This document shows positions 1-64,000 of a DNA stretch of 64,000 nt, piece after piece. The DNA is from Halomonas organivorans (lineage in GTDB: Bacteria; Pseudomonadota; Gammaproteobacteria; Pseudomonadales; Halomonadaceae). The translations under genes were made by a program, and so were the position numbers. Location: NCBI RefSeq assembly GCF_014192055.1, contig NZ_JACHXM010000013.1, forward strand, positions 1 to 64,000, in the 5' to 3' direction. The notes under the pieces were generated by a model, which made no database searches, was not told where the DNA came from, and saw only the letters and a program-made list of their open reading frames with translations. Every line of letters starts with the position of its first letter. Positions within the stretch are counted from its first letter, which is position 1.

Positions 1-331
1 GGTGGCGGCCATCGCCTGCATGACGTCCACCGGCTACACGCCGCTGATCGCCTCGCGGATCCGCTCGGGGCTGCCGATCGTCGGGCTGGCCCACAACCCC
101 GTCGCCCAGCGGCGCATGGCGTTGTATCGCGGGGTGATCTCGCTGCCCTTCGACACCAGCGAGATGGATGCCGCCGAACTCAACGACCGCGCCATGGCGC
201 TGCTGGTGGAGCGTGCCATCGCCGAGCCGGGCGATCACGTCATCCTCACCCGCGGCGATCACATGAACGCCCACGGCGGCACCAACACCCTGAAGATCCT
301 CGATGTGAACGAGAGCCATCGCGCCGGCTAG
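1..331 (+). CDS. pyk: Pyruvate kinase, C-terminal part (5' end outside window)
   Basis: The last 109 residues of a pyruvate kinase, the glycolytic enzyme that converts phosphoenolpyruvate and ADP to pyruvate and ATP in the cytoplasm. What is visible is the C-terminal alpha/beta domain: a TSTGYTPLIASRIRS segment, then PIVGLAHNPVAQRRMALYRGV, then the GDHVILTRGDHMNAHGGTNTLKI tail typical of the family. The frame is open to the window edge and stops with TAG at 329-331. The catalytic barrel lies upstream, outside the window. It runs in the same direction as the GntR gene 176 bp downstream, but that gap holds a candidate operator, so they are probably separate transcription units. Confidence 0.9.
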   Translation, partial: VAAIACMTSTGYTPLIASRIRSGLPIVGLAHNPVAQRRMALYRGVISLPFDTSEMDAAELNDRAMALLVERAIAEPGDHVILTRGDHMNAHGGTNTLKILDVNESHRAG

Positions 332-423
332 TGGTGTAAACCCACTTGGTTCGGCCTCGGTTCATTGCTCCGTTCGATGCCGTTGCTCGCTGACCCCGAT
401 CGTCGCTGACGGCCGGGGTCATT

Positions 424-433
424 TTGTATACAA
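424..433. promoter_or_regulatory. Candidate GntR/FCD operator TTGTATACAA
   Basis: A perfect 10-bp palindrome, TTGTATACAA, lies 75 bp upstream of the GntR gene start. GntR regulators of the FCD (FadR) subfamily commonly bind short palindromes of the form TNGTNNNACNA, so autoregulation is a reasonable inference. A near-identical copy, TTGTATACAT, lies at 17193-17202 before dctP. Confidence 0.55.
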
Positions 434-507
434 TAATGAGATACCGCTGTAGCCAGCTATTCTGAAACATGCGACAGTTCGGCGAGACCATCAGGGAGAA
501 CCATGTC

Positions 508-1239
508 ATGAGCCATGCCTGGCACGAGGAGATGCAGGCCGAGATCAAGGCCGGCGGACGCGTCAGCGACCGCGACATCGCCGACAAGGTGCGCCACGCG
601 GTGCTGATGCAGCGCCTGCCGCCGGGCACCAAGCTGCCCGAGGTGACGTTGGGCGAGGTGTTCGGCGTCAGCCGGTCGGTGGTGCGCAAGGCCCTGACCC
701 GGCTGGCCTCCGAACACGTCGTCGACCAGCGCCCCAATCAGGTGGCCCGGGTGCGAGCGCCGAGCATCGAGGAGACCCGCGAGACCTTCGAGGCCCGGCG
801 CCTGGTGGAAGGTGAGGTGGTTGCGCTGCTGGCTGGCCGGCTGTCCGCGGAGACCCTGGACGCGCTCAAGGTCCAGGCGCGGGAGGAGAGCGAGGCCTAT
901 CGCCGCGGCGACGAGCCGGCGCGCATCGAGCATTCGCTGAACCTGCACCACCTGCTGGCCGAGCAGTCGCCCAATCGGGTGCTGGGCGGCATGCTCACCG
1001 ATCTGGTGCTGCGCACGTCCATCGTGGTTGCCCTCTACAAGCGTTCGGGGCTGGCGTCCTGCTATCAGGACGGCCAGCACGACCGGCTGCTCGAGCACCT
1101 GGCGGACGGCGAAGCCGAGGCGTCCCGCCGGGCCATCCACGACCACCTTCATGGCCTGGAGTCGCTGCTCGACCTGAGCCCTCGTGAGGCGCGCATCGAC
1201 CTGATGTCGATCCTGGGGCGTACCCCGGAACAGGCCTGA
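508..1239 (+). CDS. GntR-family transcriptional regulator, FCD subfamily
   Basis: A 243-residue one-component regulator. An N-terminal winged helix-turn-helix (about residues 20-85, with LPEVTLGEVFGVSRSVVRKAL) is followed by an all-helical FCD ligand domain (about 90-230) that in this subfamily binds small carboxylates or sugar acids, often with a metal. ATG 508 is preferred over the in-frame ATG at 469 because AGGGAG at 493-498 sits 9 bases before it. The palindrome at 424-433 suggests autoregulation. The ligand is unknown. The pyruvate kinase upstream and the similar site before dctPQM are the only hints, and point to an organic acid. Confidence 0.85.
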   Translation: MSHAWHEEMQAEIKAGGRVSDRDIADKVRHAVLMQRLPPGTKLPEVTLGEVFGVSRSVVRKALTRLASEHVVDQRPNQVARVRAPSIEETRETFEARRLVEGEVVALLAGRLSAETLDALKVQAREESEAYRRGDEPARIEHSLNLHHLLAEQSPNRVLGGMLTDLVLRTSIVVALYKRSGLASCYQDGQHDRLLEHLADGEAEASRRAIHDHLHGLESLLDLSPREARIDLMSILGRTPEQA

Positions 1240-1274
1240 GCGGCGGCCGTTCGGTCATCGCCAGCGAGACGAGA

Positions 1275-1318
1275 AACGGCACCGCCGCGCCCCCGGAAGG
1301 AGGCGCGGCGGTGCCGTT
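1275..1318. terminator. Bidirectional terminator between gntR and the MFS gene
   Basis: A perfect 17-bp inverted repeat (1275-1291 and 1302-1318) with a 10-base loop lies between two convergent genes. It begins with AA and ends with TT, giving short U-runs on either strand. The position and strength fit a shared terminator. Confidence 0.8.
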
Positions 1319-1356
1319 GTCATTGGTGGCTCCGCCGGCGGCGGGGCGGGTCGGCG

Positions 1357-2598
1357 TCAGGCCCTGGAGGAAGCTGCCTCGGTGCCGGCCGAGGCGCGAC
1401 GCTCGCGGAAGGCGATCAGGAACAGCACCAGCACTGCCAGGGCGAACGCCGCCGGGAACAGCCAGATGCCTTGCCAGTCGTGGCCGCCGCTGGCCAGGGT
1501 GTAATGGTCGGTGACCTGCCCGGCGATCCAGAAGCCGATCAGCATGCCGACCCCGTAGGTGGCCAGGGTGATCATGCCTTGGGCGGCGCTCTTGAACTGC
1601 TCGCCGGCCTTGGAATCGGTGTAGATCTGCCCGGTGACGAAGAAGAAGTCGTAGCAGATGCCGTGCAGGGCGATGCCCAGCAGCAGCATGTAGAGCTGCC
1701 CCTCGGCGTCGCCGAAGGCGAACAGCGCGTAGCGCAGCGCCCAGGCCAGCATGCCGATCAGCAGCGTCTTCTTGATGCCGAAGCGGCCGATGAACAGCGG
1801 CAGCAGCAGCATGAACAGCACCTCGGAGGCCTGTCCCAGGGTCATCTTGCCAGTGGGATTGGCCACGCCGACCTCGGCCAGGAAGGGATTGGCGTTCTGG
1901 TAGTAGAAGGCCAGCGGAATGCAGATCAGCACCGAGGCGGCGAAGAAGATTGCGTAGTTGCGGTCCTTGAGCAGCGACAGGGCGTCCAGGCCCAGCACCT
2001 CACGCAGGCCGACCCGGCCGCTGGCCTTGGGCGGCGTGGCGGGCAGGGTGAAGCTGTATATGCCGAGTGCCAGCGATGCGATCGCCCCCATCAGGAAGGT
2101 GTTACGCAGCAGGCCCTCGCCGATGCCGTCGGCAGAGTCCCAGGCGAATACGTAGCTGATGCCGAGGCCGGCGACGATCCAGCCGAGGGTGCCCCACACG
2201 CGGATGCGGGCGAACTCCGTGGCCGGGTTGCGCAGCTGGTGGAACGAGACCGAGTTCACCAGCGCAAGGGTCGGCATGTAGAGGATCATGTAGGCCAGCA
2301 CCAGCGGATAGAAGGCCGCGAAGTCCTCGGCCAGGTAGAGCCCGACCATCAGCGCCGCGCCCAGCAGGTGCAGCACCCCGAGCAGGCGCTCGGCGCGGAA
2401 GTAGCGGTCGGCGATCAGGCCGATGATGAAGGGCGCGATGATCGCCCCCCAGGACTGGGTGGCGAAGGCCATCCCGATCTGGCCGCCGCTGGCTTCCAGG
2501 TTGCTGGCCAGGAAGGTGCCCAGGGTGACGAACCAGCCGCCCCAGATGAAGAACTGCAGGAACATCATCAGGCTGAGACGTGAGCGTAGCAGTGTCAT
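1357..2598 (-). CDS. MFS transporter, nucleoside:H+ symporter (NupG/XapB)-like
   Basis: A 413-residue inner-membrane carrier with about 12 predicted membrane segments. It opens with LSLMMFLQFFIWGGWFVTLGTF, and the FARIRVWGTLGWIVAG segment near residue 130 is characteristic of the nucleoside:H+ symporter family. AAGGAA lies just before the ATG. It is the last gene of a minus-strand set with a TIM-barrel isomerase and a Gfo/Idh/MocA dehydrogenase. In that context it more likely imports a sugar or glycoside (possibly a keto-sugar) than a nucleoside. This is inferred from neighbours; the substrate cannot be read from the sequence. Confidence 0.8.
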   Translation of the reverse strand: MTLLRSRLSLMMFLQFFIWGGWFVTLGTFLASNLEASGGQIGMAFATQSWGAIIAPFIIGLIADRYFRAERLLGVLHLLGAALMVGLYLAEDFAAFYPLVLAYMILYMPTLALVNSVSFHQLRNPATEFARIRVWGTLGWIVAGLGISYVFAWDSADGIGEGLLRNTFLMGAIASLALGIYSFTLPATPPKASGRVGLREVLGLDALSLLKDRNYAIFFAASVLICIPLAFYYQNANPFLAEVGVANPTGKMTLGQASEVLFMLLLPLFIGRFGIKKTLLIGMLAWALRYALFAFGDAEGQLYMLLLGIALHGICYDFFFVTGQIYTDSKAGEQFKSAAQGMITLATYGVGMLIGFWIAGQVTDHYTLASGGHDWQGIWLFPAAFALAVLVLFLIAFRERRASAGTEAASSRA

Positions 2599-2664
2599 GG
2601 CGTTTTCCTTGTTGTGAGGCTCGTTCTTATGAGTCTTGTGGCACGGCCCTGTCGGGGCGGCGCG

Positions 2665-3735
2665 CTAGCGCGCCAGCCCCAGGAGTCGGCGGTTGCGGGC
2701 CGGGCTGGCCTCGCGGCCGGCGAAGTCGTCGAAGGCGCGACCGGCGCGGGTGATCAGATGCTCGGCGATGAAGGGCGCACCCTCGGCGGCTCCCTGGGCG
2801 GCATCCTTCAGGCAGCACTCCCATTCGAGCACCGCCCAGCCGTCGTAGCCGTACCGGGTCAGGCGGCTGAAGATGCCCTTGAAGTCCACCTGGCCGTCGC
2901 CCAGCGAGCGGAAGCGTCCGGGGCGATCGACCCAGCCCTGGTAGCCGCCGTAGACGCCGCTGCGTGCGTCGGGGGTGAACTCGGCGTCCTTGACGTGGAA
3001 CATGCCGATGCGCTCGTGGTAGCGGTCGATGAAGCCCAGATAGTCGAGCTGCTGCAGCAGCAGGTGGCTCGGGTCGTAGAGAATCCTGGCCCGCGGGTGA
3101 TGATCCACGGCCTCGAGGAAGTGCTCGAAGGAAGCGCCGTCGTGCAGGTCCTCGCCGGGATGGATCTCATAGCACAGGTCGACCCCGGCCTCCTCGAAGG
3201 CGTCGAGTATCGGCCGCCAGCGCCGGCCGAGTTCGGCGAAGCCTTCCTCGACCAGCCCGGCGGGGCGCTGTGGCCAGGGATAGAAGAAGGGCCACAGCAG
3301 GGCGCCGGAGAAGGTGGCGTGGGCCTTGAGCCCGAGCCGCCGGCTGGCCTTCGCCGCCAGCTTGAGCTGGGCGATGGCCCACTCGGTGCGGGCTGCGGGA
3401 TCGCCGTGCAGTTGGGCCGGGGCGAAGCCGTCGAACAGCTCGTCGAAGGCCGGGTGGACCGCCACCAGCTGGCCCTGCAGGTGGGTGGAGAGCTCGCTGA
3501 TCTCGACGCCGGCCTCGGCGCAGCGATCCCTGAGTTCGTCGCAGTAGGCCTGGCTCTCGGCGGCGCGCTCGAGGTCGATGAAGCGCGGGTCGTGGGTCGG
3601 CAGCTGGATGCCGCGGTAGCCCTGGTCGGCGGCCCAGCGGGCGATGGCGTCGAGGCTGTCGAAGGGCGCCTCGTCGCCGATGAACTGGGCCAGGAAGATT
3701 GCCGGGCCGCGGATGCCGGAAGGCGTGTCGCTCAT
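2665..3735 (-). CDS. Sugar phosphate isomerase/epimerase-like TIM-barrel protein
   Basis: A 356-residue cytoplasmic protein of the xylose isomerase-like TIM-barrel family (AP_endonuc_2 fold). Family landmarks include a glutamate in CYEIHPGEDLHDG, an Asp/His pair in ILYDPSHLLLQQLDY, the HVKDAEF strand and a late glutamate in WAVLEWECC. These are the usual metal ligands. It starts 13 bp after the Gfo/Idh/MocA stop with GGGAG before its ATG, so the two are co-transcribed. Such pairs act in keto-sugar, inositol-like or unusual hexose catabolism. Here a role downstream of 3-keto-glycoside cleavage is plausible. Confidence 0.85.
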   Translation of the reverse strand: MSDTPSGIRGPAIFLAQFIGDEAPFDSLDAIARWAADQGYRGIQLPTHDPRFIDLERAAESQAYCDELRDRCAEAGVEISELSTHLQGQLVAVHPAFDELFDGFAPAQLHGDPAARTEWAIAQLKLAAKASRRLGLKAHATFSGALLWPFFYPWPQRPAGLVEEGFAELGRRWRPILDAFEEAGVDLCYEIHPGEDLHDGASFEHFLEAVDHHPRARILYDPSHLLLQQLDYLGFIDRYHERIGMFHVKDAEFTPDARSGVYGGYQGWVDRPGRFRSLGDGQVDFKGIFSRLTRYGYDGWAVLEWECCLKDAAQGAAEGAPFIAEHLITRAGRAFDDFAGREASPARNRRLLGLAR

Positions 3736-3748
3736 GAAAGGCTCCCGT

Positions 3749-4909
3749 TCAGTCGGTGGAGGGCAGGTCGGTCCAGCGGCTGCCGCCGGCCTGGCTTTGG
3801 GTGACCGCCTCGATGAAGGCCATGCCGCGCAGCCCCGAGGCCATGCCGGGCACGCCGGCGATGTCGCCGCGATCGCCGCGCCGGATGGCGGAGGCGGTGT
3901 CGCGATACAGGTTGCCCAGGGCCTCCAGGTAGCCTTCGGGGTGGCCGCCGGGCAGGCGCAGCCGCGCCATGACCGCGTCGACCAGCTCCGGCTGGTCGAT
4001 GCCGCCGCGCAGCACGCGCATCGGCGCGCCGCGGGAGCGGTGGATCAGGCTGTTGGGCTCCATCTGATGCCACTCCAGGGCGCCGTCTTCGCCGTAGAGG
4101 CGCAGCTTCAGGGCGTTTTCCTCGCCGGTGCTGACCTGGCTGGCGATCAGGGTGCCGCTGGCGCCCTCGGCGGTGCGCAGCAGCACGTCGCCGTCATCGT
4201 CCAGCCGACGGCCGTCGACGTGGCTGCCGAGCGAGGCGCACAGCGACGCGACGCGCTGGCCGGAGACGAACTCGGCCAGGCCGAAGGCGTGGGTACCGAT
4301 GTCGGCCATGCAGCCGCTGGGACCGGCCTGGGCCGGGTCGGTGCGCCAGCCGGCCTGCTTGTTGCCCTGGGTCTCGAGGGTCTCGCCGAGCCAGCCCTGG
4401 GGATACTCGACGTGGATCTTGCGTAGCCGGCCGAGCGTGCCGGCGGCGACCATGGCGCGGGCCTGCCACACCATCGGATAGCCCAGGTAGGTGTGGGCCA
4501 GGCCGTACAGGCCGCCGTGCTCGCGCCAGGTGGCGTCGAGGCCGCGGGCCTCGTCCAGCGACAGGGCGGCGGGCTTCTCGCAGAAGACGTGGAAGCCGGC
4601 GGCGAGGGCAGCGTCGGCGATCGGCACGTGAAGGTGGTTGGGGGTGACGATCACCAGCAGCTGCATGCGCTGGTCGGCGGGCAGGGCGCGTTCGGCGTTC
4701 AGCAGGCTCTGCCAGTCTGCGTACAGGCGCGATGCCGCTACGCCGCAGGCGGCGCCGGTGCGGGCGTTGTTGTCGGCATCGCGGCTGAAGGCGCCGCAGA
4801 CCAGCTCGAAGTGGCCGTCGAGGTTAGCGGCGAGACGATGGACCTGGCCGATGAAGGCGCCTTCGCCGCCGCCGACCATGCCCAGGCGGACTCTCGGAGT
4901 AGGGGACAT
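3749..4909 (-). CDS. Gfo/Idh/MocA family NAD(P)-dependent oxidoreductase
   Basis: A 386-residue cytoplasmic dehydrogenase. The N-terminal Rossmann domain starts with VRLGMVGGGEGAFIGQVH, and the CEKPAALSLDEA segment near residue 105 carries the EKP motif with its catalytic lysine. The C-terminal domain is the alpha/beta substrate half. The start at 4909 was chosen because AGGAG lies 7 bases upstream. The frame stays open well beyond it, antisense to the divergent genes, but that extension is only GC-driven. It is the first gene of the minus-strand arm, 34 bp downstream of a LacI-type palindrome at 4943-4958. Substrates in this family include myo-inositol, glucose and 3-keto sugars; which applies here is unknown. 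Confidence 0.9.
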   Translation of the reverse strand: MSPTPRVRLGMVGGGEGAFIGQVHRLAANLDGHFELVCGAFSRDADNNARTGAACGVAASRLYADWQSLLNAERALPADQRMQLLVIVTPNHLHVPIADAALAAGFHVFCEKPAALSLDEARGLDATWREHGGLYGLAHTYLGYPMVWQARAMVAAGTLGRLRKIHVEYPQGWLGETLETQGNKQAGWRTDPAQAGPSGCMADIGTHAFGLAEFVSGQRVASLCASLGSHVDGRRLDDDGDVLLRTAEGASGTLIASQVSTGEENALKLRLYGEDGALEWHQMEPNSLIHRSRGAPMRVLRGGIDQPELVDAVMARLRLPGGHPEGYLEALGNLYRDTASAIRRGDRGDIAGVPGMASGLRGMAFIEAVTQSQAGGSRWTDLPSTD

Positions 4910-4942
4910 CGTTTGCTCCTGGATCGTGAGTGAACAAGCGTT

Positions 4943-4958
4943 ATGTAACCGGTTACAT
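4943..4958. promoter_or_regulatory. LacI-type operator, copy 1
   Basis: A perfect 16-bp palindrome, ATGTAACCGGTTACAT, 34 bp upstream of the Gfo/Idh/MocA start. The central CG with symmetric arms is typical of LacI-family operators. The probable binder is the LacI-family protein encoded at 13622. Confidence 0.8.
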
Positions 4959-5153
4959 TTATTGTTCTGAAAAATAGAGCACGGCGTCTGGATCGAGCAA
5001 TGCGACCAAAGGCTATGCGGCCAATGTCTAGTCTTCGCGGGGAGAAGCGGGCATACGCCGCTGTGCCGGGGCTCGCAGGGCGATCGATGCTGTCGCGAGG
5101 GTAGTGATGGATGGGTTGCTCTATTGCGGCACGAAGGGTGATGACCTAAATAG

Positions 5154-5167
5154 TGTAACCGGTTACA
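5154..5167. promoter_or_regulatory. LacI-type operator, copy 2
   Basis: The palindrome TGTAACCGGTTACA, identical over 14 bp to the core of the copy at 4944-4957 and exactly 210 bp from it. It ends 60 bp before the start of the exported TIM-barrel protein and probably represses the plus-strand operon. Confidence 0.8.
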
Positions 5168-5227
5168 TGGCTGCTGGATGCGGTCATGGCTCGTCATCGA
5201 GCCCTCAACGACACGGAGACACGCCTC

Positions 5228-6103
5228 ATGCACAACAACACGACACGCCCGCTCGCCGCCTTTCGCCGCCGCGCACTGCTCGCCTGCCTGGGGGCTGCCC
5301 TGGCGCCCCCGGGCCTGGCTTACGCCCAGGCACAGGACCAGGCGGTGGCCGCCCAGATGTACACCCTGCGCGACTTCGGCTCGCTGGAGAAGCAGTTCGC
5401 GGCCGTCGAGCGCGCCGGCATCGAATTGGTGGAACTGGTCGGCGACCAGGGCATCGAGGCCGACGAGATGAATGCCCTGCTGGCGCGCCACGATCTTGAG
5501 GTCGTCTCGAGCCACGTGCCCCTCGAGGATCTGCGCCATGATCTCGACCACGTCGTCGCCTTCCACCAGGCGATCGGCAACGACACCCTGGTGATTCCCT
5601 ACCTGGCCGAGGATGCGCGCCCCGGCAGTGCCGAGGGCTGGCAGGCGCTCGGCGAGGAGATCGGCGGCCTGGCCAACCGACTCGCCGAGGACGACATGCG
5701 CCTGGCCTACCACAACCACGACTTCGAGATGCAGACCTTCGACGGCCGCACGGCGCTGGAAATCCTGATGGAGGCCGCCGGGCCCGAGGTGTTGGGCGAG
5801 GTCGACCTGGCCTGGGTGGCTCGCGGCGGCCGGGATCCGGCCGACTACCTCGAGCATTTCGACGGCCGGCTGTTTGCCGTGCACGCCAAGGACAATGCCC
5901 CGGCCGGTACCGCCGAGGATCAGCGCGGCTTCGCCATCGTCGGCCAGGGCGTCCTCGACTGGGACGAGATCCTGCCCGCCGCCCGCGAGGCCGGCGTCGA
6001 GGTCTACGTCATCGAACACGACCAGCCGAAGGATGCCCAGGCGGTGCTGACCGAGGGCCATCGATTCCTCAGTGAGGCACTGGTGTCGGCGGACGCCGAG
6101 TGA
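5228..6103 (+). CDS. Exported sugar phosphate isomerase/epimerase-like protein
   Basis: A 291-residue TIM-barrel protein of the xylose isomerase-like family with an N-terminal export signal: FRRRALLACLG followed by a hydrophobic stretch ending in AYAQA. The arginines suggest Tat export. The mature domain has barrel landmarks: a glutamate in IELVELVGDQG, MRLAYHNHDFEM, EVDLAWVARGG and LFAVHAKDN. ATG 5228 is chosen because GGAG at 5215-5218 precedes it by 9 bases. It leads the operon with the GMC oxidoreductase. A periplasmic member of this family next to a sugar oxidase suggests it isomerises or beta-eliminates an oxidised glycoside, an inference from context. Confidence 0.8.
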   Translation: MHNNTTRPLAAFRRRALLACLGAALAPPGLAYAQAQDQAVAAQMYTLRDFGSLEKQFAAVERAGIELVELVGDQGIEADEMNALLARHDLEVVSSHVPLEDLRHDLDHVVAFHQAIGNDTLVIPYLAEDARPGSAEGWQALGEEIGGLANRLAEDDMRLAYHNHDFEMQTFDGRTALEILMEAAGPEVLGEVDLAWVARGGRDPADYLEHFDGRLFAVHAKDNAPAGTAEDQRGFAIVGQGVLDWDEILPAAREAGVEVYVIEHDQPKDAQAVLTEGHRFLSEALVSADAE

Positions 6104-6157
6104 CGCCGGCATAGGGTGAGGCGCGAACAGGACAGGCAAAGGACAAGGAGACCGATC

Positions 6158-7846
6158 GTGGCAGATCATCATTACGACGCCATCGTGGTGGGTTCGGGCA
6201 TCAGCGGCGGCTGGGCCGCCAAGGAGCTCACCGAGAAGGGACTCAAGGTGCTGCTGCTGGAGCGCGGCCGCAACATCGAGCACATCAAGGACTACCACAA
6301 CGCCCACAAGGAGGCCTGGGACTATCCGCACCGCGGCGAGCCGACCCGGCAGATGAAGGCGGACTACCCGGTGCTCAGCCGCGACTATCCGCTCAACGAG
6401 CAGACCCTGGGCATGTGGGCCGACGAGCAGGCCAATCCCTACGTCGAACGCCAGCGCTTCGACTGGTTCCGCGGCTATCACGTGGGCGGCCGCTCGCTGC
6501 TGTGGGGCCGCCAGAGTTACCGTTGGTCGCCGGCGGACTTCGAGGCCAACCAGCGCGAAGGCGTGGCCGTCGACTGGCCGATCCGCTACGAGGACCTGGC
6601 GCCCTGGTACGACTACGTCGAACGCTTCGCCGGCATCGCCGGGACCCGCGAGGGACTGGATATCCTGCCCGACGGTGAGTTCCTGCCGCCGATTCCGCTC
6701 AACCGGGTCGAGAAGGATGTGGCCGCGCGCCTCGAGCAATCCTTCGGCGGCCGCCGCCATCTCATCCACAGCCGGGTGGCCAACATCACCCAGCCCAAGC
6801 CGGAACAGAACCGGGTCAACTGCCAGTTCCGCAACAAGTGCTGGCTGGGCTGCCCCTACGGCGGCTATTTCAGCACCCAGTCGGCGACCCTGCCGGTGGC
6901 CATGGCCACCGGCAACCTGACCCTCAGGCCCTTCTCGATCGTTACCCAGGTGCTCTACGACAAGGACCGCGGCCGCGCCCGGGGCGTCGAGGTGCTGGAC
7001 GCCGAGAACGGCCAGACCTACGAGTACACCGCCGACGTGGTGTTCCTCAACGCCTCCACCTTCAACTCCACCTGGGTGCTGATGAACTCGGCCACCGACG
7101 TCTGGCCGGGCGGGCTCGGCAGCAGCAGTGGGGAGCTCGGTCACAACGTCATGGACCACCACTTCCGCGCCGGCGCCAGCGGCGAGATCGAGGGCTATCG
7201 GGACACCTACTACTTCGGGAGACGCCCCGCGGGCTTCTACATTCCGCGCTTTCGTAACGTCGGCGACGACCGCCGCGACTACCTGCGCGGCTTCGGCTAT
7301 CAGGGCTCGGCCAGTCGCGAGCGCTGGGATCGTGAGGTCGCCGAGGTCAGCCACGGCGCCGAGCTCAAGCAGGCGCTCAGCCAGCCGGGCGGCTGGAGCA
7401 TCGGCATGACCGCTTTCGGGGAGATGCTGCCGCGACACGCCAACCGCATCTCGCTGGACCACGGCGTCACCGACGCCTGGGGGCTGCCGGTGCTGGCGAT
7501 GGACGTCGGGCTTGGCGACAACGAGCGCGCCATGCGCCGCGACATGGTCCAGGACGCGGTGGACATGCTCGAGGCCGCCGGGGTGCAGAACGTGACGCCC
7601 GAGGAGGGCGACTACGCGCCGGGGATGGGCATCCACGAGATGGGCACCGCGCGCATGGGACGCGATCCCGCCACCTCGGTGCTCAACGCCCACAACCAGG
7701 TGTGGGACGCGCCCAACGTCTATGTCACCGACGGCGCCTGCATGACCTCGTCGTCCTGCGTCAATCCATCGCTGACCTACATGGCGCTGACTGCCCGTGC
7801 GGTCGACCACGCCGTGCGCGAGTTGAAGAGGGGGAACCTGGCATGA
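6158..7846 (+). CDS. GMC-family FAD oxidoreductase, probable large subunit of a membrane-linked sugar dehydrogenase
   Basis: A 562-residue flavoprotein. The ADP-binding motif VVGSGISGGWAAKEL is at residues 10-24, with LLLERG following. C-terminal GMC landmarks are GIHEMGTARMG and a conserved VTDGACMTSSSCVNPSLT segment that carries the substrate-site asparagine. The closest families are gluconate 2-dehydrogenase and glucoside 3-dehydrogenase large subunits, which pass electrons to a cytochrome or quinone rather than oxygen. GTG 6158 follows AAGGAG (6145-6150). Its stop overlaps the small-subunit start by 4 bp. No signal peptide is present, so it may be exported with its Tat-signal partner. No cytochrome subunit gene lies nearby. 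Confidence 0.88.
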   Translation: MADHHYDAIVVGSGISGGWAAKELTEKGLKVLLLERGRNIEHIKDYHNAHKEAWDYPHRGEPTRQMKADYPVLSRDYPLNEQTLGMWADEQANPYVERQRFDWFRGYHVGGRSLLWGRQSYRWSPADFEANQREGVAVDWPIRYEDLAPWYDYVERFAGIAGTREGLDILPDGEFLPPIPLNRVEKDVAARLEQSFGGRRHLIHSRVANITQPKPEQNRVNCQFRNKCWLGCPYGGYFSTQSATLPVAMATGNLTLRPFSIVTQVLYDKDRGRARGVEVLDAENGQTYEYTADVVFLNASTFNSTWVLMNSATDVWPGGLGSSSGELGHNVMDHHFRAGASGEIEGYRDTYYFGRRPAGFYIPRFRNVGDDRRDYLRGFGYQGSASRERWDREVAEVSHGAELKQALSQPGGWSIGMTAFGEMLPRHANRISLDHGVTDAWGLPVLAMDVGLGDNERAMRRDMVQDAVDMLEAAGVQNVTPEEGDYAPGMGIHEMGTARMGRDPATSVLNAHNQVWDAPNVYVTDGACMTSSSCVNPSLTYMALTARAVDHAVRELKRGNLA

Positions 7847-8442
7847 ATCGCCGCGAACTGCTCAAGATGATCGCCGCCGCCACCGGCACCGCGCTGGTCG
7901 GCGGCCAGGCCCTGACGGCCTTCGCCAGCGGCCGGGCCGAGGCCGTGCTGACCGACGAGGACGTGCGCCTGCTGGATGAAGTGGCCGAGACCCTGCTACC
8001 GCGCACCGACACCCCTGGCGCCAAGGACGCCGAGGTCGGCGACTTCATGCGGGTGTTCGTGCGCGACTGCTATACCGCCGAGCAGCAGGCGCGGTTTCGC
8101 GACGGCATCGCCCGGGTCGAGGCGCACAGCCGTGCGGCCCACGGCGTCGGCTTCCTGGCCCTGGACGCGCCGCGCCGCGGCGAGGTCGTCGCCGCGCTGG
8201 ACCGCGAGGCTCGGGCGCGGATGGAAAGCGAGGCTCGGGCGCGAATGGAAAGCGAGGCTCGGGCGCAGGTGGAGACGCAAAGCGAGCCCCAGGGCTTCAC
8301 TCTGATCAAGCAGCTGACCCTGTTCGGCTTCTTCACCTCGAAGGTCGGCGCCACCGAGGTGCTGCGCTACGTGGCCGTGCCCGGCCACTATGACGGCAAC
8401 CTTGCCTACGAGCCCGGCGAGCCGGCCTGGGCGACGACCTGA
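7843..8442 (+). CDS. Gluconate 2-dehydrogenase subunit 3-family protein (Tat signal)
   Basis: A 199-residue small subunit partnering the GMC flavoprotein. It begins with a twin-arginine signal, MNRRELLKMIAAATGTALVGG, then the family's core with LLDEVAETLLPRTDTPGAKDA and a C-terminal LFGFFTSKVGATEVLRY motif. Translational coupling (4-bp overlap) supports a complex with the upstream protein; its Tat signal probably takes both to the periplasm. An odd insertion of three 8-residue EARARMES-like repeats (residues 122-145) interrupts the middle of the protein and is encoded by 24-bp tandem repeats. Confidence 0.85.
   Translation: MNRRELLKMIAAATGTALVGGQALTAFASGRAEAVLTDEDVRLLDEVAETLLPRTDTPGAKDAEVGDFMRVFVRDCYTAEQQARFRDGIARVEAHSRAAHGVGFLALDAPRRGEVVAALDREARARMESEARARMESEARAQVETQSEPQGFTLIKQLTLFGFFTSKVGATEVLRYVAVPGHYDGNLAYEPGEPAWATT
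8206..8277 (+). repeat. 24-bp tandem repeat, three units, in frame
   Basis: Three consecutive 24-bp units (8206-8229, 8230-8253, 8254-8277) lie inside the small-subunit gene and keep the reading frame. Units 1 and 2 differ by one base; unit 3 is diverged at its 3' half. They encode a charged EARARMES repeat, probably a surface helix that can change length by slippage. Confidence 0.9.
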
Positions 8443-8511
8443 GCGCATCAGAGCCCACCCGAGTGCGGGCGGTCTCGCCCGCGCGTTTCACCTGCGATAG
8501 GGAGACATCCT

Positions 8512-9270
8512 ATGTACAAGCGAGTTTCCACCGGCGTGCTGATGACCGGGCTGGCCGCCCTGGCGTCGACCGCTGCCCAGGCCGACGAGCTCAGCGACGC
8601 CGAGCGAGCGGCCAGAACGGAGGTCTGGGCGCCGGTGCCGCCGGTGGTGGCGGCGCCGGCCGGCGGGGTGCCGTCGGACGCGGTGGTGCTGTTCGATGGC
8701 ACGGATCTGTCCGCCTGGGAAGGCGAGGAGGGCGGGCCGGCCGAGTGGCGGGTCGAGGACGGTGCCATGACGGTGGTGCCTGGCGCCGGCGGCATCCGCA
8801 CCCGGGAGGCGTTCTGCGACGTCCAGCTGCACCTTGAATGGCGCACCCCGGCTGATATCGACGGTTTCGACGGCCAGGATCGCGGCAACAGCGGCGTCTT
8901 CCTGCAGCAGCGCTACGAGATCCAGGTGCTGGATTCCCACGACAATCCTACCTACGCCAATGGCCAGGCGGCCTCGATCTACAAGCAGCACATGCCGTTG
9001 GTCAATGCCTCCCGGGAGCCCGGCGAGTGGCAGAGTTACGACATCCTCTACACCGCGCCACGCTTCGACGATGGAGGCGAGCTGGACACGCCGGCCCACG
9101 TCACGGTGCTGCACAACGGCGTGCTGGTGCAGCATCACGCCACGATCCAGGGCACCACCGAGTGGATCGGGGCACCCTCCTACGACGAGGCCCACGGCTG
9201 CGCGCCGCTTTATCTCCAGGATCACGATGCGGCGGTGAGCTTTCGCAACATCTGGATAAGGGAGCTCTAG
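8512..9270 (+). CDS. DUF1080 (3-keto-disaccharide hydrolase) family protein, exported
   Basis: A 252-residue secreted protein. A Sec signal ends near AAQADEL. The mature part is a concanavalin-like beta-sandwich of the DUF1080 family, with VVLFDGTDLSAWEG at the start, DRGNSGVFLQQRYEIQVLDS in the middle and VSFRNIWIREL at the very end. Family members are annotated as 3-keto-disaccharide hydrolases that cleave glycosides already oxidised at C3. It lies 69 bp after the dehydrogenase small subunit on the same strand, consistent with oxidation first and cleavage next in the periplasm. Confidence 0.85.
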   Translation: MYKRVSTGVLMTGLAALASTAAQADELSDAERAARTEVWAPVPPVVAAPAGGVPSDAVVLFDGTDLSAWEGEEGGPAEWRVEDGAMTVVPGAGGIRTREAFCDVQLHLEWRTPADIDGFDGQDRGNSGVFLQQRYEIQVLDSHDNPTYANGQAASIYKQHMPLVNASREPGEWQSYDILYTAPRFDDGGELDTPAHVTVLHNGVLVQHHATIQGTTEWIGAPSYDEAHGCAPLYLQDHDAAVSFRNIWIREL

Positions 9271-9298
9271 TCGGCGGTGGCCGCTGGACTCGGCAGGC

Positions 9299-9540
9299 GG
9301 ATGCGATAAGCCGGAAAGCCCGCCGCGTCGCCCGTTTCGCGGCGCGATTGAACCAGTGAGACAAGGGACGCATGTCCAACATACGCAAGGTGGCCGAGTT
9401 GGCCGGGGTCTCCGTGGCCACGGTGTCGCGAACCCTCAAGTCGCCGGATATCGTGTCGCCGGCCACGCGCGACAAGGTGCTGCAAGCGGTCGAGACGGCG
9501 GGCTACCGGCCCAATCGGATAGCGGTGCAGTTCCGTTCGC
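9299..9540 (+). repeat. Left copy of a 242-bp direct repeat (lacI 5' end)
   Basis: This segment matches 13549-13790 at a constant offset of 4250 bp with about 7 mismatches. Six of the mismatches lie in the 73 bp before the ATG and only one in the 169 bp of coding sequence. It contains the lacI ribosome-binding region and the first 56 codons. Together with the right copy it brackets an AT-richer 4-kb insert. Confidence 0.92.
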
Positions 9541-9599
9541 TCGGCTTATCGTCAGTTATCCCTCACCTTGATGACGACTCCGGGCAAGGCCGGGAATAA
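9372..9599 (+). pseudogene. Truncated LacI-family regulator (DNA-binding domain only)
   Basis: The first 56 codons match the intact regulator at 13622 with one substitution (I for M at residue 50). The match covers the helix-turn-helix RKVAELAGVSVATVSRTL and most of the linker. The sequence diverges at 9541, and the frame runs through foreign DNA for 19 codons to a stop at 9597-9599. The ligand and dimerisation domain is lost. This is the original chromosomal lacI 5' end, left behind directly downstream of the DUF1080 gene. If translated, the 75-residue product keeps the DNA-reading head but not the part needed to dimerise. Confidence 0.88.
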
Positions 9600-9954
9600 C
9601 CCTGACAGCCATCAGGCAACGCTGGCGCGTTGAAGCAGGTCGTTACGGGGAGCCGCTCGGTTCAAGACATCCGTTCGTTTCTCTGCAGCATGAGACAGCA
9701 TGGTGGAGGCACTTTGCAGAACCTGTCAGTCAAGTCCTACGAGACTCGTCGAAGATCGCTTATTTAGCGTTTTCTTTCTTCTCTAGTAAAAGTTCGAGGT
9801 GTTGATCGGAAAATATATTAGTAAATTATTGAATGTTTATTATAGAAGTGCTAGCTTTTGTTTTCGTGTTTGGCTGTGGTGCTGAATAAAAATCTAAGCA
9901 ATGTCTTGATGTTGTAGATCTCGTTTGTTCAAGGAAGAATGAAGGAGAGTGATA
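9600..9954. other. AT-rich non-coding stretch at the left of the island
   Basis: No convincing gene is seen here. The stretch turns strongly AT-rich from about 9760 and ends in a good ribosome-binding site (GAAGGAGA, 9941-9948) for the next gene, so it probably holds the promoter of the island operon. Confidence 0.5.
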
Positions 9955-10464
9955 ATGCATACCTGTTCTTACTGGCCTGGACCTCATGGGTTGAACTCGT
10001 TCCAAGTGCAAGGTGTGACCTCCGCCTGTCATGCTGATCAAGCTCATTTGATAAGCGCATCGAAATCTCGACATGAGTGTTACAGAGATGTTGTTGCTCC
10101 TTTTTGCGTAGAGACGTTCACTAGAAAAAACAACATAGAACACTTCCTGTTCAATGATGCTGAATATCAAGGAACGGATGTCGGGGAAGCTGTCTCTTGT
10201 GACCTTGAGGGAAATCAAAGTAATCCGCCGGCTAGTTTAATTAATGGAAGCTTTCGAGTCGAGGGCTCTCTGATTCCTTGCGCGCTAAACAGTGTATGCG
10301 CTATAGCGGCTTATTTCGCACCGCGAGGTGATGTTGCGGAGGGACGCGAGGCCTGTGCCTTTATAGCCGAACGGCTTCTCATTGGCTGCGTTGGGCTGCA
10401 TAAGCAGGAGATTGTGATTAAGGTCTTTTTGGCAAGGCTGTTTGTGGTTATTCCTCGGTGCTGA
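9955..10464 (+). CDS. Cysteine-rich hypothetical protein of the island
   Basis: Not recognised. It has 169 residues, including 10 cysteines spread along the chain, no clear signal peptide, and a hydrophobic C-terminal stretch (KVFLARLFVVIP). AAGGAG at 9942-9947 lies 7 bases before ATG 9955, which is the best evidence that it is real. The codon mix is ordinary for AT-richer DNA. It sits upstream of two M16-like genes on the same strand, with a 112-bp gap. It could be a substrate, a partner or an unrelated cargo protein. Overlapping minus-strand frames (9826-10218, 10311-10607) lack ribosome-binding sites and look weaker. Confidence 0.42.
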   Translation: MHTCSYWPGPHGLNSFQVQGVTSACHADQAHLISASKSRHECYRDVVAPFCVETFTRKNNIEHFLFNDAEYQGTDVGEAVSCDLEGNQSNPPASLINGSFRVEGSLIPCALNSVCAIAAYFAPRGDVAEGREACAFIAERLLIGCVGLHKQEIVIKVFLARLFVVIPRC

Positions 10465-10576
10465 TTTATCAATGTCGCCCTTTGGGAACCGGATACCCGA
10501 TGGCTGAGGGGATTCATCTCCTGGTTTTTATGGTGATATTCTGGATGTCTTATTGGCTGATTGACAGGTATGTGGA

Positions 10577-11896
10577 ATGATGGCTGGCTACAGAAAGTTT
10601 TGGTCATGTTTCCATTGGTTGCCAGGAGTGGCCGCAGGCATCGTCTTTTTCATGATCGTCTGGCTCCTCGTGGACAGCGTTGGGGGGCAGGAGCATGACG
10701 TCTATGTCCAACGTACCGATGCGCGGGAGGTTCAGGTCCACGTCATTGTTGGTCATGGCCATCCAGCTCCTGGGTTGGCTCATTATGTCGAGCATCTCGC
10801 TTGGCTGAATACAGTCGGTGGCAAACAGCGAAGCGCTGATCGGCACTCCAATGCCTGGACGAATCGCTATGCTGCCGGTTATTGGCTGTCCGGTAAGCCT
10901 GACGATCTGGAAGATATACTGCAAAACCTGTCTGGCCTTTTTCACCCTTTGGGGATTCCTGCTGAATTTGCTGAAGAAGAGCGCGATATCATCCTGCGTG
11001 AATACGAGCATCAAACCGTCAATAAACCGGATGCACAAGCGGCAGAAGCGATGAATGCGTTCCTCTATGCTGGTAATTCCATTGCATCTTCGGTGATTGG
11101 TACACCGGGCGATATCAGGGCGCTGGATTACGATGAGGCTCGGGCGCTGCACGAGGCTACGCATCAACCGGATAATGCCACTCTGGTGGTGGTCGGCGAT
11201 GTAAGCGAGCGGCAGGTTAGCCGAGCATTGCAAAAAGTTGACTGGCCTGGGCTGGAAAAAGAGAATACTGATATCGTGCCGCCAACCTTTGAACTGGCCC
11301 CGCCTGCCAAGGCGATGCTGCGCTATCCCCAGGCGGATGCATCTCCGCGCTTGACATTTCGAAGAGTGGTTGAGCTGCCCGAGCCTGTGCAATTTGACCT
11401 GCTTGAGGCGCATGCAACGCTGTTGCGGGATATCCTCGATACCAACCTACCGGGGGGATTAGCTGGCCCCTTGCGCTTCGATGCCTCGATCGCACGCCGT
11501 TTTGATATACAAATCTGGCCAATCGACGAGCGTCATGTTGAGCTAAGCTTTACTGCCGCACCAGACCGTGAGGCGTCACTTTCCTATGTGCGAGTCGCCT
11601 TTGAGGAAAAGCTTGCTGAGATCGCCGCCTCAGGAATTCCTGAGGAGACCTACCACCGCGTTTTCAGCCGCTTTGAGCATTTCTGGCCTGACTGGGATGA
11701 CAGCGATGAAAGTGCACGCTGGATGGCTGGCTATGTTCTCGACCGAGTCTCCGCACTTCGCAAACCGCTACAAGTCTCTGACGTGAAGCGCCTCCAGCAC
11801 AACCTTTCGTACCAAACGATCAATACCTTACTCAACGAAATAGCCGGGGAAGGGCGAACCGCCGCTGCCTTCATCGGCCCTGAGGAGAGATTCTAA
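10577..11896 (+). CDS. M16-family zinc metallopeptidase, membrane-anchored, catalytic residues present
   Basis: A 439-residue protein with one N-terminal membrane segment (about residues 14-34) followed by an M16 (pitrilysin/MPP-like) domain. The inverted zinc motif HYVEH is at residues 69-73 with the third ligand in the expected E-x6-E pattern (E135 and E142). The rest resembles an M16 N-terminal half plus an M16_C-like domain, including DNATLVVVGDVSE. A signal anchor would place the peptidase in the periplasm. The ATG at 11896 of the next gene overlaps its stop by one base, so the two are coupled. Paired M16 proteins of this kind process peptides or assemble as a two-chain protease. Confidence 0.78.
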   Translation: MMAGYRKFWSCFHWLPGVAAGIVFFMIVWLLVDSVGGQEHDVYVQRTDAREVQVHVIVGHGHPAPGLAHYVEHLAWLNTVGGKQRSADRHSNAWTNRYAAGYWLSGKPDDLEDILQNLSGLFHPLGIPAEFAEEERDIILREYEHQTVNKPDAQAAEAMNAFLYAGNSIASSVIGTPGDIRALDYDEARALHEATHQPDNATLVVVGDVSERQVSRALQKVDWPGLEKENTDIVPPTFELAPPAKAMLRYPQADASPRLTFRRVVELPEPVQFDLLEAHATLLRDILDTNLPGGLAGPLRFDASIARRFDIQIWPIDERHVELSFTAAPDREASLSYVRVAFEEKLAEIAASGIPEETYHRVFSRFEHFWPDWDDSDESARWMAGYVLDRVSALRKPLQVSDVKRLQHNLSYQTINTLLNEIAGEGRTAAAFIGPEERF

Positions 11897-13332
11897 TGAT
11901 TCGATGGATCCTGCCGGCTGCCGTGATTGTCAGCCTAGCTGCCTGCTCTTCGGAAGTCAGCAATGAAGGCACTCCTACTGCCAGCAGCGAACTCAGCCCT
12001 GGTGGGATTTCCTACACCTTGATTCATGTGCCTGAAGATGATGTTGCCATTCATGTTGCTTGGCCTACCGACTGGGCTTACCGCGAAGATACCAATAAGG
12101 CGGCGCCGCTGGTGGGTGCCGAATTGATGCTTGCCGGTGGTGCTCAGGGGTATCCGGCGGGTGATGTCGGTGAGCGTTGGGCCGACTTGAATGCAGGTGG
12201 GAATCTCTATGGTGTGGCTAGCGACCATATCGTAGGTGAATTGGTCTTTGAGCGTGAGGACATCAGCGAAGTGGTCGAGATTGCCAATGCCCACTTGCGT
12301 GAGCCTTTGTTGGGGCAGACATGGTTGAACCGAATAAGCGATGGCGTCGAGCAGAGCGTCAATGAAGAACGTTCGCAACCTGCGGCTGCTGGTTTTGAGG
12401 CAGTTCGCTGGACGGTGCTTGGTGAGCAGCCTTTGCGTAATGCGTTGTCTCTACAGGGAGGGAATGCATTTGAAGCGCTTTCACGAGATGACATCCTGGC
12501 TTGGCATGCCGAGACGTTTACTCGTACCCCTGAAGCGGTCACGGTGGCGGGCGACATAGATGCTGAGGCAGCGGGTCAAGCGCTCGATTCATTACTCAAA
12601 GGGTTGCCGGAGAAGGGGCGGAGTTTGGCAAGGGGGGTTAAAACGGATTTCAAGCCGCGACGTATCCTGCTTCATATGCCCGAAGCTGAAGTTTCAAGCC
12701 TTGCCTTTGTGGCGCCAGTTCCACCCACCCGGCTAGGCGGGGAGATTGAAGATGCATTGTTGATCGATGCACTTGGAGGAGACGATCAAAGTGTCTTGTT
12801 CAATGCGATGCGAACACATCTTCGTGCCAGCTATGCGTTTGGAGCAGGAATGGATAATTTGACTGGTGATCACCGAGTGATGTCCATGGCGGGGGAGGTC
12901 GATACGAGCAAGATCGCTGAAGCCGAGAGCGTCGTTCGCGAGGCGTATAGGAAGTTTCGGAAGACCGGGATGGAGGGCGATATTGTCGAACGAAAAGTAC
13001 CATTGGAAGCGTATTTTTCTGAGATCAATGACCATGTGATGGACCTTGCGCGTGTCGAGTTACAGAGCTCGCTTGACGGTGGTGATCCTGGCCGCGTGCT
13101 AAGGATTATGGACGAGATTGAAGCGGTAACCGACGTTTCCTTGAATGAGCGGTTGAAAGATGCCTTCCCCGAGATGGATGAATTCACCGTCATAGCGGTA
13201 TCGCCAGAGGCCGATTCCTTGCCTGATGCCTGTGTCATCACAACACCACGTGAGGCAGTTGACTGCTTGTACAGTGATGGTGTGTACAGTGATGGTTATC
13301 ATCCGACTCAGGCCCGCGTGGGGGCGCTATAG
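11896..13332 (+). CDS. M16-like lipoprotein lacking the zinc motif (inactive partner)
   Basis: A 478-residue lipoprotein with lipobox LAAC near residue 17, preceded by a short hydrophobic signal. The body has the M16 layout, but the place of the HxxEH motif reads LVGAELMLAGGAQG, so it cannot bind zinc in the usual way. TGAGGAGAGA lies just before its ATG, and it is translationally coupled to the active M16 gene. Active/inactive M16 pairs form one working protease in several systems (for example mitochondrial processing peptidase and AlbE/AlbF). Its 3' end carries a small tandem repeat (YSDGVYSDG). Confidence 0.75.
   Translation: MIRWILPAAVIVSLAACSSEVSNEGTPTASSELSPGGISYTLIHVPEDDVAIHVAWPTDWAYREDTNKAAPLVGAELMLAGGAQGYPAGDVGERWADLNAGGNLYGVASDHIVGELVFEREDISEVVEIANAHLREPLLGQTWLNRISDGVEQSVNEERSQPAAAGFEAVRWTVLGEQPLRNALSLQGGNAFEALSRDDILAWHAETFTRTPEAVTVAGDIDAEAAGQALDSLLKGLPEKGRSLARGVKTDFKPRRILLHMPEAEVSSLAFVAPVPPTRLGGEIEDALLIDALGGDDQSVLFNAMRTHLRASYAFGAGMDNLTGDHRVMSMAGEVDTSKIAEAESVVREAYRKFRKTGMEGDIVERKVPLEAYFSEINDHVMDLARVELQSSLDGGDPGRVLRIMDEIEAVTDVSLNERLKDAFPEMDEFTVIAVSPEADSLPDACVITTPREAVDCLYSDGVYSDGYHPTQARVGAL
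13268..13296 (+). repeat. Small tandem repeat at the 3' end of the M16-like gene
   Basis: TGTACAGTGATGGT occurs at 13268-13281 and 13283-13296 (15-bp period), in frame, encoding a YSDGV/YSDGY duplication near the C terminus. Confidence 0.8.
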
Positions 13333-13548
13333 TCAAGCAGTGTTTTCTGGTGCCTCCGATCATGAAGTAGGGCACCATGAGGGAGCGCTATGGTCACCTC
13401 GCTTTCAGTAGCCAACGGTCAGGGACATGCCATCACACCTCAGCCCGTACAGTGCGTCGACGCTGCGGAGTTGGCCTGCCTACCCAACAGGCGAGGTTCG
13501 CGACATTGGGGCACGACACGGGATAGCTGTGTGCTGGACGCAAAAGCC

Positions 13549-13790
13549 GGATGCGATAAGCTGTAATGCCCGCCGCGTTGCCCGTTTCGCGGCGCGATTG
13601 AACCAGTAAGACAGGGGACGCATGTCCAACATACGCAAGGTGGCCGAGTTGGCCGGGGTCTCCGTGGCCACGGTGTCGCGAACCCTCAAGTCGCCGGATA
13701 TCGTGTCGCCGGCCACGCGCGACAAGGTGCTGCAAGCGGTCGAGACGGCGGGCTACCGGCCCAATCGGATGGCGGTGCAGTTCCGTTCGC
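13549..13790 (+). repeat. Right copy of the 242-bp direct repeat (lacI 5' end)
   Basis: Counterpart of 9299-9540, about 97% identical. Here the repeat continues into an intact lacI gene. The 216 bp between the M16-like stop and this repeat hold no recognisable gene. The native upstream region of lacI now lies 4.25 kb away, so this intact copy depends on a promoter in the repeat or in island DNA. Confidence 0.92.
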
Positions 13791-14626
13791 GGCGTAGCCA
13801 CAACCTGGCGGTGCTGGTGCCGACCATTGCCAACACCTTCTTCGCCCGGGTCATCGCCGGGATCCAGCAGGCGGCTCGGGAACAGGGCTATGGCGTGCTG
13901 CTGTGCAATACGCTGGGCCGCGAGGAGGAAGAGCTCCAGTATGCGGGCATGGTTGCCGCCCGCCAGGCCGACGGCATCATCCAACTGCGCGCCTTCAATC
14001 CCTTTCCCGAGGATGCCGTCGAGCCGGGGCAGGCATTGCCGATGGTCAACGCCTGCGAAGTGCTCGACGACGCGCCCTGTCCGACGGTGAAGATCGACAA
14101 TCGAGCGGCGGCGCGCACTCTCACCGAGCACCTCATCGCGCTGGGTCACCGACGTATCGCCATGATCCAGGGCCCCCGGCGCAGCCCGCTGACCCGCGAT
14201 CGCGTGGCGGGGTACCGAGACGCCCTGGAGGCCGCCGGCATCGTGCCCGACGATGCGCTGCTGTGTCCCGGCGATTTCACCCCAAGGGCCGGGCACGAGG
14301 CGGTGACGACCCTGCTGGACCGGACGGTGCGCCCCACGGCGATCTTCTGCGAGAGCGACGAGATGGCCATCGGCGCGATCAGTCGCCTCAAGCAGGCCGG
14401 GCTGTCGGTGCCCGATGACGTCTCCGTGGCCGGGTTCGATGATATCGCCTTCGCCCGCTACAGCGATCCACCCCTGACCACCGTCGCCCAGCCCGCCGAG
14501 GCCTTCGGTCGCCGTGCGGTCGACATGCTGATCGATATCCTGGAGGCGCGCGGGCAGGGCGCCTCGCATGTCGTGCTGCCCTACGAGCTGGTGATTCGGG
14601 ACAGCACGGCCGCTCCCCGTGCCTGA
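13622..14626 (+). CDS. LacI-family transcriptional regulator (intact copy)
   Basis: A 334-residue repressor. The N-terminal HTH (RKVAELAGVSVATVSRTL, residues 5-22) and hinge (about 45-60) are followed by a periplasmic-binding-protein-like effector domain (NLAVLVPTIANTFFARVIAG onward), with GHRRIAMIQG and the late PDDVSVAGFDDIAFARYSDPPLTTV signature. It probably binds the twin TGTAACCGGTTACA palindromes at 4944 and 5154 and controls the divergent glycoside-oxidation operons, from which it was separated by the island. GGGGACG at 13613-13619 lies just before its ATG. The effector is probably a sugar or oxidised sugar. Confidence 0.9.
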   Translation: MSNIRKVAELAGVSVATVSRTLKSPDIVSPATRDKVLQAVETAGYRPNRMAVQFRSRRSHNLAVLVPTIANTFFARVIAGIQQAAREQGYGVLLCNTLGREEEELQYAGMVAARQADGIIQLRAFNPFPEDAVEPGQALPMVNACEVLDDAPCPTVKIDNRAAARTLTEHLIALGHRRIAMIQGPRRSPLTRDRVAGYRDALEAAGIVPDDALLCPGDFTPRAGHEAVTTLLDRTVRPTAIFCESDEMAIGAISRLKQAGLSVPDDVSVAGFDDIAFARYSDPPLTTVAQPAEAFGRRAVDMLIDILEARGQGASHVVLPYELVIRDSTAAPRA

Positions 14627-14704
14627 CGAAGGCGCCGTATCCCCATGGACCCGAGGCGTCGTCTATCCTGCCGACACGCCTCGCCGCTGAACGAGAGAAC
14701 CGTC

Positions 14705-15232
14705 ATGAACCAGACCCGACGCCGACTGCTCCAGGCCCTGGCGCTGCTGCCATTCGCCATGCTCGGAGGCCGTGAACTCCTGGCCCAGGAGCCGCGCCTG
14801 TCGCGGGTGCCGCTGATCCTGCACGGCGAGGCAGGGCCGCAGCGCATGACCGTGGAGGTGGCGCGCAGCCTGGCCGAGCGCGGCCGTGGGCTGATGGAGC
14901 GCGAGCAGCTGGCGGAAGACGCCGGCATGCTGTTCCTCTATGACCGGATACAGCCGTCGCGCAACGGCTTCTGGATGTACCAGACCCTCATTCCGCTGGA
15001 TATCGCCTTCATCGACGATACCGGGCGTATCCTCGAGATCCACCGCATGGCGCCCTGCGACTCGGCCTCGGCCCAGGACTGCCCGGTGACCCGCCCGAGC
15101 GCTTCCTATCGAGCGGCACTGGAGGTCAACGCCGGCTACTTCGAGGCGCGGGGAATCGTGCCCGGCGACTGCGTCAGCTGGCCCGGCGACGGCGGGTTGT
15201 GCGTTGCGGTGGAATCTGACACGTCAGGATGA
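14705..15232 (+). CDS. DUF192-family exported protein
   Basis: A 175-residue protein with a twin-arginine-like signal (NQTRRRLLQALALLPFAMLGG). The mature part is the DUF192 domain, recognised from VEVARSLAERGRGLMEREQLAEDAGMLFLYD, then FWMYQTLIPLDIAFIDDTGRILEIHRMAPC and the C-terminal ALEVNAGYFEARGIVPGD. The biochemical role of the family is not established. ATG 14705 was chosen for the signal sequence it begins. Its last 9 bp overlap the convergent EamA transporter gene. It has no evident link to the sugar cluster. Confidence 0.85.
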   Translation: MNQTRRRLLQALALLPFAMLGGRELLAQEPRLSRVPLILHGEAGPQRMTVEVARSLAERGRGLMEREQLAEDAGMLFLYDRIQPSRNGFWMYQTLIPLDIAFIDDTGRILEIHRMAPCDSASAQDCPVTRPSASYRAALEVNAGYFEARGIVPGDCVSWPGDGGLCVAVESDTSG

Positions 15233-16096
15233 CGTGTCGGGGGCTTTGCGGCGGCTACCGATACGCAGCACGATCAGCGCGATGCCGGCCACCACCAGGC
15301 TGCCGCCGATCAGCTTGTTGGGGCCCAGCGGGTCGCCCAGCAGCAGCATGCCGAGCCCCACCGCCAGCACCGGCATCAGCAGCACCAGCGGCACCACTCG
15401 GTTGACCGGATGGCGGCGCAGCAGGCCGTACCAGATCCCGTAGGCGACGATCGACGACATCACCGCCGTATACAGGACCGCCCCCCAGCCGCGCCAGCCC
15501 GCCTCGGCCAGGGCGGCCCAGTGGTCATGCTCGAACCACCAGGAGCCCAGTGCCACCTGGGGCGTGGCGAACAGCGCCACCCAGCCGGCCAACGCCATGG
15601 GCGGCACCTTGGGACCCTGCTTGATCAGCAGCTGGGAGACCGCCCAGGCCAGTGCGCTGAGCAGCAGCAGGGTGGTAGGCAGCGGGGCAGGCAGCGTCGG
15701 GCCGCCGGCCAGCACCACCACGCCGGCAAACGACAGCAGTAGCCCCGCCAGGCGTCGAGCCCCCAGCTTTTCCTTGAGGAAGATCACCGCCAGCAGGGTG
15801 GCGAACGGTGTGCCCATCTGCACCAGGATCGCGCCGGTGCCGGCCTCGGCCTGGCCCAGGCCGATGAACAGCATGGCGAAATGCAGGGTACCGAAGGTCA
15901 CCGACAGCAGTGCCAGGAAAGGCAGCTGATGGCGATGGACCGGGTGGAAGGGAACCAGCAGGGCGGCCACCAGGGCAAAGCGCAGGGTGGTCAGCAGCAG
16001 GGGGGGCAGCTCCGTCACCCCGAGCTTGATGACGATGATGTTGAGCGCCCAGATGACGATGACGCCCAGTCCCAGGGCCAGGTCCTTGAGTGGCAC
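15224..16096 (-). CDS. EamA/DMT-family metabolite transporter
   Basis: A 290-residue inner-membrane protein made of two EamA repeats, giving about 10 membrane segments. The first starts at LKDLALGLGVIVIWALNIIVIKLG; the second ends with GPNKLIGGSLVVAGIALIVL. GTG 16096 is the likely start, because AAGGAAG lies about 5 bases before it and it gives the usual family length; an upstream in-frame ATG at 16195 would add an unlikely hydrophilic tail. Members export amino acids or other small metabolites. The substrate cannot be assigned. Confidence 0.8.
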   Translation of the reverse strand: MPLKDLALGLGVIVIWALNIIVIKLGVTELPPLLLTTLRFALVAALLVPFHPVHRHQLPFLALLSVTFGTLHFAMLFIGLGQAEAGTGAILVQMGTPFATLLAVIFLKEKLGARRLAGLLLSFAGVVVLAGGPTLPAPLPTTLLLLSALAWAVSQLLIKQGPKVPPMALAGWVALFATPQVALGSWWFEHDHWAALAEAGWRGWGAVLYTAVMSSIVAYGIWYGLLRRHPVNRVVPLVLLMPVLAVGLGMLLLGDPLGPNKLIGGSLVVAGIALIVLRIGSRRKAPDTSS

Positions 16097-16202
16097 GGCT
16101 CTTCCTTGATCGGTCGTGGAATGAAGCCGCAGCTTAGCAGAAGTCCCTGGCCCGGGGGCGAGGCCGGGGAGCGACTCGCCCGGCCGGTCATTCATCGCGC
16201 TA

Positions 16203-16967
16203 TCAGAAGGTCCAGCGGATCATGGCCTGCGGCAGCGACTCGTCGGTGTCCTCGAGGCCGAACTTGTTCTGCCAGTACTGATACTCGAGGCCGACGCCGA
16301 GATTGTCGGTGGCATGCCAGACCAGCTGCGGCTGGGTGAGCAGTTGGGCCTCGAGGTCGCCCTCCTCGGTGATGTAGTCGACGAACCCCTCGAAGGTGAA
16401 GGCGGCGCCGCCCAGGCTGAAGGGCGCGTTCCAGGCCGCAGTGTACTGTGCCGAGCTGCCCTCGGCGGCGGCGCTCTCGTCGTTGCGGTAGAAGGCGTAC
16501 ACCTTGAAGAAGCTGAAGCCGGGCATGGCCAGGTCGGCGGAGAGGCCGGCCATGTGGGTGGTCTTGCGGGTGGAAGAGTTGCGGTCGATGTCCAGCTGAC
16601 CGGTCACGTAGAGCCCCGTCACCGGGCCGAAGGAGAGGTCCAGGCCGGTGGCCTTGCCGATGTTGCCGCGCAGGTTCCACTCGGCGTGGACGCTGCCGTG
16701 GTCCTGCTCGTCCTCGCTGCCCTGGTCCAGGTTGGTGATGTCGGCGAAGAAGAAGCTGTCGCCGTAGGTCCATCCGGAAGCGTTGGCGACGGTCAGGATG
16801 GCGTGCTTTTCGTTGTCGATATCGAAGCCGGCGTCGGCGGTGTCCTCGTAGTCCCAGCCGTAGAGGGTCTCGACCTTGGTCGTGCTGTAGATCGCGGCGC
16901 TGGCGCCCTGGGCGGCGAGCAGCGAGGCGGCGGCGGTGGCGATGGCGAGTTGGGTCCTGGTAGGCAT
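16203..16967 (-). CDS. Tsx/OmpK-like nucleoside-specific outer-membrane channel
   Basis: A 254-residue outer-membrane protein. A Sec signal ends at GASAA; the mature chain consists of alternating aromatic strands and ends in MIRWTF, a C-terminal phenylalanine typical of beta-barrel assembly. Features recalling Tsx/OmpK are the N-terminal TTKVETLYGWDYE and FFFADITNLDQGS. Its role is diffusion of nucleosides or similar small solutes across the outer membrane. It is transcribed divergently from the dctPQM operon, across a 364-bp AT-rich gap. Confidence 0.8.
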   Translation of the reverse strand: MPTRTQLAIATAAASLLAAQGASAAIYSTTKVETLYGWDYEDTADAGFDIDNEKHAILTVANASGWTYGDSFFFADITNLDQGSEDEQDHGSVHAEWNLRGNIGKATGLDLSFGPVTGLYVTGQLDIDRNSSTRKTTHMAGLSADLAMPGFSFFKVYAFYRNDESAAAEGSSAQYTAAWNAPFSLGGAAFTFEGFVDYITEEGDLEAQLLTQPQLVWHATDNLGVGLEYQYWQNKFGLEDTDESLPQAMIRWTF

Positions 16968-17331
16968 CCGAAGTCTCCGTTGTTGGCTGTTGTCGTGGGA
17001 GCGGGTCGATGCGTCGAGCGTCCAGCCGCGTGACGGGCCCTGGCACTGTCTGGGCGGGGATTGCCCGCGAGGGGCGGATGGACGACATCGAAGCTTGTTG
17101 TTGTATCCAGTTATCTCAGTTTCTGGATGTCTTTATTGAGGACAATGCTTGGATACAGTTATAAACATCTATGTGAACTTCATCAACATAGTTTGTATAC
17201 ATTTTGTGTCGGGCAGGCCGCGGTGGGGGCGGCGTCACTTGTCGGGGCGGGTGACTTGCAGGCATATTTGAAGGTTGCGAATAACCGATAACGCCGATAG
17301 CCGCTCGCCATGCGGCCTACAAGGACACGCC
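16968..17331. promoter_or_regulatory. Regulatory gap between the Tsx-like porin and dctP
   Basis: No gene is seen. The part from 17095 to 17210 is much more AT-rich than its surroundings and contains several symmetric elements: CTATGT at 17169-17174 facing ACATAG at 17186-17191, TGTATCC at 17102-17108 facing GGATACA at 17151-17157, and the FCD-type palindrome at 17194-17201. This is likely the divergent promoter for the porin and the TRAP operon. Confidence 0.65.
17193..17202. promoter_or_regulatory. Candidate GntR/FCD operator TTGTATACAT
   Basis: It differs by one base from the TTGTATACAA palindrome upstream of the GntR gene (424-433). It lies 130 bp before dctP in an AT-rich promoter region. 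Control of the TRAP operon by that regulator, or by a relative outside the window, is a testable inference. Confidence 0.5.
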
Positions 17332-18342
17332 ATGCCCACGACCCGCCCCATCGCCCGACTCGTCGCCACCCTGGCCGGTGCCGCCCTGCTGACCTCGGCG
17401 CTCTCCGCCCAGGCGCGCGAGCTCTCCGTCTCCACCGTGCTGTCCGATGCCTTTCCCTGGGGCCAGGCCGCCCAGAAGTGGGCCGACCTGGTGGCCGAGC
17501 GCTCCGACGGTGAACTGACCCTGCGCGTCTATCCCAACGCCCAACTGGTCAGCGGCGACCAGACCCGCGAGTTCTCCGCCATGCGCTCTGGCCTGATCGA
17601 CCTGGCGGTGGGCTCGACCATCAACTGGTCGCCGCAGGTGCCGGCGCTCAACCTCTTTTCGCTGCCGTTCTTCCTGCCCGACGAGGCCGCCGTGGATGCG
17701 GTGACCGGCGGCGAAGCCGGCGAGATGATCTTCTCGGCCATCGAGGACAAGGGCGTGGTGCCCCTGGCCTGGGGCGAGAACGGCTTTCGTCAGCTGTCGA
17801 ACTCCAGCGGCGACATCGACGAGCCGGCCGACCTCGAGGGCCTGAAGATTCGTGTCGTGGGCTCGCCGCTGTTCCAGGACACCTTCACCGCTCTCGGCGC
17901 CAATCCCACCCAGATGAGCTGGGCCGACGCCAAGCCGGCGCTGACCACCGGCGCCGTGGACGGCCAGGAGAATCCGCTGTCGGTGTTCGACGTGGCGCGC
18001 ATCGACCAGGTCGGGCAGACCCACCTGACGCTGTGGAACTACATGAATGACCCGCTGGTGTTCGCCTCCAACCGCCAGGTGTGGGGCTCGCTGACCGAAG
18101 AGCAGCGCGAGATGCTGCGCGAGACCGCCATCGAGGCAGGCGCCTGGGAGATCGCCAAGACCCGCGAGGAACAGGCCGGTCGGCTGGAGGCGATTCGCGA
18201 GCGCGGCGTGACCGTCACCGAGCTGGACGACAGCCAGTACCAGGCCTTCGTCGAGGCGACCGATAGCGTCCACGAGAAGTGGGTGCCGCGCATCGGCGAG
18301 GAGATCGTCGAGGCCGCCCGCGGCGACATCGACGCGCCCTGA
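17332..18342 (+). CDS. dctP: TRAP transporter solute-binding protein, DctP family
   Basis: A 336-residue periplasmic binding protein. The Sec signal ends at SAQARE. The mature DctP fold includes FPWGQAAQKWADLVAERSDG, VYPNAQLVSGDQTREFSAMRSG and the GLKIRVVGSPLFQDTFTALGANPTQMSW segment, which holds the arginine that salt-bridges substrate carboxylates in the family. This implies an organic acid ligand. It precedes dctQ and dctM in the same direction. AAGGA lies 6 bases before ATG 17332. A strong hairpin separates it from dctQ, which fits higher expression of the binding protein than of the membrane subunits. Confidence 0.92.
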   Translation: MPTTRPIARLVATLAGAALLTSALSAQARELSVSTVLSDAFPWGQAAQKWADLVAERSDGELTLRVYPNAQLVSGDQTREFSAMRSGLIDLAVGSTINWSPQVPALNLFSLPFFLPDEAAVDAVTGGEAGEMIFSAIEDKGVVPLAWGENGFRQLSNSSGDIDEPADLEGLKIRVVGSPLFQDTFTALGANPTQMSWADAKPALTTGAVDGQENPLSVFDVARIDQVGQTHLTLWNYMNDPLVFASNRQVWGSLTEEQREMLRETAIEAGAWEIAKTREEQAGRLEAIRERGVTVTELDDSQYQAFVEATDSVHEKWVPRIGEEIVEAARGDIDAP

Positions 18343-18361
18343 GGGGCTCGCCACTCCGTGA

Positions 18362-18391
18362 GACGTCGCCCGGCTTCGGCCGGGCGACGTC
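18362..18391 (+). terminator. Intra-operon hairpin between dctP and dctQ
   Basis: A perfect 13-bp stem (18362-18374 with 18379-18391) capped by a UUCG tetraloop, 19 bp after the dctP stop. It lacks a long U-run, so it is more likely to protect or attenuate the mRNA than to end it completely. Confidence 0.75.
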
Positions 18392-18421
18392 GTGTATTTC
18401 CCTCCGTCAAGAACTCCCGTC

Positions 18422-18898
18422 ATGAAACGTCCCGATGCAAGACTCGAGCGCGTGCTCGCGACCCTGGCCATCCTGATCATCGGCCTGATCAGTCTGGCCA
18501 ACGTGGTGGTGCGCTACGTCACCGACGCCTCCTTCGCCTTCACCGAGGAATTCTCGGTGTTCCTGCTGGTGCTGATGACCTTCGCCGGGGCCTCGGTGGC
18601 GCTGCGCGGTCATCGCCATATCCGCATCGGCCTGCTGGAGCGGGCCCTGCCGCCTGGGCCGCGGCGCCTGTTGATCCTCTTCCAGGGCCTGTGTGGTCTG
18701 GTCGTGCTGGGCCTGATCACCTGGTTTGGTGCCAGGATGGCCTGGCAGGAGTACCAGTGGGAAACGCTGTCGCCGGGCCTGGGCCTGCCGCAGTGGTGGT
18801 ACCTGGTATGGCTGCCGCTGCTGGCCGGGCTGATGCTGTGGCGTCAGTGCCAGCAGACCCTCGATCGCCTGCGCGGAGGGCTCGACGATGAGTCCTGA
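18422..18898 (+). CDS. dctQ: TRAP transporter small permease, DctQ family
   Basis: A 158-residue inner-membrane protein with four membrane segments. Family landmarks are the N-terminal LATLAILIIGLISLANVVVRYV, the FTEEFSVFLLVLMTFAGASVALRGHRHIRIGLL segment, and a fourth helix YLVWLPLLAGLMLW. It pairs with DctM to form the sodium-driven TRAP membrane complex. Its end overlaps dctM by 11 bp, so translation is coupled. Confidence 0.9.
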   Translation: MKRPDARLERVLATLAILIIGLISLANVVVRYVTDASFAFTEEFSVFLLVLMTFAGASVALRGHRHIRIGLLERALPPGPRRLLILFQGLCGLVVLGLITWFGARMAWQEYQWETLSPGLGLPQWWYLVWLPLLAGLMLWRQCQQTLDRLRGGLDDES

Positions 18899-20183
18899 TC
18901 TGTGGATGCTGCTGGCCTTCGCCGGCCTGCTGATCGCCGGGGTGCCGGTCGCCTTCTCGCTGGGTTTGTCCGGTGCGGTGGGCATCGTCGCCGGACTGTC
19001 GCCGTCGATGCTGGCGACGCTTGGCACCAACACCTACAACAGCGTCGCCAAGTACCCGTTGATCGCCATTCCGCTGTTCATCCTCACCGGTCTGATCTTC
19101 GAGCGCGCTGGCGTAGCGGCGCGCCTGGTGCGCTTCGCCCAGGCGCTGATCGGCCCGCGTCACGGTGGGCTGGCGCTGGTGGCGGTGCTGGTATGCATGA
19201 TCATGGGGGGCATGAGCGGCTCCGGTCCCGCCGACGCCGCCGCCGTGGCCATGGTGATGCTGCCGAGCATGACCCGGGCCGGCTACCCCAAGCCCTTTTC
19301 GGCGACGCTGATCGCGGCGTCGGCCTCCACGGCGATCCTGATACCGCCTTCGGTGGCGCTGATCCTGTACTCCATCGTGGTGCCGGGGGTGGATCTGCGC
19401 GCGCTGTTCGCCGCCGGCCTGTTCCCGGGAATGTTGGCCGGGGCAGCGCTGCTGCTGCCGGCCTGGTGGCTGTCGCGGCGCAACGGCTGGGAGGCGCCCG
19501 ACGAGGTGGAGCGCCCGCCGCTCGGCGCAAGCTTCCGCCAGGCGATCCCGGCGCTGTTCGCGCCGGTGCTGATCCTTGGCGGGTTGCGCAGCGGGCTGTT
19601 CACGCCCACCGAGGCGGCGGTGGTGGCGGTGGCCTATGGCGTGGTGGTGGGCCTGTGGCTGACCCGTGAGCTCGGCTGGCGAGACCTCTGGGAACTGCTC
19701 GGCGAAGCCGCGGTGATTTCCGGGGTGGTGATGCTGATTATCGCCCTGGCCGGCATCTTCGCCTGGGCGGGCACCATGCTGGGCACCTTCCGCCATCTGG
19801 CGGAGTGGGTGATCGGGCTCTCGGACAACGGCGCGCTGTTGCTGGTGCTGATCATGCTGGCGGTGCTGGTGGCCGGCATGCTGCTCGACGCCATCTCGAT
19901 CTACTTGATCATGATGCCGATCCTGGTGCCGGTGATGCAGCACTTCGGCTGGAATCCGGTGTGGTTCGGCATCCTGCTGGCGATGAACATCGCCATCGGA
20001 CAGTTCACGCCGCCGGTGGCGGTCAACCTGATGGTTACCACCGAGGTGGCGCGGATTCGCCTGGAGCATACCGTGGGTTGGGCGATGGTGTTCGTCGTTG
20101 CCATGGCCGTGGCCCTGGCGCTGGTGGCGATCTTCCCGGGCATCGCCCTGTGGCTACCCGGCATTCTTGGCTACAACGTCTAG
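18888..20183 (+). CDS. dctM: TRAP transporter large permease, DctM family
   Basis: A 431-residue membrane protein of about 12 segments and the ion-coupled transport subunit. Typical segments include PLFILTGLIFERAGVAARLV, GGMSGSGPADAAAVAMVMLP and the late GQFTPPVAVNLMVTTEVAR motif. GGAGG lies before ATG 18888 within the dctQ end. It forms a complete DctPQM import system with the two preceding genes, probably for a C4-like or sugar acid. Confidence 0.92.
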   Translation: MSPDLWMLLAFAGLLIAGVPVAFSLGLSGAVGIVAGLSPSMLATLGTNTYNSVAKYPLIAIPLFILTGLIFERAGVAARLVRFAQALIGPRHGGLALVAVLVCMIMGGMSGSGPADAAAVAMVMLPSMTRAGYPKPFSATLIAASASTAILIPPSVALILYSIVVPGVDLRALFAAGLFPGMLAGAALLLPAWWLSRRNGWEAPDEVERPPLGASFRQAIPALFAPVLILGGLRSGLFTPTEAAVVAVAYGVVVGLWLTRELGWRDLWELLGEAAVISGVVMLIIALAGIFAWAGTMLGTFRHLAEWVIGLSDNGALLLVLIMLAVLVAGMLLDAISIYLIMMPILVPVMQHFGWNPVWFGILLAMNIAIGQFTPPVAVNLMVTTEVARIRLEHTVGWAMVFVVAMAVALALVAIFPGIALWLPGILGYNV

Positions 20184-20190
20184 GCTTGTT

Positions 20191-20232
20191 GCGGGCTGCG
20201 GGCTGCGGGCTGCGGGCTGCGGGCTGCGGGCT
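20191..20232. repeat. 7-bp tandem repeat (GCGGGCT)x6
   Basis: Six exact head-to-tail copies of GCGGGCT immediately after dctM (20191-20232), followed by a diverged GCGGGCTTCGGG tail. It is intergenic, between convergent genes. Such a repeat is prone to copy-number change. Confidence 0.95.
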
Positions 20233-20277
20233 TCGGGATGCGAGCGGCAGGGCAAAAGGGCGTGACCCTGTGGCGGT

Positions 20278-20811
20278 TCAGTCGCGTCGTCCCAGGGCGG
20301 TCAGGGTGCGTTGATGCAGTTCGGCGCTGGCGGCGTCGAACAGTACGAAGCGTACCCGCTTGACCGCCGGGCAGCTCGGCAGGATGGCCAGCACCGTGGC
20401 CAGGGCGATGCGTGCCGCTTCGGCGGCGGGATAGCCGAAGGCCCCGGTGGACAGCGCCGGGAAGGCGATGCTCGTGATGCCGTGCTGCTCGGCCAGCTCC
20501 AGGGCGTGGCGATAGCAGTCGGCGAGCAGTTCGTCGGAGGGCTCGTCGACGCCATATACCGGCCCCAGGCAGTGGATGACGTGGCGATTGGGCAGGCCGA
20601 AGGCCTCGGTGATCACCGCCTGGCCGGGCTGGATGGGCGCCAGCGGCCGGCAGGCTTCGGCGAGCTCTGGCCCGGCGGCGCGGTGCAGCGCTCCGGCCAC
20701 GCCACCGCCGCTGCGCAGCGCCGCGTTGGCGGCGTTGACGACGGCCTCGATGTCGTCCTGGCGGGCAATGTCACCTTGTCGGCACTCGATGTGAGACGCG
20801 GCAGCGCTCAT
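20278..20811 (-). CDS. Macrodomain protein, probable O-acetyl-ADP-ribose deacetylase
   Basis: A 177-residue cytoplasmic macrodomain protein of the YmdB/MacroD type. Key motifs are IEAVVNAANAALRSGGGVAGALHRAAG (catalytic Asn and the glycine loop that holds ADP-ribose), then FPALSTGAFGYPAAEAARIAL (the diphosphate-binding loop). It would hydrolyse O-acetyl-ADP-ribose or remove ADP-ribose from proteins. ATG 20811 is preferred to 20823 because GGAG lies 6 bases upstream. It stands alone between two TRAP operons. Confidence 0.88.
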   Translation of the reverse strand: MSAAASHIECRQGDIARQDDIEAVVNAANAALRSGGGVAGALHRAAGPELAEACRPLAPIQPGQAVITEAFGLPNRHVIHCLGPVYGVDEPSDELLADCYRHALELAEQHGITSIAFPALSTGAFGYPAAEAARIALATVLAILPSCPAVKRVRFVLFDAASAELHQRTLTALGRRD

Positions 20812-21236
20812 GTCGGTCTCCATTCAAACACGGGCTCACCTGCAGTCTGATGGGTTCAACGGCCGCCTGGCAAGATTCTCCAGGCAAGCCGCCCCGTCGC
20901 TCGTGACTCCTCCTTCACATGACGATTCCAGGGCTTGCCGCGGCTGATGGTGTTCTGAATTGCCTCTATGATGGGGCCCGGTAGGGGCTGTCCACCCGGG
21001 GGCGATGACCGGTGTCGTGCCCTCCTCGAGGTGGCTGAGTGTCGGGCCCGGTGCATTCGACAGGTCGAAATAAACGGGCCCCTAACGTTGATGACAACTA
21101 AAATGACAGGGACGGAAAAATCCTCATCGGACAGACGTTTTTTCGCTAAAGTAGTCGGTAGCGGTTATGCCGCCCAAGGTCTTGCACGAGTGACCGCAGA
21201 TACTCGCTTCGTCCACAACGTCAAAGAGGTGCGTCA
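20812..21236. other. 425-bp gap upstream of the TAXI TRAP operon
   Basis: No gene was found. It contains divergent promoter space for the macrodomain gene (minus) and the TAXI binding protein (plus). GGGCCCG near 21044 and CGGGCCC near 21075 could pair as a hairpin, but the spacing is loose. The last 160 bp are more AT-rich and probably hold the TRAP promoter. Confidence 0.5.
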
Positions 21237-22217
21237 ATGAAACGCCATGCTTTCTCCACCGCCGCCGTCTCCGGCGCGCTGCTGGGAGCCGCCATGTTCG
21301 CCTCGCCGGTCATGGCCCAGGAAGAAGAACAGTTCATCACCATCGGTACCGGCGGTCAGACCGGCGTGTACTACGTGGTCGGGCAGTCGGTGTGTCGCCT
21401 GGTCAACCGCCTCGAAGACGCCAATATCAAGTGCAACGCACCGTCCACCGGCGGTTCGGTGGCCAACATCAACGGCCTCAAGTCCGGCGAGCTGGACATG
21501 GGCGTGGTGCAGTCCGATGTCCAGTACCAGGCCTACAACGGCACCGGCAACTTCGACGGCGAACCCTACGACAAGCTGCGTGCCATTTTCCGCGTGCACG
21601 GCGAGCCATTGACCATCCTGGCGCGTGCCGACTCCGGCATCGAGACCCTCGATGACCTGGAAGGCAAGCGCGTCAATATCGGCAACCCGGGCTCCGGGCA
21701 GCGCAACACCATGGAAGTGGTGATGAACGCCAAGGGCTGGACCGAGGACTCGTTCGCGCTGGCGTCTCAGCTCGATGCCGCCGAGATGGCCTCCGCCCTG
21801 GCCGACAACAACATCGACGCCATGGCCTACGTGGTCGGCCACCCCAACGGTGCCATCCAGGAAGCCACCACGACCGTGGATTCGCGTCTGATTCCGCTCA
21901 ACGACGACGATATCAAGGGCATCGTCGAAGAGTATCCCTACTACTCCATGTCGGTGATTCCCGGCGGCCTCTACAAGGGCAACCCGGATGACGTCGAGAC
22001 CTTCGGCGTAGCGGCTACCTTCGTGACCGATACCGATACCAACGACGAAGTGGTCTACCAGACCGTCAAGGCGATCTTCGACAACTTCGATCGCTTCAAG
22101 CAGCTGCACCCGGCCTTCGCCAACCTGGATCCGCAGGAGATGGTGACCCAGGGGCTCTCGGCACCGCTTCACGAAGGGGCCGCGCGCTACTATCGCGAAC
22201 AGGGCTGGATCGAGTGA
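21237..22217 (+). CDS. TRAP transporter solute-binding protein, TAXI family
   Basis: A 326-residue periplasmic protein. The Sec signal ends at PVMAQEE. The TAXI family is recognised by FITIGTGGQTGVYYVVGQSVCRLVNR and by LKSGELDMGVVQSDVQYQAYNG, LEGKRVNIGNPGSGQRNTME and VIPGGLYKGN. TAXI proteins are a separate lineage from DctP and work with fused QM permeases, exactly what follows here. Ligands known for the family include glutamate and other carboxylates; not assignable here. GAGGTG lies just before ATG 21237. A strong hairpin follows its stop. Confidence 0.92.
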   Translation: MKRHAFSTAAVSGALLGAAMFASPVMAQEEEQFITIGTGGQTGVYYVVGQSVCRLVNRLEDANIKCNAPSTGGSVANINGLKSGELDMGVVQSDVQYQAYNGTGNFDGEPYDKLRAIFRVHGEPLTILARADSGIETLDDLEGKRVNIGNPGSGQRNTMEVVMNAKGWTEDSFALASQLDAAEMASALADNNIDAMAYVVGHPNGAIQEATTTVDSRLIPLNDDDIKGIVEEYPYYSMSVIPGGLYKGNPDDVETFGVAATFVTDTDTNDEVVYQTVKAIFDNFDRFKQLHPAFANLDPQEMVTQGLSAPLHEGAARYYREQGWIE

Positions 22218-22255
22218 TCGCCATTCATTGAGATCACCGTATTTCGCTGAATGAT

Positions 22256-22280
22256 GCGCGGCCCTCGCCGAGGGCCGCGC
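22256..22280 (+). terminator. Hairpin after the TAXI binding-protein gene
   Basis: A perfect 11-bp stem (22256-22266 with 22270-22280) with a 3-base loop, followed by TTTGCGTTT. It lies between the binding-protein gene and the permease gene, so it likely acts as an attenuator that lowers permease expression. Confidence 0.75.
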
Positions 22281-22350
22281 TTTGCGTTTGCGGTGCAGGT
22301 GGGCATCGCACGCATTCGATGAGAGATCGACGCAGAGGCAGGGCACGCTT

Positions 22351-24945
22351 ATGACTGAAGATAACAAGAGGGCGCCGGGCGCCGAGGTCGACCTTGAAGA
22401 CATGGTCGCCTCCAGCGATACCGGGGCGCGAAAACCGGCTGGAACGCCGGGCAAGCTGCTGGTCGGCATCGCCGCGGTTTGGTCGCTCTTCCAGCTGTGG
22501 ATTGCCTCGCCGATTCCCTTCATGCTGGGATTCGGGGTCTTCAACGCCACCGAGGCGCGCTCCATTCACCTGGCCTTCGCACTTTTCCTGGCCTATATGG
22601 CCTATCCCGCGCTCAAGCGCTCCCCACGTGATCGCATTCCGCTCATGGACTGGGTGCTGGCCCTGGCGGCGGCGTTCTGCGGCGCCTACATGTTCATGTT
22701 CTACGAGCAGTTGGCCGAGCGCCCGGGCGCGCCGATCCTGCAGGACGTGATCGTCGGCGTGATCGGTATCGTGCTGCTGCTCGAGGCGACGCGCCGGGCC
22801 CTGGGGCCACCGCTGATGATCGTGGCCCTGGTATTTCTCGTCTACAGCCTGGCCGGGCCATGGATGCCGGGCATCCTGGCTCATGGTGGGGTCAGCCTGC
22901 AGGGGTTGATCAATCACCAGTGGCTGACGACCCAGGGGGTGTTCGGCATTGCCCTTGGCGTGTCGACGAGTTTCGTCTTCCTGTTCGTGCTGTTCGGTGC
23001 CTTGCTCGACAAGGCCGGGGCCGGCAACTATTTCATCAAGGTCGCCTTCTCGCTGCTCGGCCACTATCGCGGCGGGCCGGCCAAGGCCGCCGTGGTGGCA
23101 TCCGGCATGACCGGGCTGATCTCCGGCTCTTCGATCGCCAACGTGGTGACCACCGGCACCTTTACCGTGCCGATGATGAAGCGCGTCGGCTTTTCCGCCG
23201 AGAAAGCCGGGGCCGTGGAGGTGGCATCCTCGGTCAACGGGCAGATCATGCCGCCGGTCATGGGGGCCGCGGCCTTCCTGATGGTCGAGTACGTGGGCAT
23301 CTCCTACGTGGAGGTGATCAAGCACGCTTTCCTGCCGGCGCTGATCTCCTATATCGCGCTGGTCTACATCGTCCACCTCGAGGCGCTCAAGGCGAACATG
23401 CAGGGGCTGGAGAGCAGCAATCCGCCCAAGCCGCTGCTGCGCAAGGTGGTGGGCTTCCTGGCTGGCCTGTTGCTGATGATGATCACCGCGCTGGTGGTCT
23501 ATTACGGCCTGGGCTGGCTCAAGCCGGTGCTCGGCGACGCCACGCCATGGCTGGTGGCGGTTCTGCTGGCGGCGGTCTATGTGGGGCTGCTCAAGGTGGC
23601 CGCAGGCTACCCCGAGCTGGAGCTCGACGATCCCAACGAGCCGGTCTACAAGCTGCCGCAGACTCGCCCGACGGTGATGGTCGGCCTGCAGTACATCCTG
23701 CCGGTGATCGTGCTGATCTGGTGTTTGATGGTGGAGCGGCTCTCGCCGGGGCTGTCGGCCTTCTGGGCCACCGTGTTCATGGTCTTCATCATGATTACCC
23801 AGCGCCCGATCACCTCGTTCTTCCGCCATCGCAGCAACCTGGCGGAAGATATCCGCGAAGGCTTCCTCGACCTCTGGGATGGCCTGGTGACCGGCGCTCG
23901 CAACATGATCGGCATCGGTATCGCCACCGCCACCGCCGGCATCATCGTCGGTGCCGTCTCCCAGACCGGGGTTGGGCTGGTGCTGGCGGACGTGGTGGAG
24001 ATCCTCTCGATGGGCAACCTGCTGCTGATCCTGCTGTTCACTGCGGTGCTCAGCCTGATCCTCGGCATGGGGCTTCCCACTACTGCCAACTACATCGTGG
24101 TGTCTGCGCTGCTGGCGCCGGTGATCGTCCAGCTCGGCGAGCAGAACGGCCTGCTGGTGCCACTGATCGCGGTACACCTGTTCGTGTTCTATTTCGGCAT
24201 CATGGCTGACGTGACGCCGCCGGTGGGGCTGGCGTCGTTCGCTGCGGCGGCGGTATCCGGTGGGGATCCCATGCGCACCGGCTTCCAGGCGTTCTACTAC
24301 AGCCTGCGCACGGCGGCGCTGCCGTTCCTGTTCATCTTCAACACCGACCTGCTGCTGATCGACGTCTCGCCGTTGCAGGGCGTGCTGGTATTCGTGGTGG
24401 CGACGGTGGCGATGCTGATCTTCGCGGCGGCGACCCAGGGCTTCATGATTACCCGCAGTCGCTGGTACGAATCCCTGCTGCTGCTGCTGGTGGCCTTCAC
24501 GCTGTTCCGCCCTGGCTTCTGGATGGACATGATCCATGATCCCTACCGGGATGTGCCGCCGGCCCAGTTCGTCGAAGCGCTGGGCAACGCGGATGCCGAG
24601 TCCACGCTGCGAATCCAGATTGGTGGCCTGGATGCCTATGGGGATCCGATGACCACCTACATGACCCTGCCGGTGCCGGAAGGCGAGACCGGCGAGGACC
24701 GCCTGGCGAACCTGGGGCTGATGCTGCGGTTCGAGGACGACAAGGCGATGGTCGATATGGTCACCTACGGCAGCGAGGCGGCGAAGCTTGGCTTCGACTT
24801 CGATCAGGAGATCATCAAGGTGCAGGCGCCAGTGGATCGCTGGACCAAGGAGTGGATGTGGATCCCCGCCTTCCTGGTGTTTGGCCTGGTGGTGATGTTG
24901 CAGCGCCGGCGCCGCCAACGCGGCGGCGACCCGGTCTCGGCATGA
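22351..24945 (+). CDS. TRAP transporter fused permease (DctQM fusion), TAXI type
   Basis: An 864-residue inner-membrane protein in which the small (Q) and large (M) TRAP subunits are fused, with well over 12 membrane segments. A hydrophilic leader (about 35 residues) precedes the first helix. Landmarks are GLISGSSIANVVTTGTFTVPMMKR and SSVNGQIMPPVMGAAAFLMVEYVG in the first half, and LGMGLPTTANYIVVSALLAPVIV plus ADVTPPVGLASFAAAAVSGGDP in the second. A soluble loop of about 90 residues sits before the final helix. The start at 22351 follows a weak GAGGCAGGG. It is coupled with the UspA gene 12 bp downstream. Confidence 0.9.
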   Translation: MTEDNKRAPGAEVDLEDMVASSDTGARKPAGTPGKLLVGIAAVWSLFQLWIASPIPFMLGFGVFNATEARSIHLAFALFLAYMAYPALKRSPRDRIPLMDWVLALAAAFCGAYMFMFYEQLAERPGAPILQDVIVGVIGIVLLLEATRRALGPPLMIVALVFLVYSLAGPWMPGILAHGGVSLQGLINHQWLTTQGVFGIALGVSTSFVFLFVLFGALLDKAGAGNYFIKVAFSLLGHYRGGPAKAAVVASGMTGLISGSSIANVVTTGTFTVPMMKRVGFSAEKAGAVEVASSVNGQIMPPVMGAAAFLMVEYVGISYVEVIKHAFLPALISYIALVYIVHLEALKANMQGLESSNPPKPLLRKVVGFLAGLLLMMITALVVYYGLGWLKPVLGDATPWLVAVLLAAVYVGLLKVAAGYPELELDDPNEPVYKLPQTRPTVMVGLQYILPVIVLIWCLMVERLSPGLSAFWATVFMVFIMITQRPITSFFRHRSNLAEDIREGFLDLWDGLVTGARNMIGIGIATATAGIIVGAVSQTGVGLVLADVVEILSMGNLLLILLFTAVLSLILGMGLPTTANYIVVSALLAPVIVQLGEQNGLLVPLIAVHLFVFYFGIMADVTPPVGLASFAAAAVSGGDPMRTGFQAFYYSLRTAALPFLFIFNTDLLLIDVSPLQGVLVFVVATVAMLIFAAATQGFMITRSRWYESLLLLLVAFTLFRPGFWMDMIHDPYRDVPPAQFVEALGNADAESTLRIQIGGLDAYGDPMTTYMTLPVPEGETGEDRLANLGLMLRFEDDKAMVDMVTYGSEAAKLGFDFDQEIIKVQAPVDRWTKEWMWIPAFLVFGLVVMLQRRRRQRGGDPVSA

Positions 24946-24957
24946 TGGAGGTGTCCC

Positions 24958-25386
24958 ATGTATAGCAAGATCCTGTTGCCGGTAGACCTCAACGAGGAGG
25001 CCTCCTGGACCAAGGCGCTGCCCACGGCGCTGGCACTGTGCAAGAGCTTCGGTGCATCGCTGCATGTGGTAACGGTGATGCCCGACTATCGCATGCCGCT
25101 GGTGGGTGCCTATTTCCCCGAGGACTTCGCCAGCAAGGCCCACGAGGCGGTGACGAAGGCGCAGCACGAGTTCATCCAGCAGCACGTGCCGGAGGGTGTT
25201 CAGGTGCAGAGCGTGATCGTCGATGGCTCGCCCTGGGAGGCGATCGTCGAAACGGCGAAGAAGCTCGAGGCCGACCTGATCGTCATGGCGTCCCACAACA
25301 AGCGCAAGTTCGCCGATTACGTGCTCGGGCCCAACGCCGAGCACGTGGTGCATCATTCGAGGATGTCGGTGATGATCGTGCGCTGA
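24958..25386 (+). CDS. Universal stress protein (UspA/TeaD-like) linked to the TRAP permease
   Basis: A 142-residue cytoplasmic protein. The Usp fold begins with YSKILLPVDLNE and ends with the ATP-binding signature LIVMASHNKR through VLGPNAEHVVHHSRMSVMIVR. In Halomonas the TRAP-linked Usp protein TeaD binds ATP and tunes activity of the ectoine TRAP transporter TeaABC. By position, 12 bp after the permease, this protein probably does the same for the TAXI system. The binding protein here is not of the TeaA type, so this is a different transporter. Confidence 0.88.
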   Translation: MYSKILLPVDLNEEASWTKALPTALALCKSFGASLHVVTVMPDYRMPLVGAYFPEDFASKAHEAVTKAQHEFIQQHVPEGVQVQSVIVDGSPWEAIVETAKKLEADLIVMASHNKRKFADYVLGPNAEHVVHHSRMSVMIVR

Positions 25387-25407
25387 CGGTCCTTTCCGTC
25401 GCCCAGC

Positions 25408-25444
25408 AACGCCCACGTTCCCGCTCGCCGGGGGCGTGGGCGTT
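25408..25444 (+). terminator. Terminator after the TAXI TRAP/uspA operon
   Basis: An inverted repeat with 10-bp arms (25408-25417 and 25435-25444), 21 bp after the uspA stop and ending in TT. The intervening 17 bases can pair further. Confidence 0.6.
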
Positions 25445-25620
25445 CTGCGTTGGGAACGTGTCGGCAGCGTGGAGACGGCGTGATGTGAGTCACGGCGGGA
25501 TGACGCCGGAGCGGCTAGAGTAACCAGGTGTCAGGGTGCGTCCTCGGCGGGCTCGGCCCAGGGAGGTACCCACCGGCCCGGTGTGTCCGGGACGTCATCG
25601 TCGGCAACGGGGGTGTCACC

Positions 25621-26436
25621 ATGAATGCAGCAGCCACCAAGAGCGGCGGCAAGCCGGATTCCCATGTCCGTATCCGCATTCGTCCGATCGGCATGGACAA
25701 GCCTCGTGCCTGGCTAGCGGCGGGCTTCGAGGACTTTCGACGTGCCACGGCGGTGAGTCTGGCCTACGGCCTGTTCTGGGTGGGGTTGAGCATCGCGATT
25801 ACCGTCGGTGCCTTCACCTTCGGCCTCTGGCACTGGCTGTTGCCGCTGATCGCCGGTTTCATGTTCGTTGGCCCGTTGGTGGCGGTGGGCTCCTACGGCA
25901 TCAGCCGTGCCCTGGAAGCCGGTCGCGAGCCGACCCTGGGCGATGCCTTCGGCGCCTGGCGAGGCCACGTGGGCCAGCTGGCCATGATCGGTGTGATGCT
26001 GGTGCTGATCCTGATGGCCTGGTTCAACATCGCGATGCTGCTGTTTGCGCTGTTTTTCGGCCTGGGCGCCCCCGATCCGGCCACCATCTACCTGGCCCTG
26101 ATCACCACGGCGGAGGGGCTCGGCATGCTGGCGGTGGGGACGGCGATCGGTGCGGTACTGGCGTTCGGCGCCTTCACCGTCAGCGTGGTGGCCATTCCCA
26201 CCCTGATGGACCAGGACCTGACCTTCATGGAAGGCATCGAGGCCAGCGTGCGCTCGGTGGCCCGGAACTTCCGCCCCATGCTGTTGTGGGCCGCCATCAT
26301 CACCGGCTGTGTGATCGTCGGGGTGGCCACCTTCTACATCGGCCTGGCGTTGATCCTGCCGGTGCTAGGTCATGCCAGCTGGCATGCCTATGAAGACCTG
26401 GTGCGCATCGACCTCGGAGACGCGGAGGAGGGCTGA
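25621..26436 (+). CDS. DUF2189 family membrane protein
   Basis: A 271-residue integral membrane protein with about six hydrophobic segments, beginning after a 60-residue hydrophilic leader. The DUF2189 pattern is seen in AWLAAGFEDFRRATAVSLAYG, FVGPLVAVGSYGISRALEAGREP and PTLMDQDLTFMEGIEASVRSVARNF, ending in LVRIDL. The function of the family is not known, though it often occurs near respiratory genes. GGGGGTG precedes ATG 25621. It appears to be a single-gene unit. Confidence 0.82.
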   Translation: MNAAATKSGGKPDSHVRIRIRPIGMDKPRAWLAAGFEDFRRATAVSLAYGLFWVGLSIAITVGAFTFGLWHWLLPLIAGFMFVGPLVAVGSYGISRALEAGREPTLGDAFGAWRGHVGQLAMIGVMLVLILMAWFNIAMLLFALFFGLGAPDPATIYLALITTAEGLGMLAVGTAIGAVLAFGAFTVSVVAIPTLMDQDLTFMEGIEASVRSVARNFRPMLLWAAIITGCVIVGVATFYIGLALILPVLGHASWHAYEDLVRIDLGDAEEG

Positions 26437-26546
26437 GTCGGCTTTCCAATGGCGTGGTGGTGCCCGCGTTCGTTGGCACTGGTGCCTGACCGTGACGCGG
26501 GATTCGCGTACCCTTGGCGTCGAGACTGTCAATCCGGAGCCCAAGC

Positions 26547-27062
26547 ATGCGCGTCCGACGCCTTTTGATCCTGTGTTGTGGCCTGCTGACTTGCCTGGCG
26601 GTGAGCAGTGGCGTGTGGGCGAAGCCTCTCCCGTTGCCCCAGGGCCCGGTTCTGCTGACCGTGAGTGGCGATATCACGCGCACCAACGGCGATGGCATGG
26701 CCCGCTTCGATCGTGCCATGCTCGAGGCTCTGCCGTCACGCACCATCACGACCCATACCCCTTGGCACGAGCAGGCGGGCCGCTTCGAGGGGCCACTGGC
26801 CGAGGCGCTGCTCGATGCCGTCGGTGCCAGGGGCGATCAGCTACGGGTGGTCGCGCTCAACGGCTTCGAGGCCGAGGTGCCGGTCAGCGACGTGTCACGC
26901 TATCAGGTCATCCTGGCAATGAAGCGCAACGGAGAGATCATGCCGATACGTCGCTTCGGGCCGCTATTCGTGCTGTATCCCTTCGATGCTCATCCCGAGC
27001 TGCTCACCGAGGCGGTTCGTTTTCGCTCGGTCTGGCAGGTGAGTCGCATTCAGGTTCACTGA
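26547..27062 (+). CDS. Exported protein with a molybdopterin-oxidoreductase-like fold, partner of the hybrid kinase
   Basis: A 171-residue periplasmic protein with a Sec signal (LILCCGLLTCLAVSSGVWAKP). The mature chain resembles the small sulfite-oxidase-like domain, with LLTVSGDI, RTITTHTPWHEQAGRFEGPLAEALLDAVG and LNGFEAEVPVSDVSRYQVILA. The usual cofactor-binding cysteine of catalytic members is not evident in the mature part, so it may sense rather than catalyse. GGAG lies 8 bases before ATG 26547. It ends 18 bp before the hybrid histidine kinase, strongly suggesting that the two form a periplasmic sensor and kinase pair. Confidence 0.75.
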   Translation: MRVRRLLILCCGLLTCLAVSSGVWAKPLPLPQGPVLLTVSGDITRTNGDGMARFDRAMLEALPSRTITTHTPWHEQAGRFEGPLAEALLDAVGARGDQLRVVALNGFEAEVPVSDVSRYQVILAMKRNGEIMPIRRFGPLFVLYPFDAHPELLTEAVRFRSVWQVSRIQVH

Positions 27063-27080
27063 TCGTCGAGGAGCTGCTCG

Positions 27081-29264
27081 GTGCGCCAATATCCCCTGCG
27101 TCTCAAGTTCGGCGTCATCGCCACTCTGCTGCTGTTCGTTGCCGCCATCCTGGTGGTGGGACTGGTGGCCTGGCGACAGGACAGCCTGGTCTGGCGGGTC
27201 GGCGAGGACACGGTCTGGCATGCCTACAAGCTCGACCGTGATGCCGTCGATCTGCGCAGCTACCTGGCGCTCAGCGAGCCGGGCCCCGAGGTCCTGAGTG
27301 AGGCAAGGCTTCGCTTCGAGCTGCTCTACAGCCGGCTGACGCTGCTGCGAGGTGGCGAGATGGCCGAGCTCATTCACGGCATTCCCGGCACGGATCGCCT
27401 GGTCGAGGAGATCGAGGAGCACCTCAAGGCGCTGGATGCACGCCTGCGCCAACTGGATACGCTGGATGAGGCGTCGCGCAAGGCACTCATTCAGCGCCTT
27501 GGTGAGCTTGGCCATCCGGCCGAGCGATTGATCATCACCGTCAACGGCCATCTGGCCCAGTCCGAGACTCAGGAGCGTGAACGCCTGCAGTGGCTCTACG
27601 GACTACTGCTGGCGCTGATCATGGGCATGAGCGTGGCGGCCATGCTGGTGGTGGCTTTCCTGGTTCGCGAGGCGCGAGACAATGCCGCGGCGCGCCGTGC
27701 CCTGGAGAGTCTCAGCGCCGAGCTGGAAACCACGGCCCGACGGGCTGAGTCGGCGAGCCAGGCCAAGTCGGAGTTCCTGGCCACCGTCAGCCATGAGATC
27801 CGCACGCCGCTCAATGGGGTCATCGGCATGAGCGACCTGCTGGTCGAGCAGCCGCTGCCCGAGCGGGCCCGCCACTACGCCGATACCATTCACGACAGCG
27901 CCCGTCGCCTGATGGAGCTGATCAATGACATCCTGGATTTCTCCAAGATCGAGGCAGGGCGCCTGGAACTCGAGCACCAGGCGCTGTCCTTGAACGATCT
28001 GGCCGAGAGCGCGGCTTCGCTGTTTCGTCCCCATGTCGAAGCGCGTGGGCTATGGCTCGAGATCGACCTGGACCCGACGCTGCCAGCGCATATCGTCAGT
28101 GATCCTGGTCGGCTTCGCCAGGTGTTGCTGAACCTGCTCTCCAATGCCGTCAAGTTCACCGAAGAGGGCGGTATCCGGGTCGAGATCGCCCGTGACGGTG
28201 AACAGGTGCTGAGTGTTGCGGTAGTCGACACGGGGTGCGGTATCGCGCCCGACAAGCAGCCGCGGCTATTCGAACCCTTCCACCAGGGCGAGCCCGGCAC
28301 GGCGCGGCGCTTCGGTGGCAGCGGCCTGGGGCTGGCGATCAGCAAGCGGCTGGTGGAAGCGCTGGGCGGTGAGATCGGCGTCGACAGCCGCCCGGGCGAG
28401 GGCTGCCGCTGCTGGTTCCGCCTGCCGCTTATCGAAGCGCCGACGGCCGATACCGGCGTCGATGGGCATGTTCCCCACCATGGTGGACCGGTCCTGAGCG
28501 ATGCCCGTCTGCTGGTGGTCGAGGACAATCCCGTCAACCAGCAGGTTGCCATGGCGATGCTCGCCAAGCTGGGCTGTCGCGCCACGCTGGCGGCTTCCGG
28601 CTTCGAGGCGCTGGAAAGCGTGATGCGCGAGCGCTTCGATTTGATCTTCATGGACGTGCAGATGCCGGACCTGGATGGGCTGGAGGTCACTCGACGGATC
28701 CGTGCCCGCGGCGGCTGGCTGGCGGAGGTGCCGATCGTGGCGATGACCGCGGGTGGGCCGATGGGAGATCAGGCCCGTTGCCTGGCCGCGGGCATGACTG
28801 GCTACCTGGCCAAGCCGCTGCTGCAAGTCTCGCTGCTCAAGGCCCTGCATCGTCACCTTGCGGGAATGCCCGGTGTGGCGACGATGCCACCCGCCAGCTT
28901 TCCCGGCGCGGTGGGCGAGGAGCAACTGGTGGATGCCAGCGTCATGGAGGGCCTGCGCGAGAGCCTTGGCCACGAGGGGCTGGCCGCGCTGGTGGCACAA
29001 TATCGCCGTGATGCCCGGACACGCCTCACGGCCCTGGCGGAAGCGCTCGACGTCGATGAGGCACCGTTGGCCCAGCGCCTGGCGCACCAGCTCAAGGGCG
29101 AATCGGCCACCCTCGGCGCGGTCAAGGTCGCGGGCCTGGCGACCCGGCTCGAACGGGCCGCCCGTGAAGGACGGCTGGAGGGCGGTGAGGAAATCCTGGC
29201 GCGGCTGCATGAGCGCCTGGCCGAAACCCTGGCGGCGCTTGAGAGCGAAGCGGCGCCGTCCTGA
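27081..29264 (+). CDS. Hybrid sensor histidine kinase with REC and Hpt domains
   Basis: A 727-residue inner-membrane kinase. It has two membrane helices (about residues 11-31 and 174-194) around a helical periplasmic domain. Next come HisKA with H238 in [12 protein letters not shown], HATPase ([39 protein letters not shown]), a receiver domain with D525 in [11 protein letters not shown], and a C-terminal Hpt with H669 in [13 protein letters not shown]. This is the BarA-like His-Asp-His phosphorelay layout. GTG 27081 follows GAGGAG by 7 bases. No output regulator lies beside it. The preceding exported protein probably supplies the signal. Confidence 0.9.
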
Positions 29265-29352
29265 CGGGAGCGCGCCAACGGCGGAACCCATGACCTGGGA
29301 GCGCGGCCGTCCAGCGCTTACACTGGGTCCATTATCGCCCCCGGAAATCGCC

Positions 29353-30513
29353 ATGTCCGATGCCAGCCCCTTTTCGCCGGCCGCCGTATCGATTCGAACG
29401 GCCTTCAGCGACAACACCGATCCGCGGCGGGCCGCCGCCGAGCTGGCGAGCGCGCTGGCCGGGCCGGAGCTGGGCTTCGTGCTGTTCTTCTGCAGCGCCG
29501 ACTATCCGCTGTCGGCGCTGGGTGAAGCCCTCGAACGGGCCTTCGCCCCGGTTCCACTGGCCGGCTGTACCACGGCCGGCGAGATCACGCCGGCAGGTTA
29601 CGGCCGAGGCTGCATCGTCGCCGTCGGCTTCGACCGTGGCGACTTCGCGATCGCCTGCGCGCGGATCGCCGATCTCGAGGCCTTCGCCTTGCCCCAGGCC
29701 CAGCGGCTGGTCGACGGCCTGCTGGCCGACTGTCGCCGCCAGGCGCCCCCCGAGGATGCCCGGCCCTTCGCGCTGACGCTGCTGGATGGCCTCTCCAGCA
29801 GCGAGGAGCAGGTGCTGGCGACCCTGGAGGCGGCGCTTGGCGGTATCCCCAGCTTCGGCGGCTCTGCGGGGGACGACAACCGGCTGAGCCATACCCACGT
29901 CTACGCCGAGGGCGGCTTTCACGATGCCTCGGCGGTGGTGGTGATGGTCACCAGTCGTCGCCCCTTCGAGGTCTTCACCACGCACCATCTTCGCCCGCGC
30001 CGCGAGAAGCTGGTGGTCACCGCGGTAGACCGCGAGCGGCGTCGGGTACTGGAACTCAACGCCGCGCCTGCCGCCGAGGAGTATGCGCGCCTGGTGGGAC
30101 GGCCCGTGGAGGCGCTGAATGCCGAGGTCTTCGCCCGTCATCCGCTGGCGGTGCGTATCGGCGAGGCGCACTACGTGCGCTCGATTCAGCGGGTCGACGC
30201 GGACGGCGGGTTGCGTTTCTACTGTGCGGTGGAGAAGGGCATCGTGTTGACTGCCATGCAGTCGGCGCCGATGCTCGAGCAACTGGCCGGCGTGCTGGAC
30301 GGTCTGGAGCGGCGCCTTGGCGCCCCCGCGTTGATCCTCGGCTGCGACTGTTTCCTGCGACGCCTGGAGCTGGAGGCCCTGGGGCGCGTGGACGCCGCCT
30401 CGCGGCTGCTGGCCGACGCCCGCGTCGTGGGCTTCAATACCTACGGTGAGCAGCATCAGGGCATGCACATCAACCAGACCTTCACCGGAGTGGCGATTGG
30501 ATCTCGGGGCTGA
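29353..30513 (+). CDS. nosP: FIST-domain sensor protein, NosP-like
   Basis: A 386-residue cytoplasmic protein with FIST_N (about residues 30-220: LGFVLFFCSADYP, LAGCTTAGEITPAGYGRGCIV, GIPSFGGSAGDDNRL) and FIST_C (about 225-370, ending GFNTYGEQHQGMHINQTFTGVAIG). NosP proteins bind haem and nitric oxide and tune an adjacent histidine kinase; the adjoining kinase gene supports this reading. Its last 17 bp overlap the kinase start. The name rests on family and synteny, as haem binding cannot be read directly. Confidence 0.82.
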   Translation: MSDASPFSPAAVSIRTAFSDNTDPRRAAAELASALAGPELGFVLFFCSADYPLSALGEALERAFAPVPLAGCTTAGEITPAGYGRGCIVAVGFDRGDFAIACARIADLEAFALPQAQRLVDGLLADCRRQAPPEDARPFALTLLDGLSSSEEQVLATLEAALGGIPSFGGSAGDDNRLSHTHVYAEGGFHDASAVVVMVTSRRPFEVFTTHHLRPRREKLVVTAVDRERRRVLELNAAPAAEEYARLVGRPVEALNAEVFARHPLAVRIGEAHYVRSIQRVDADGGLRFYCAVEKGIVLTAMQSAPMLEQLAGVLDGLERRLGAPALILGCDCFLRRLELEALGRVDAASRLLADARVVGFNTYGEQHQGMHINQTFTGVAIGSRG

Positions 30514-31882
30514 ACCGCCGGCGTTCGATCCCGCCAGCGAGCAGGAGCGGGCTCTGGCGGAAGAGAACGCGCGGCTGCGGCGCATCTGCGGCGCGCTCAT
30601 CGAGCGAGTCGAGTCCGCGGGCATGGCCGGCGGAGCCCCCTATGGCGCCTTCGAGCATGCCGTGCTGCTTGCCGAGCAGGTCCGTGAGCGTACCGACAGT
30701 CTGCATCGCACCCTGGAGGCGCTGAGCGAGGCCAACGCTCGCCTGGAAGAGGCCAGGGCCGAAGCGGAGGCGGCCAATCACTCGAAGACACGCTTCCTGG
30801 CGGCGGTCAGCCACGACCTGCTGCAACCGCTCAACGCCGCGCGGCTGTTCACCAGTGCCCTGGAAGATCAGGCGCTGCCCGGGGAGGCGACGCGCCTGGT
30901 CGGGCATATCGGCCGTTCGCTCAAGGACGTCGAGGCCTTGCTGGGGACCCTGGTGGACATCTCGCGCCTGGATGCCGGGGTGCTGACCCCGGACGTGGCG
31001 GCCTTCCCGGTCGCCGAGCTGCTGGATGTGCTGGCCGAGGAGTACCGCCAGATGGCCGCCGCTCGGGGACTGGCGTTTCGCTATGTGCCCAGCTCGGCGG
31101 TGGTGAGCTCCGACCTGGCATTGCTCGCCCGGGTGGTGCGCAATTTCTTGACCAACGCGGTGCGCTACACCAAGCGTGGCCGTCTGCTGCTGGGCTGTCG
31201 GCGACGTCCCGACGGCCTCGAGATCCTGGTCGCGGATACCGGGCCCGGCATCGACGAAGCCCATCAGGAGGCCATCTTCCTCGAATTTCGCCGCGCCGTG
31301 ACGCGTCCCGAGGAGGCCGATCGTGGCCTCGGCCTCGGCCTGGCGATCGTCGATCGCATCGCCGACATGCTCGATCATCCGCTGGGCCTCGTCTCGCGTC
31401 TGGGGCACGGGGCACTGTTCTCGATCCGGGTACCTTATGGCCGGCGTCGGGAGATGCCTCCCGCGGCGGAGCCGACGCCCGGGGCAGATCGCCTGGCCGG
31501 CGCGCGGGTCTGGGTGCTCGACGACGACCCGGCGATCCTCGACGGCATGGCGGCGCTGCTCGAGGGCTGGGGCTGCCGCGTGCGCTGCGCCTCGACACCG
31601 GCGGCGCTGGAGGCGCTGAGCCGCCGGGAGCGAGCCGACTTGCTGCTGGTGGACTACCACCTGGCGCCGGGGGATCCCGATGGGCTGTGTGTGGCGGATC
31701 GCTTGTGCCGAGCCCACCCCGGGCTGGGCGTGGTACTGATCACTGCCAATCACGATGGCGACCTCAAGCAATGGGCTCGCGAGCGTGGCTACGACTGTCT
31801 GTTCAAGCCGGTCAAGCCGCTGCGCCTGCGGGTGCTGATCGCCAACCGACTTCAGGCGGGCGGAGGGCAGGCCTGCAACTGA
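30497..31882 (+). CDS. Soluble hybrid histidine kinase, NahK/ErcS'-like
   Basis: A 461-residue cytoplasmic kinase (if TTG 30497 is used). It has an N-terminal coiled coil (about 10-95), HisKA with H106 in AAVSHDLLQPLNAARLF, HATPase (NFLTNAVRYT, ADTGPGIDEAHQ, RGLGLGLAIVDRIADML) and a receiver domain with D386 in LLLVDYHLAPGDPDG. It lacks the PAS repeats of Pseudomonas NahK. TTG 30497 is chosen because GGAG at 30487-30490 precedes it; ATG 30446 is possible but would overlap nosP by 68 bp. Coupling to nosP implies NO-linked control. The convergent LuxR regulator is the likely partner. Confidence 0.82.
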   Translation: MDLGAEPPAFDPASEQERALAEENARLRRICGALIERVESAGMAGGAPYGAFEHAVLLAEQVRERTDSLHRTLEALSEANARLEEARAEAEAANHSKTRFLAAVSHDLLQPLNAARLFTSALEDQALPGEATRLVGHIGRSLKDVEALLGTLVDISRLDAGVLTPDVAAFPVAELLDVLAEEYRQMAAARGLAFRYVPSSAVVSSDLALLARVVRNFLTNAVRYTKRGRLLLGCRRRPDGLEILVADTGPGIDEAHQEAIFLEFRRAVTRPEEADRGLGLGLAIVDRIADMLDHPLGLVSRLGHGALFSIRVPYGRRREMPPAAEPTPGADRLAGARVWVLDDDPAILDGMAALLEGWGCRVRCASTPAALEALSRRERADLLLVDYHLAPGDPDGLCVADRLCRAHPGLGVVLITANHDGDLKQWARERGYDCLFKPVKPLRLRVLIANRLQAGGGQACN

Positions 31883-32562
31883 CGACGCGACAGCTGGGTG
31901 GCCAGTTCGGCGCGATCGGCCGCCAGCACGGCCTGGATCCGGGTATCGACGTTGAGCTTGCGCAGGATCGCCGAGACGTGCGTCTTGACGGTGGTCTCGG
32001 CGATATCGAGATCCCGGGCGATCACCTTGTTGGCGTCGCCGCGCACCAGGCGAGCCAGCACCTGGAGCTGCTTGTCGGTGAGGGCATCCAACGATGATGG
32101 CGCGTTCGGGGCGGTGGGCGCGACGAGCGACTCATGATCGGCCGCCGACGGTGTCGGCGGCCGGCGCATGATGTCCGGCGGCAGGTAGATCTGGCCGCCG
32201 AGCACCTGGCGCAAGGCCTCGAGCATCGCCCGGCGAGGCGTCGACTTGGGAATGTAGCCCACCGCGCCCAGGGCGATGGACTCGAGGATCAGGTTGCGCT
32301 CGCGCTCGGCCGAAATCACCACCACCGGCAGCGCCGGGCAGGCCTCGCGCAACCGCTCCAGCCCGGCCAATCCCGCCGCGTCGGGCAGGCCCAGGTCGAG
32401 CAGCAGCAGGTCGATCTCTTGCTCTTCCTCTGCGATCCCCCTCAGGGCGTCGTCGAGGCTGCCGGCCTCGAGCAGCCGGCAGTTGGGCAGGCCGGCGCGG
32501 ATCGCCGCGCCGATCGCCTCGCGAAACAGCGGATGGTCGTCGGCCACCATCAGGGTATTCAT
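31852..32562 (-). CDS. LuxR/NarL-family response regulator (ErbR/AgmR-like)
   Basis: A 236-residue DNA-binding response regulator. The receiver domain has acidic residues in [13 protein letters not shown] and the phospho-acceptor aspartate in [13 protein letters not shown]; the output is a Lux[47 protein letters not shown] in parts. AAGGAG precedes ATG 32562. Its 3' end overlaps the convergent kinase gene by 31 bp. It is divergent from the aldehyde dehydrogenase gene, its probable target. The arrangement recalls the Pseudomonas regulators of ethanol oxidation, an inference from memory of that locus. Confidence 0.85.
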
Positions 32563-32718
32563 GAGGGACTCCTTGGATCGCTCGGCCGCTTGCCTGTCGC
32601 CCTCCGGATCTCCTACCGAAGGAGGAGGCACTCTCCTGCCATCGCAGTATGTCTCAGACGCCATGACTGGCCAAGACTGGGAGGGTACTCACATAACCAC
32701 AACAGCAGGAGACACGCC

Positions 32719-34239
32719 ATGATCTATGCCAACCCCGGCAGCCCCGAGGCCGTGGTGAGCTTCGACGCGCGCTATGGCAACTACATCGGCGGCGAGTTCG
32801 TGCCGCCGGTCAAGGGCCAGTACTTCGACAATGTCAGCCCGGTCAACGGCAAGCCGTTCTGCGAGATTCCCCGCTCCACCGCCGAGGACATCGACAAGGC
32901 GCTTGACGCCGCACATGCCGCCGCCCCGGCCTGGGGCAAGACGTCGGCCACCGAGCGCAGCAATCTCCTGCTGAAGATCGCCGATCGCATCGAGCAGAAC
33001 CTCGAGATGCTGGCCGTGGCCGAGACCTGGGACAACGGCAAGGCGGTGCGCGAGACCCTGAACGCCGACCTCCCCTTGGCGGTGGATCACTTCCGCTATT
33101 TCGCCGGCTGCATCCGCGCCCAGGAGGGCACCGCGGCGGACATCGACGCCAACACCGTGGCCTATCACTTCCACGAGCCGCTGGGCGTGGTGGGGCAGAT
33201 CATTCCCTGGAACTTCCCGATCCTGATGGCGGTGTGGAAGCTGGCGCCGGCGCTGGCCGCGGGCAACTGCGTGGTGCTCAAGCCCGCCGAGCAGACCCCG
33301 GCCTCGATCCTCAAGCTGATGGAGCTAGTCGGCGACCTGCTACCGCCGGGCGTGGTCAACATCGTCAACGGCTACGGCGCCGAGGCCGGCCAGGCGCTGG
33401 CCACCAGCACGCGGATCGCCAAGATCGCCTTCACCGGCTCGACCCCGGTGGGCTCGCACATCCTCAAGTGCGCCGCGGACAACATCATTCCCTCCACCGT
33501 GGAGCTGGGCGGCAAGTCGCCGAACATCTACTTCGCCGACATCATGAACGCCGAGCCCGAGTTCATCGACAAGGCCGCCGAGGGTCTGGTGCTGGCCTTC
33601 TTCAACCAGGGCGAGGTGTGCACCTGCCCGTCGCGGGCGCTGATCCAGGAGGACATCTACGAGTCCTTCATGGCCAAGGTGATGGAGAAGGTTGCGGCCA
33701 TTACCCGCGGCAACCCGCTGGATACCGACGTCAAGGTCGGCGCCCAGGCCAGCCAGGAGCAGTTCGACAAGATCATGTCGTACATGGAGGTGGCCCGCGA
33801 GGAGGGCGCCGAGTTCCTCACCGGCGGTGGCAAGGAGAGCTTCGACCCGGCCTATGACAGCGGCTATTACATCCAGCCGACCCTGCTCAAGGGCCACAAC
33901 AAGATGCGCGTCTTCCAGGAGGAGATCTTCGGCCCGGTGGTGGCGGTAACCACCTTCAAGGACGAGGAAGAGGCGCTGGCCATCGCCAACGACACCGAGT
34001 TCGGCCTCGGCGCCGGGGTGTGGAGCCGCGACATCAACGTGGCGTTCCGCATGGGCCGCGGCATTCAGGCCGGCCGGGTGTGGACGAACTGTTATCACCA
34101 GTACCCCGCCCATGCGGCCTTCGGCGGCTACAAGAAGTCCGGCGTCGGCCGTGAGACCCACAAGGTGGCCCTCGAGCACTATCAGCAGACCAAGAACCTG
34201 CTGATCAGCTACGACACCAATCCGCTCGGTTTCTTCTGA
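32719..34239 (+). CDS. exaC: NAD-dependent aldehyde dehydrogenase, ExaC/AldB-like
   Basis: A 506-residue cytoplasmic enzyme oxidising acetaldehyde or other short aldehydes to acids. Landmarks are the start [30 protein letters not shown] in pieces, NAD site IIPWNFP and [11 protein letters not shown], catalytic Glu in [12 protein letters not shown] and the active-site Cys in [12 protein letters not shown]. The length and double-cysteine motif match the ExaC/AcoD group. AGGAG (32707-32711) lies 7 bases before ATG. It is divergent from the LuxR regulator and followed by a strong terminator. Its place beside a NosP and kinase module suggests regulated alcohol or aldehyde use. Confidence 0.92.
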
Positions 34240-34261
34240 GCCCTCGGGTGGCTCGTTAGAC

Positions 34262-34292
34262 GGCGGGGGCGCGAGGAAGTCGCGCCCCCGCC
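34262..34292. terminator. Bidirectional terminator between exaC and the LysR gene
   Basis: A perfect 13-bp stem (34262-34274 and 34280-34292) with a 5-base loop, between convergent genes. Confidence 0.8.
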
Positions 34293-34320
34293 TGCGTATG
34301 GCCGCCGAGGCAGGGGGCGT

Positions 34321-35214
34321 TCAGGCGCCCGCCCGCAGCGCCTCCCGCACCACCCGGAAAGCGGCCGTCTGCTGGCGGCGGCTGGGATAGTAAAGGTGGT
34401 AGCCCTCGAAGGGCTCGGACCACTCGGCCAGGACCTCTCGTAGTTCACCGCGATCCAGGTGAGCTTGAACCAGGCCGTCGGGCAGTTGGGCAAGCCCCAC
34501 CCCGGCGAGGCTGGCGTCGAGAATCTGGAACACGCTGTTCAGGATCAGCGGGCCGTCGACCCTGACCCGGAATTCATGCTCGCCGCTGCCGAACTCCCAG
34601 GCGAAGAGCCCGCCGTGAGTCGGCAGGCGCAGATTGATGCAGCGGTGAGCGGTCAGGGCTTCGGGCGTCGATGGGTTGCCGTGGCGGGCCAGATAGTCAG
34701 GCGAGGCCACGGTGACGAGTCGCATCCGTGGGCCGATCGGCACGGCGATCATGTCGGCGTCGATGATGCCGCCGAGCCGCACGCCGGCATCGAATCGCGC
34801 GGCGGCGATGTCGGTCAATCCGTAGTCGGTAGTCAGCTCGACGGTGAGCTCGGGGTAGGTCTCGAGCAGCGGCGCAAGCCGCGGCCACAGCATGTAGCGC
34901 GTCGCGAACTCGTCGGCCGTGATGCGCACCGTGCCCGCCGGTCTCTCTCGCCACTCGGCGACGGCGGCCACTTGGGCATCGATCTGCTCCAGCAGCGGGG
35001 CCACCTCGCGCAGCAGTTTCTCTCCGGCTTCGGTACGGGTGACGCTGCGCGTGGTGCGGGTCAGCAAGCGCACGCCGAGGCGCTCTTCCAGGCTGCGCAT
35101 GGTCTGGCTGACCGCCGAGGGAGACACGCCGAGGTGTGCCGCCGCCCGGGTGAAGTTGCCCTCGCGGCCCACGGCCACGAAGACTGCCAGGTCGTCCAGT
35201 CGCTGCCCTGTCAT
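34321..35214 (-). CDS. LysR-family transcriptional regulator
   Basis: A 297-residue regulator with an N-terminal winged HTH (FVAVGREGNFTRAAAHLGVSPSAVSQTMRSLEERLG, read in parts, residues 10-45) and a C-terminal periplasmic-type effector domain. The start at 35214 is favoured over 35232 because GAGG lies 7-8 bases before it. It is divergent from a small cupin gene, with a 16-bp LysR-type inverted repeat between them. It most likely controls that cupin gene. Confidence 0.88.
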   Translation of the reverse strand: MTGQRLDDLAVFVAVGREGNFTRAAAHLGVSPSAVSQTMRSLEERLGVRLLTRTTRSVTRTEAGEKLLREVAPLLEQIDAQVAAVAEWRERPAGTVRITADEFATRYMLWPRLAPLLETYPELTVELTTDYGLTDIAAARFDAGVRLGGIIDADMIAVPIGPRMRLVTVASPDYLARHGNPSTPEALTAHRCINLRLPTHGGLFAWEFGSGEHEFRVRVDGPLILNSVFQILDASLAGVGLAQLPDGLVQAHLDRGELREVLAEWSEPFEGYHLYYPSRRQQTAAFRVVREALRAGA

Positions 35215-35230
35215 TATAAAGCCTCGCTTC

Positions 35231-35246
35231 ATACTGCATTCAGTAT
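35231..35246. promoter_or_regulatory. LysR-type operator ATACTG-N4-CAGTAT
   Basis: An inverted repeat of 6-bp arms separated by 4 bases in the lysR/cupin intergenic region, 17 bp before the LysR start and 74 bp before the cupin start. Its position and symmetry fit a LysR recognition site that represses lysR and activates the cupin gene. Confidence 0.6.
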
Positions 35247-35319
35247 TTGCCACATAGTATACCCAATGCCCGGCTGCTACCTTTGCAGGCGTCAACGCCA
35301 CCAATCCAAGGAGAGCGTC

Positions 35320-35754
35320 ATGAGCGAATCATCCGAAGACATGCTGATCCAGCGCGCCGGTTCCGTTGAGGCCATCAAGGGGCCGAGCGACTGGTTCACC
35401 GGCACCGTCCGCATCGACAAGATCTTCAACGCGCCGGCTCCCTCCCGTCTGGGCATGGCCGTCGTCAACTTCGAGCCGGGCGCGCGTACCAACTGGCACA
35501 CCCATCCGCTGGGGCAAATGCTGCTGGTCACCGACGGCGTGGGATGGACCCAGTGCGAGGGTGGCCCGCGCACCGAGATTCGCCCGGGCGACATCATCTA
35601 CTGCAACTGCGGACGTCGTCACTGGCACGGTGCCACTGACACCACCTACATGCAGCACGTGGCCGTGCAGGAAGCCGAGAACGGCAGCCCGGTGACCTGG
35701 ATGGAGCCGGTCTCCGACGAGGACTATCTCGGCGGCCCGGTCAAGAAGGACTGA
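35320..35754 (+). CDS. Small cupin protein with His-His-Gln-His metal site
   Basis: A 144-residue single-domain cupin, cytoplasmic. Motif 1 is NWHTHPLGQMLLVTDGVGW with H60, H62 and Q66, where the usual glutamate is replaced by glutamine; motif 2 is RPGDIIYCNCGRRHWHGA with H101 or H103. This His/His/Gln/His pattern is known from the manganese-dependent cupin hydroxynitrile lyase group (for example the Granulicella enzyme) and relatives of carboxymuconolactone-linked cupins. The natural substrate is unknown. AAGGAGAG precedes ATG 35320. It is probably controlled by the divergent LysR. Confidence 0.82.
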   Translation: MSESSEDMLIQRAGSVEAIKGPSDWFTGTVRIDKIFNAPAPSRLGMAVVNFEPGARTNWHTHPLGQMLLVTDGVGWTQCEGGPRTEIRPGDIIYCNCGRRHWHGATDTTYMQHVAVQEAENGSPVTWMEPVSDEDYLGGPVKKD

Positions 35755-35792
35755 GACCTTTCCCTTCCGTTGCCATGCCAGGCCGCATTCTC

Positions 35793-36278
35793 TCAGTTGG
35801 CGTTGCTGTCCGGTGAGGCTGACCGCCAGGCCTGGGTACCCCACAGGGGCACGCTGCTCAGGGCGTGCTTGAAGCTGCCGTGGGTCTCCTTGGTGGTATA
35901 GGCCAGATAGAGCAGGGTCTGGCTGTCGGCGTCGAGGATTCGCCGCAGCTTGAGGCTCTTGAACAGCACGCTCTGGGAGCGGCGGTAGAGCAGCTCGCCG
36001 TCCGGCGAGGTGTCGATATCAGCGAGCATCGCCGCGGTGATCGGCCCGGTCTGGCGACAGGCCAGGCTGGTGTCTGACGGATCGGCCAGGTCGAGGTCGG
36101 CATCGATGTTGCTGAGATGGCAGGTCACGCCGGGAATCTTGGGATCGACGAGGCTATCGATCTTGATGTCCTTGGTGGTGAACAGGCCCAGCGAGACATC
36201 CCCGACCTCGTGACCGTCGTTGCAACCGGCCAGCCCCATCAGGAGCAGGCCGAGCAGGGTGGTGCGCAGTGTGAGCAT
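35793..36278 (-). CDS. creA: CreA-family lipoprotein
   Basis: A 161-residue protein with a lipoprotein signal (LLGLLLMGLAGCNDG), so the start at 36278 is chosen. The CreA domain is evident from GDVSLGLFTTKDIKIDSLVDPKIPGVTCHLSNIDA in parts, DPSDTSLACRQTGPI and SLKLRRILDADSQTLLYLAYTTKETHGSFKHALS. E. coli CreA is a small periplasmic protein without a well-defined role. It follows the dioxygenase-like gene by 11 bp, so they form an operon. Confidence 0.88.
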   Translation of the reverse strand: MLTLRTTLLGLLLMGLAGCNDGHEVGDVSLGLFTTKDIKIDSLVDPKIPGVTCHLSNIDADLDLADPSDTSLACRQTGPITAAMLADIDTSPDGELLYRRSQSVLFKSLKLRRILDADSQTLLYLAYTTKETHGSFKHALSSVPLWGTQAWRSASPDSNAN

Positions 36279-36289
36279 GGGGTATCCGG

Positions 36290-36655
36290 TCAATGGTCGA
36301 CGAACTGGCTCAGGTCGAGCGGGTGGCTGTGGCCCAGCCACATAGCGCCCTGGGTATGGTCGAAGTAGTCGTCGTCGGTGCCCAGGTGCACGAAGATGTC
36401 CAGATCGCCGCGATTCAGCGCCAGCCAGGGCACGATCTCGCCGAAGCGCTCGGGAGCGAAGGACAGCTGGCAGCTCCACAGCGGGTGGGGGCCCACCGGA
36501 CGCTCATGGAAGCGGCCCACCCGGATCTCGAAGTGCTCGGCGGCAGCCTCGGCGAGGCGACGCGCTTCGGCCAGGCCGGCGGCATCGCGATAGTAGAGAT
36601 GGGCGTGATAGTAGCGGATGCGGCTGGGGTCGATGAGCGCTGGGGTGTCTGGCAT
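36290..36655 (-). CDS. DOPA 4,5-dioxygenase-family protein
   Basis: A 121-residue protein of the DOPA 4,5-dioxygenase family (small ferredoxin-like fold). Conserved histidines are visible in YYHAHLYYRDA, GRFHERPVGPHPLWSCQLSF and the final HTQGAMWLGHSHPLDL. Fungal and plant-associated members cleave catechol rings of DOPA; the bacterial function is untested. AGGAG lies before ATG 36655. It leads the operon with creA. Confidence 0.85.
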   Translation of the reverse strand: MPDTPALIDPSRIRYYHAHLYYRDAAGLAEARRLAEAAAEHFEIRVGRFHERPVGPHPLWSCQLSFAPERFGEIVPWLALNRGDLDIFVHLGTDDDYFDHTQGAMWLGHSHPLDLSQFVDH

Positions 36656-36726
36656 GACGGTCTCCTGCTGGGGGACCCCAGGGTACCCGCTGCGCGGCGG
36701 CATCGCGAGACGGCGGCGCTGCCGGA

Positions 36727-37968
36727 TCATCCCCCGGGGATCGGCAGGGCCTCCAGCTGTACACCGTAGGCCCCCGGCGGCAACGACTTTTCCACCGAGA
36801 GGCGCAAGCCGCCGAGGTCGGGTTCGGCGAGGTCGATCAGCACCCCGGGGATGGCGGTCTTGCGTTCGTCGAGCTTGACCAGCACCCGAGGGCGGAGCGG
36901 CTGGTCGGGCACCTGGGCGACCACGATGCCGACCATGCCGTTGTTGAGTTCGACCAGGCTGCCGAGGGGGTAGAGGCCGATCCAGTCGATGAAGTGGTCG
37001 ACCAGCCGGCCATCGAAGTGGCAGCGACGCCCCTGGTAAAGGATGCCCAGGGCTTCGGTCGCCGGCCGGGCCGGGCTGTAGACGCGGTCACTGGTGATGG
37101 CGTCATAGGTATCGACGATGGCCAGTATGCGGGCGGTCTCATCGATGTCCCGGCCCGGCTTGCCATGCGGGTAACCGCTGCCGTCGAGGCGCTCGTGGTA
37201 GTCCCGGCAGGCGATCTTGACCGCCGTGGGCAGGTGGGGATCATGCTCGAGCATGGCGAAGCCATGCAGCACATGCCCCTGGACGTGCTGGAACTCCTCC
37301 TCGGAAAGAGGGCCGGGCTTGTCCAGTACCGCCTGGTCGAGGCGCATCTTGCCGACGTCATGCAGCAGGCCGGCGAGCCCGAGCTCCTCGAGTCGTGAAC
37401 GCTCGTAGCCCAGATGCTGACCGAAGGCCATGGCGAGGATGGCGACGTTGAGGCCGTGCTCCATCCGGTAGGCGACCCGGTGCTTGAGGCGGGTCAGCCA
37501 GACCAGGGTGTCGGGGACCACCTCCAGGGAAGCGATGAGCCGGCCGATCTCTCGCTGCAGCGTTGGCTGGCGGCGATACCAGTCGTGCTCGTCACGCATC
37601 AGGCGCAGGAGCGTGCGCTGGGTCTTGAAATACAGCTGCTCGGCATGCTGCACCTCGCGGGGATCGTCCGATGCGATCGCCGAACGGCGGCGCTCCTGGG
37701 GGGGAAAGGGCGTGAATTCGGCGGGATCCGGTGGCATCTGCAGCGCCGACAGGATGGCCTGCACCTGGGGTTGGGAGCGCTGAGGGTCGACATACACCGA
37801 GCGACAGTAGCTGCGCAGTCGGCGCAGGTCGGACTTTCCACGTTTCAGAAGGTGCGGCGGGACCATCCAGGGGCGATCGAGCGCCGCGATGTACATGCCG
37901 TTCTCGAGCAGGCTGACCGGCACCTCGACCAGGCGTGAGCCGCCCGGCGGTTCGGGGTCCTGTTGCAT
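36727..37968 (-). CDS. HD-GYP domain protein, probable cyclic-di-GMP phosphodiesterase
   Basis: A 413-residue cytoplasmic protein. The N-terminal DUF3391-like segment (about residues 10-110, VEVPVSLLENGMYIAALDRPW) precedes an HD-GYP domain (about 170-330) with EHGLNVAILAMAFG, GLLHDVGKMRLD (HD metal pair), HVLHGFAML and YHERLDGSGYPHG (the GYP motif intact). A short beta domain ends the chain. It should degrade cyclic di-GMP. ATG 37968 is chosen for GGAG 8 bases upstream. It stands 72 bp upstream of the dioxygenase gene on the same strand. Confidence 0.88.
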   Translation of the reverse strand: MQQDPEPPGGSRLVEVPVSLLENGMYIAALDRPWMVPPHLLKRGKSDLRRLRSYCRSVYVDPQRSQPQVQAILSALQMPPDPAEFTPFPPQERRRSAIASDDPREVQHAEQLYFKTQRTLLRLMRDEHDWYRRQPTLQREIGRLIASLEVVPDTLVWLTRLKHRVAYRMEHGLNVAILAMAFGQHLGYERSRLEELGLAGLLHDVGKMRLDQAVLDKPGPLSEEEFQHVQGHVLHGFAMLEHDPHLPTAVKIACRDYHERLDGSGYPHGKPGRDIDETARILAIVDTYDAITSDRVYSPARPATEALGILYQGRRCHFDGRLVDHFIDWIGLYPLGSLVELNNGMVGIVVAQVPDQPLRPRVLVKLDERKTAIPGVLIDLAEPDLGGLRLSVEKSLPPGAYGVQLEALPIPGG

Positions 37969-38060
37969 GACGCTATCTCCGGCTGTCATGGCCTGGGTAC
38001 AGTTATAGACCATCCGCCCTGGCGTCGTGGCCGCCAGCACCGGCATGCGCACTGCGGCAC

Positions 38061-38096
38061 ACGCCAGCGGCGACCCCTCGGGGTCGCCGCTGGCGT
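38061..38096 (-). terminator. Strong hairpin after the BCCT gene
   Basis: Two perfect 17-bp arms (38061-38077 and 38080-38096) directly abutting, 18 bp past the BCCT stop. No clear U-run follows, but the stem is very stable. Confidence 0.7.
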
Positions 38097-38114
38097 TCAG
38101 GCCGGTGAGGTTGC

Positions 38115-40166
38115 TCAGCTCAGGCTCAGGTCCCGGGGCGGCTCGCCCACCGAGCCCGGCATCGCCTGGACGTTGGCGTTGTCCTGATCGGCGAGGACCA
38201 GGAAGTGCAGGTGACGTTCGTACTCGGAGAGCACGTCGCCGATCACCTGGCCGCGTGTATAGCCGTTGAGATCCTTGTCCAGGCCACCCTCGTTGAGATA
38301 GACGTCGAGGCGCACGTAGTAGTCGTCGTCCACCGGGAGGAAGCTCGGGGTGCGCAGGCGGTGGGCCCGCACCTGGTAGACGAAGCTGGCGGCGTCGTCG
38401 AAGTCCACCTGCAGGGTCAGCTGGCGCAGCGGTTCGCCCTCGACCTCTTCTTCGGTCACCGAGGCCTGCTGCCCGCGCTGCTCGAGCTCCTCGGCGAACT
38501 GGTGCAGGGCCGGCCGGACGGCATGCTCGACGGTGGCGGCGGCGCCGGCGCGGTTCGAGGTGTCGAGCGCCCGGTCGAGTCGCTCGCGCCAGTCGCCGCC
38601 GGGAGCGGTACCGCTGACCTGGCGACGGGCGTCGGCCTTGGTACTCTCCAGCTTCAGGGCGCGGCTCATGCCGGCCATGATGGCGAAGATCACCAGCGAG
38701 AAGGGCAGGGCGGTAATCACCACCGCACTCTGCAGCGCCGAGAGGCCGCCGGCCATCAGCAGTGCCACGGTCACCAGGCCGATGGCCGCCGACCAGAAGA
38801 TGCGCAGGCGGATCGGGGCATCGTGATTCACGTCCGACAGGATGGAGGTGAAGTTGGCCAGCACCAGGGCGCCGGAGTCGGCCGAGGTGACGAAGAACAC
38901 GATGCCCAGGATGGTCACCACCGATGCGGTGACGCCGATGTAGGGATACTGCTCCAGGAAGGTGTAGATGGTCGTCTGCGGCGAGTTGAGCGCCTGCTCG
39001 CCCAGCGCGGCGATGCCCTGGTCGGCGACCATCTCGATGCCGCTGTTACCGAAGATCGACATCCACGCCATCATGAAACCGAGCGGCAGCAGCAGGGCGC
39101 CGAGCACGAATTCGCGAATGGTGCGGCCGCGCGAGATGCGGGCCAGGAACAGGCCGACGAAGGGTGTCCAGGCGATCCACCAGCCCCAGAAGAAGATGGT
39201 CCACCAGCCCTTCCACTGCTGGGCATCCGCGCCGGCGAAGGCGTAGGTGTCGAAGCTCTTGCCCACGAAGCCGCTCAGGTAGTCACCGGCGTTGAGCACC
39301 ATGGCGTCGAGCAGATGCAGGGTATCGCCCTGGAAGAGCACGAACAGCAGCAGGGCGGCGGCCAGCGCCATGTTGAACTCCGACAGCCGACGGATGCCCT
39401 TCTCGACGCCGGTGACCACCGAGATGGTGGCGAGTATCACTACCAGCACGATCAGCACCACCTGGGTCGCCAGGCTCTCGGGCACGCCGAACATGAAGGT
39501 CAGGCCGTAGTTCAGCTGCATCACGCCGATGCCGAGGCTGGTGGCGATGCCGAACACGGTGGAGATGACCGCGGTGATGTCCACGGCATTGCCGATCGGG
39601 CCGTTGATGCGCTTGCCGAGCAGCGGATAGAGGGCGCTGCGGATGGCCAGCGGCAGGCGATGGCGATAGCTGAAGTAGGCCAGCGCCATGCCCATCAGCA
39701 CGTACATGCCCCAGCCGGACAGCCCCCAATGGAGGAAGGTCTGGGGCACGGCGGCACGCAGCGCCGCGGCGCTCTCCGGCGCCATGTCAGGTGGGGCCAG
39801 GTAGTGCGACAGCGGCTCGGCGACGCAGAAGAACAGCAGGTCGATGCCGATGCCCGCGGCAAACAGCATCGAGGCCCAGGACACCAGCGAGAACTCGGGG
39901 CGCGCATGGTCCGGGCCGAGGCGTATGCTGCCGACGCGCGAGCAGCCGATGGCGACGACGAAGACCAGATAGGCCACCGCGGCCAGCATGTAATACCAGC
40001 CGAAGGTGTCATTCACCCAGGCCAGGCCGGCGTCGAAGAAGGCGCCGGCCTCCTCGGTGAACGTCATGGTCAGGACCAGGAACACCAGGATGCCAGCCAC
40101 ACTGCCGTGAAAGACGGTGCGGTTGATCCGGTCCCGGCGCTCGGGGAGGGCGGTGTTATCCGACAT
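38115..40166 (-). CDS. betT: BCCT-family transporter, BetT-like choline carrier
   Basis: A 683-residue inner-membrane protein with 12 membrane segments (about residues 15-515) and a long soluble C-terminal tail of about 160 residues. BCCT hallmarks are GIGIDLLFFCVAEPLSHY, HWGLSGWGMYVLMGMALAY and the conserved tryptophan region WWTIFFWGWWIAWTPFVGLFLARISRGRTIREF in parts. Size and tail match BetT, which imports choline for glycine betaine synthesis; the tail senses osmolarity in the family. AGGAG precedes ATG 40166. A BetI-like palindrome 41 bp upstream supports choline control. BetI, BetA and BetB genes are not in the window. Confidence 0.88.
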   Translation of the reverse strand: MSDNTALPERRDRINRTVFHGSVAGILVFLVLTMTFTEEAGAFFDAGLAWVNDTFGWYYMLAAVAYLVFVVAIGCSRVGSIRLGPDHARPEFSLVSWASMLFAAGIGIDLLFFCVAEPLSHYLAPPDMAPESAAALRAAVPQTFLHWGLSGWGMYVLMGMALAYFSYRHRLPLAIRSALYPLLGKRINGPIGNAVDITAVISTVFGIATSLGIGVMQLNYGLTFMFGVPESLATQVVLIVLVVILATISVVTGVEKGIRRLSEFNMALAAALLLFVLFQGDTLHLLDAMVLNAGDYLSGFVGKSFDTYAFAGADAQQWKGWWTIFFWGWWIAWTPFVGLFLARISRGRTIREFVLGALLLPLGFMMAWMSIFGNSGIEMVADQGIAALGEQALNSPQTTIYTFLEQYPYIGVTASVVTILGIVFFVTSADSGALVLANFTSILSDVNHDAPIRLRIFWSAAIGLVTVALLMAGGLSALQSAVVITALPFSLVIFAIMAGMSRALKLESTKADARRQVSGTAPGGDWRERLDRALDTSNRAGAAATVEHAVRPALHQFAEELEQRGQQASVTEEEVEGEPLRQLTLQVDFDDAASFVYQVRAHRLRTPSFLPVDDDYYVRLDVYLNEGGLDKDLNGYTRGQVIGDVLSEYERHLHFLVLADQDNANVQAMPGSVGEPPRDLSLS

Positions 40167-40202
40167 TCGCAATACTCCTGTCGCTTTGGGCGACTCTTTT
40201 TT

Positions 40203-40220
40203 TGAATGAACGTTCAAATA
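40203..40220. promoter_or_regulatory. BetI-like operator upstream of betT
   Basis: The perfect palindrome TGAACGTTCA (40207-40216) sits within TTGAATGAACGTTCAAATAA. It strongly resembles, from memory, the E. coli BetI site around GGACGTTCAAT. It lies 41 bp upstream of the betT ATG, over the likely promoter. Confidence 0.7.
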
Positions 40221-40306
40221 AAATACGCACATCCTCGCAAGGCTGCAACCGGGAGACCCGCCTGTGGCGAGCATGGCAAAGTAAAATGAGGAAAGCGGGC
40301 ACGAAA

Positions 40307-40328
40307 ACGCCCGGCATGAGCCGGGCGT
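40307..40328 (-). terminator. Terminator downstream of spy
   Basis: A 9-bp perfect stem (40307-40315 and 40320-40328) with an ATGA loop. On the minus strand it is followed by TTTT, giving a classic intrinsic terminator 32 bp past the spy stop. Confidence 0.8.
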
Positions 40329-40359
40329 CGAAGGAGGGAAGAAGAAGGGGGAGGAAGAC

Positions 40360-41064
40360 TTATTCGGCCGAAGGAGGCGTCGGCTCGGGGCCGCCATGGG
40401 AGCGGCCGTCGTCATGGTGACCGGGCCCGCGATGATGTCCTCGTCCGTCATGGGGTGGGCGCATGGTCTGCTCGAGCTCGGCGATCTGCTGCTCGGTCAG
40501 CAGCTCGGCCAGCGCCGCACGGTGTTCGTCGCGCAGGTCCTGCCAGGCCTGACGGCGGGCGTCGCGCGAGTCGAAGGACTGCTCCTTCAGCGCCTGGGCG
40601 TTGTCGATGAAGGACTGGCGAAGCTCGTCCAGTGACTGGCGGGTCTCGTCGTCGAGATCCCAGCCTTCGATCACCGCATCCACGCGGGCCTTGATGGCCT
40701 CTCGCGCTTCGGCACGATGCTCGGCGCGAAGCTCCTGGCGAGCCTTGTCGAGAGCCGCACGCTGCTCGTCGTCGAGGATCTCGTCGAGCTGCTCGCGGTA
40801 TTCCTGACGCAGCTCCTGCATGGCTTGACGATGCTCTCGCTGGGCTGCCGCGAGGGCTTCGCGGGTCTCGGCGTCGATGCCGGCACGCTCGAACAGCGCC
40901 TCGCGCTGTTCGGCGCGGTGCTCCTGGCCGGCGTGGAATGCGGGGCCCTTGGCATGATCTCCCGCCTCGCCGGGTGCGGCATTGGCGGAGAGCGCCAGCG
41001 GGGCAATGGCGGCGGCGAGCAGGGCGGGGGCAAACAGCTTGCGGGTCAGGCGCATCTTCTTCAT
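40360..41064 (-). CDS. Spy/CpxP-like periplasmic chaperone
   Basis: A 234-residue exported protein. The Sec signal ends at ALSANAAPG; the mature chain is almost wholly helical and charged, rich in Glu, Arg, Gln and Ala, with two Spy-like repeats (ETREALAAAQREHRQAM; RQAWQDLRDEHRAALAELLT) and a histidine-rich tail (HDGRGHHRGPGHHDDGRSHGG). Spy/CpxP proteins hold unfolded envelope proteins; the His-rich tail may bind metal. ATG 41064 is preferred to 41073 because AAGGA lies about 9 bases before it. GTGCAA repeats upstream point to BaeR control, as in E. coli spy. Confidence 0.82.
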   Translation of the reverse strand: MKKMRLTRKLFAPALLAAAIAPLALSANAAPGEAGDHAKGPAFHAGQEHRAEQREALFERAGIDAETREALAAAQREHRQAMQELRQEYREQLDEILDDEQRAALDKARQELRAEHRAEAREAIKARVDAVIEGWDLDDETRQSLDELRQSFIDNAQALKEQSFDSRDARRQAWQDLRDEHRAALAELLTEQQIAELEQTMRPPHDGRGHHRGPGHHDDGRSHGGPEPTPPSAE

Positions 41065-41116
41065 GTCGGGCATTCCTTGTGGCCTTGGGTTGACGCTTGC
41101 AGTGTCGTTGGCGCAG

Positions 41117-41155
41117 GTGCAAGGGGCGTGGACACAGGGTGCAAAGCCGGTGCAA
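41117..41155. promoter_or_regulatory. Phased GTGCAA repeats upstream of spy (probable BaeR box)
   Basis: GTGCAA occurs at 41117, 41139 and 41150, with a degenerate copy GTGGAC at 41128, so four elements fall on an 11-bp period. OmpR-family regulators bind such direct repeats. The same pair, including its CCG spacer, recurs at 44974-44990 upstream of baeS. Confidence 0.75.
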
Positions 41156-41285
41156 GGTTGCCGGCTCGCTCGCGGGATCATGGCATCAGGCTCGCGCATA
41201 CGGTGGGGCAATCACGTTCAATACTCCGGCGTCGTGGTGCCATAGCCTGGCCGGTATCGAGACGAGATACCGAGGACGCTTCCCC

Positions 41286-41876
41286 ATGACCGTAACCCTG
41301 TCGCTGTCCATGGCCGCCTTCGCGCTGGCGGCTTCCCTTTCTCCTGGCCCGGTGAACCTGGTGGCGCTGAGCGCCGGAATGCGGCACGGCTTTCGCGCCA
41401 GCCTGCGTCATGTCACCGGTGCGACCCTCGGCTTTACGCTACTGCTGGTGCTGATCGGCCTGGGCCTGCATGAGCTGTTGGCCCGCTGGCCGGGCATTCT
41501 CGGCGGGGTGCGCTGGGCCGGGGTGGCCTTCCTGCTCTACATGGCCTGGCGCCTCGCCGCGGATGATGGCCGGCTGCAGGCCAGCTCTCCCGGTGCGGCG
41601 CCGTCGTGGTGGGTAGGCGCGACCATGCAGTGGCTCAATCCCAAGGCCTGGTTGGCGTCGATGGCCGGGATGGGTGCCTATGCCGCCGGCGGTGAGCTCC
41701 ACCTGGTGGCCTGGTTCGCGACCCTGTACTTCGTGATCTGCTATCTGTCGATCGGCTGCTGGGCCTATGCCGGCGCCTGCCTGAAGCGCTTCGTGGATCG
41801 CCCGGCCCGGGTGCGCCGCTTCAACCGCGGCATGGCGTTGTTGCTGGCGGCGAGTGCGTGCTATCTGCTGTGGTGA
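41286..41876 (+). CDS. LysE/RhtB-family amino acid exporter
   Basis: A 196-residue inner-membrane protein with about six membrane segments. It has the family's N-terminal LAASLSPGPVNLVALSAGMRHG motif, the middle WAGVAFLLYMAWRLA segment, and WLNPKAWLASMAGMGAY. It probably exports an amino acid. It is divergent from spy and its last 16 bp overlap the convergent AraC gene, the plausible regulator. Confidence 0.88.
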   Translation: MTVTLSLSMAAFALAASLSPGPVNLVALSAGMRHGFRASLRHVTGATLGFTLLLVLIGLGLHELLARWPGILGGVRWAGVAFLLYMAWRLAADDGRLQASSPGAAPSWWVGATMQWLNPKAWLASMAGMGAYAAGGELHLVAWFATLYFVICYLSIGCWAYAGACLKRFVDRPARVRRFNRGMALLLAASACYLLW

Positions 41877-42694
41877 CCGGCGGCGTATTGCCCAGGGGTA
41901 GCCGCCTGCAGGCGCTTGAAGGTGCGCTGGAAATGCGCCTGGTCGGCGAAGCCGCAGTCCATGGCAACCTCGGCGATGGGCTGTCCGCTGCGCAGCTTGT
42001 GTCGGCCGAGCCGGATGCGTCGGTCGGTGAGGAAGGCATGGGGCGTCAAGCCATAGTGGGCCTTGAAGCGTCTCACCAGGTAAGAGCGAGACAGCCCGGC
42101 GGCGTGGCAGATGTCGTCCAGGCCGATGGCCTCGGTGCAGTGGGCCGCGATGTAGTCCGCCGCGCGGCGCAACCCCTCAGGATCGTCGCGGGAAGCCGGC
42201 ATCCGAGGCGCCAGCCGGCGCTGCATCTCGACGATCAGTGCGGTGGCCTCGGTTTCCCTGGCCAGGCGTGAGGCATCAGGATCGAAGAGGGTGTCACACA
42301 GCGTCACCAGGTGCCGATAGAGTGCCGGATGGCGACTCGAACGAGCGGTGAAGAGCTGGAGGTCGAGATGGTCGGGGGCGCCGAGCTCTCGTTGCAGTGC
42401 GCCGAGCCAGGCGTTGTCCAGATAGAGCATGTCGTACGACCAGGGGCGGTCGTCGATGGGGTTGCAGGCATGCACCACCTCGGGGTTCATGACCACCACG
42501 CTGCCCGGGACGACCGTTTCGTCATGGCCCTGGTTCCAGTAGGTGCTGCAGCCCCCGGTGATGGCGCCGATCGAGAAGGTCTCGTGACTGTGCCTGGCGT
42601 AGCAGACGCGCCGTCCATCGGTGACGCGGCGAGCCTCGAGAAACGGCAGCGCCGGGTCGTGCCAGAAGCGCAGGTGATCTTGGCGATGGCCCAT
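41861..42694 (-). CDS. AraC-family transcriptional regulator
   Basis: A 277-residue regulator with an N-terminal cupin-like sensing domain (about 1-150, with CYARHSHETFSIGAITGG and VPGSVVVMNPEVVHACNP) and a C-terminal double-HTH AraC domain (about 170-275, with ICHAAGLSRSYLVRRFKAHYGLTPHAF and CGFADQAHFQRTFKR). Regulators of this shape often control adjoining LysE exporters; the genes are convergent and overlap by 16 bp. Confidence 0.88.
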   Translation of the reverse strand: MGHRQDHLRFWHDPALPFLEARRVTDGRRVCYARHSHETFSIGAITGGCSTYWNQGHDETVVPGSVVVMNPEVVHACNPIDDRPWSYDMLYLDNAWLGALQRELGAPDHLDLQLFTARSSRHPALYRHLVTLCDTLFDPDASRLARETEATALIVEMQRRLAPRMPASRDDPEGLRRAADYIAAHCTEAIGLDDICHAAGLSRSYLVRRFKAHYGLTPHAFLTDRRIRLGRHKLRSGQPIAEVAMDCGFADQAHFQRTFKRLQAATPGQYAAGHHSR

Positions 42695-42762
42695 CTTGGC
42701 TCTCCCTGATCGATGGGCGACAGTCTAGGCGGTATCACCGCTGGCAGCGAGGCCGGGCCCTA

Positions 42763-43476
42763 TCACTCCTCCGGCTGGTACTTGTAGCCGACGCCGTAGA
42801 CCGAGCGGATGATCTCGCGTTCGGGCCACACCTCGGCGATCTTCTTGCGCAGCTTCTTGATGTGGCTATCCACGGTGCGTTCGGAAACGATGCGGTGGTC
42901 GCGATACATGTGATCCATCAGCTGCTCCCGGGAAAAGATGCGACCGGGCGACTGCATCATCACCCGCAGCAGCTGGAACTCGACGGCCGTCAATCCCAGG
43001 TCCTGGCCGTCGGCCAATGCCCGCCAGCCGTCCTCGTCGAGGCTCAGGGCCTGTTCGATGACGTTGTCGTCGATGCCCTCCGCGGCGCGGCTGCGGCGCA
43101 GCACGGCCCGGGCCCGCGCGACCACCTCGCGGGGACTGAAGGGCTTGCAGATGTAGTCGTCGGCGCCAAGCTCGAGTCCCAGCAGGCGGTCGACCTCCTC
43201 GACCCGGGCGGTGAGCATGATGATCGCCACCTTTGGCCAGCGCTGACGGATTTCACGGCACAGGGTCAGGCCGTCGGTGCCGGGCAGCATCAGGTCCAGC
43301 AAGACCAGCTCGGGGCGCGCCTCGCGCTCCTCCAGCCAGGGCAGCACGGCGTCGCCGTGGTCCAGATGATGCGGCGCGAAGCCGCTGCCCGACAGGTAGT
43401 CGGCCACCAGTCGGGCGATCTTGGGTTCGTCCTCGACGATCAGGACGGTATCGGTGTCGAGAGCCTGTGGGCTCAT
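42763..43476 (-). CDS. baeR: OmpR-family response regulator BaeR
   Basis: A 237-residue regulator closely resembling, from memory, E. coli BaeR: VLIVEDEPKIARLVADYL, LLDLMLPGTDGLTLCREIR (phospho-acceptor Asp), GADDYICKPFSPREVVAR and the winged-helix output with LTAVEFQLLRVM, SREQLMDHMY and YGVGYKYQPEE. BaeR responds to envelope stress and switches on spy and efflux genes. Its ATG overlaps the baeS stop by 4 bp (43473-43476). It probably binds the GTGCAA repeats found upstream of baeS and spy. Confidence 0.9.
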   Translation of the reverse strand: MSPQALDTDTVLIVEDEPKIARLVADYLSGSGFAPHHLDHGDAVLPWLEEREARPELVLLDLMLPGTDGLTLCREIRQRWPKVAIIMLTARVEEVDRLLGLELGADDYICKPFSPREVVARARAVLRRSRAAEGIDDNVIEQALSLDEDGWRALADGQDLGLTAVEFQLLRVMMQSPGRIFSREQLMDHMYRDHRIVSERTVDSHIKKLRKKIAEVWPEREIIRSVYGVGYKYQPEE

Positions 43477-44912
43477 GCGTCTTCCTCCCTGAGTTGATCT
43501 TCGGCAATGGCGGGAAAGGTCAGCGTCCAGCATAGCCCGCCGAGCGAGGAGCCACTGGCGCTCATTTCGGCACCGTGGGCGCGGGCCAGGGCCATGGCGA
43601 TCGACAGCCCCAGGCCACTGCCGCCGCTGGCCCGGTTGCGCGAGCCCTCGACCCGATAGAGGCGCTCGGTAAGCCGCGGCAGTTCCGCCTCGGGGACCCC
43701 GGGAGCGCTGTCCTCCCAACATACCCGGTAGTGATCGCCCACCTCGGTGAGGCTGACCCGCAGCCGTCCTGGCGCATGGGTGTAGGCGCAGGTGTTGTCG
43801 AGCAGGTTGGTCCACAGCTGGCGCAGGCGCTGGGTGTCGCCGCGTATCCAGGCAGGTCCGGCAATGTCGGTGGCAAGCGTCAGGTCGACGTCGGCGAGCC
43901 AGCTGTCGGCCTCGTCGAGGCGCGCCTGCAAGCTCGCGGCCAGGTCCAGCGGCGCCAGCTGGACCTCCAGGGCGCCGGCGTCGCTCTGCGACAGCAGTCG
44001 CAGGTCGGCGACCAGGCGCTCGAGCTGGCCGACCTCCTGGGCCAGCGAGCCGAGGCTGTCGAGGTCCAGCGGCCGGATGCCGTCCTGCATGGCCTCGATC
44101 TCGCCGCGCAGCACGGCGAGCGGGGTGCGCAGCTCGTGGGCGATGTCCGACACCCAGCGGCTGCGCGCCTCGCGGCTGGCCTCCAGGGTGGCGGCCAGGA
44201 CATTGAAGTCCCGTGACAGGCTCGACAGCTCGTCGCGGCCGCGCTCGGTCAGGCGGATGCTGTAGTCGCCCTCGGTGAGCCGGCGGGTGGCCAGCGTCAT
44301 GCCGCGGGCCCGGCGCCCCAGCCACCAGGAGAGGCCGCCGGCGAGCAGCAGCGAGGCCAGCCCCAGGGCGGCGACGATGATCGCCAGGTTGCGGCGCTGC
44401 TGGGTCAGGAAGATGCGGTCCATGCGCGCCATCAGCTGCTGCGGCGGGCGGTAGCCCAGGGTGCCGACGCGCTGGCCGTCGCTGATGATGGGCAGCCAGC
44501 GCAGCTCGGCGGCCTCCAGGTCGTTGTCCGGCGGCAGGCCGATCACCGGCAGGCCCTGGGCGTCGTGGAGCACGAAGTCCTTGGGGTCCCCCAGGCGCCG
44601 CTCGATGCCTTCCGGCGGCGGGGCGTCGCCGGGCCACAGCTGGCGGCGCACCACGTGGCGCCAGGCCCGCGGCGACTGACGCAGCCACTGCCAGTCACCG
44701 CGCCAGGCCCACTCGTCGGCGAGCCCCTTGGCCAGGGTCTCGGCGCGGCGAGTCTGGGTGCGATCCAGGTATTCGATGAAGCCTTGGTCCAGGCTGCGCG
44801 ACACGGCGACGAACACCAGCCCCGAAATGGCCACGTTGACCACCAGGATGATCACGAACAGCTTGAAGCCGAGTCGGGAAATGGCCGGGGTCAGGGCATC
44901 GCGAAGGGACAT
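43473..44912 (-). CDS. baeS: Envelope-stress sensor histidine kinase BaeS
   Basis: A 479-residue inner-membrane kinase. Two membrane helices (about residues 14-35 and 155-180) flank a periplasmic sensor region; a HAMP linker follows (RRARGMTLATRRLTEGDYSIRL), then HisKA with the phospho-histidine in VSDIAHELRTPLAVLRGE, and HATPase with NLLDNTCAYT, EDSAPGVPEAEL and SGGSGLGLSIAMALARAHG. ATG 44912 is chosen as it begins close to the first helix, as in E. coli BaeS; a GTG at 44945 is possible. It is transcribed before baeR, with 4-bp overlap. Confidence 0.87.
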   Translation of the reverse strand: MSLRDALTPAISRLGFKLFVIILVVNVAISGLVFVAVSRSLDQGFIEYLDRTQTRRAETLAKGLADEWAWRGDWQWLRQSPRAWRHVVRRQLWPGDAPPPEGIERRLGDPKDFVLHDAQGLPVIGLPPDNDLEAAELRWLPIISDGQRVGTLGYRPPQQLMARMDRIFLTQQRRNLAIIVAALGLASLLLAGGLSWWLGRRARGMTLATRRLTEGDYSIRLTERGRDELSSLSRDFNVLAATLEASREARSRWVSDIAHELRTPLAVLRGEIEAMQDGIRPLDLDSLGSLAQEVGQLERLVADLRLLSQSDAGALEVQLAPLDLAASLQARLDEADSWLADVDLTLATDIAGPAWIRGDTQRLRQLWTNLLDNTCAYTHAPGRLRVSLTEVGDHYRVCWEDSAPGVPEAELPRLTERLYRVEGSRNRASGGSGLGLSIAMALARAHGAEMSASGSSLGGLCWTLTFPAIAEDQLREEDA

Positions 44913-44971
44913 GGCAAGGGTCTCGACGGGGCGGGCAAAGGGCACAAGCCTAGCCTAACGCGCCGCGGGGA

Positions 44972-44991
44972 GGGTGCAATTCCGGTGCAAG
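44972..44991. promoter_or_regulatory. GTGCAA direct repeat upstream of baeS (probable BaeR box)
   Basis: Two GTGCAA elements start at 44974 and 44985, 11 bp apart, 62-78 bp before the baeS ATG. The 20-bp block matches 18 of 20 positions of the block at 41137-41156 before spy. It fits autoregulation by BaeR. The block also overlaps the aglR stop region. Confidence 0.75.
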
Positions 44992-44996
44992 TCGGC

Positions 44997-46052
44997 TCAG
45001 GGGCAGGTTTCGCCAACCAGCAGTTCGGTGGTCAGCCGGCGGGATTCCATCGGTTCCAGGCCGAGGATCATGCGTGCTGCGACGCGCCCCTTCTCGACGC
45101 TGTCCTGGCGTACCGTGGTCAGCCTCGGCGAGCGGTACTGGCCCTCGGCGATGCCGTCGAAGCCGGTGATGCGCAGGTCCTCGGGAATGCGCAGGCCGCG
45201 CTGCTCGGCCAGGGTCACCACGGTCAGGGCGATGCGATCGGACATGCACAGCAGCAGGTCGGGGCGCTGCTCATGGGGCAGGTCGAGGATCTCGGCGATC
45301 ACCGGCGCGCAGACGTCGAAGGTGTTCTCCTCGATGTTCCACATCGGCACCGTGGCCGGGTCGATGCCGTGCTCGGCGAAGGCGCGATGGAAGCCGGCCA
45401 GCCTCGAGCGGGTGATGGTGCGATCGGCGGGCAGCAGCTCCTGGTCGGGGGCGATGCGGGCGTTGCAGGGGTGCCTGGTGAGCCGCAGGTTGATGACCGC
45501 GGGGCGCCGGGGAGGCGTGGCCAGGGCGTGATCGGCGATGGCGTGGCAGGCCGGTTCGTCGTCGACGTGTACCGTGGGCTGGCCCTCGAGGTCGAAGTCC
45601 ACCGCCACCAGGGGGCGCTGACCGGGCAGCGGCAGCTCGTCGAGCAGCAGCAAGCTCGGCATCAGCCCATAGATGATGAAACCGTCGGCGATGCTCGACG
45701 AGCCGGGCATCTGCGACACGTCCTGGCGGCCAGACAGCAGCAGCAGGGTGTGCCCGTGGGCGTCCAGCACCTCGGCGATGCCCGACAGCAGCTCGCTGGC
45801 CACGGCGTCGTTGAGGCTGTAGGTCAGGCTCTCGGCCAGCACCACGGCGACGATCTGCGAGCGCCCGGTGCGCAGGCTGCGGGCCTTGGCGTCCGGCCCG
45901 CGATAGCCGAGTCGCCGAGCCTCGGAGAGGATGTGCTCGCGCAGCTTGGGCGATAGCTGGTCGGGACGGTTGAAGGCGTTGGAGACGCTGGCCGTGGAGA
46001 CGCCAAGGTGCTGGGCCAGGTCCTTCAGGGTGATGCGGCGTGGCGAAGACAC
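44997..46052 (-). CDS. aglR: LacI-family regulator of the agl operon, AglR-like
   Basis: A 351-residue repressor with an N-terminal HTH (ITLKDLAQHLGVSTASVSNAFNRPDQL) and a periplasmic-binding-protein-like effector domain with late LRITGFDGIAEGQYRSPRLTTV. It follows the second aglE paralogue on the same strand after a 212-bp gap with a hairpin. In Sinorhizobium the agl cluster also carries its LacI regulator. It likely binds the GTCTTAAACGATTAAG sites at 53807 and 53989. No copy of that site is seen before its own gene. Confidence 0.88.
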   Translation of the reverse strand: MSSPRRITLKDLAQHLGVSTASVSNAFNRPDQLSPKLREHILSEARRLGYRGPDAKARSLRTGRSQIVAVVLAESLTYSLNDAVASELLSGIAEVLDAHGHTLLLLSGRQDVSQMPGSSSIADGFIIYGLMPSLLLLDELPLPGQRPLVAVDFDLEGQPTVHVDDEPACHAIADHALATPPRRPAVINLRLTRHPCNARIAPDQELLPADRTITRSRLAGFHRAFAEHGIDPATVPMWNIEENTFDVCAPVIAEILDLPHEQRPDLLLCMSDRIALTVVTLAEQRGLRIPEDLRITGFDGIAEGQYRSPRLTTVRQDSVEKGRVAARMILGLEPMESRRLTTELLVGETCP

Positions 46053-46168
46053 GGAGCGACTCGATTCCTGAACGTGAGAAGGAGGTTTCTGTATCGATTT
46101 AGTTAGGAGTCTATCATAGCCCCTGATCCGCGGGGTGCCATGCCGTTCGAGGCCGCCAGGAAGGTAGC

Positions 46169-46197
46169 GGAGCGCGACCCAGGGAGGGTCGCGCTCC
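46169..46197 (-). terminator. Hairpin after the second aglE gene
   Basis: Two 12-bp arms (46169-46180 and 46186-46197) with a 5-base loop, 68 bp past the stop of the second binding protein. No U-run follows. It is probably the end of the agl operon, separating it from aglR. Confidence 0.6.
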
Positions 46198-46264
46198 GGG
46201 CAGGGCGAGCCCGGTGGCGCTCAAGCGCATGGCCGCCCGGCCCTCCGCTGGAAGCCTGGGTGGC

Positions 46265-47569
46265 TTACCAGCCGCGTCGGCCGATTCGCTCGAGCTCGTC
46301 GGACAGCTGGGCCACGGCCTGGTCGGCCGCGACGTCGCCCGCCAGCACCAGGTGGGCGATGTTGAAGAAGGCATTGGAGACGCGGGCATAGGCATCGCCG
46401 GTCACCGAGGCCGGACGCGCCACGCCGTGACGCAGCGTCTCGTAGAGATCGCCCATGGCCGGGTTGCTGGCCAGTACCGCCTCGTCCTGATAGAGCGACT
46501 CGATGGTCGGGTTGCGCCCCATCTTGACGGCATGGGCCTTCTGCTGCGGGGCAGCGGTGAGGTAAGCCACGAGGTCGGCGGCCAGCTCCGGGTGCTCGGA
46601 GTAGCGTGATGCGGCGAAGTTCCAGCCGCCCAGGGTGGCCTTCGACTCGCCCTCGGGGCCGTGGGGCAGCGGGGCCATGCCGACCTTGCCGACCACCTCG
46701 CTGCCGTCCTCCTGGGACAGCGACCAGACGTAGGGCCAGTTGCGCAGGAACAGGGCATTGCCGGACTGGAAGATCCCGCGGGTCTCCTCCTCGGTATGGT
46801 TCAGGGCGCCCTTCGGGGCGATGTTGCCGATCCAGGAGGCGGCCAGATCCAGCGCCGCGGCGGCGCGGGGATTGTCGATGGTCACCTCGCCTTCTTCGTC
46901 GACGAGGGTGCCGCCGCCGTAGCTGGCGACCCATTCCAGGGCGTTGCAGGTCAGCCCCTCGTAGGCGCGTCCCTGGAAGGTGAAGCCCCAGAAATCATCG
47001 TTGCCGGCCTCGCGTTCGGCGGCCTGGACCGCCGAGGCGGTCTCGGTGAGCTCCTGCCAGGTCTCGGGCGCCGGATAGCCGTACTTCTCCAGCAGGTCCT
47101 TGCGGTAGTAGAGCAGCCCGGCGTCGGTGTACCAGGGCATGGCCACCAGGCGGCCGTCGATGGTGTTGTTGTCGATCAGCGCCGGAAAGTAATCATCGGT
47201 GGCGCCTTCCGGCAGGTACTCGGAGAGGTCCAGCAGGTGGTCGTCGAGCAGCCCCGGCCAGACGATGTCGACCATCATCACGTCGATGTCGCTGGAGCGG
47301 CTGCTGAGCAGCTGCTGGAAGAGCGAGAGTTTCTCGGTGGTATCGTTGGGGGTCGAGATGACCTTGACGCTGTTGCCGGTCTGCTCGGCCCACTGGCGGG
47401 CGAGTTCGGGGCAGTAGTCGGAGGCATCGCCGGCGCCGCAGGCGATCGAGATCTCGGTGGCTTGTGCCTGGGGGATTGCGAGGATCGCGCCGCCGAGCAG
47501 CAGCGTGCCGACGCCTCCCTTGAGCAGCGGCAGCATAGGGCGTGAGGGGGACGGCAGTAAGTGAGGCAT
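46265..47569 (-). CDS. Second alpha-glucoside ABC transporter binding protein (AglE paralogue)
   Basis: A 434-residue periplasmic binding protein. A signal ends at PQAQATE. The mature chain is closely similar throughout to the AglE protein at 52435, sharing ISCGA at the start, LVAMPW-TDAG-LYYRKDLLE, WGF-FQGRAYEGLTCNALEWVAS, GIFQSGNA-F-RNWPY-WSL and the RVSNAFFN tail. It lacks a 14-residue Ala/Gly insert found in the other copy. GGAG lies 7 bases before ATG 47569. It is the last gene of the agl operon. Two receptors for one permease could widen the sugar range. Confidence 0.88.
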   Translation of the reverse strand: MPHLLPSPSRPMLPLLKGGVGTLLLGGAILAIPQAQATEISIACGAGDASDYCPELARQWAEQTGNSVKVISTPNDTTEKLSLFQQLLSSRSSDIDVMMVDIVWPGLLDDHLLDLSEYLPEGATDDYFPALIDNNTIDGRLVAMPWYTDAGLLYYRKDLLEKYGYPAPETWQELTETASAVQAAEREAGNDDFWGFTFQGRAYEGLTCNALEWVASYGGGTLVDEEGEVTIDNPRAAAALDLAASWIGNIAPKGALNHTEEETRGIFQSGNALFLRNWPYVWSLSQEDGSEVVGKVGMAPLPHGPEGESKATLGGWNFAASRYSEHPELAADLVAYLTAAPQQKAHAVKMGRNPTIESLYQDEAVLASNPAMGDLYETLRHGVARPASVTGDAYARVSNAFFNIAHLVLAGDVAADQAVAQLSDELERIGRRGW

Positions 47570-47663
47570 GCATGTTCTCCGGCGTTGTGATTGTGATGTG
47601 GAGCGGTGGACGGTGGAGCAGCGCCGGATGGCGGATATCCGGCGCATCATGGCGCCTGGGCGA

Positions 47664-48770
<1,107 letters not shown>

Positions 48771-48816
48771 CTGGCGACTCCTCGCCGGCCCGTCGGGCCG
48801 GCCGTGTTGTGTGGTG

Positions 48817-50439
48817 TTATCGGTCGAGCTGGATGAAGGCGGCCTGGTAGGCCGGCAGCGTCAGGGCGTGGCCGTCGAGCGAGGCGGTGAAGCCGTGGCC
48901 GTCGAGCGGCGTACCGGTGCATGGCAGGGTCGCGCTGCGGGGACTGCCGCCGAGATTGAAGACGCACAGCAGTCGCTCCTCGTGCCCCTCGCGGACGAAG
49001 CCGAGCAGGTCCTCGCCGACGTCGACCAGTTCGAGATCGCCGTCGATCAGCGCCGGATGCTGGCGCCGGAAGCCCAGCAGCGTCCGGGTGGCGGCCAGCG
49101 TCGAGGCGCTGTCGTCCTGCTGGCGCGAGACGGCGAGCGGCAGGTGACGGGCCTCCATCGGCAGCCAGGGTTCCACGCCGTCGGCGGTGAAGCCGCCCTG
49201 GGCGACATCGCTCCAGGGCATCGGCGTGCGACAGCCGTCGCGGCCCTTGAACTCCGGCCACAGCACCTTGCCGTAGGGATCCTGGAGGCGCTCGAAGGGC
49301 ACCTCGGCCTCGGGCAGGCCGAGTTCCTCACCCTGGTAGAGGCAGACGCTACCGCGCAGCGAGAACAGCAGCGCCAGGGCGACCCTGGGGTAGGCGCGCG
49401 GATCCTCACTGGCGCCCCAGCGGGAGGCGCTGCGCATCACGTCGTGGTTGGACAGCGCCCAGCACGGCCAGGCATTGCCGGCCAGGCGCTGGAAGCGCGC
49501 GATGACCTCGCGGATATAGGCCGGAGAGTGCGGCTCGTTGAGCAGGTCGAAGGTGTAGGCCATGTGCAGCTTGTCGTGGCCTTCGGTGTACTCGGCCATG
49601 CGCTCGAGGGGGTTGTCGTCGCCGATCTCGCCCACCGTGGTGGTGCCCGGATACTCATCCATCAACGCGCGCAGGTCGCGCAGGAAGCCGAGGTTCTCCG
49701 GACGGCTCAGGTCGAAGACGTGGCGTTGCCAGGTGTAGGGGTTGGCATCCGGCGCGCCCAGGGTCCGGGCCTCGTCTGCCGGCACCGGCGGATTGTCGCG
49801 CAGTTCGGCGTCGTGGAAATAGAAGTTGACGGTGTCCAGGCGGAAGCCGTCGACGCCGAGCTCGAGCCAGAAGCGCATGTTGTCGAGCTGGGCTTTTCTG
49901 ACCTGCGGGTTGTGGAAGTTGAGGTCCGGCTGGCTGGCCAGGAAGTTGTGCAAGTAGTACTGGCGACGACGGGAGTCGAAGGTCCAGGCCGAGCCGCCGA
50001 AGATCGACAGCCAGTTGTTGGGTGGCGTGCCGTCGGGCCTGGGATCGGCCCAGACGTACCAGTCGGCGCGGGCGTTGTCGCGATCGCCGCGACTCTCCTG
50101 GAACCATGGGTGGCGATCCGAGCTATGGCTGATGACCTGGTCGATGATCACCTTGAGGCCCAGCGCATGGGCGCGGGCCAGCAGCGCCTCGAAGTCCGCG
50201 AGGGTGCCGAACATCGGGTCGACGTCCCGGTAGTCGCTGACGTCGTAGCCGAAGTCGTCCATCGGCGAGGTGAAGAACGGCGACAGCCAGATGCCGTCCA
50301 CGCCCAGGCTCGCCACGTAGTCGAGCTTCTCGGTGATGCCGGGAAGATCGCCGATGCCGTCGCCGTTGGCGTCCAGGAAGCTGCGCGGATAGATCTGGTA
50401 GATGACGCCGCCGCGCCACCAGGTCAGGTTGTCTTGCAT
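48817..50439 (-). CDS. aglA: GH13 (subfamily 23) alpha-glucosidase
   Basis: A 540-residue cytoplasmic glycoside hydrolase that cleaves alpha-glucosides imported by the AglEFGK transporter. From MQDNLTWWRGG the chain aligns, from memory, without gaps to the Halomonas sp. H11 alpha-glucosidase over the catalytic half, and the three catalytic carboxylates fall at the same numbers: D202 (GFRLDTVNF), E271 (TTVGEIGDD) and D333 (LSNHDVMRS). Other GH13 blocks: GDGIGDLPGITEKLDYV and IIDQVISHSSD. ATG 50439 has AAGGAC upstream; 50463 has none. No signal peptide. Confidence 0.93.
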   Translation of the reverse strand: MQDNLTWWRGGVIYQIYPRSFLDANGDGIGDLPGITEKLDYVASLGVDGIWLSPFFTSPMDDFGYDVSDYRDVDPMFGTLADFEALLARAHALGLKVIIDQVISHSSDRHPWFQESRGDRDNARADWYVWADPRPDGTPPNNWLSIFGGSAWTFDSRRRQYYLHNFLASQPDLNFHNPQVRKAQLDNMRFWLELGVDGFRLDTVNFYFHDAELRDNPPVPADEARTLGAPDANPYTWQRHVFDLSRPENLGFLRDLRALMDEYPGTTTVGEIGDDNPLERMAEYTEGHDKLHMAYTFDLLNEPHSPAYIREVIARFQRLAGNAWPCWALSNHDVMRSASRWGASEDPRAYPRVALALLFSLRGSVCLYQGEELGLPEAEVPFERLQDPYGKVLWPEFKGRDGCRTPMPWSDVAQGGFTADGVEPWLPMEARHLPLAVSRQQDDSASTLAATRTLLGFRRQHPALIDGDLELVDVGEDLLGFVREGHEERLLCVFNLGGSPRSATLPCTGTPLDGHGFTASLDGHALTLPAYQAAFIQLDR

Positions 50440-50470
50440 CTTGAAGTCCTTGGTAAAAGGCATGGAATCA

Positions 50471-50602
50471 GGTGCGAAAACGCAGCGAGCGATGACCAGA
50501 CAAGGCAAAAGGAGGCGAGAAAGCGGAGTTTACATGGCAGTAAATGAGCATTTTGAGCTTCCTTTTAACGCGGTATGGTCGAGCGCAGCCAGTTTTCGCG
50601 CC
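50471..50602. repeat. 132-bp imperfect palindromic intergenic element
   Basis: The block starts GGTGCGAAAAC and ends GTTTTCGCGCC. The two halves are imperfect inverted copies sharing GCGAAAAC, GACCA, AAAAGGA and TTTAC blocks about a 6-base centre near 50536. It fills almost the whole gap between aglG and aglA. I recall very similar intergenic elements scattered in other gammaproteobacteria, so it is probably a mobile palindromic (REP- or MITE-like) repeat. Its transcript would fold into one long hairpin. Confidence 0.65.
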
Positions 50603-50606
50603 TGAT

Positions 50607-51449
50607 TTATCCCTTGACGGCGCCGGCGGTCAGGCCCGATACGATGCGCCGCTGGAAGATCATCACCAGCACCACCAGCGGTACGGTGACGGTGACCGAG
50701 GCAGCCATGATCGGGCCCCAGGGCAGCTCGTGCTGGCTGCCGCCCGAGATTAGGGCGATGGCCACCGGCACCGTGCGCTGGTCGTCGGTGAGGGTGAAGG
50801 TCAGGGCGAACAGGAACTCGTTCCAGGCGGCGATGAAGGCCAGCAGGCCGGTGGTCGCCATGGCCGGCCACATCAGCGGCAAGAACACCCTGGTGATGGT
50901 CACCCAGGGGGTGGCGCCGTCCATGATGGCGGCTTCCTCCAGCTCCATGGGCAGCTGGCGCATGAAGGTGGTCAGCACCCAGACGGTGAAGGGCAGGGTG
51001 AAGATGGTGTAGCTCAGTATCAGCCCGCCCGGGTTGTTGTAGAGGTTGAGCGTGCGGATCACCTCGAACAGCCCGGAGAGCACCGCCACCTGGGGAAACA
51101 TCGACACCCCGAGGATCGTCAGCATCACCGTGGTGCGGCCGCGGAAGCGCACCCGGCCTAGTGCGTAGGAGGCGGTGATGCCCAGCAGCAGGGCGATGGC
51201 CACCACCGACAGCGAGATGACGATGGAGTTGAAGATGGCCCGCACGAAGCTCTTCTGGGTGAAGATCTGCACGTAGTTGCCGAGGTCCACAGACGACAGC
51301 CAGAAGTCGACCCGGAACAGCTCGCTGGAGGGCTTCAGCGAGGTGATCACGGCGTAGTAGAACGGAAAGACGGCGTAGACCAGCACCACGGCGATCAGGG
51401 CGTAGAGGCCGACGCGCTTGGCGAGTTTCATCAGCTGATACGGGTTCAT
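50607..51449 (-). CDS. aglG: Alpha-glucoside ABC transporter permease, AglG/MalG type
   Basis: A 280-residue inner-membrane protein with six membrane segments and the EAA loop MELEEAAIMDGATPWVTITRVFLPLMWPA in parts, which contacts the ATPase. It starts inside the aglF stop (4-bp overlap, 51446-51449). Together with AglF it forms the sugar channel. The palindromic element follows its stop at once. Confidence 0.92.
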   Translation of the reverse strand: MNPYQLMKLAKRVGLYALIAVVLVYAVFPFYYAVITSLKPSSELFRVDFWLSSVDLGNYVQIFTQKSFVRAIFNSIVISLSVVAIALLLGITASYALGRVRFRGRTTVMLTILGVSMFPQVAVLSGLFEVIRTLNLYNNPGGLILSYTIFTLPFTVWVLTTFMRQLPMELEEAAIMDGATPWVTITRVFLPLMWPAMATTGLLAFIAAWNEFLFALTFTLTDDQRTVPVAIALISGGSQHELPWGPIMAASVTVTVPLVVLVMIFQRRIVSGLTAGAVKG

Positions 51450-52420
51450 TGATCGACTCCCAGTTGACGGCGGCCTAGGTAGAGATAGACGACCACGGCC
51501 AGGGCGATGATCAGGAACAGCAGCGTCGAGGCGGCGCTGCCGTAGCCGACGTCCTGGAACTCCACCAGCTGCTGGCGGGCGTAGATCGACATGGTCATGG
51601 TGCTGGTGGAATTCGACGTCAGCACGTAGATGACGTCGAACACGCGCAGGGCGTCGAGCAGACGGAAGATCACCGCCACCAGCAGCGCCGGGGTGATCAG
51701 CGGCAGGGTCACGCGGAAGAACACCTTGATGGGGTGAATGCCGTCGACCTCGGCGGCCTCGAAGCAGTCCTTGGGCAGCATCTGCAAGGCGGCCAGCACC
51801 AGCAGGGCGACGAAGGGAATGGTCTTCCAGACGTCGACCATGATCACCGCCCACATGGACAGGTCGGCGTCGGCGGTCCAGGCCAGGGGCGCGTCGATCA
51901 GCCCCAGGCCCATCAGCAGGTGGTTGATGATCCCGAACTGGTCGTTGAGCATCCAGGCCCACATCTTGGCCGAGACGATGGTCGGGATGGCCCAGGGAAT
52001 CAGCACCGCGGCGCGTACCAGCATGCGGCCCTTGAACTCGGCGTTGAGCAGCAGCGCGACGATGATGCCGAACACCACCTCCAGCGAGACCGACACCAGG
52101 CTGAAGTAGACGGTGTTCCACACCGAGGTCCACCACACCGGGTCGGCAAGCAGCCCGTACCAGGCGCCGTCGTCGTAGACCAGGTAGTTCTCGAAGCCGA
52201 TCAGCGCGGCGCCGGCGGTGTCCGACAGCGAGGCGTCGGTGAAGCTCAGGTAGAAGGTGCGCAGCAGTGGCCAGCCGGCGACCAGGGCCAGCGCGACCAG
52301 CATCGGCGCGAGAAAGGTCCAGGCGGCGCGAACCCGTTGGCGGCGCACCTTGGTGCCGCGATAGCCCGCCGGATTGCGGCGTGCCGCCGGGGGTGCCTGT
52401 TCAGTGACGGGAGTCGACAT
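51446..52420 (-). CDS. aglF: Alpha-glucoside ABC transporter permease, AglF/MalF type
   Basis: A 324-residue inner-membrane protein with a 35-residue hydrophilic leader and six membrane segments. FLAPMLVALALVAGWPLLRTFYLSFTDASL opens the first, and the EAA loop is CFEAAEVDGIHPIKVFFRVTLPLITPAL in parts. It lies 14 bp after aglE and overlaps aglG. Confidence 0.92.
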   Translation of the reverse strand: MSTPVTEQAPPAARRNPAGYRGTKVRRQRVRAAWTFLAPMLVALALVAGWPLLRTFYLSFTDASLSDTAGAALIGFENYLVYDDGAWYGLLADPVWWTSVWNTVYFSLVSVSLEVVFGIIVALLLNAEFKGRMLVRAAVLIPWAIPTIVSAKMWAWMLNDQFGIINHLLMGLGLIDAPLAWTADADLSMWAVIMVDVWKTIPFVALLVLAALQMLPKDCFEAAEVDGIHPIKVFFRVTLPLITPALLVAVIFRLLDALRVFDVIYVLTSNSTSTMTMSIYARQQLVEFQDVGYGSAASTLLFLIIALAVVVYLYLGRRQLGVDQ

Positions 52421-52434
52421 GGAAGCCTCCAGGG

Positions 52435-53733
52435 TTACCAGCGACGGCGCTTGATGCGCGACAGCTCGCTATCCAGCTCGGCGACGGCGTCGGCACCGCT
52501 CTGGTCGCCGGACAGCACCCCGTGCGCAGCGTTGAAGAAGGCGTTGCTGACCCGGCCGTAGTTGTCGCCGGTGACGGCGGAGGGCCGCGCCACGGCGTTG
52601 GTGAAGGTGTCGTAGAGTGTGCCGAAGAAGGGCACCGCCTCGAGCACCGCCTCGTCCGCATAGAGCGAGGTGATGGTGGGGTTGTAGGCCGCCTCGATGG
52701 CGCGCCGCTTCTGTTCGGCCTCACCGGTGAGGAAGGCCACCAGCTCGGCGGCGAGCTCGGGGTTCTCGCTGTACTTGGAGACCGCCAGGTTCCAGCCGCC
52801 GAGGGCGGCAGCGCTCTGGTTCTCGCCGCCCGATGCCGCGGCGCCGGTGCCATCGGCCCCGTGGGGCAGCTTGATCACGCCGACCTTGCCGGCCACCTCG
52901 CTGTCCTCGCTCTGGGCCAGCGACCAGGCATAGGGCCAGTTGCGCATGAACACGGCATTGCCGGACTGGAAGATGCCGCGGGCCTCTTCCTCGGTGTAGT
53001 TGAGCGCGCCCTGCGGGGCGATCTCGCCGATCCAGCCGGCGGCCAGGTCCAGCGCCGCGGCGGCGTTGGCGTTGTCGATGGTGATCTCGCCGTCGGCGTC
53101 GACGATGGTGCCGCCGCCCTGGCTGGCCACCCATTCGAGCGCGTTGCAGGTCAGTCCCTCGTAGGCGCGGCCCTGGAAGACGTAGCCCCACATCTTGTCG
53201 TTGCCGGCGTCGCGTTCGGCGGCCTGGATCTCGGCGGCGATGTCGGTCAGTTGCTGCCAGGTCTCGGGCGGCGCGAAGCCGTATTGCTCGAGCAGATCCT
53301 TGCGGTAGTAGAGCACGCCGGCGTCGGTGAACCAGGGCATGGCCACCAGCCGGCCGTCGACGGTGTTGTTGGCGACGATGGCCTCGAAGTGGCCGGCAGC
53401 GGCATCCTCGCCCAGCGTCTTGTGGAGATCGAGCAGATGGTTGGCTAGCAGGCCGGGCCAGACCACGTCGATCTGCAGCACGTCGATATCGCCGGAGCGG
53501 GCCGAAAGGATCTGTTGATAGAGCGACAGCCGTTCGGTGGAAGAGTTGGGCGTGGAGACGATCTCTACCTCATGGCCGGTCTCGTTTTCCCAGGCCTCGA
53601 CCCCTTGCTCGCAGAGCTCGAGTTCGGCGCCCACCGCGCCGCAGGAGATGGTCAGGTCGGCCGACAGGGCTGGAGTGGCGCCTACGGCGCCCAGCAGGGC
53701 GAGGCCGGAGACGATCAGGGGCTTGCGTTGCAT
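52435..53733 (-). CDS. aglE: Alpha-glucoside ABC transporter binding protein AglE
   Basis: A 432-residue periplasmic receptor and first gene of the agl operon. The signal ends at TPALSADL. The mature protein is a trehalose/maltose-type binding protein with VEIVSTPNSSTERLSLYQQ, IDVVWPGLLANHLLDL and YEGLTCNALEWVASQGGGT. The paralogue at 46265 differs mainly by lacking a GTGAAASGGENQSA insert. The gene order aglE-F-G-A-K matches the Sinorhizobium agl operon, which imports sucrose, maltose and trehalose. Operator at 53807-53824 lies 74 bp upstream. Confidence 0.92.
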   Translation of the reverse strand: MQRKPLIVSGLALLGAVGATPALSADLTISCGAVGAELELCEQGVEAWENETGHEVEIVSTPNSSTERLSLYQQILSARSGDIDVLQIDVVWPGLLANHLLDLHKTLGEDAAAGHFEAIVANNTVDGRLVAMPWFTDAGVLYYRKDLLEQYGFAPPETWQQLTDIAAEIQAAERDAGNDKMWGYVFQGRAYEGLTCNALEWVASQGGGTIVDADGEITIDNANAAAALDLAAGWIGEIAPQGALNYTEEEARGIFQSGNAVFMRNWPYAWSLAQSEDSEVAGKVGVIKLPHGADGTGAAASGGENQSAAALGGWNLAVSKYSENPELAAELVAFLTGEAEQKRRAIEAAYNPTITSLYADEAVLEAVPFFGTLYDTFTNAVARPSAVTGDNYGRVSNAFFNAAHGVLSGDQSGADAVAELDSELSRIKRRRW

Positions 53734-53806
53734 GGCGTATCCTCGTCGCTTGTTGTTGTCGAGCGTCGGTATCGCGGAAGCGATGACAATGGCGATGCCG
53801 AGCGGC

Positions 53807-53824
53807 GTCTTAAACGATTAAGAC
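53807..53824. promoter_or_regulatory. LacI-type operator of aglE
   Basis: GTCTTAAACGATTAAGAC: 7-bp inverted arms about a central CG with one asymmetric base pair on each side, 74 bp before the aglE ATG. It probably binds AglR. Confidence 0.75.
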
Positions 53825-53987
53825 ATGGCGCTCAGTTAAGCGACGCCGGCACGGCTGTGCAACCTAGACTTTCGTCGTGAGCACGTCGCCACGAGGCGGC
53901 TTGATCTTGTTTGTTTACTATTTTTGACGCGATTTTTTGCGAGTTTTAGACGTAAGTCGTGTTTTTGTTACGTCATATTGTGACTAA

Positions 53988-55619
<1,632 letters not shown>

Positions 55620-55655
55620 CCGCGACCCGTCTGGCCAAGCGCTGTTTCGATGCTT

Positions 55656-55679
55656 GCCCGCGACCCCAGGGTCGCGGGC
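55656..55679 (+). terminator. Intrinsic terminator after the porin gene
   Basis: A perfect 11-bp stem (55656-55666 and 55669-55679) with a minimal CA loop, followed by GTTTTGTT, 36 bp after the porin stop. Confidence 0.85.
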
Positions 55680-55752
55680 GTTTTGTTGCGTGACGCAGTC
55701 GCCCCCGCCGTGCTGCTGGGTGGGCCTGGAAAGACGGCAGCGTGAAGTGGCC

Positions 55753-56679
55753 TTACAGCGACAGCAGGAACAGGATCAGCGGGGGAGACAGCAGCGACAG
55801 GATGAAGCCGCTGACCACCGCCACCGGGACGCAGCTCACCCCGCCATGCTGCTGGATCACCGGCAGCGTGAAGTCCATGGAGGTGGCGCCGCCGTAGCCG
55901 ATGGCCAGCGCCGCGTGGCGGTGGATCACCAGCGGAATCAGCACGAAGGCCAGCAGTTCACGGCCCAGGTCGTTGAAGAAGGCCACGCCGCCGAGCAGTG
56001 GCCCGAGCTCGTCGCCGATCAGGATCCCGGACAGCGAGTACCAGCCGAAGCCGGCGGCCATCGCCAGCCCTTCGTTCCAGCGCAGATCGAGCAGCGGGGC
56101 GGCCGCGAGGCCGCCGATCAGCGAGCTCGCCGCCAGGGTACTGGCAATGGCCAGGCCGAAGCGGTTGAGCAGGATCTGCTTGAGCGGCATGCCCGAGTTT
56201 CTGAGCTGGCAGCCGATCAGCACCAGCAGCGCATAGAGCACCCACTCCGAGAGGCGCTCGGCCCAGCCGAACAGCGGCTCGCCCAGGACCTGGCCCGCCG
56301 CCAGGCCGAGCAGCATGCCGCCCATCACGACCCCGACCAGTGACAGCGAGCCGGCCATGGCGGCCAGCTTGCTGGTGGGGGCGCCGGCCACGGAACGGGC
56401 GGGCTCCACCGGCAGGCGCAGCCGGTGCGACAGCCAGCCCAGCGCGACGAGATTGCACGCCGATGTCATGGCCAGCAGGATCAGCGCCTGGCTACCGAGG
56501 CGGGCAAACTGACCGCCGAGATCGTCGAGCCCGGCCAGGCTCACGCCCATCAGCAGCAGGATGGCGTAGATCGAGGCGTTCACGCCGCGGTTGATCCACG
56601 CCATCACGCCGTCATGGCGGATCCGAACCAGGTAGCCCAGTATCAGCGGCAGCAGCACGATCAGCAGTCCGGTGAGCAT
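55753..56679 (-). CDS. lysO: Lysine exporter LysO (YbjE) family protein
   Basis: A 308-residue inner-membrane protein of the DUF340/LysO family with about eight membrane segments. Landmarks are VNASIYAILLLMGVSLAGLDDL, AERLSEWVLYALLVLIGCQLRNSG, AMAAGFGWYSLSGILIGDELGP and YGGATSMDFTLPVIQQHGG. E. coli LysO exports L-lysine and thialysine. It is transcribed alone, convergent with the porin gene, and no RNA switch was recognised in the 84 bp upstream. Confidence 0.88.
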   Translation of the reverse strand: MLTGLLIVLLPLILGYLVRIRHDGVMAWINRGVNASIYAILLLMGVSLAGLDDLGGQFARLGSQALILLAMTSACNLVALGWLSHRLRLPVEPARSVAGAPTSKLAAMAGSLSLVGVVMGGMLLGLAAGQVLGEPLFGWAERLSEWVLYALLVLIGCQLRNSGMPLKQILLNRFGLAIASTLAASSLIGGLAAAPLLDLRWNEGLAMAAGFGWYSLSGILIGDELGPLLGGVAFFNDLGRELLAFVLIPLVIHRHAALAIGYGGATSMDFTLPVIQQHGGVSCVPVAVVSGFILSLLSPPLILFLLSL

Positions 56680-56763
56680 GCGAGAGTCCCTTCTCCACTC
56701 GAGACCGCCGGCGGCGGTCGAAAAACCGGCTACTCTAGCATGTCCCGCGCGGCGGGTAAGGCC

Positions 56764-57417
56764 TCAGGGCGTCGACAGCTCGGTGAGGGTCAGTCGGCTG
56801 CGCCGGCGCCCGTCGCGATAGTACTCCATGCCCAGCAGCAGGCCGGGATGCTGGACGTCGAAATCGAGAACCAGGCGGCGGTCGTCCTTGTCGGGCTCGA
56901 CCAGCGATACCCGCACCGCCTCGAAGCGACCCGCCGGCAGGCTGACGTCCTCTCGCCCCAGCACCCTGAAGTCGATCCTTTCCTCGCGCCCGCGGTGGTC
57001 GCGATAGCGTAGTCGGCCCGTTTCCCGGGGGGCGTCGTCGATGGCACGAACCGCCAGGGCCACCAGGGCGCTCTGGCGATCGGGCAGCGGGGCGAGGTCG
57101 CTGCTATCCAGGGAATAGGCGCGGCGAATCCCCAGCAGCGAGTAGCCGGCGGCGTAGTGCAACGAGCGGATCCGATCGTCGTCGAGCCGGAATCGTCCCC
57201 ACTCGTGACCGCTGGCGCCGGGCAGGCTGGCGCTCATCTCGCTTTGCCAGTGCCCGGCATCGTGACTGAGGCGGTGGCGGATGTCGGCGTCCGGCCAGCC
57301 GGCCACCTCGAGGTGGTAGCGGGCGCTGAAGGCCTGCGGCTGGGGGGCCGCCAGGGCGGGCATGGCCAGCGTCATCAGTGCCAGCCAGCCGAAGCGGCGC
57401 AGGACGGGAATGCGCAT
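56764..57417 (-). CDS. DUF3108 exported protein
   Basis: A 217-residue periplasmic protein with a Sec signal (RRFGWLALMTLAMPALAAPQ). The DUF3108 fold is evident in FSARYHLEVAGW, RSLHYAAGYSLLGIRRAY, IDFRVLGREDVSLPAGRFEAVRVSL and HPGLLLGMEYYRDGRRRSRLTLTEL. Its function is not known; the fold suggests lipid or envelope-associated binding. ATG 57417 starts the signal peptide and has AAGG upstream, while the in-frame upstream start at 57465 would spoil the signal. Confidence 0.82.
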   Translation of the reverse strand: MRIPVLRRFGWLALMTLAMPALAAPQPQAFSARYHLEVAGWPDADIRHRLSHDAGHWQSEMSASLPGASGHEWGRFRLDDDRIRSLHYAAGYSLLGIRRAYSLDSSDLAPLPDRQSALVALAVRAIDDAPRETGRLRYRDHRGREERIDFRVLGREDVSLPAGRFEAVRVSLVEPDKDDRRLVLDFDVQHPGLLLGMEYYRDGRRRSRLTLTELSTP

Positions 57418-57576
57418 GGGGATGCCTTCGAAGGGAGTGACTGCCTTGAGAGCCCCGTAGGCCATCCCGGGTTCCCGCCTGTCATGGCCGATTCATCGAT
57501 GGCGGGCTAGGCTGCCCTGGCAGGACCCGCTTTCCCACTCAACGTCGCTTGCCCACTCAACCTCGAGGAGACTTCC

Positions 57577-58134
57577 ATGGCCAGCTTGCTGCTCATCGCC
57601 GGCGACTTCGTCGAAGACTACGAGATCATGGTGCCCTTTCAGGCCCTTCAGGCCATGGGCCATCGCGTCGATGCGGTGTGCCCGGACAAGCGCGAGGGGG
57701 ATCGCATCCGCACCGCCATCCACGACTTCGAGGGCGACCAGACCTACACCGAGAAGCCGGGTCACGACTTCATCCTCAATGCTACCTTCGCCGAGATGGC
57801 CCTCGATGACTACGACGGCCTGGTGATTCCCGGCGGCCGGGCGCCGGAATACCTGCGCCTGGACGAGCGGGTGCTGGAGCTGGTGCGCCACTTCTTCGAC
57901 CATGACAAGCCGGTGGCGGCCATCTGTCACGGTGCCCAACTGCTGGCCGCCGCGGTCTCGCTCGATGGTTGGCGTGTCTCCGCTTACCCGGCCTGCGCGC
58001 CGGAGGTGCACCTGGCCGGCGGCGACTTCGTCGAGATCGCCGTCGACCAGGCGATCGTCAGCGGCAAGCTGGTCACCGCGCCGGCCTGGCCGGCGCACCC
58101 GGCCTGGCTGGCACGCTTCCACGAACTCCTGTAG
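57577..58134 (+). CDS. DJ-1/PfpI-family protein
   Basis: A 185-residue cytoplasmic protein of the DJ-1/PfpI superfamily. The nucleophile elbow [13 protein letters not shown] places the reactive cysteine at C117 with H118 beside it, and the acidic partner is in [16 protein letters not shown]. The length and [17 protein letters not shown] match the PfpI/YhbO branch, linked to glyoxal and glycation damage. GAGGAG lies 7 bases before ATG 57577. It ends 5 bp from the convergent pncB stop. Confidence 0.88.
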
Positions 58135-58139
58135 GTCGC

Positions 58140-59486
58140 TCAGCCGCCTCGCGTCTGCCGTTCGAGCGCCTCCGACAGCGTGATCGGATAGTCGCTCTCG
58201 CCGTGGGCGAGCCGGCGCAGCGAGGCCGGTAGATGTGCGAGGGCCTCGACGACCCGCTCGCGAGCGGCCTGGGCGGCAGCCATCGCCTCCGGTGCCGCTT
58301 CGCCGCGTACCACGCAGGGGTGCAGCAGCGGGGTCGCTCCGTCGACGTGCTCGTCGCGGCCGGCGATGGTGTCGCCGATATAGTGGCCGTGGGCATCGTG
58401 GCGGCGAAATACCTGCTTGCGGCCGGGCAGGTTGACCTTGCCCGTGGAGTGCTTGATCCGCGGCGTGCCGGCGTACTCGACCAGCTTGTAGGAGAGATCG
58501 ATGACCGGGGCGTCGGCCGCCACGCCGAGCTGGGTGCCGACGCCGAAGGCATCGATCGGCGCGCCGTTCGTCAGCAGTGATGCGATGCCGTGCTCGTCGA
58601 GGCCGCTGCTGGCGACGATCCGTATCCGGTCATGGCCGGCCGCGTCGAGCAGTGCCCGGGCGCCGTGGGCCAGCTCGCCCAGATCGCCGGAGTCCAGCCT
58701 GATGGCATCGATCGAGAGCCCGGGCTCGTCGCGCATCAGCTCGATCACCGTCTTCACCCCCTCGAGGGTGTCGTGGGTATCCACCAGCAAGGTAGTGCCC
58801 GGATAGTGGCGAGCGAAGGCGCGGAACGCCTCGCGCTCGCTGTCGTGGGCCAGCACGTAGCTGTGGGCCATGGTGCCGTTGAGCGCCAGGTCATGGCGCA
58901 GCCCGCCCAGCACGTTGCTGGTGCCGGCGAGCCCCGCCGCGCGATAGGCGCGCACCCCGCGCACCGCGGCGTCCACGCCGTGCATGCGGCGCAGGCCGAA
59001 GTCCACCACCGGCCGACCCCGCGCGGCCATCACGAGGCGCACCGCCTTGGAGGCCAGCACCGTCTCGAGCTGCACCAGGTTCATGATCAGGCTTTCGAGC
59101 AGCTGTGCCTGGGCGATGGGCGCGTCCACTTCCAACAGCGGCTCGTTGGCGAATACCGGCGTGCCCTCGGGCAGCGTCCAGATGTCGCCCTCGAAGCGCC
59201 AGTTGGCCAGCCAGTCGAGGAAGGCGGTCTCGAGGTGATCGACCTCGGCGAGCCGCTCGAGGATGCGGTCGGTGAAGCGCAGGCGGCTGACGCGTTCGGC
59301 GGCATATTGCTGGCCACAGGCGAGCATGAAGCGCCGCTCCGGCGGCAGCCGGCGGAAGAACAGGCTGAAGGTGGCCGGCTTCGCCATGCCCTCCTTCCAG
59401 TAGGCCTGGGTCATGGTCAGCTGGTAGAGGTCGGTGAGCAGCACCAGCTCGTCGTCGTCGACGGTCAGGGGCGCGATCTGGCTCAT
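58140..59486 (-). CDS. pncB: Nicotinate phosphoribosyltransferase
   Basis: A 448-residue cytoplasmic enzyme that makes nicotinate mononucleotide from nicotinate, PRPP and ATP in NAD salvage. Landmarks are LLTDLYQLTMTQAYWKEGM at the N-terminus, RPVVDFGLRRMHG with the modifiable His, GTMAHSYVLAH, TTLLVDTHDTLEGVKT and IRLDSGDLGELA followed by GVGTQLGVAADAP. Its start overlaps the pncA stop by 4 bp, so the two are translated together. Confidence 0.92.
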   Translation of the reverse strand: MSQIAPLTVDDDELVLLTDLYQLTMTQAYWKEGMAKPATFSLFFRRLPPERRFMLACGQQYAAERVSRLRFTDRILERLAEVDHLETAFLDWLANWRFEGDIWTLPEGTPVFANEPLLEVDAPIAQAQLLESLIMNLVQLETVLASKAVRLVMAARGRPVVDFGLRRMHGVDAAVRGVRAYRAAGLAGTSNVLGGLRHDLALNGTMAHSYVLAHDSEREAFRAFARHYPGTTLLVDTHDTLEGVKTVIELMRDEPGLSIDAIRLDSGDLGELAHGARALLDAAGHDRIRIVASSGLDEHGIASLLTNGAPIDAFGVGTQLGVAADAPVIDLSYKLVEYAGTPRIKHSTGKVNLPGRKQVFRRHDAHGHYIGDTIAGRDEHVDGATPLLHPCVVRGEAAPEAMAAAQAARERVVEALAHLPASLRRLAHGESDYPITLSEALERQTRGG

Positions 59487-60058
59487 GAGCGTGTCTGGAC
59501 CGTGGCGCCCGCTTCGGCGAAGGCGGCCCGGCAGTCCTCCACTGCCCCGGGATCCACCGCCGCGCTGAGCGACTCGAGCAGCAGGGTCGTGAAGCCCTCC
59601 CGGGAGGCTTCCAGTACCGTGGCCCGAACGCAGACGTCCAGTGCCAGGCCGCAGACGATCACTCGCTCGATGCCGCGTTCGCGCAGATAGCCGGCCAGGC
59701 CGGTGCCGTCGAAGGCGGAGTAGGCGTCGGCGTCGAAGGCGCAGGCCTTGCTGACCCGCAGGGTCGAGTCGTCGAGGTCGAGGTCGGGATGGAAGGCCGC
59801 CCCGGGAGTGTCCTGGACGCAGTGCACCGGCCAGGGGCCGCCACGATGGGCGAAGCTGACGTGATCGATGGGATGCCAGTCCCGGGAGGCGACGACCGGG
59901 GCGTCGGCCGCCCGGGCGGCGGCGATCTCGGCATTGATACCGGCCACCAGGGCGTTGCCGCCGGCGACGGCCAGGGCGCCGCCTTCGCAGAAGTCGTTCT
60001 GCATGTCCACCACCAGCAGCGCGTCTCCGGGGCCGTAGTTCACCTGGGCATGATGCAT
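59483..60058 (-). CDS. pncA: Nicotinamidase
   Basis: A 191-residue cytoplasmic amidase turning nicotinamide into nicotinate for PncB. The triad is seen as Asp in LLVVDMQNDFCEGG, Lys in LRVSKACAFD, and the nucleophile Cys in GLALDVCVRATVLEA; the metal ligands are in SRDWHPIDHVSF. GAAGGAGGAACG lies before its ATG at 60058. It forms a two-gene NAD salvage operon with pncB. Confidence 0.93.
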   Translation of the reverse strand: MHHAQVNYGPGDALLVVDMQNDFCEGGALAVAGGNALVAGINAEIAAARAADAPVVASRDWHPIDHVSFAHRGGPWPVHCVQDTPGAAFHPDLDLDDSTLRVSKACAFDADAYSAFDGTGLAGYLRERGIERVIVCGLALDVCVRATVLEASREGFTTLLLESLSAAVDPGAVEDCRAAFAEAGATVQTRS

Positions 60059-60152
60059 CGCGTTCCTCCTTCGAGGTCGGTGATTGCTTCCCTTCAGCGT
60101 ATGCCCTGAGCCGGCGTTAGTGTAGGGGAGGGGCTGCCGAGCTTGGGGATGT

Positions 60153-61088
60153 CTAGTAGCCGGCGTCGGGATCGATGGTCTCCACCGGCTCCCCGGCCTC
60201 CATGGCGCGCAGCGCCTCGGCTACCTGGTCCAGCGCCTCGCCGAGCGGCGTAGGGCCGGCCATGTGCGGGGTGACCAGCACCCGCGGGTGCGACCACAGC
60301 GGGCTCGATGCCGGTAGCGGCTCCTCGGGAAAGGCGTCGAGCAGGGCCCCGCGCAGTCGTCCCTCCGCCTCGCCGTCGCCGAGTGCTTCGAGCAGTGCGG
60401 CTTCGTCGATCAGGCTGCCGCGCCCCGGGTTGATCAGGCTGGCGCCCTCGGGCAGGGCGCCCAGGGACTCGGCGTCGATGATCTGACGGGTCGCCGGCGT
60501 GTCGGGCAGCAGCAGGACCAGGCTTTTCACTCTGGGCAGCAGCTCTCGCAAGCCGTCGTCGCCATGATGACAGGCCACGCCGGGCAAGGTCTTGGGCGAC
60601 CGGCTCCAGCCGTGCACCGGGAAGCCGTCATCGGCCAGGGTCTGCGCCACGCGGGCACCGATGGCCCCCAGCCCCAGCACGCCAACGCGCCATTCGGCCT
60701 TGTCGGTCGCCGGCAGCTCGCACCATTCGGCGCGGGACTGCTGGCGGCGGTAGCGGTCGAAGTCGCGCTGGAAGTGCATGACCCCATAGCGCACGTAGTC
60801 GGCGATGGGGCCGGCCATGCCGGCATCGCGCAGCTTGACGATAGGCACGCCGCGGGGCAGGGCGGGATTGTTCAACAGGGCGTCGACGCCGGCGCCCAGG
60901 TTGACGATGCCCTTGAGCTGCGTGAGCTCGCCGAGCAGCTCGGCGGAGGGCTTCCAGGCCGCCAGGTAGTCGGCCCGGTGGCGGGCGGCGGCCGGGGCCG
61001 CGCTGGTGATGATCTCGGCCTCGGGCAGGCGCTCGGCCAGGGCCTTGCGCCAGGCCTCGGCGGCGTCGGTATGGACCAGTACTCGCAT
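60153..61088 (-). CDS. ghrA: Glyoxylate/hydroxypyruvate reductase A-like D-2-hydroxyacid dehydrogenase
   Basis: A 311-residue NAD(P)-dependent dehydrogenase. The Rossmann fold has VGVLGLGAIGARVAQTLADDGFPVHGWSRSPK in parts; catalytic residues lie in LINPGRGSLIDE (Arg), FPEEPLPASSPLW (Glu) and VLVTPHMAGPT (His). The length and WSRSPK loop match GhrA, which reduces glyoxylate and hydroxypyruvate. It starts 13 bp after the enuR stop, so it shares an operon with the ectoine regulator, an unusual partner. Confidence 0.88.
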   Translation of the reverse strand: MRVLVHTDAAEAWRKALAERLPEAEIITSAAPAAARHRADYLAAWKPSAELLGELTQLKGIVNLGAGVDALLNNPALPRGVPIVKLRDAGMAGPIADYVRYGVMHFQRDFDRYRRQQSRAEWCELPATDKAEWRVGVLGLGAIGARVAQTLADDGFPVHGWSRSPKTLPGVACHHGDDGLRELLPRVKSLVLLLPDTPATRQIIDAESLGALPEGASLINPGRGSLIDEAALLEALGDGEAEGRLRGALLDAFPEEPLPASSPLWSHPRVLVTPHMAGPTPLGEALDQVAEALRAMEAGEPVETIDPDAGY

Positions 61089-61101
61089 GCGGTGTGCTCC
61101 C

Positions 61102-62508
61102 CTAGTAGACGATCTGCATCATCGGTGGCGGCGCCTCGTCGAGCATGGCCGCGAGGCGTGACAGGGCGTCCTCGAGACGCTCGAGGTCCGGCTCGGCGCC
61201 GAGACTCAGGCGGATACGTCGAGGCGCCGGGGTCTGCTCGACCATGAAGGGAATGGCGGTGGTGATGGCCACGCCCTCCTGCTCGGCCTGCTGTTGCAGC
61301 TCCTCGGCTCGCCAGGCGGCGGGCAGCGACAGCCACAGGTGCAGGCTGGAGGGCCGGGCGGAGAATTCGTGCTCGCCGAACGAGCGCGCCGCCAGGCGCT
61401 GGCGTTCGGCCAGCAGCTCGCGCTGTTCAGCGCCCAATCTCTCCAGGGTGCCGTCGGCGATCCAGGCGTCGGCCAGTTCGAAGACCAGCGGGGTGGCCAT
61501 CCAACTGGTCGCGCGCATGCGCGGCAGCGTGTGGTGCAGCTGCCCCCGCGGCACGCTGAGGTAGCCGGCCCTCAGCCCGGGAAGGGCAACCTTGGTCAGG
61601 CTGGTGACGTGAAAGCACAGGTGCGGCAGGCGGGCGGCCAGCGGCGTCAGCCCAGGCGGCTCGAGCAGTGCGTGGACGTCGTCCTCGATCAGCCATACGC
61701 CGTGATGGTCGAGTACGCGAGCCACGGCGTCACGGCGGGCCTCATCCATGGTGGCGCCGGTGGGGTTGAGCTGGGTGGGCGTCAGGCACACGGCTCGCGG
61801 ACGCAGGCGCCGGCAGGCCAGGTCGAGGGCCTCGGGGATCACCCCGCGATCGTCGATGGCCACGCCGCGCAGCTGGAAGCCCAGCGTCCGCGACAGGGCG
61901 ATCAGCCCGTGATCGGTCAGCGCCTCGGTCAGCACCATGTCGCCGTGCTGGACCACCGTGGAGATGGCCAGCATCAGGCCATGGGCGGCGCCGTTGCACA
62001 GCACTCGGTCATCGGGTCCGCCGGGCACCCCGAGCCGCTCGTCGAGCCATTGGCTGGCGCGCTCGCGTTGGTGAACCAGTCCGGCGATGGGGCGGTTGGC
62101 GGAGACCACTTCGGGCCTAGCCTGCTCGGCAAGCACCGCCAGCGTCTCGCGAAAGCGCAGGTGATGGCTCGGCGGACAGACCGGGTGGGCGATCGACAGG
62201 TCGACCAGCTGGCTTTCCTGGCGTGGTTCCTGCCCGTGCAGGTAAGCCGATTCCCGGGCGTCGTCGAGGGCGTTGATCCAGGTACCGCTGCCGACTCGCG
62301 ACTGTACCAGGCCCATCTTCTCGGCCTGTGCATAGGCCCGCGAAACGGTCTGCACGCTGACGCCCAGGGTCTCGGCGAGACGGCGGTGGGGCGGCAACCG
62401 CGTGCCCGGCACGAGCTCCCCCTGGCGGATGGCCTGCGACAGGGCGCGGGCGATGGCCAGGTACTTGGGACCGGTGTCCGTCAGATAGGGCGCAAGATCG
62501 ATTGTCAT
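61102..62508 (-). CDS. enuR: MocR/GabR-type PLP-dependent regulator EnuR of ectoine catabolism
   Basis: A 468-residue regulator: an N-terminal GntR winged helix (about 12-80, LPPHRRLAETLGVSVQTVSRAYAQAE) joined to an aminotransferase-like domain (about 110-460). The PLP lysine is K306 in HVTSLTKVALPGLRAGYL, close to the known EnuR lysine K302 of Ruegeria. EnuR binds ectoine breakdown products (alpha-acetyl-diaminobutyrate or diaminobutyrate) through PLP to derepress catabolism. It is divergent from doeA, with a long inverted repeat between them. Confidence 0.88.
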   Translation of the reverse strand: MTIDLAPYLTDTGPKYLAIARALSQAIRQGELVPGTRLPPHRRLAETLGVSVQTVSRAYAQAEKMGLVQSRVGSGTWINALDDARESAYLHGQEPRQESQLVDLSIAHPVCPPSHHLRFRETLAVLAEQARPEVVSANRPIAGLVHQRERASQWLDERLGVPGGPDDRVLCNGAAHGLMLAISTVVQHGDMVLTEALTDHGLIALSRTLGFQLRGVAIDDRGVIPEALDLACRRLRPRAVCLTPTQLNPTGATMDEARRDAVARVLDHHGVWLIEDDVHALLEPPGLTPLAARLPHLCFHVTSLTKVALPGLRAGYLSVPRGQLHHTLPRMRATSWMATPLVFELADAWIADGTLERLGAEQRELLAERQRLAARSFGEHEFSARPSSLHLWLSLPAAWRAEELQQQAEQEGVAITTAIPFMVEQTPAPRRIRLSLGAEPDLERLEDALSRLAAMLDEAPPPMMQIVY

Positions 62509-62575
62509 GATGCAATAAAGCCTTTGACCGCCGGCCGATCGGGAGTGCTAGTATCGGCATTGAGACATTGACTGA

Positions 62576-62613
62576 AATTGTCATGAATTATGATAGAAGA
62601 TGTCATGACAATT
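62576..62613. promoter_or_regulatory. Candidate EnuR operator between enuR and doeA
   Basis: Perfect 11-bp inverted arms AATTGTCATGA (62576-62586) and TCATGACAATT (62603-62613), 16-base spacer, in the 209-bp divergent promoter. MocR-type regulators usually need repeated sites. It lies 68-142 bp from both starts. Confidence 0.65.
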
Positions 62614-62717
62614 CAAACGGCCCCTCGCGTGGCCGGCAAGTCCGCCTTGGGCCCCGGCCGCCTCCCAGGACAGGAGACGCCCGGGATCGGTGATGTGATC
62701 GTTGGACGAGCGATTTC

Positions 62718-63917
62718 ATGATTCAGGTTTCCCTGCCTTTCACTCGCGAAGAATATGCCGGCCGACTCTGGAAAGTCCGTGCCGAGATGGCGAGCCGGGG
62801 CATCGACGTGCTGATCATCAGTGACCCTTCGAACATGGCCTGGCTGACCGGCTATGACGGTTGGTCCTTCTATGTGCACCAGTGCGTGCTGCTGGGGCTG
62901 GAGGGCGAGCCGGTGTGGTATGGCCGGCGCATGGATGCCAACGGGGCGCTGCGCACCTGCTGGATGGACCCGGATAACATCACCTACTACCCGGATTACT
63001 ACGTGCAGAATCCGGACATGCATCCCATGGAGTACCTGGCCCAGTCGATCATGCCGGATCGCGGCTGGCACGAGGGCGTGGTGGGCATGGAGATGGACAA
63101 CTACTACTTCTCGGCCAAGGCCTACCAGTCGCTGCTGCGCGAGCTGCCGCATGCCCGCTTCATGGACGCCAATGCCCTGGTCAACTGGTGTCGAGCGATC
63201 AAGTCGGCCCAGGAAGTCGAGTACATGCGCATTGCCGCGAAGATCGTCGAGGGCATGCATTCGCGAATCCTCGAGGTGATCGAGCCGGGGCTGCCCAAGA
63301 GCAAGCTGGTGTCGGAGATCTACCGCGTCGGCATCGAGGGCTGGAAGGACGAGAACGGCAAGGTCTTCGGTGGCGACTACCCGGCCATCGTGCCGATGCT
63401 GCCCACCGGCAAGGACGCTGCCGCGCCTCACCTGACCTGGGACGACACCCCGTTCCGCGAGGGCGAAGGCACCTTCTTCGAGATCGCCGGGGTGTTCAAG
63501 CGCTATCACGCGCCCATGTCGCGCACCGTCTTCCTGGGAAGGCCGCCAGCGGAGTTCGTGCGCGCCGAGTCGGCGCTGCTCGAGGGCATCGAGAACGGTC
63601 TCGAGGTCGCCAAGCCCGGCAATCGCACCGCCGACATCGCCATGGCGCTGGGCGCGGCCATGGACAAGTACGGCTTCGACCGGGGCGGGGCACGCTGTGG
63701 CTATCCCATCGGCATCAGCTACCCCCCTGACTGGGGCGAGCGCACCATGAGCCTGCGTCCTTCCGACGAGACCATCCTCGAGCCGGGCATGACCTTCCAC
63801 TTCATGCCGGGCCTGTGGGTCGAGGACTGGGGCCTGGAAATCACCGAGAGCATCCTGATCACCGAGACCGGCTGCGAGACGCTGGCCGACTTCCCCCGCC
63901 AGCTGTTCGTCAAGTAA
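62718..63917 (+). CDS. doeA: Ectoine hydrolase DoeA
   Basis: A 399-residue cytoplasmic enzyme of the M24 (creatinase/prolidase-like) fold that opens the ectoine ring to give N-acetyl-diaminobutyrate. Typical segments are MIQVSLPFTREEYAGRLWKVR, GIDVLIISDPSNMAWLTGYDGWSFY, DNITYYPDYYVQNPDMHPMEYL, KSAQEVEYMRIAAKIVEGMH and GYPIGISYPPDWGERTMSLR. ATG 62718 follows a weak GGACGAG. It is directly followed by doeB and divergent from enuR. Confidence 0.94.
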   Translation: MIQVSLPFTREEYAGRLWKVRAEMASRGIDVLIISDPSNMAWLTGYDGWSFYVHQCVLLGLEGEPVWYGRRMDANGALRTCWMDPDNITYYPDYYVQNPDMHPMEYLAQSIMPDRGWHEGVVGMEMDNYYFSAKAYQSLLRELPHARFMDANALVNWCRAIKSAQEVEYMRIAAKIVEGMHSRILEVIEPGLPKSKLVSEIYRVGIEGWKDENGKVFGGDYPAIVPMLPTGKDAAAPHLTWDDTPFREGEGTFFEIAGVFKRYHAPMSRTVFLGRPPAEFVRAESALLEGIENGLEVAKPGNRTADIAMALGAAMDKYGFDRGGARCGYPIGISYPPDWGERTMSLRPSDETILEPGMTFHFMPGLWVEDWGLEITESILITETGCETLADFPRQLFVK

Positions 63918-63927
63918 GGAGCACCCC

Positions 63928-64000
63928 ATGAGCAAGCGACCCAGCCCCATCTCTGCTACCGTCGACTTCGAGGCCGAGGGCGTCCAGCACGGCTTTCTGA
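63928..64000 (+). CDS. doeB: DoeB, N-alpha-acetyl-diaminobutyrate deacetylase (5' part only)
   Basis: The first 24 codons after AAGGAG (63916-63921) and ATG 63928, open to the window edge. The start MSKRPSPISATVDFEAEGVQ and the position 10 bp after doeA fit DoeB, which removes the acetyl group from the DoeA product. Too short to show its metal ligands. Confidence 0.75.
   Translation, partial: MSKRPSPISATVDFEAEGVQHGFL

What the first reader, a model, noticed from the sequence alone, without database searches (positions are those of the whole stretch)
9955..13332. Cysteine-rich unknown protein followed by an active/inactive M16 peptidase pair
The island operon has a 10-cysteine 169-residue protein with a strong ribosome-binding site, then a membrane-anchored M16 peptidase with complete HxxEH and E-x6-E motifs, and a lipoprotein M16 partner that lacks them. 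Paired M16 proteins process peptides in several maturation systems. A mobile, self-contained processing cassette (bacteriocin, signal peptide or envelope protein) would be new. The link between the first protein and the pair is only positional.
Basis: partly seen in the sequence, partly recalled or inferred. Interest (0 to 1): 0.7.

Follow-up and report, generated by a model that had tools for sequence, protein, structure and literature searches.

The report
Peptidase pair outliving its toxin cluster
The supposed cysteine-rich protein is the rotting stump of a gene from a toxin-like cluster, while the two peptidase genes beside it have been kept intact after the rest of the cluster died, possibly because they still help protect the cell.

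Summary
The M16 pair is real; the Cys-rich protein is not. In relatives the same operon holds a bacteriocin-like cassette: M3-like/HlyC-like protein, HlyC-type acyltransferase, Gly-rich ~100-aa peptide, small hydrophobic protein, M16A, M16B, type I exporter. The window's 169-aa frame is the decayed start of the first gene, frameshifted, without its HExxH, and fused by a ~1.6-kb deletion to a frameshifted small-protein gene. On the window lineage this stump changed at the neutral rate (0.35 substitutions/site, similar at all codon positions), while M16A+M16B stayed constrained (dS 0.35, dN 0.07, omega 0.19). Five of 15 chosen genomes hold the pair without recognisable precursor or cognate exporter. 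Precursor and small protein come in two matching types, swapped together between sister cassettes, so the small protein is the likelier specific immunity; the pair is shared by both types. The pair is predicted to be periplasmic, which type I cargo normally bypasses. Best reading: a periplasmic M16B heterodimer that clears such peptides and outlives the toxin. Maturation (as AlbF/AlbE) and general housekeeping remain open. Shown: cassette, decay, retention. Inferred: toxicity, protection.

The parts
9283..9540 (.). left copy of the 258-bp flanking direct repeat (sequence upstream of lacI plus the lacI 5' end)
   Evidence: 95% identical to 13533-13790
9372..9599 (+). truncated lacI-type frame (75 aa, DNA-binding domain only)
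   Evidence: PF00356 E 6.9e-18
9838..9954 (+). upstream region of the dead first gene, partly conserved (9838-9860 with L024; 9918 onward with L023 and L024), including the ribosome-binding site
10399..10580 (+). remnant of the small hydrophobic-protein gene (putative immunity type), frameshifted by one base
   Evidence: (query IM23: 63% and 75% identity in two frames)
10577..11896 (+). M16A: membrane-anchored M16 peptidase with HxxEH and E-x6-E, retained under purifying selection
11896..13332 (+). M16B: lipoprotein M16 partner without the zinc site
13267..13329 (+). window-specific C-terminal tail of M16B (the other 14 aligned copies end at the matching Cys or one residue later; predicted disordered), holding a 14-nt tandem duplication
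13533..13790 (.). right copy of the flanking direct repeat, joined to the complete lacI-type gene (13622-14626)

Best explanation
The island is the wreck of a type-I-secreted, HlyC-associated peptide (bacteriocin-like) cassette. The toxin side (first gene, acyltransferase, Gly-rich precursor, exporter) is dead or gone, and the 169-aa 'Cys-rich' frame is its stump. What is still alive is a periplasmic M16B heterodimer: M16A gives the zinc site and membrane anchor, M16B the inactive half and a lipid anchor. I propose that the pair protects the envelope by degrading such peptides (the strain's own in cassette strains, a neighbour's in strains like this one), as a broad helper beside the type-specific small immunity protein, and so can outlive the toxin. 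Shown: homology, decay, selective retention, no toxin-side gene found in the genome. Inferred: heterodimer, periplasmic site, antibacterial activity of the peptide, protection.
For: Cassette in relatives. Stump. On the window branch the stump evolved at 0.346 substitutions/site (95% 0.28-0.41; codon positions 0.37/0.39/0.29), equal to the M16 pair's dS (0.352), while the pair's dN is 0.068 (omega 0.19, 95% 0.14-0.25). Second case: G633 keeps only a small hydrophobic protein (49% identical to one of G644's), M16A and M16B, omega 0.22 (0.15-0.32) against 0.20 for its cassette-bearing sister. Both lie inside the Halomonadaceae clade, whose other six members all have the toxin side. Of 15 chosen genomes, the 5 classed as pair-only by neighbourhood have no precursor match and no cognate ABC at E 1e-130; 4 of 5 have no acyltransferase match and the fifth, G780, only two distant ones on another contig. 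The 10 cassette genomes match, largely because the queries come from them. Location: hydrophobic N-terminus in 11 of 15 M16A as given, lipobox in 13 of 15 M16B. Fold of M16B. Periplasmic M16 proteases that process imported proteins are known (FusC; PMC6793856, passages).
Against: No experiment shows that the peptide kills or that the pair protects. Precursors and small proteins fall into the same two types in the six Halomonadaceae cassettes (best of the 10 possible 3+3 splits; small proteins match only within type), and the types cut across the M16 tree (L025 with L026 100/100, L023 with L024 85.5/88). So the specific immunity is more likely the small protein, which is broken in the window. 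The best-known bacteriocin-linked M16B pair, AlbF/AlbE, is described as acting in maturation (PMC12731061, passages); no C39 domain was found in the exporter, so another trimming enzyme may be needed; and a CAAX protease beside a bacteriocin, SilX, proved not to give immunity (PMC9298176, abstract). Cassette-free distant M16 pairs exist (L071-L073). Parsimony puts the pair-only state at the root, so outside Halomonadaceae loss and gain are not told apart.
Confidence: 0.42

Rival explanations
1. Maturation: the M16 pair is the leader peptidase or trimming enzyme of the exported Gly-rich peptide, as AlbF/AlbE for subtilosin; in the window it survives by processing some other peptide.
For: Beside precursor and exporter in relatives; one pair serves both precursor types; no peptidase domain found in the exporter; AlbF/AlbE precedent (PMC12731061, passages).
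Against: Pair constrained for about the whole window branch without cassette; 5 of 15 chosen genomes keep it without a precursor match; the predicted periplasmic site is normally bypassed by type I secretion (established knowledge).
Confidence: 0.24
2. Housekeeping: the pair is a general periplasmic peptide scavenger that the cassette recruited; pair-only strains simply keep the general job.
For: Distant M16 pairs without cassette in three genomes (L071-L073; 28-37% identity of M16B), two of them beside a valyl-tRNA synthetase gene; pair-only is the parsimonious root state.
Against: Patchy: M16B in 8 of 275 genomes of the window's family (E 1e-20) and in 1 of 369 sampled genomes of its class, the window's own (E 1e-30). 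A general function should not be so rare; 6 of the 8 carriers have the toxin side.
Confidence: 0.25
3. One reading: the pair processes the 169-aa Cys-rich protein.
For: Adjacency and a good ribosome-binding site only.
Against: The frame is a neutrally decaying pseudogene fragment with frameshifts and a ~1.6-kb deletion.
Confidence: 0.02

Closest known systems
AlbF/AlbE M16B pair of the subtilosin cluster
   Same: M16B pair linked to a bacteriocin (maturation; PMC12731061, passages)
   Different: Subtilosin is a sactipeptide made by a radical-SAM enzyme in Gram-positives (recalled); here a HlyC-type acyltransferase and type I export, and the pair also occurs without a toxin
Cdz system of Caulobacter crescentus (PMC5380434, passages)
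   Same: Type I secretion of small glycine-zipper proteins (84 and 86 aa) and a small membrane immunity protein
   Different: 'acyltransferase' and 'peptidase' do not occur in that paper's main text (a nearby CaaX protease is dispensable there); in our precursors GxxxG exceeds shuffles at p<0.05 in only 1 of 11
CdiC lysyl acyltransferase of class IV CDI systems (PMC8510554, abstract and outline)
   Same: HlyC-family acyltransferase used in competition between bacteria
   Different: Substrate is CdiA, a type V secreted effector; here a ~100-aa peptide, without any lysine in 2 of 11 precursors
SPH2681/SPH2682 and TTHA1264/TTHA1265 M16B heterodimers
   Same: M16A profile best matches 3amj_C and 3ami; M16B fold best matches TTHA1265 (5hxk) and 3amj_B
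   Different: No toxin cassette known to me beside them (recalled)
Nisin resistance protein NSR (PMC7616364, passages)
   Same: Precedent for resistance by degrading a bacteriocin
   Different: Not an M16 pair; found in Gram-positives (recalled)

Membership tests
M16B heterodimeric metallopeptidase | One subunit with HxxEH and downstream Glu | tested here: met
   15 of 15 M16A. Window M16A over the Pfam cut-offs; the L025 M16A falls just under them
M16B heterodimeric metallopeptidase | Adjacent partner of M16 fold without the zinc site | tested here: met
   HxxEH in 0 of 15 M16B; AF2 pLDDT 85.7; Foldseek 5hxk_B E 4e-22, 3amj_B E 1e-21
M16B heterodimeric metallopeptidase | Physical heterodimer with zinc-dependent proteolysis | not testable with these tools
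   needs purified proteins
EF-P 5-aminopentanol-associated YfmF/YfmH (NCBIfam) | Score over the curated cut-offs (285 / 250 bits) | tested here: not met
   20-23 bits for the window pair
HlyC/RTX toxin-activating acyltransferase (relatives' cassette) | PF02794 over cut-off | tested here: met
   89.2 bits against 25 (L025); alignment matches ApxC 4whn, E 2.9e-16; no match in the window's genome
HlyC/RTX toxin-activating acyltransferase (relatives' cassette) | Substrate with an acceptor lysine | tested here: inconclusive
   Precursors of L026 and L049 have no Lys, the other 9 of 11 have 1-3; the true substrate is unknown
Type I secretion (relatives' cassette) | HlyB-type ABC and HlyD-type adaptor | tested here: met
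   HlyD TIGR01843 327.7 bits, cut-off 208.65; ABC TIGR01846 483 bits, under its cut-off of 725.55 (N-terminal part missing)
Cdz-like glycine-zipper bacteriocin | Small type I secreted peptide with a glycine zipper | tested here: inconclusive
   Gly 15-35%; GxxxG above shuffles at p<0.05 in 1 of 11, [GA]xxx[GA]xxx[GA] in 4 of 11
Subtilosin/sactipeptide (AlbEF) cluster | Radical-SAM maturase beside the M16 pair | tested here: not met
   None among the eight cassette proteins of L025 scanned
Orphan immunity module | Kept intact under selection where the toxin is lost | tested here: met
Orphan immunity module | Specific to, and protective against, the cognate toxin | tested here: inconclusive
   Protection not testable here; by type-matching the small protein, not the pair, looks specific

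The most novel reading that the evidence does not exclude
A new kind of lipidated, type-I-secreted peptide weapon of Halomonadaceae and Rhodobacterales. A HlyC-family acyltransferase, coupled or fused to an M3-like protein, acts on a Gly-rich peptide that can lack lysine; precursor and small immunity protein are swapped as a module; and a periplasmic M16 heterodimer gives a second, broad layer of protection that persists and travels on its own.
Probability: 0.27. Interest if true: 0.75.

Novelty: new variant of a known kind. Interest (0 to 1): 0.55.

Why it matters
If the pair protects, it would be a proteolytic, two-subunit layer of bacteriocin defence in Gram-negatives, and orphan M16 pairs would mark strains resistant to an uncharacterised toxin. 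The intact cassette in named strains is itself a candidate weapon with an unusual part list: HlyC-type acyltransferase, M3-like protein, swappable precursor/immunity module, M16 pair, exporter without a peptidase domain. The window is a clean natural experiment: in one operon the toxin-side sequence decays neutrally while the peptidase pair stays constrained.

Tried and rejected
Rejected: the Cys-rich protein as a real gene. Rejected: membership of YfmF/YfmH, scores far under the cut-offs. Anti-phage defence: no PADLOC match at E 0.01 for six proteins tried. Plasmid or phage carriage: no match of M16B or the 169-aa frame in 72,556 plasmid records, nor of M16A in 50,697 phage records; other combinations were not run. 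A glycine-zipper claim for the precursor was not upheld by shuffles in most sequences.

Mobility is unexplained. Direct repeats of host DNA, different in sequence and length, lie at the edges in the window (258 bp), L025 (691), L026 (239), L049 (pieces of 68, 30 and 29) and L053 (42). Of the other 13 loci scanned, 11 gave no repeat, L027 gave repeats away from the pair, and L072 (a distant pair) a 25-bp repeat far out on either side (L031, L067 and L070 were not scanned). In the window's island I saw no recombinase gene (reading, no dedicated search). But L070 has integrase and resolvase genes beside the pair, and L047 an IS110-type transposase near its exporter.

Controls and their limits: (HlyC model, own genome) rang in none of its 14 control genomes, so it does not prove absence; one search is better. 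The window's genome has other ABC proteins like the exporter, best 28% identity. Precursor matches are by construction for cassette genomes; a much diverged precursor could be missed. Genes called small hydrophobic proteins matched no Pfam family over its cut-off. Literature: ten searches showed me no description of this cassette; the library holds open-licence papers only and I saw listings, abstracts or passages.

Dropped rows and choices: searches were given 15 genomes of my choosing; the genomes of L029 and L031 (contig edge), G705 (contig edge, broken M16B) and the distant G679, G787 and G1038 were left out. In the tree L031 was coded pair-only, L070 as unknown and the three distant pairs as pair-only. 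L028 was dropped from the gene-1 alignment because its frame holds a stop. The L023 M16A starts late, and G256's M16B comes from another contig (L047). L024's M16A branch (dS 0.30) differs from its M16B branch (0.09), so recombination is possible there. Rates are Nei-Gojobori/Jukes-Cantor three-branch estimates, not a codon-model test. In the M16A rows of L028 and L029 the N-terminus looks more like a cleaved signal peptide (by eye).

Full report
WHAT IS IN THE WINDOW. M16A and M16B match M16 families. The 169-aa frame matches no Pfam family (E up to 1), and two NCBIfam models only far below their cut-offs.

WHAT THE FIRST FRAME REALLY IS. A scan of one genome per species gave nine loci with M16A relatives, and a survey of the window's family (Halomonadaceae, as inferred from its named members) gave 8 of 275 genomes with M16B at E 1e-20, the window's included. 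Six of these eight (G016, Halomonas maura; G256, Litchfieldella qijiaojingensis; G584, Halomonas sp. CUBES01; G616; G631, Halomonas sp. SpR1; G644) carry upstream of the pair a ~380-aa gene and further cassette genes. The window's frame matches the start of that gene in 6 of 6 (best 99.8 bits, L023; best of 50 shuffled versions 30 bits). The DNA alignment shows a 60-base deletion, a one-base insertion and a one-base deletion around the HExxH codons, then the loss of about 1.6 kb (rest of gene 1, acyltransferase, precursor) that joins it to the small-protein gene, itself frameshifted. The start region with its ribosome-binding site aligns with the relatives. It is a pseudogene fragment; four of its ten cysteines align with a cysteine of L023.

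THE INTACT CASSETTE. In L025 the order is: 383-aa protein (weak M3 oligoendopeptidase match around HETAH, E 6.5e-4, and weak HlyC match at its C-terminus, E 0.16, both far under cut-off), HlyC acyltransferase (PF02794, 89.2 bits), 99-aa Gly-rich peptide, 59-aa small hydrophobic protein, M16A, M16B, type I ABC (no C39 match), HlyD. The AF2 model of gene 1 (pLDDT 73.9) resembles oligoendopeptidase F weakly (best E 2.5e-3, TM 0.42) and its last part GNAT acyltransferases more weakly still (E 0.14 and worse). HExxH is present in 9 of 10 gene-1 proteins, not in L049. In L029 and L030 gene 1 and the acyltransferase are one frame. The acyltransferase alignment matches the solved ApxC. Precursors share the start DL-x4-SF-x-G in 11 of 11, preceded by (S/A)M-x in 10 of 11, and are 15-35% Gly; two of eleven have no lysine, which is awkward for a textbook lysine acyltransferase acting on them.

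PRECURSOR AND SMALL PROTEIN ARE SWAPPED TOGETHER. Among the six Halomonadaceae cassettes the small proteins fall in two groups that match only within the group at E 0.01: L023, L026, L049 and, separately, L024, L025, L052, with G633's small protein in the second; the window's remnant matches the first. The precursors split the same way after the shared start: 49-77% identity within, 39-52% between; this split is the best of the 10 possible 3+3 splits. In the M16 tree, however, L025 pairs with L026 (100/100) and L023 with L024 (85.5/88). So precursor and small protein seem to be exchanged as a unit over a more stable set of other genes, as toxin/immunity pairs are, and the M16 pair serves both types.

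THE PAIR. HxxEH followed by E-x6-E stands in 15 of 15 M16A and HxxEH in 0 of 15 M16B. M16B keeps R-x2-LRASY in 15 of 15, an R-x6-Y pair that I recall as substrate-binding in M16 enzymes. The M16B model is confident (85.7) and matches subunits of solved M16B heterodimers. A hydrophobic N-terminal stretch was found in 11 of 15 M16A as given (L023, L067, L068 and L069 were given from late starts), and a lipobox in 13 of 15 M16B. Both are therefore predicted to act in the periplasm, which a type I substrate normally bypasses (established knowledge).

THE PAIR OUTLIVES THE CASSETTE. On the window branch, measured against G256 and L024, the stump accumulated 0.346 substitutions per site (95% 0.28-0.41), similarly at codon positions 1, 2 and 3 (0.365, 0.389, 0.285); the M16 pair has dS 0.352 but dN 0.068, omega 0.19 (0.14-0.25). 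So gene 1 has been free of constraint for about the whole branch and the pair has not. G633 is a second case: small protein + M16A + M16B, with 42-bp repeats outside them, omega 0.22 (0.15-0.32), its cassette-bearing sister 0.20. Both lie inside the Halomonadaceae clade (100/100) whose other members have the toxin side. In the order of the Loktanella genome G648, M16B was found in 9 of 390 genomes at E 1e-30: three pair-only loci (G648, G780, G681), two cassettes (G714, G1022), one contig-edge case with a broken M16B (G705) and three distant pairs (G679, G787, G1038). In 15 chosen genomes searched whole, precursor matches occur in the 10 cassette genomes (by construction) and in 0 of 5 pair-only genomes; the cognate ABC (E 1e-130) in 9 of 10 (not G016; in G1022 on another contig) and 0 of 5; the acyltransferase in 10 of 10 and, among pair-only genomes, only as two distant copies in G780 (33% and 23% identity, another contig). 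Among 369 sampled genomes of the window's class only its own has the pair at E 1e-30.

MECHANISM. Retention without toxin, predicted periplasmic site and patchy occurrence fit a protective, peptide-clearing protease best; since the small protein looks like the specific immunity, I see the pair as a broad second layer and give this 0.42. Maturation has AlbF/AlbE, the one-pair-for-both-types pattern and the lack of a peptidase domain in the exporter in its favour. Housekeeping has the distant cassette-free pairs and the root state. Nothing here shows that the peptide is toxic.

KNOWN AND NEW. M16B pairs linked to bacteriocins, type I secreted Gly-rich weapons (Cdz), HlyC-type enzymes in bacterial competition (CdiC), periplasmic M16 proteases acting on imported proteins and degradation of a bacteriocin as resistance (NSR) are each known. 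Their combination, and M16 pairs kept after toxin loss, I did not find in ten searches of an open-licence library (listed in Tried and rejected). The locus itself is a remnant; the interest lies in the cassette and in the selective survival of the pair.

Noticed in passing
window 9283-9540 and 13533-13790; L025 145-835/9414-10103; L026 5159-5395/14131-14369; L049 3330-3447/12179-12480; L053 5437-5478/8544-8585: Islands sit between direct repeats of host DNA that differ in sequence and length (42-691 bp) from site to site, as after insertion with target duplication or one-sided homologous recombination.
   Followed up: partly
window 9372-9599: A truncated LacI-type frame with the DNA-binding domain and no ligand domain, beside the complete gene.
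   Followed up: no
L026 7417-7722, L049 5874-6203: Precursor peptides without a single lysine in clusters with a HlyC-type (lysine) acyltransferase.
   Followed up: partly
L025 2835-3391 against L026 7417-7956; L023 against L024: Precursor and small hydrophobic protein are exchanged together between sister cassettes.
   Followed up: yes
L024 (Halomonas maura) 5564-10633: First gene, acyltransferase, precursor and M16 pair present, but no cognate exporter in the whole genome: a half-lost state. It lies beside the orthologous lacI gene, as in the window.
   Followed up: partly
G1022 contigs C2, C7, C16, C19, C28: Several acyltransferase and precursor matches and an ABC on another contig: perhaps more than one cassette.
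   Followed up: no
L070 1682-4695; L047 2023-3000: Integrase and resolvase genes beside an M16 pair in L070, and an IS110-type transposase near the exporter in L047.
   Followed up: partly
window 13267-13329: Window-specific C-terminal tail of M16B with a 14-nt tandem duplication, predicted disordered.
   Followed up: partly
L071, L072, L073: Distant M16 pairs without a cassette, two of them (L071, L072) beside a valyl-tRNA synthetase gene: a possible ancestral housekeeping pair.
   Followed up: partly
L049 gene 1 (4137-5285): First His of HExxH replaced by Leu: the peptidase activity of gene 1 may not be needed.
   Followed up: no
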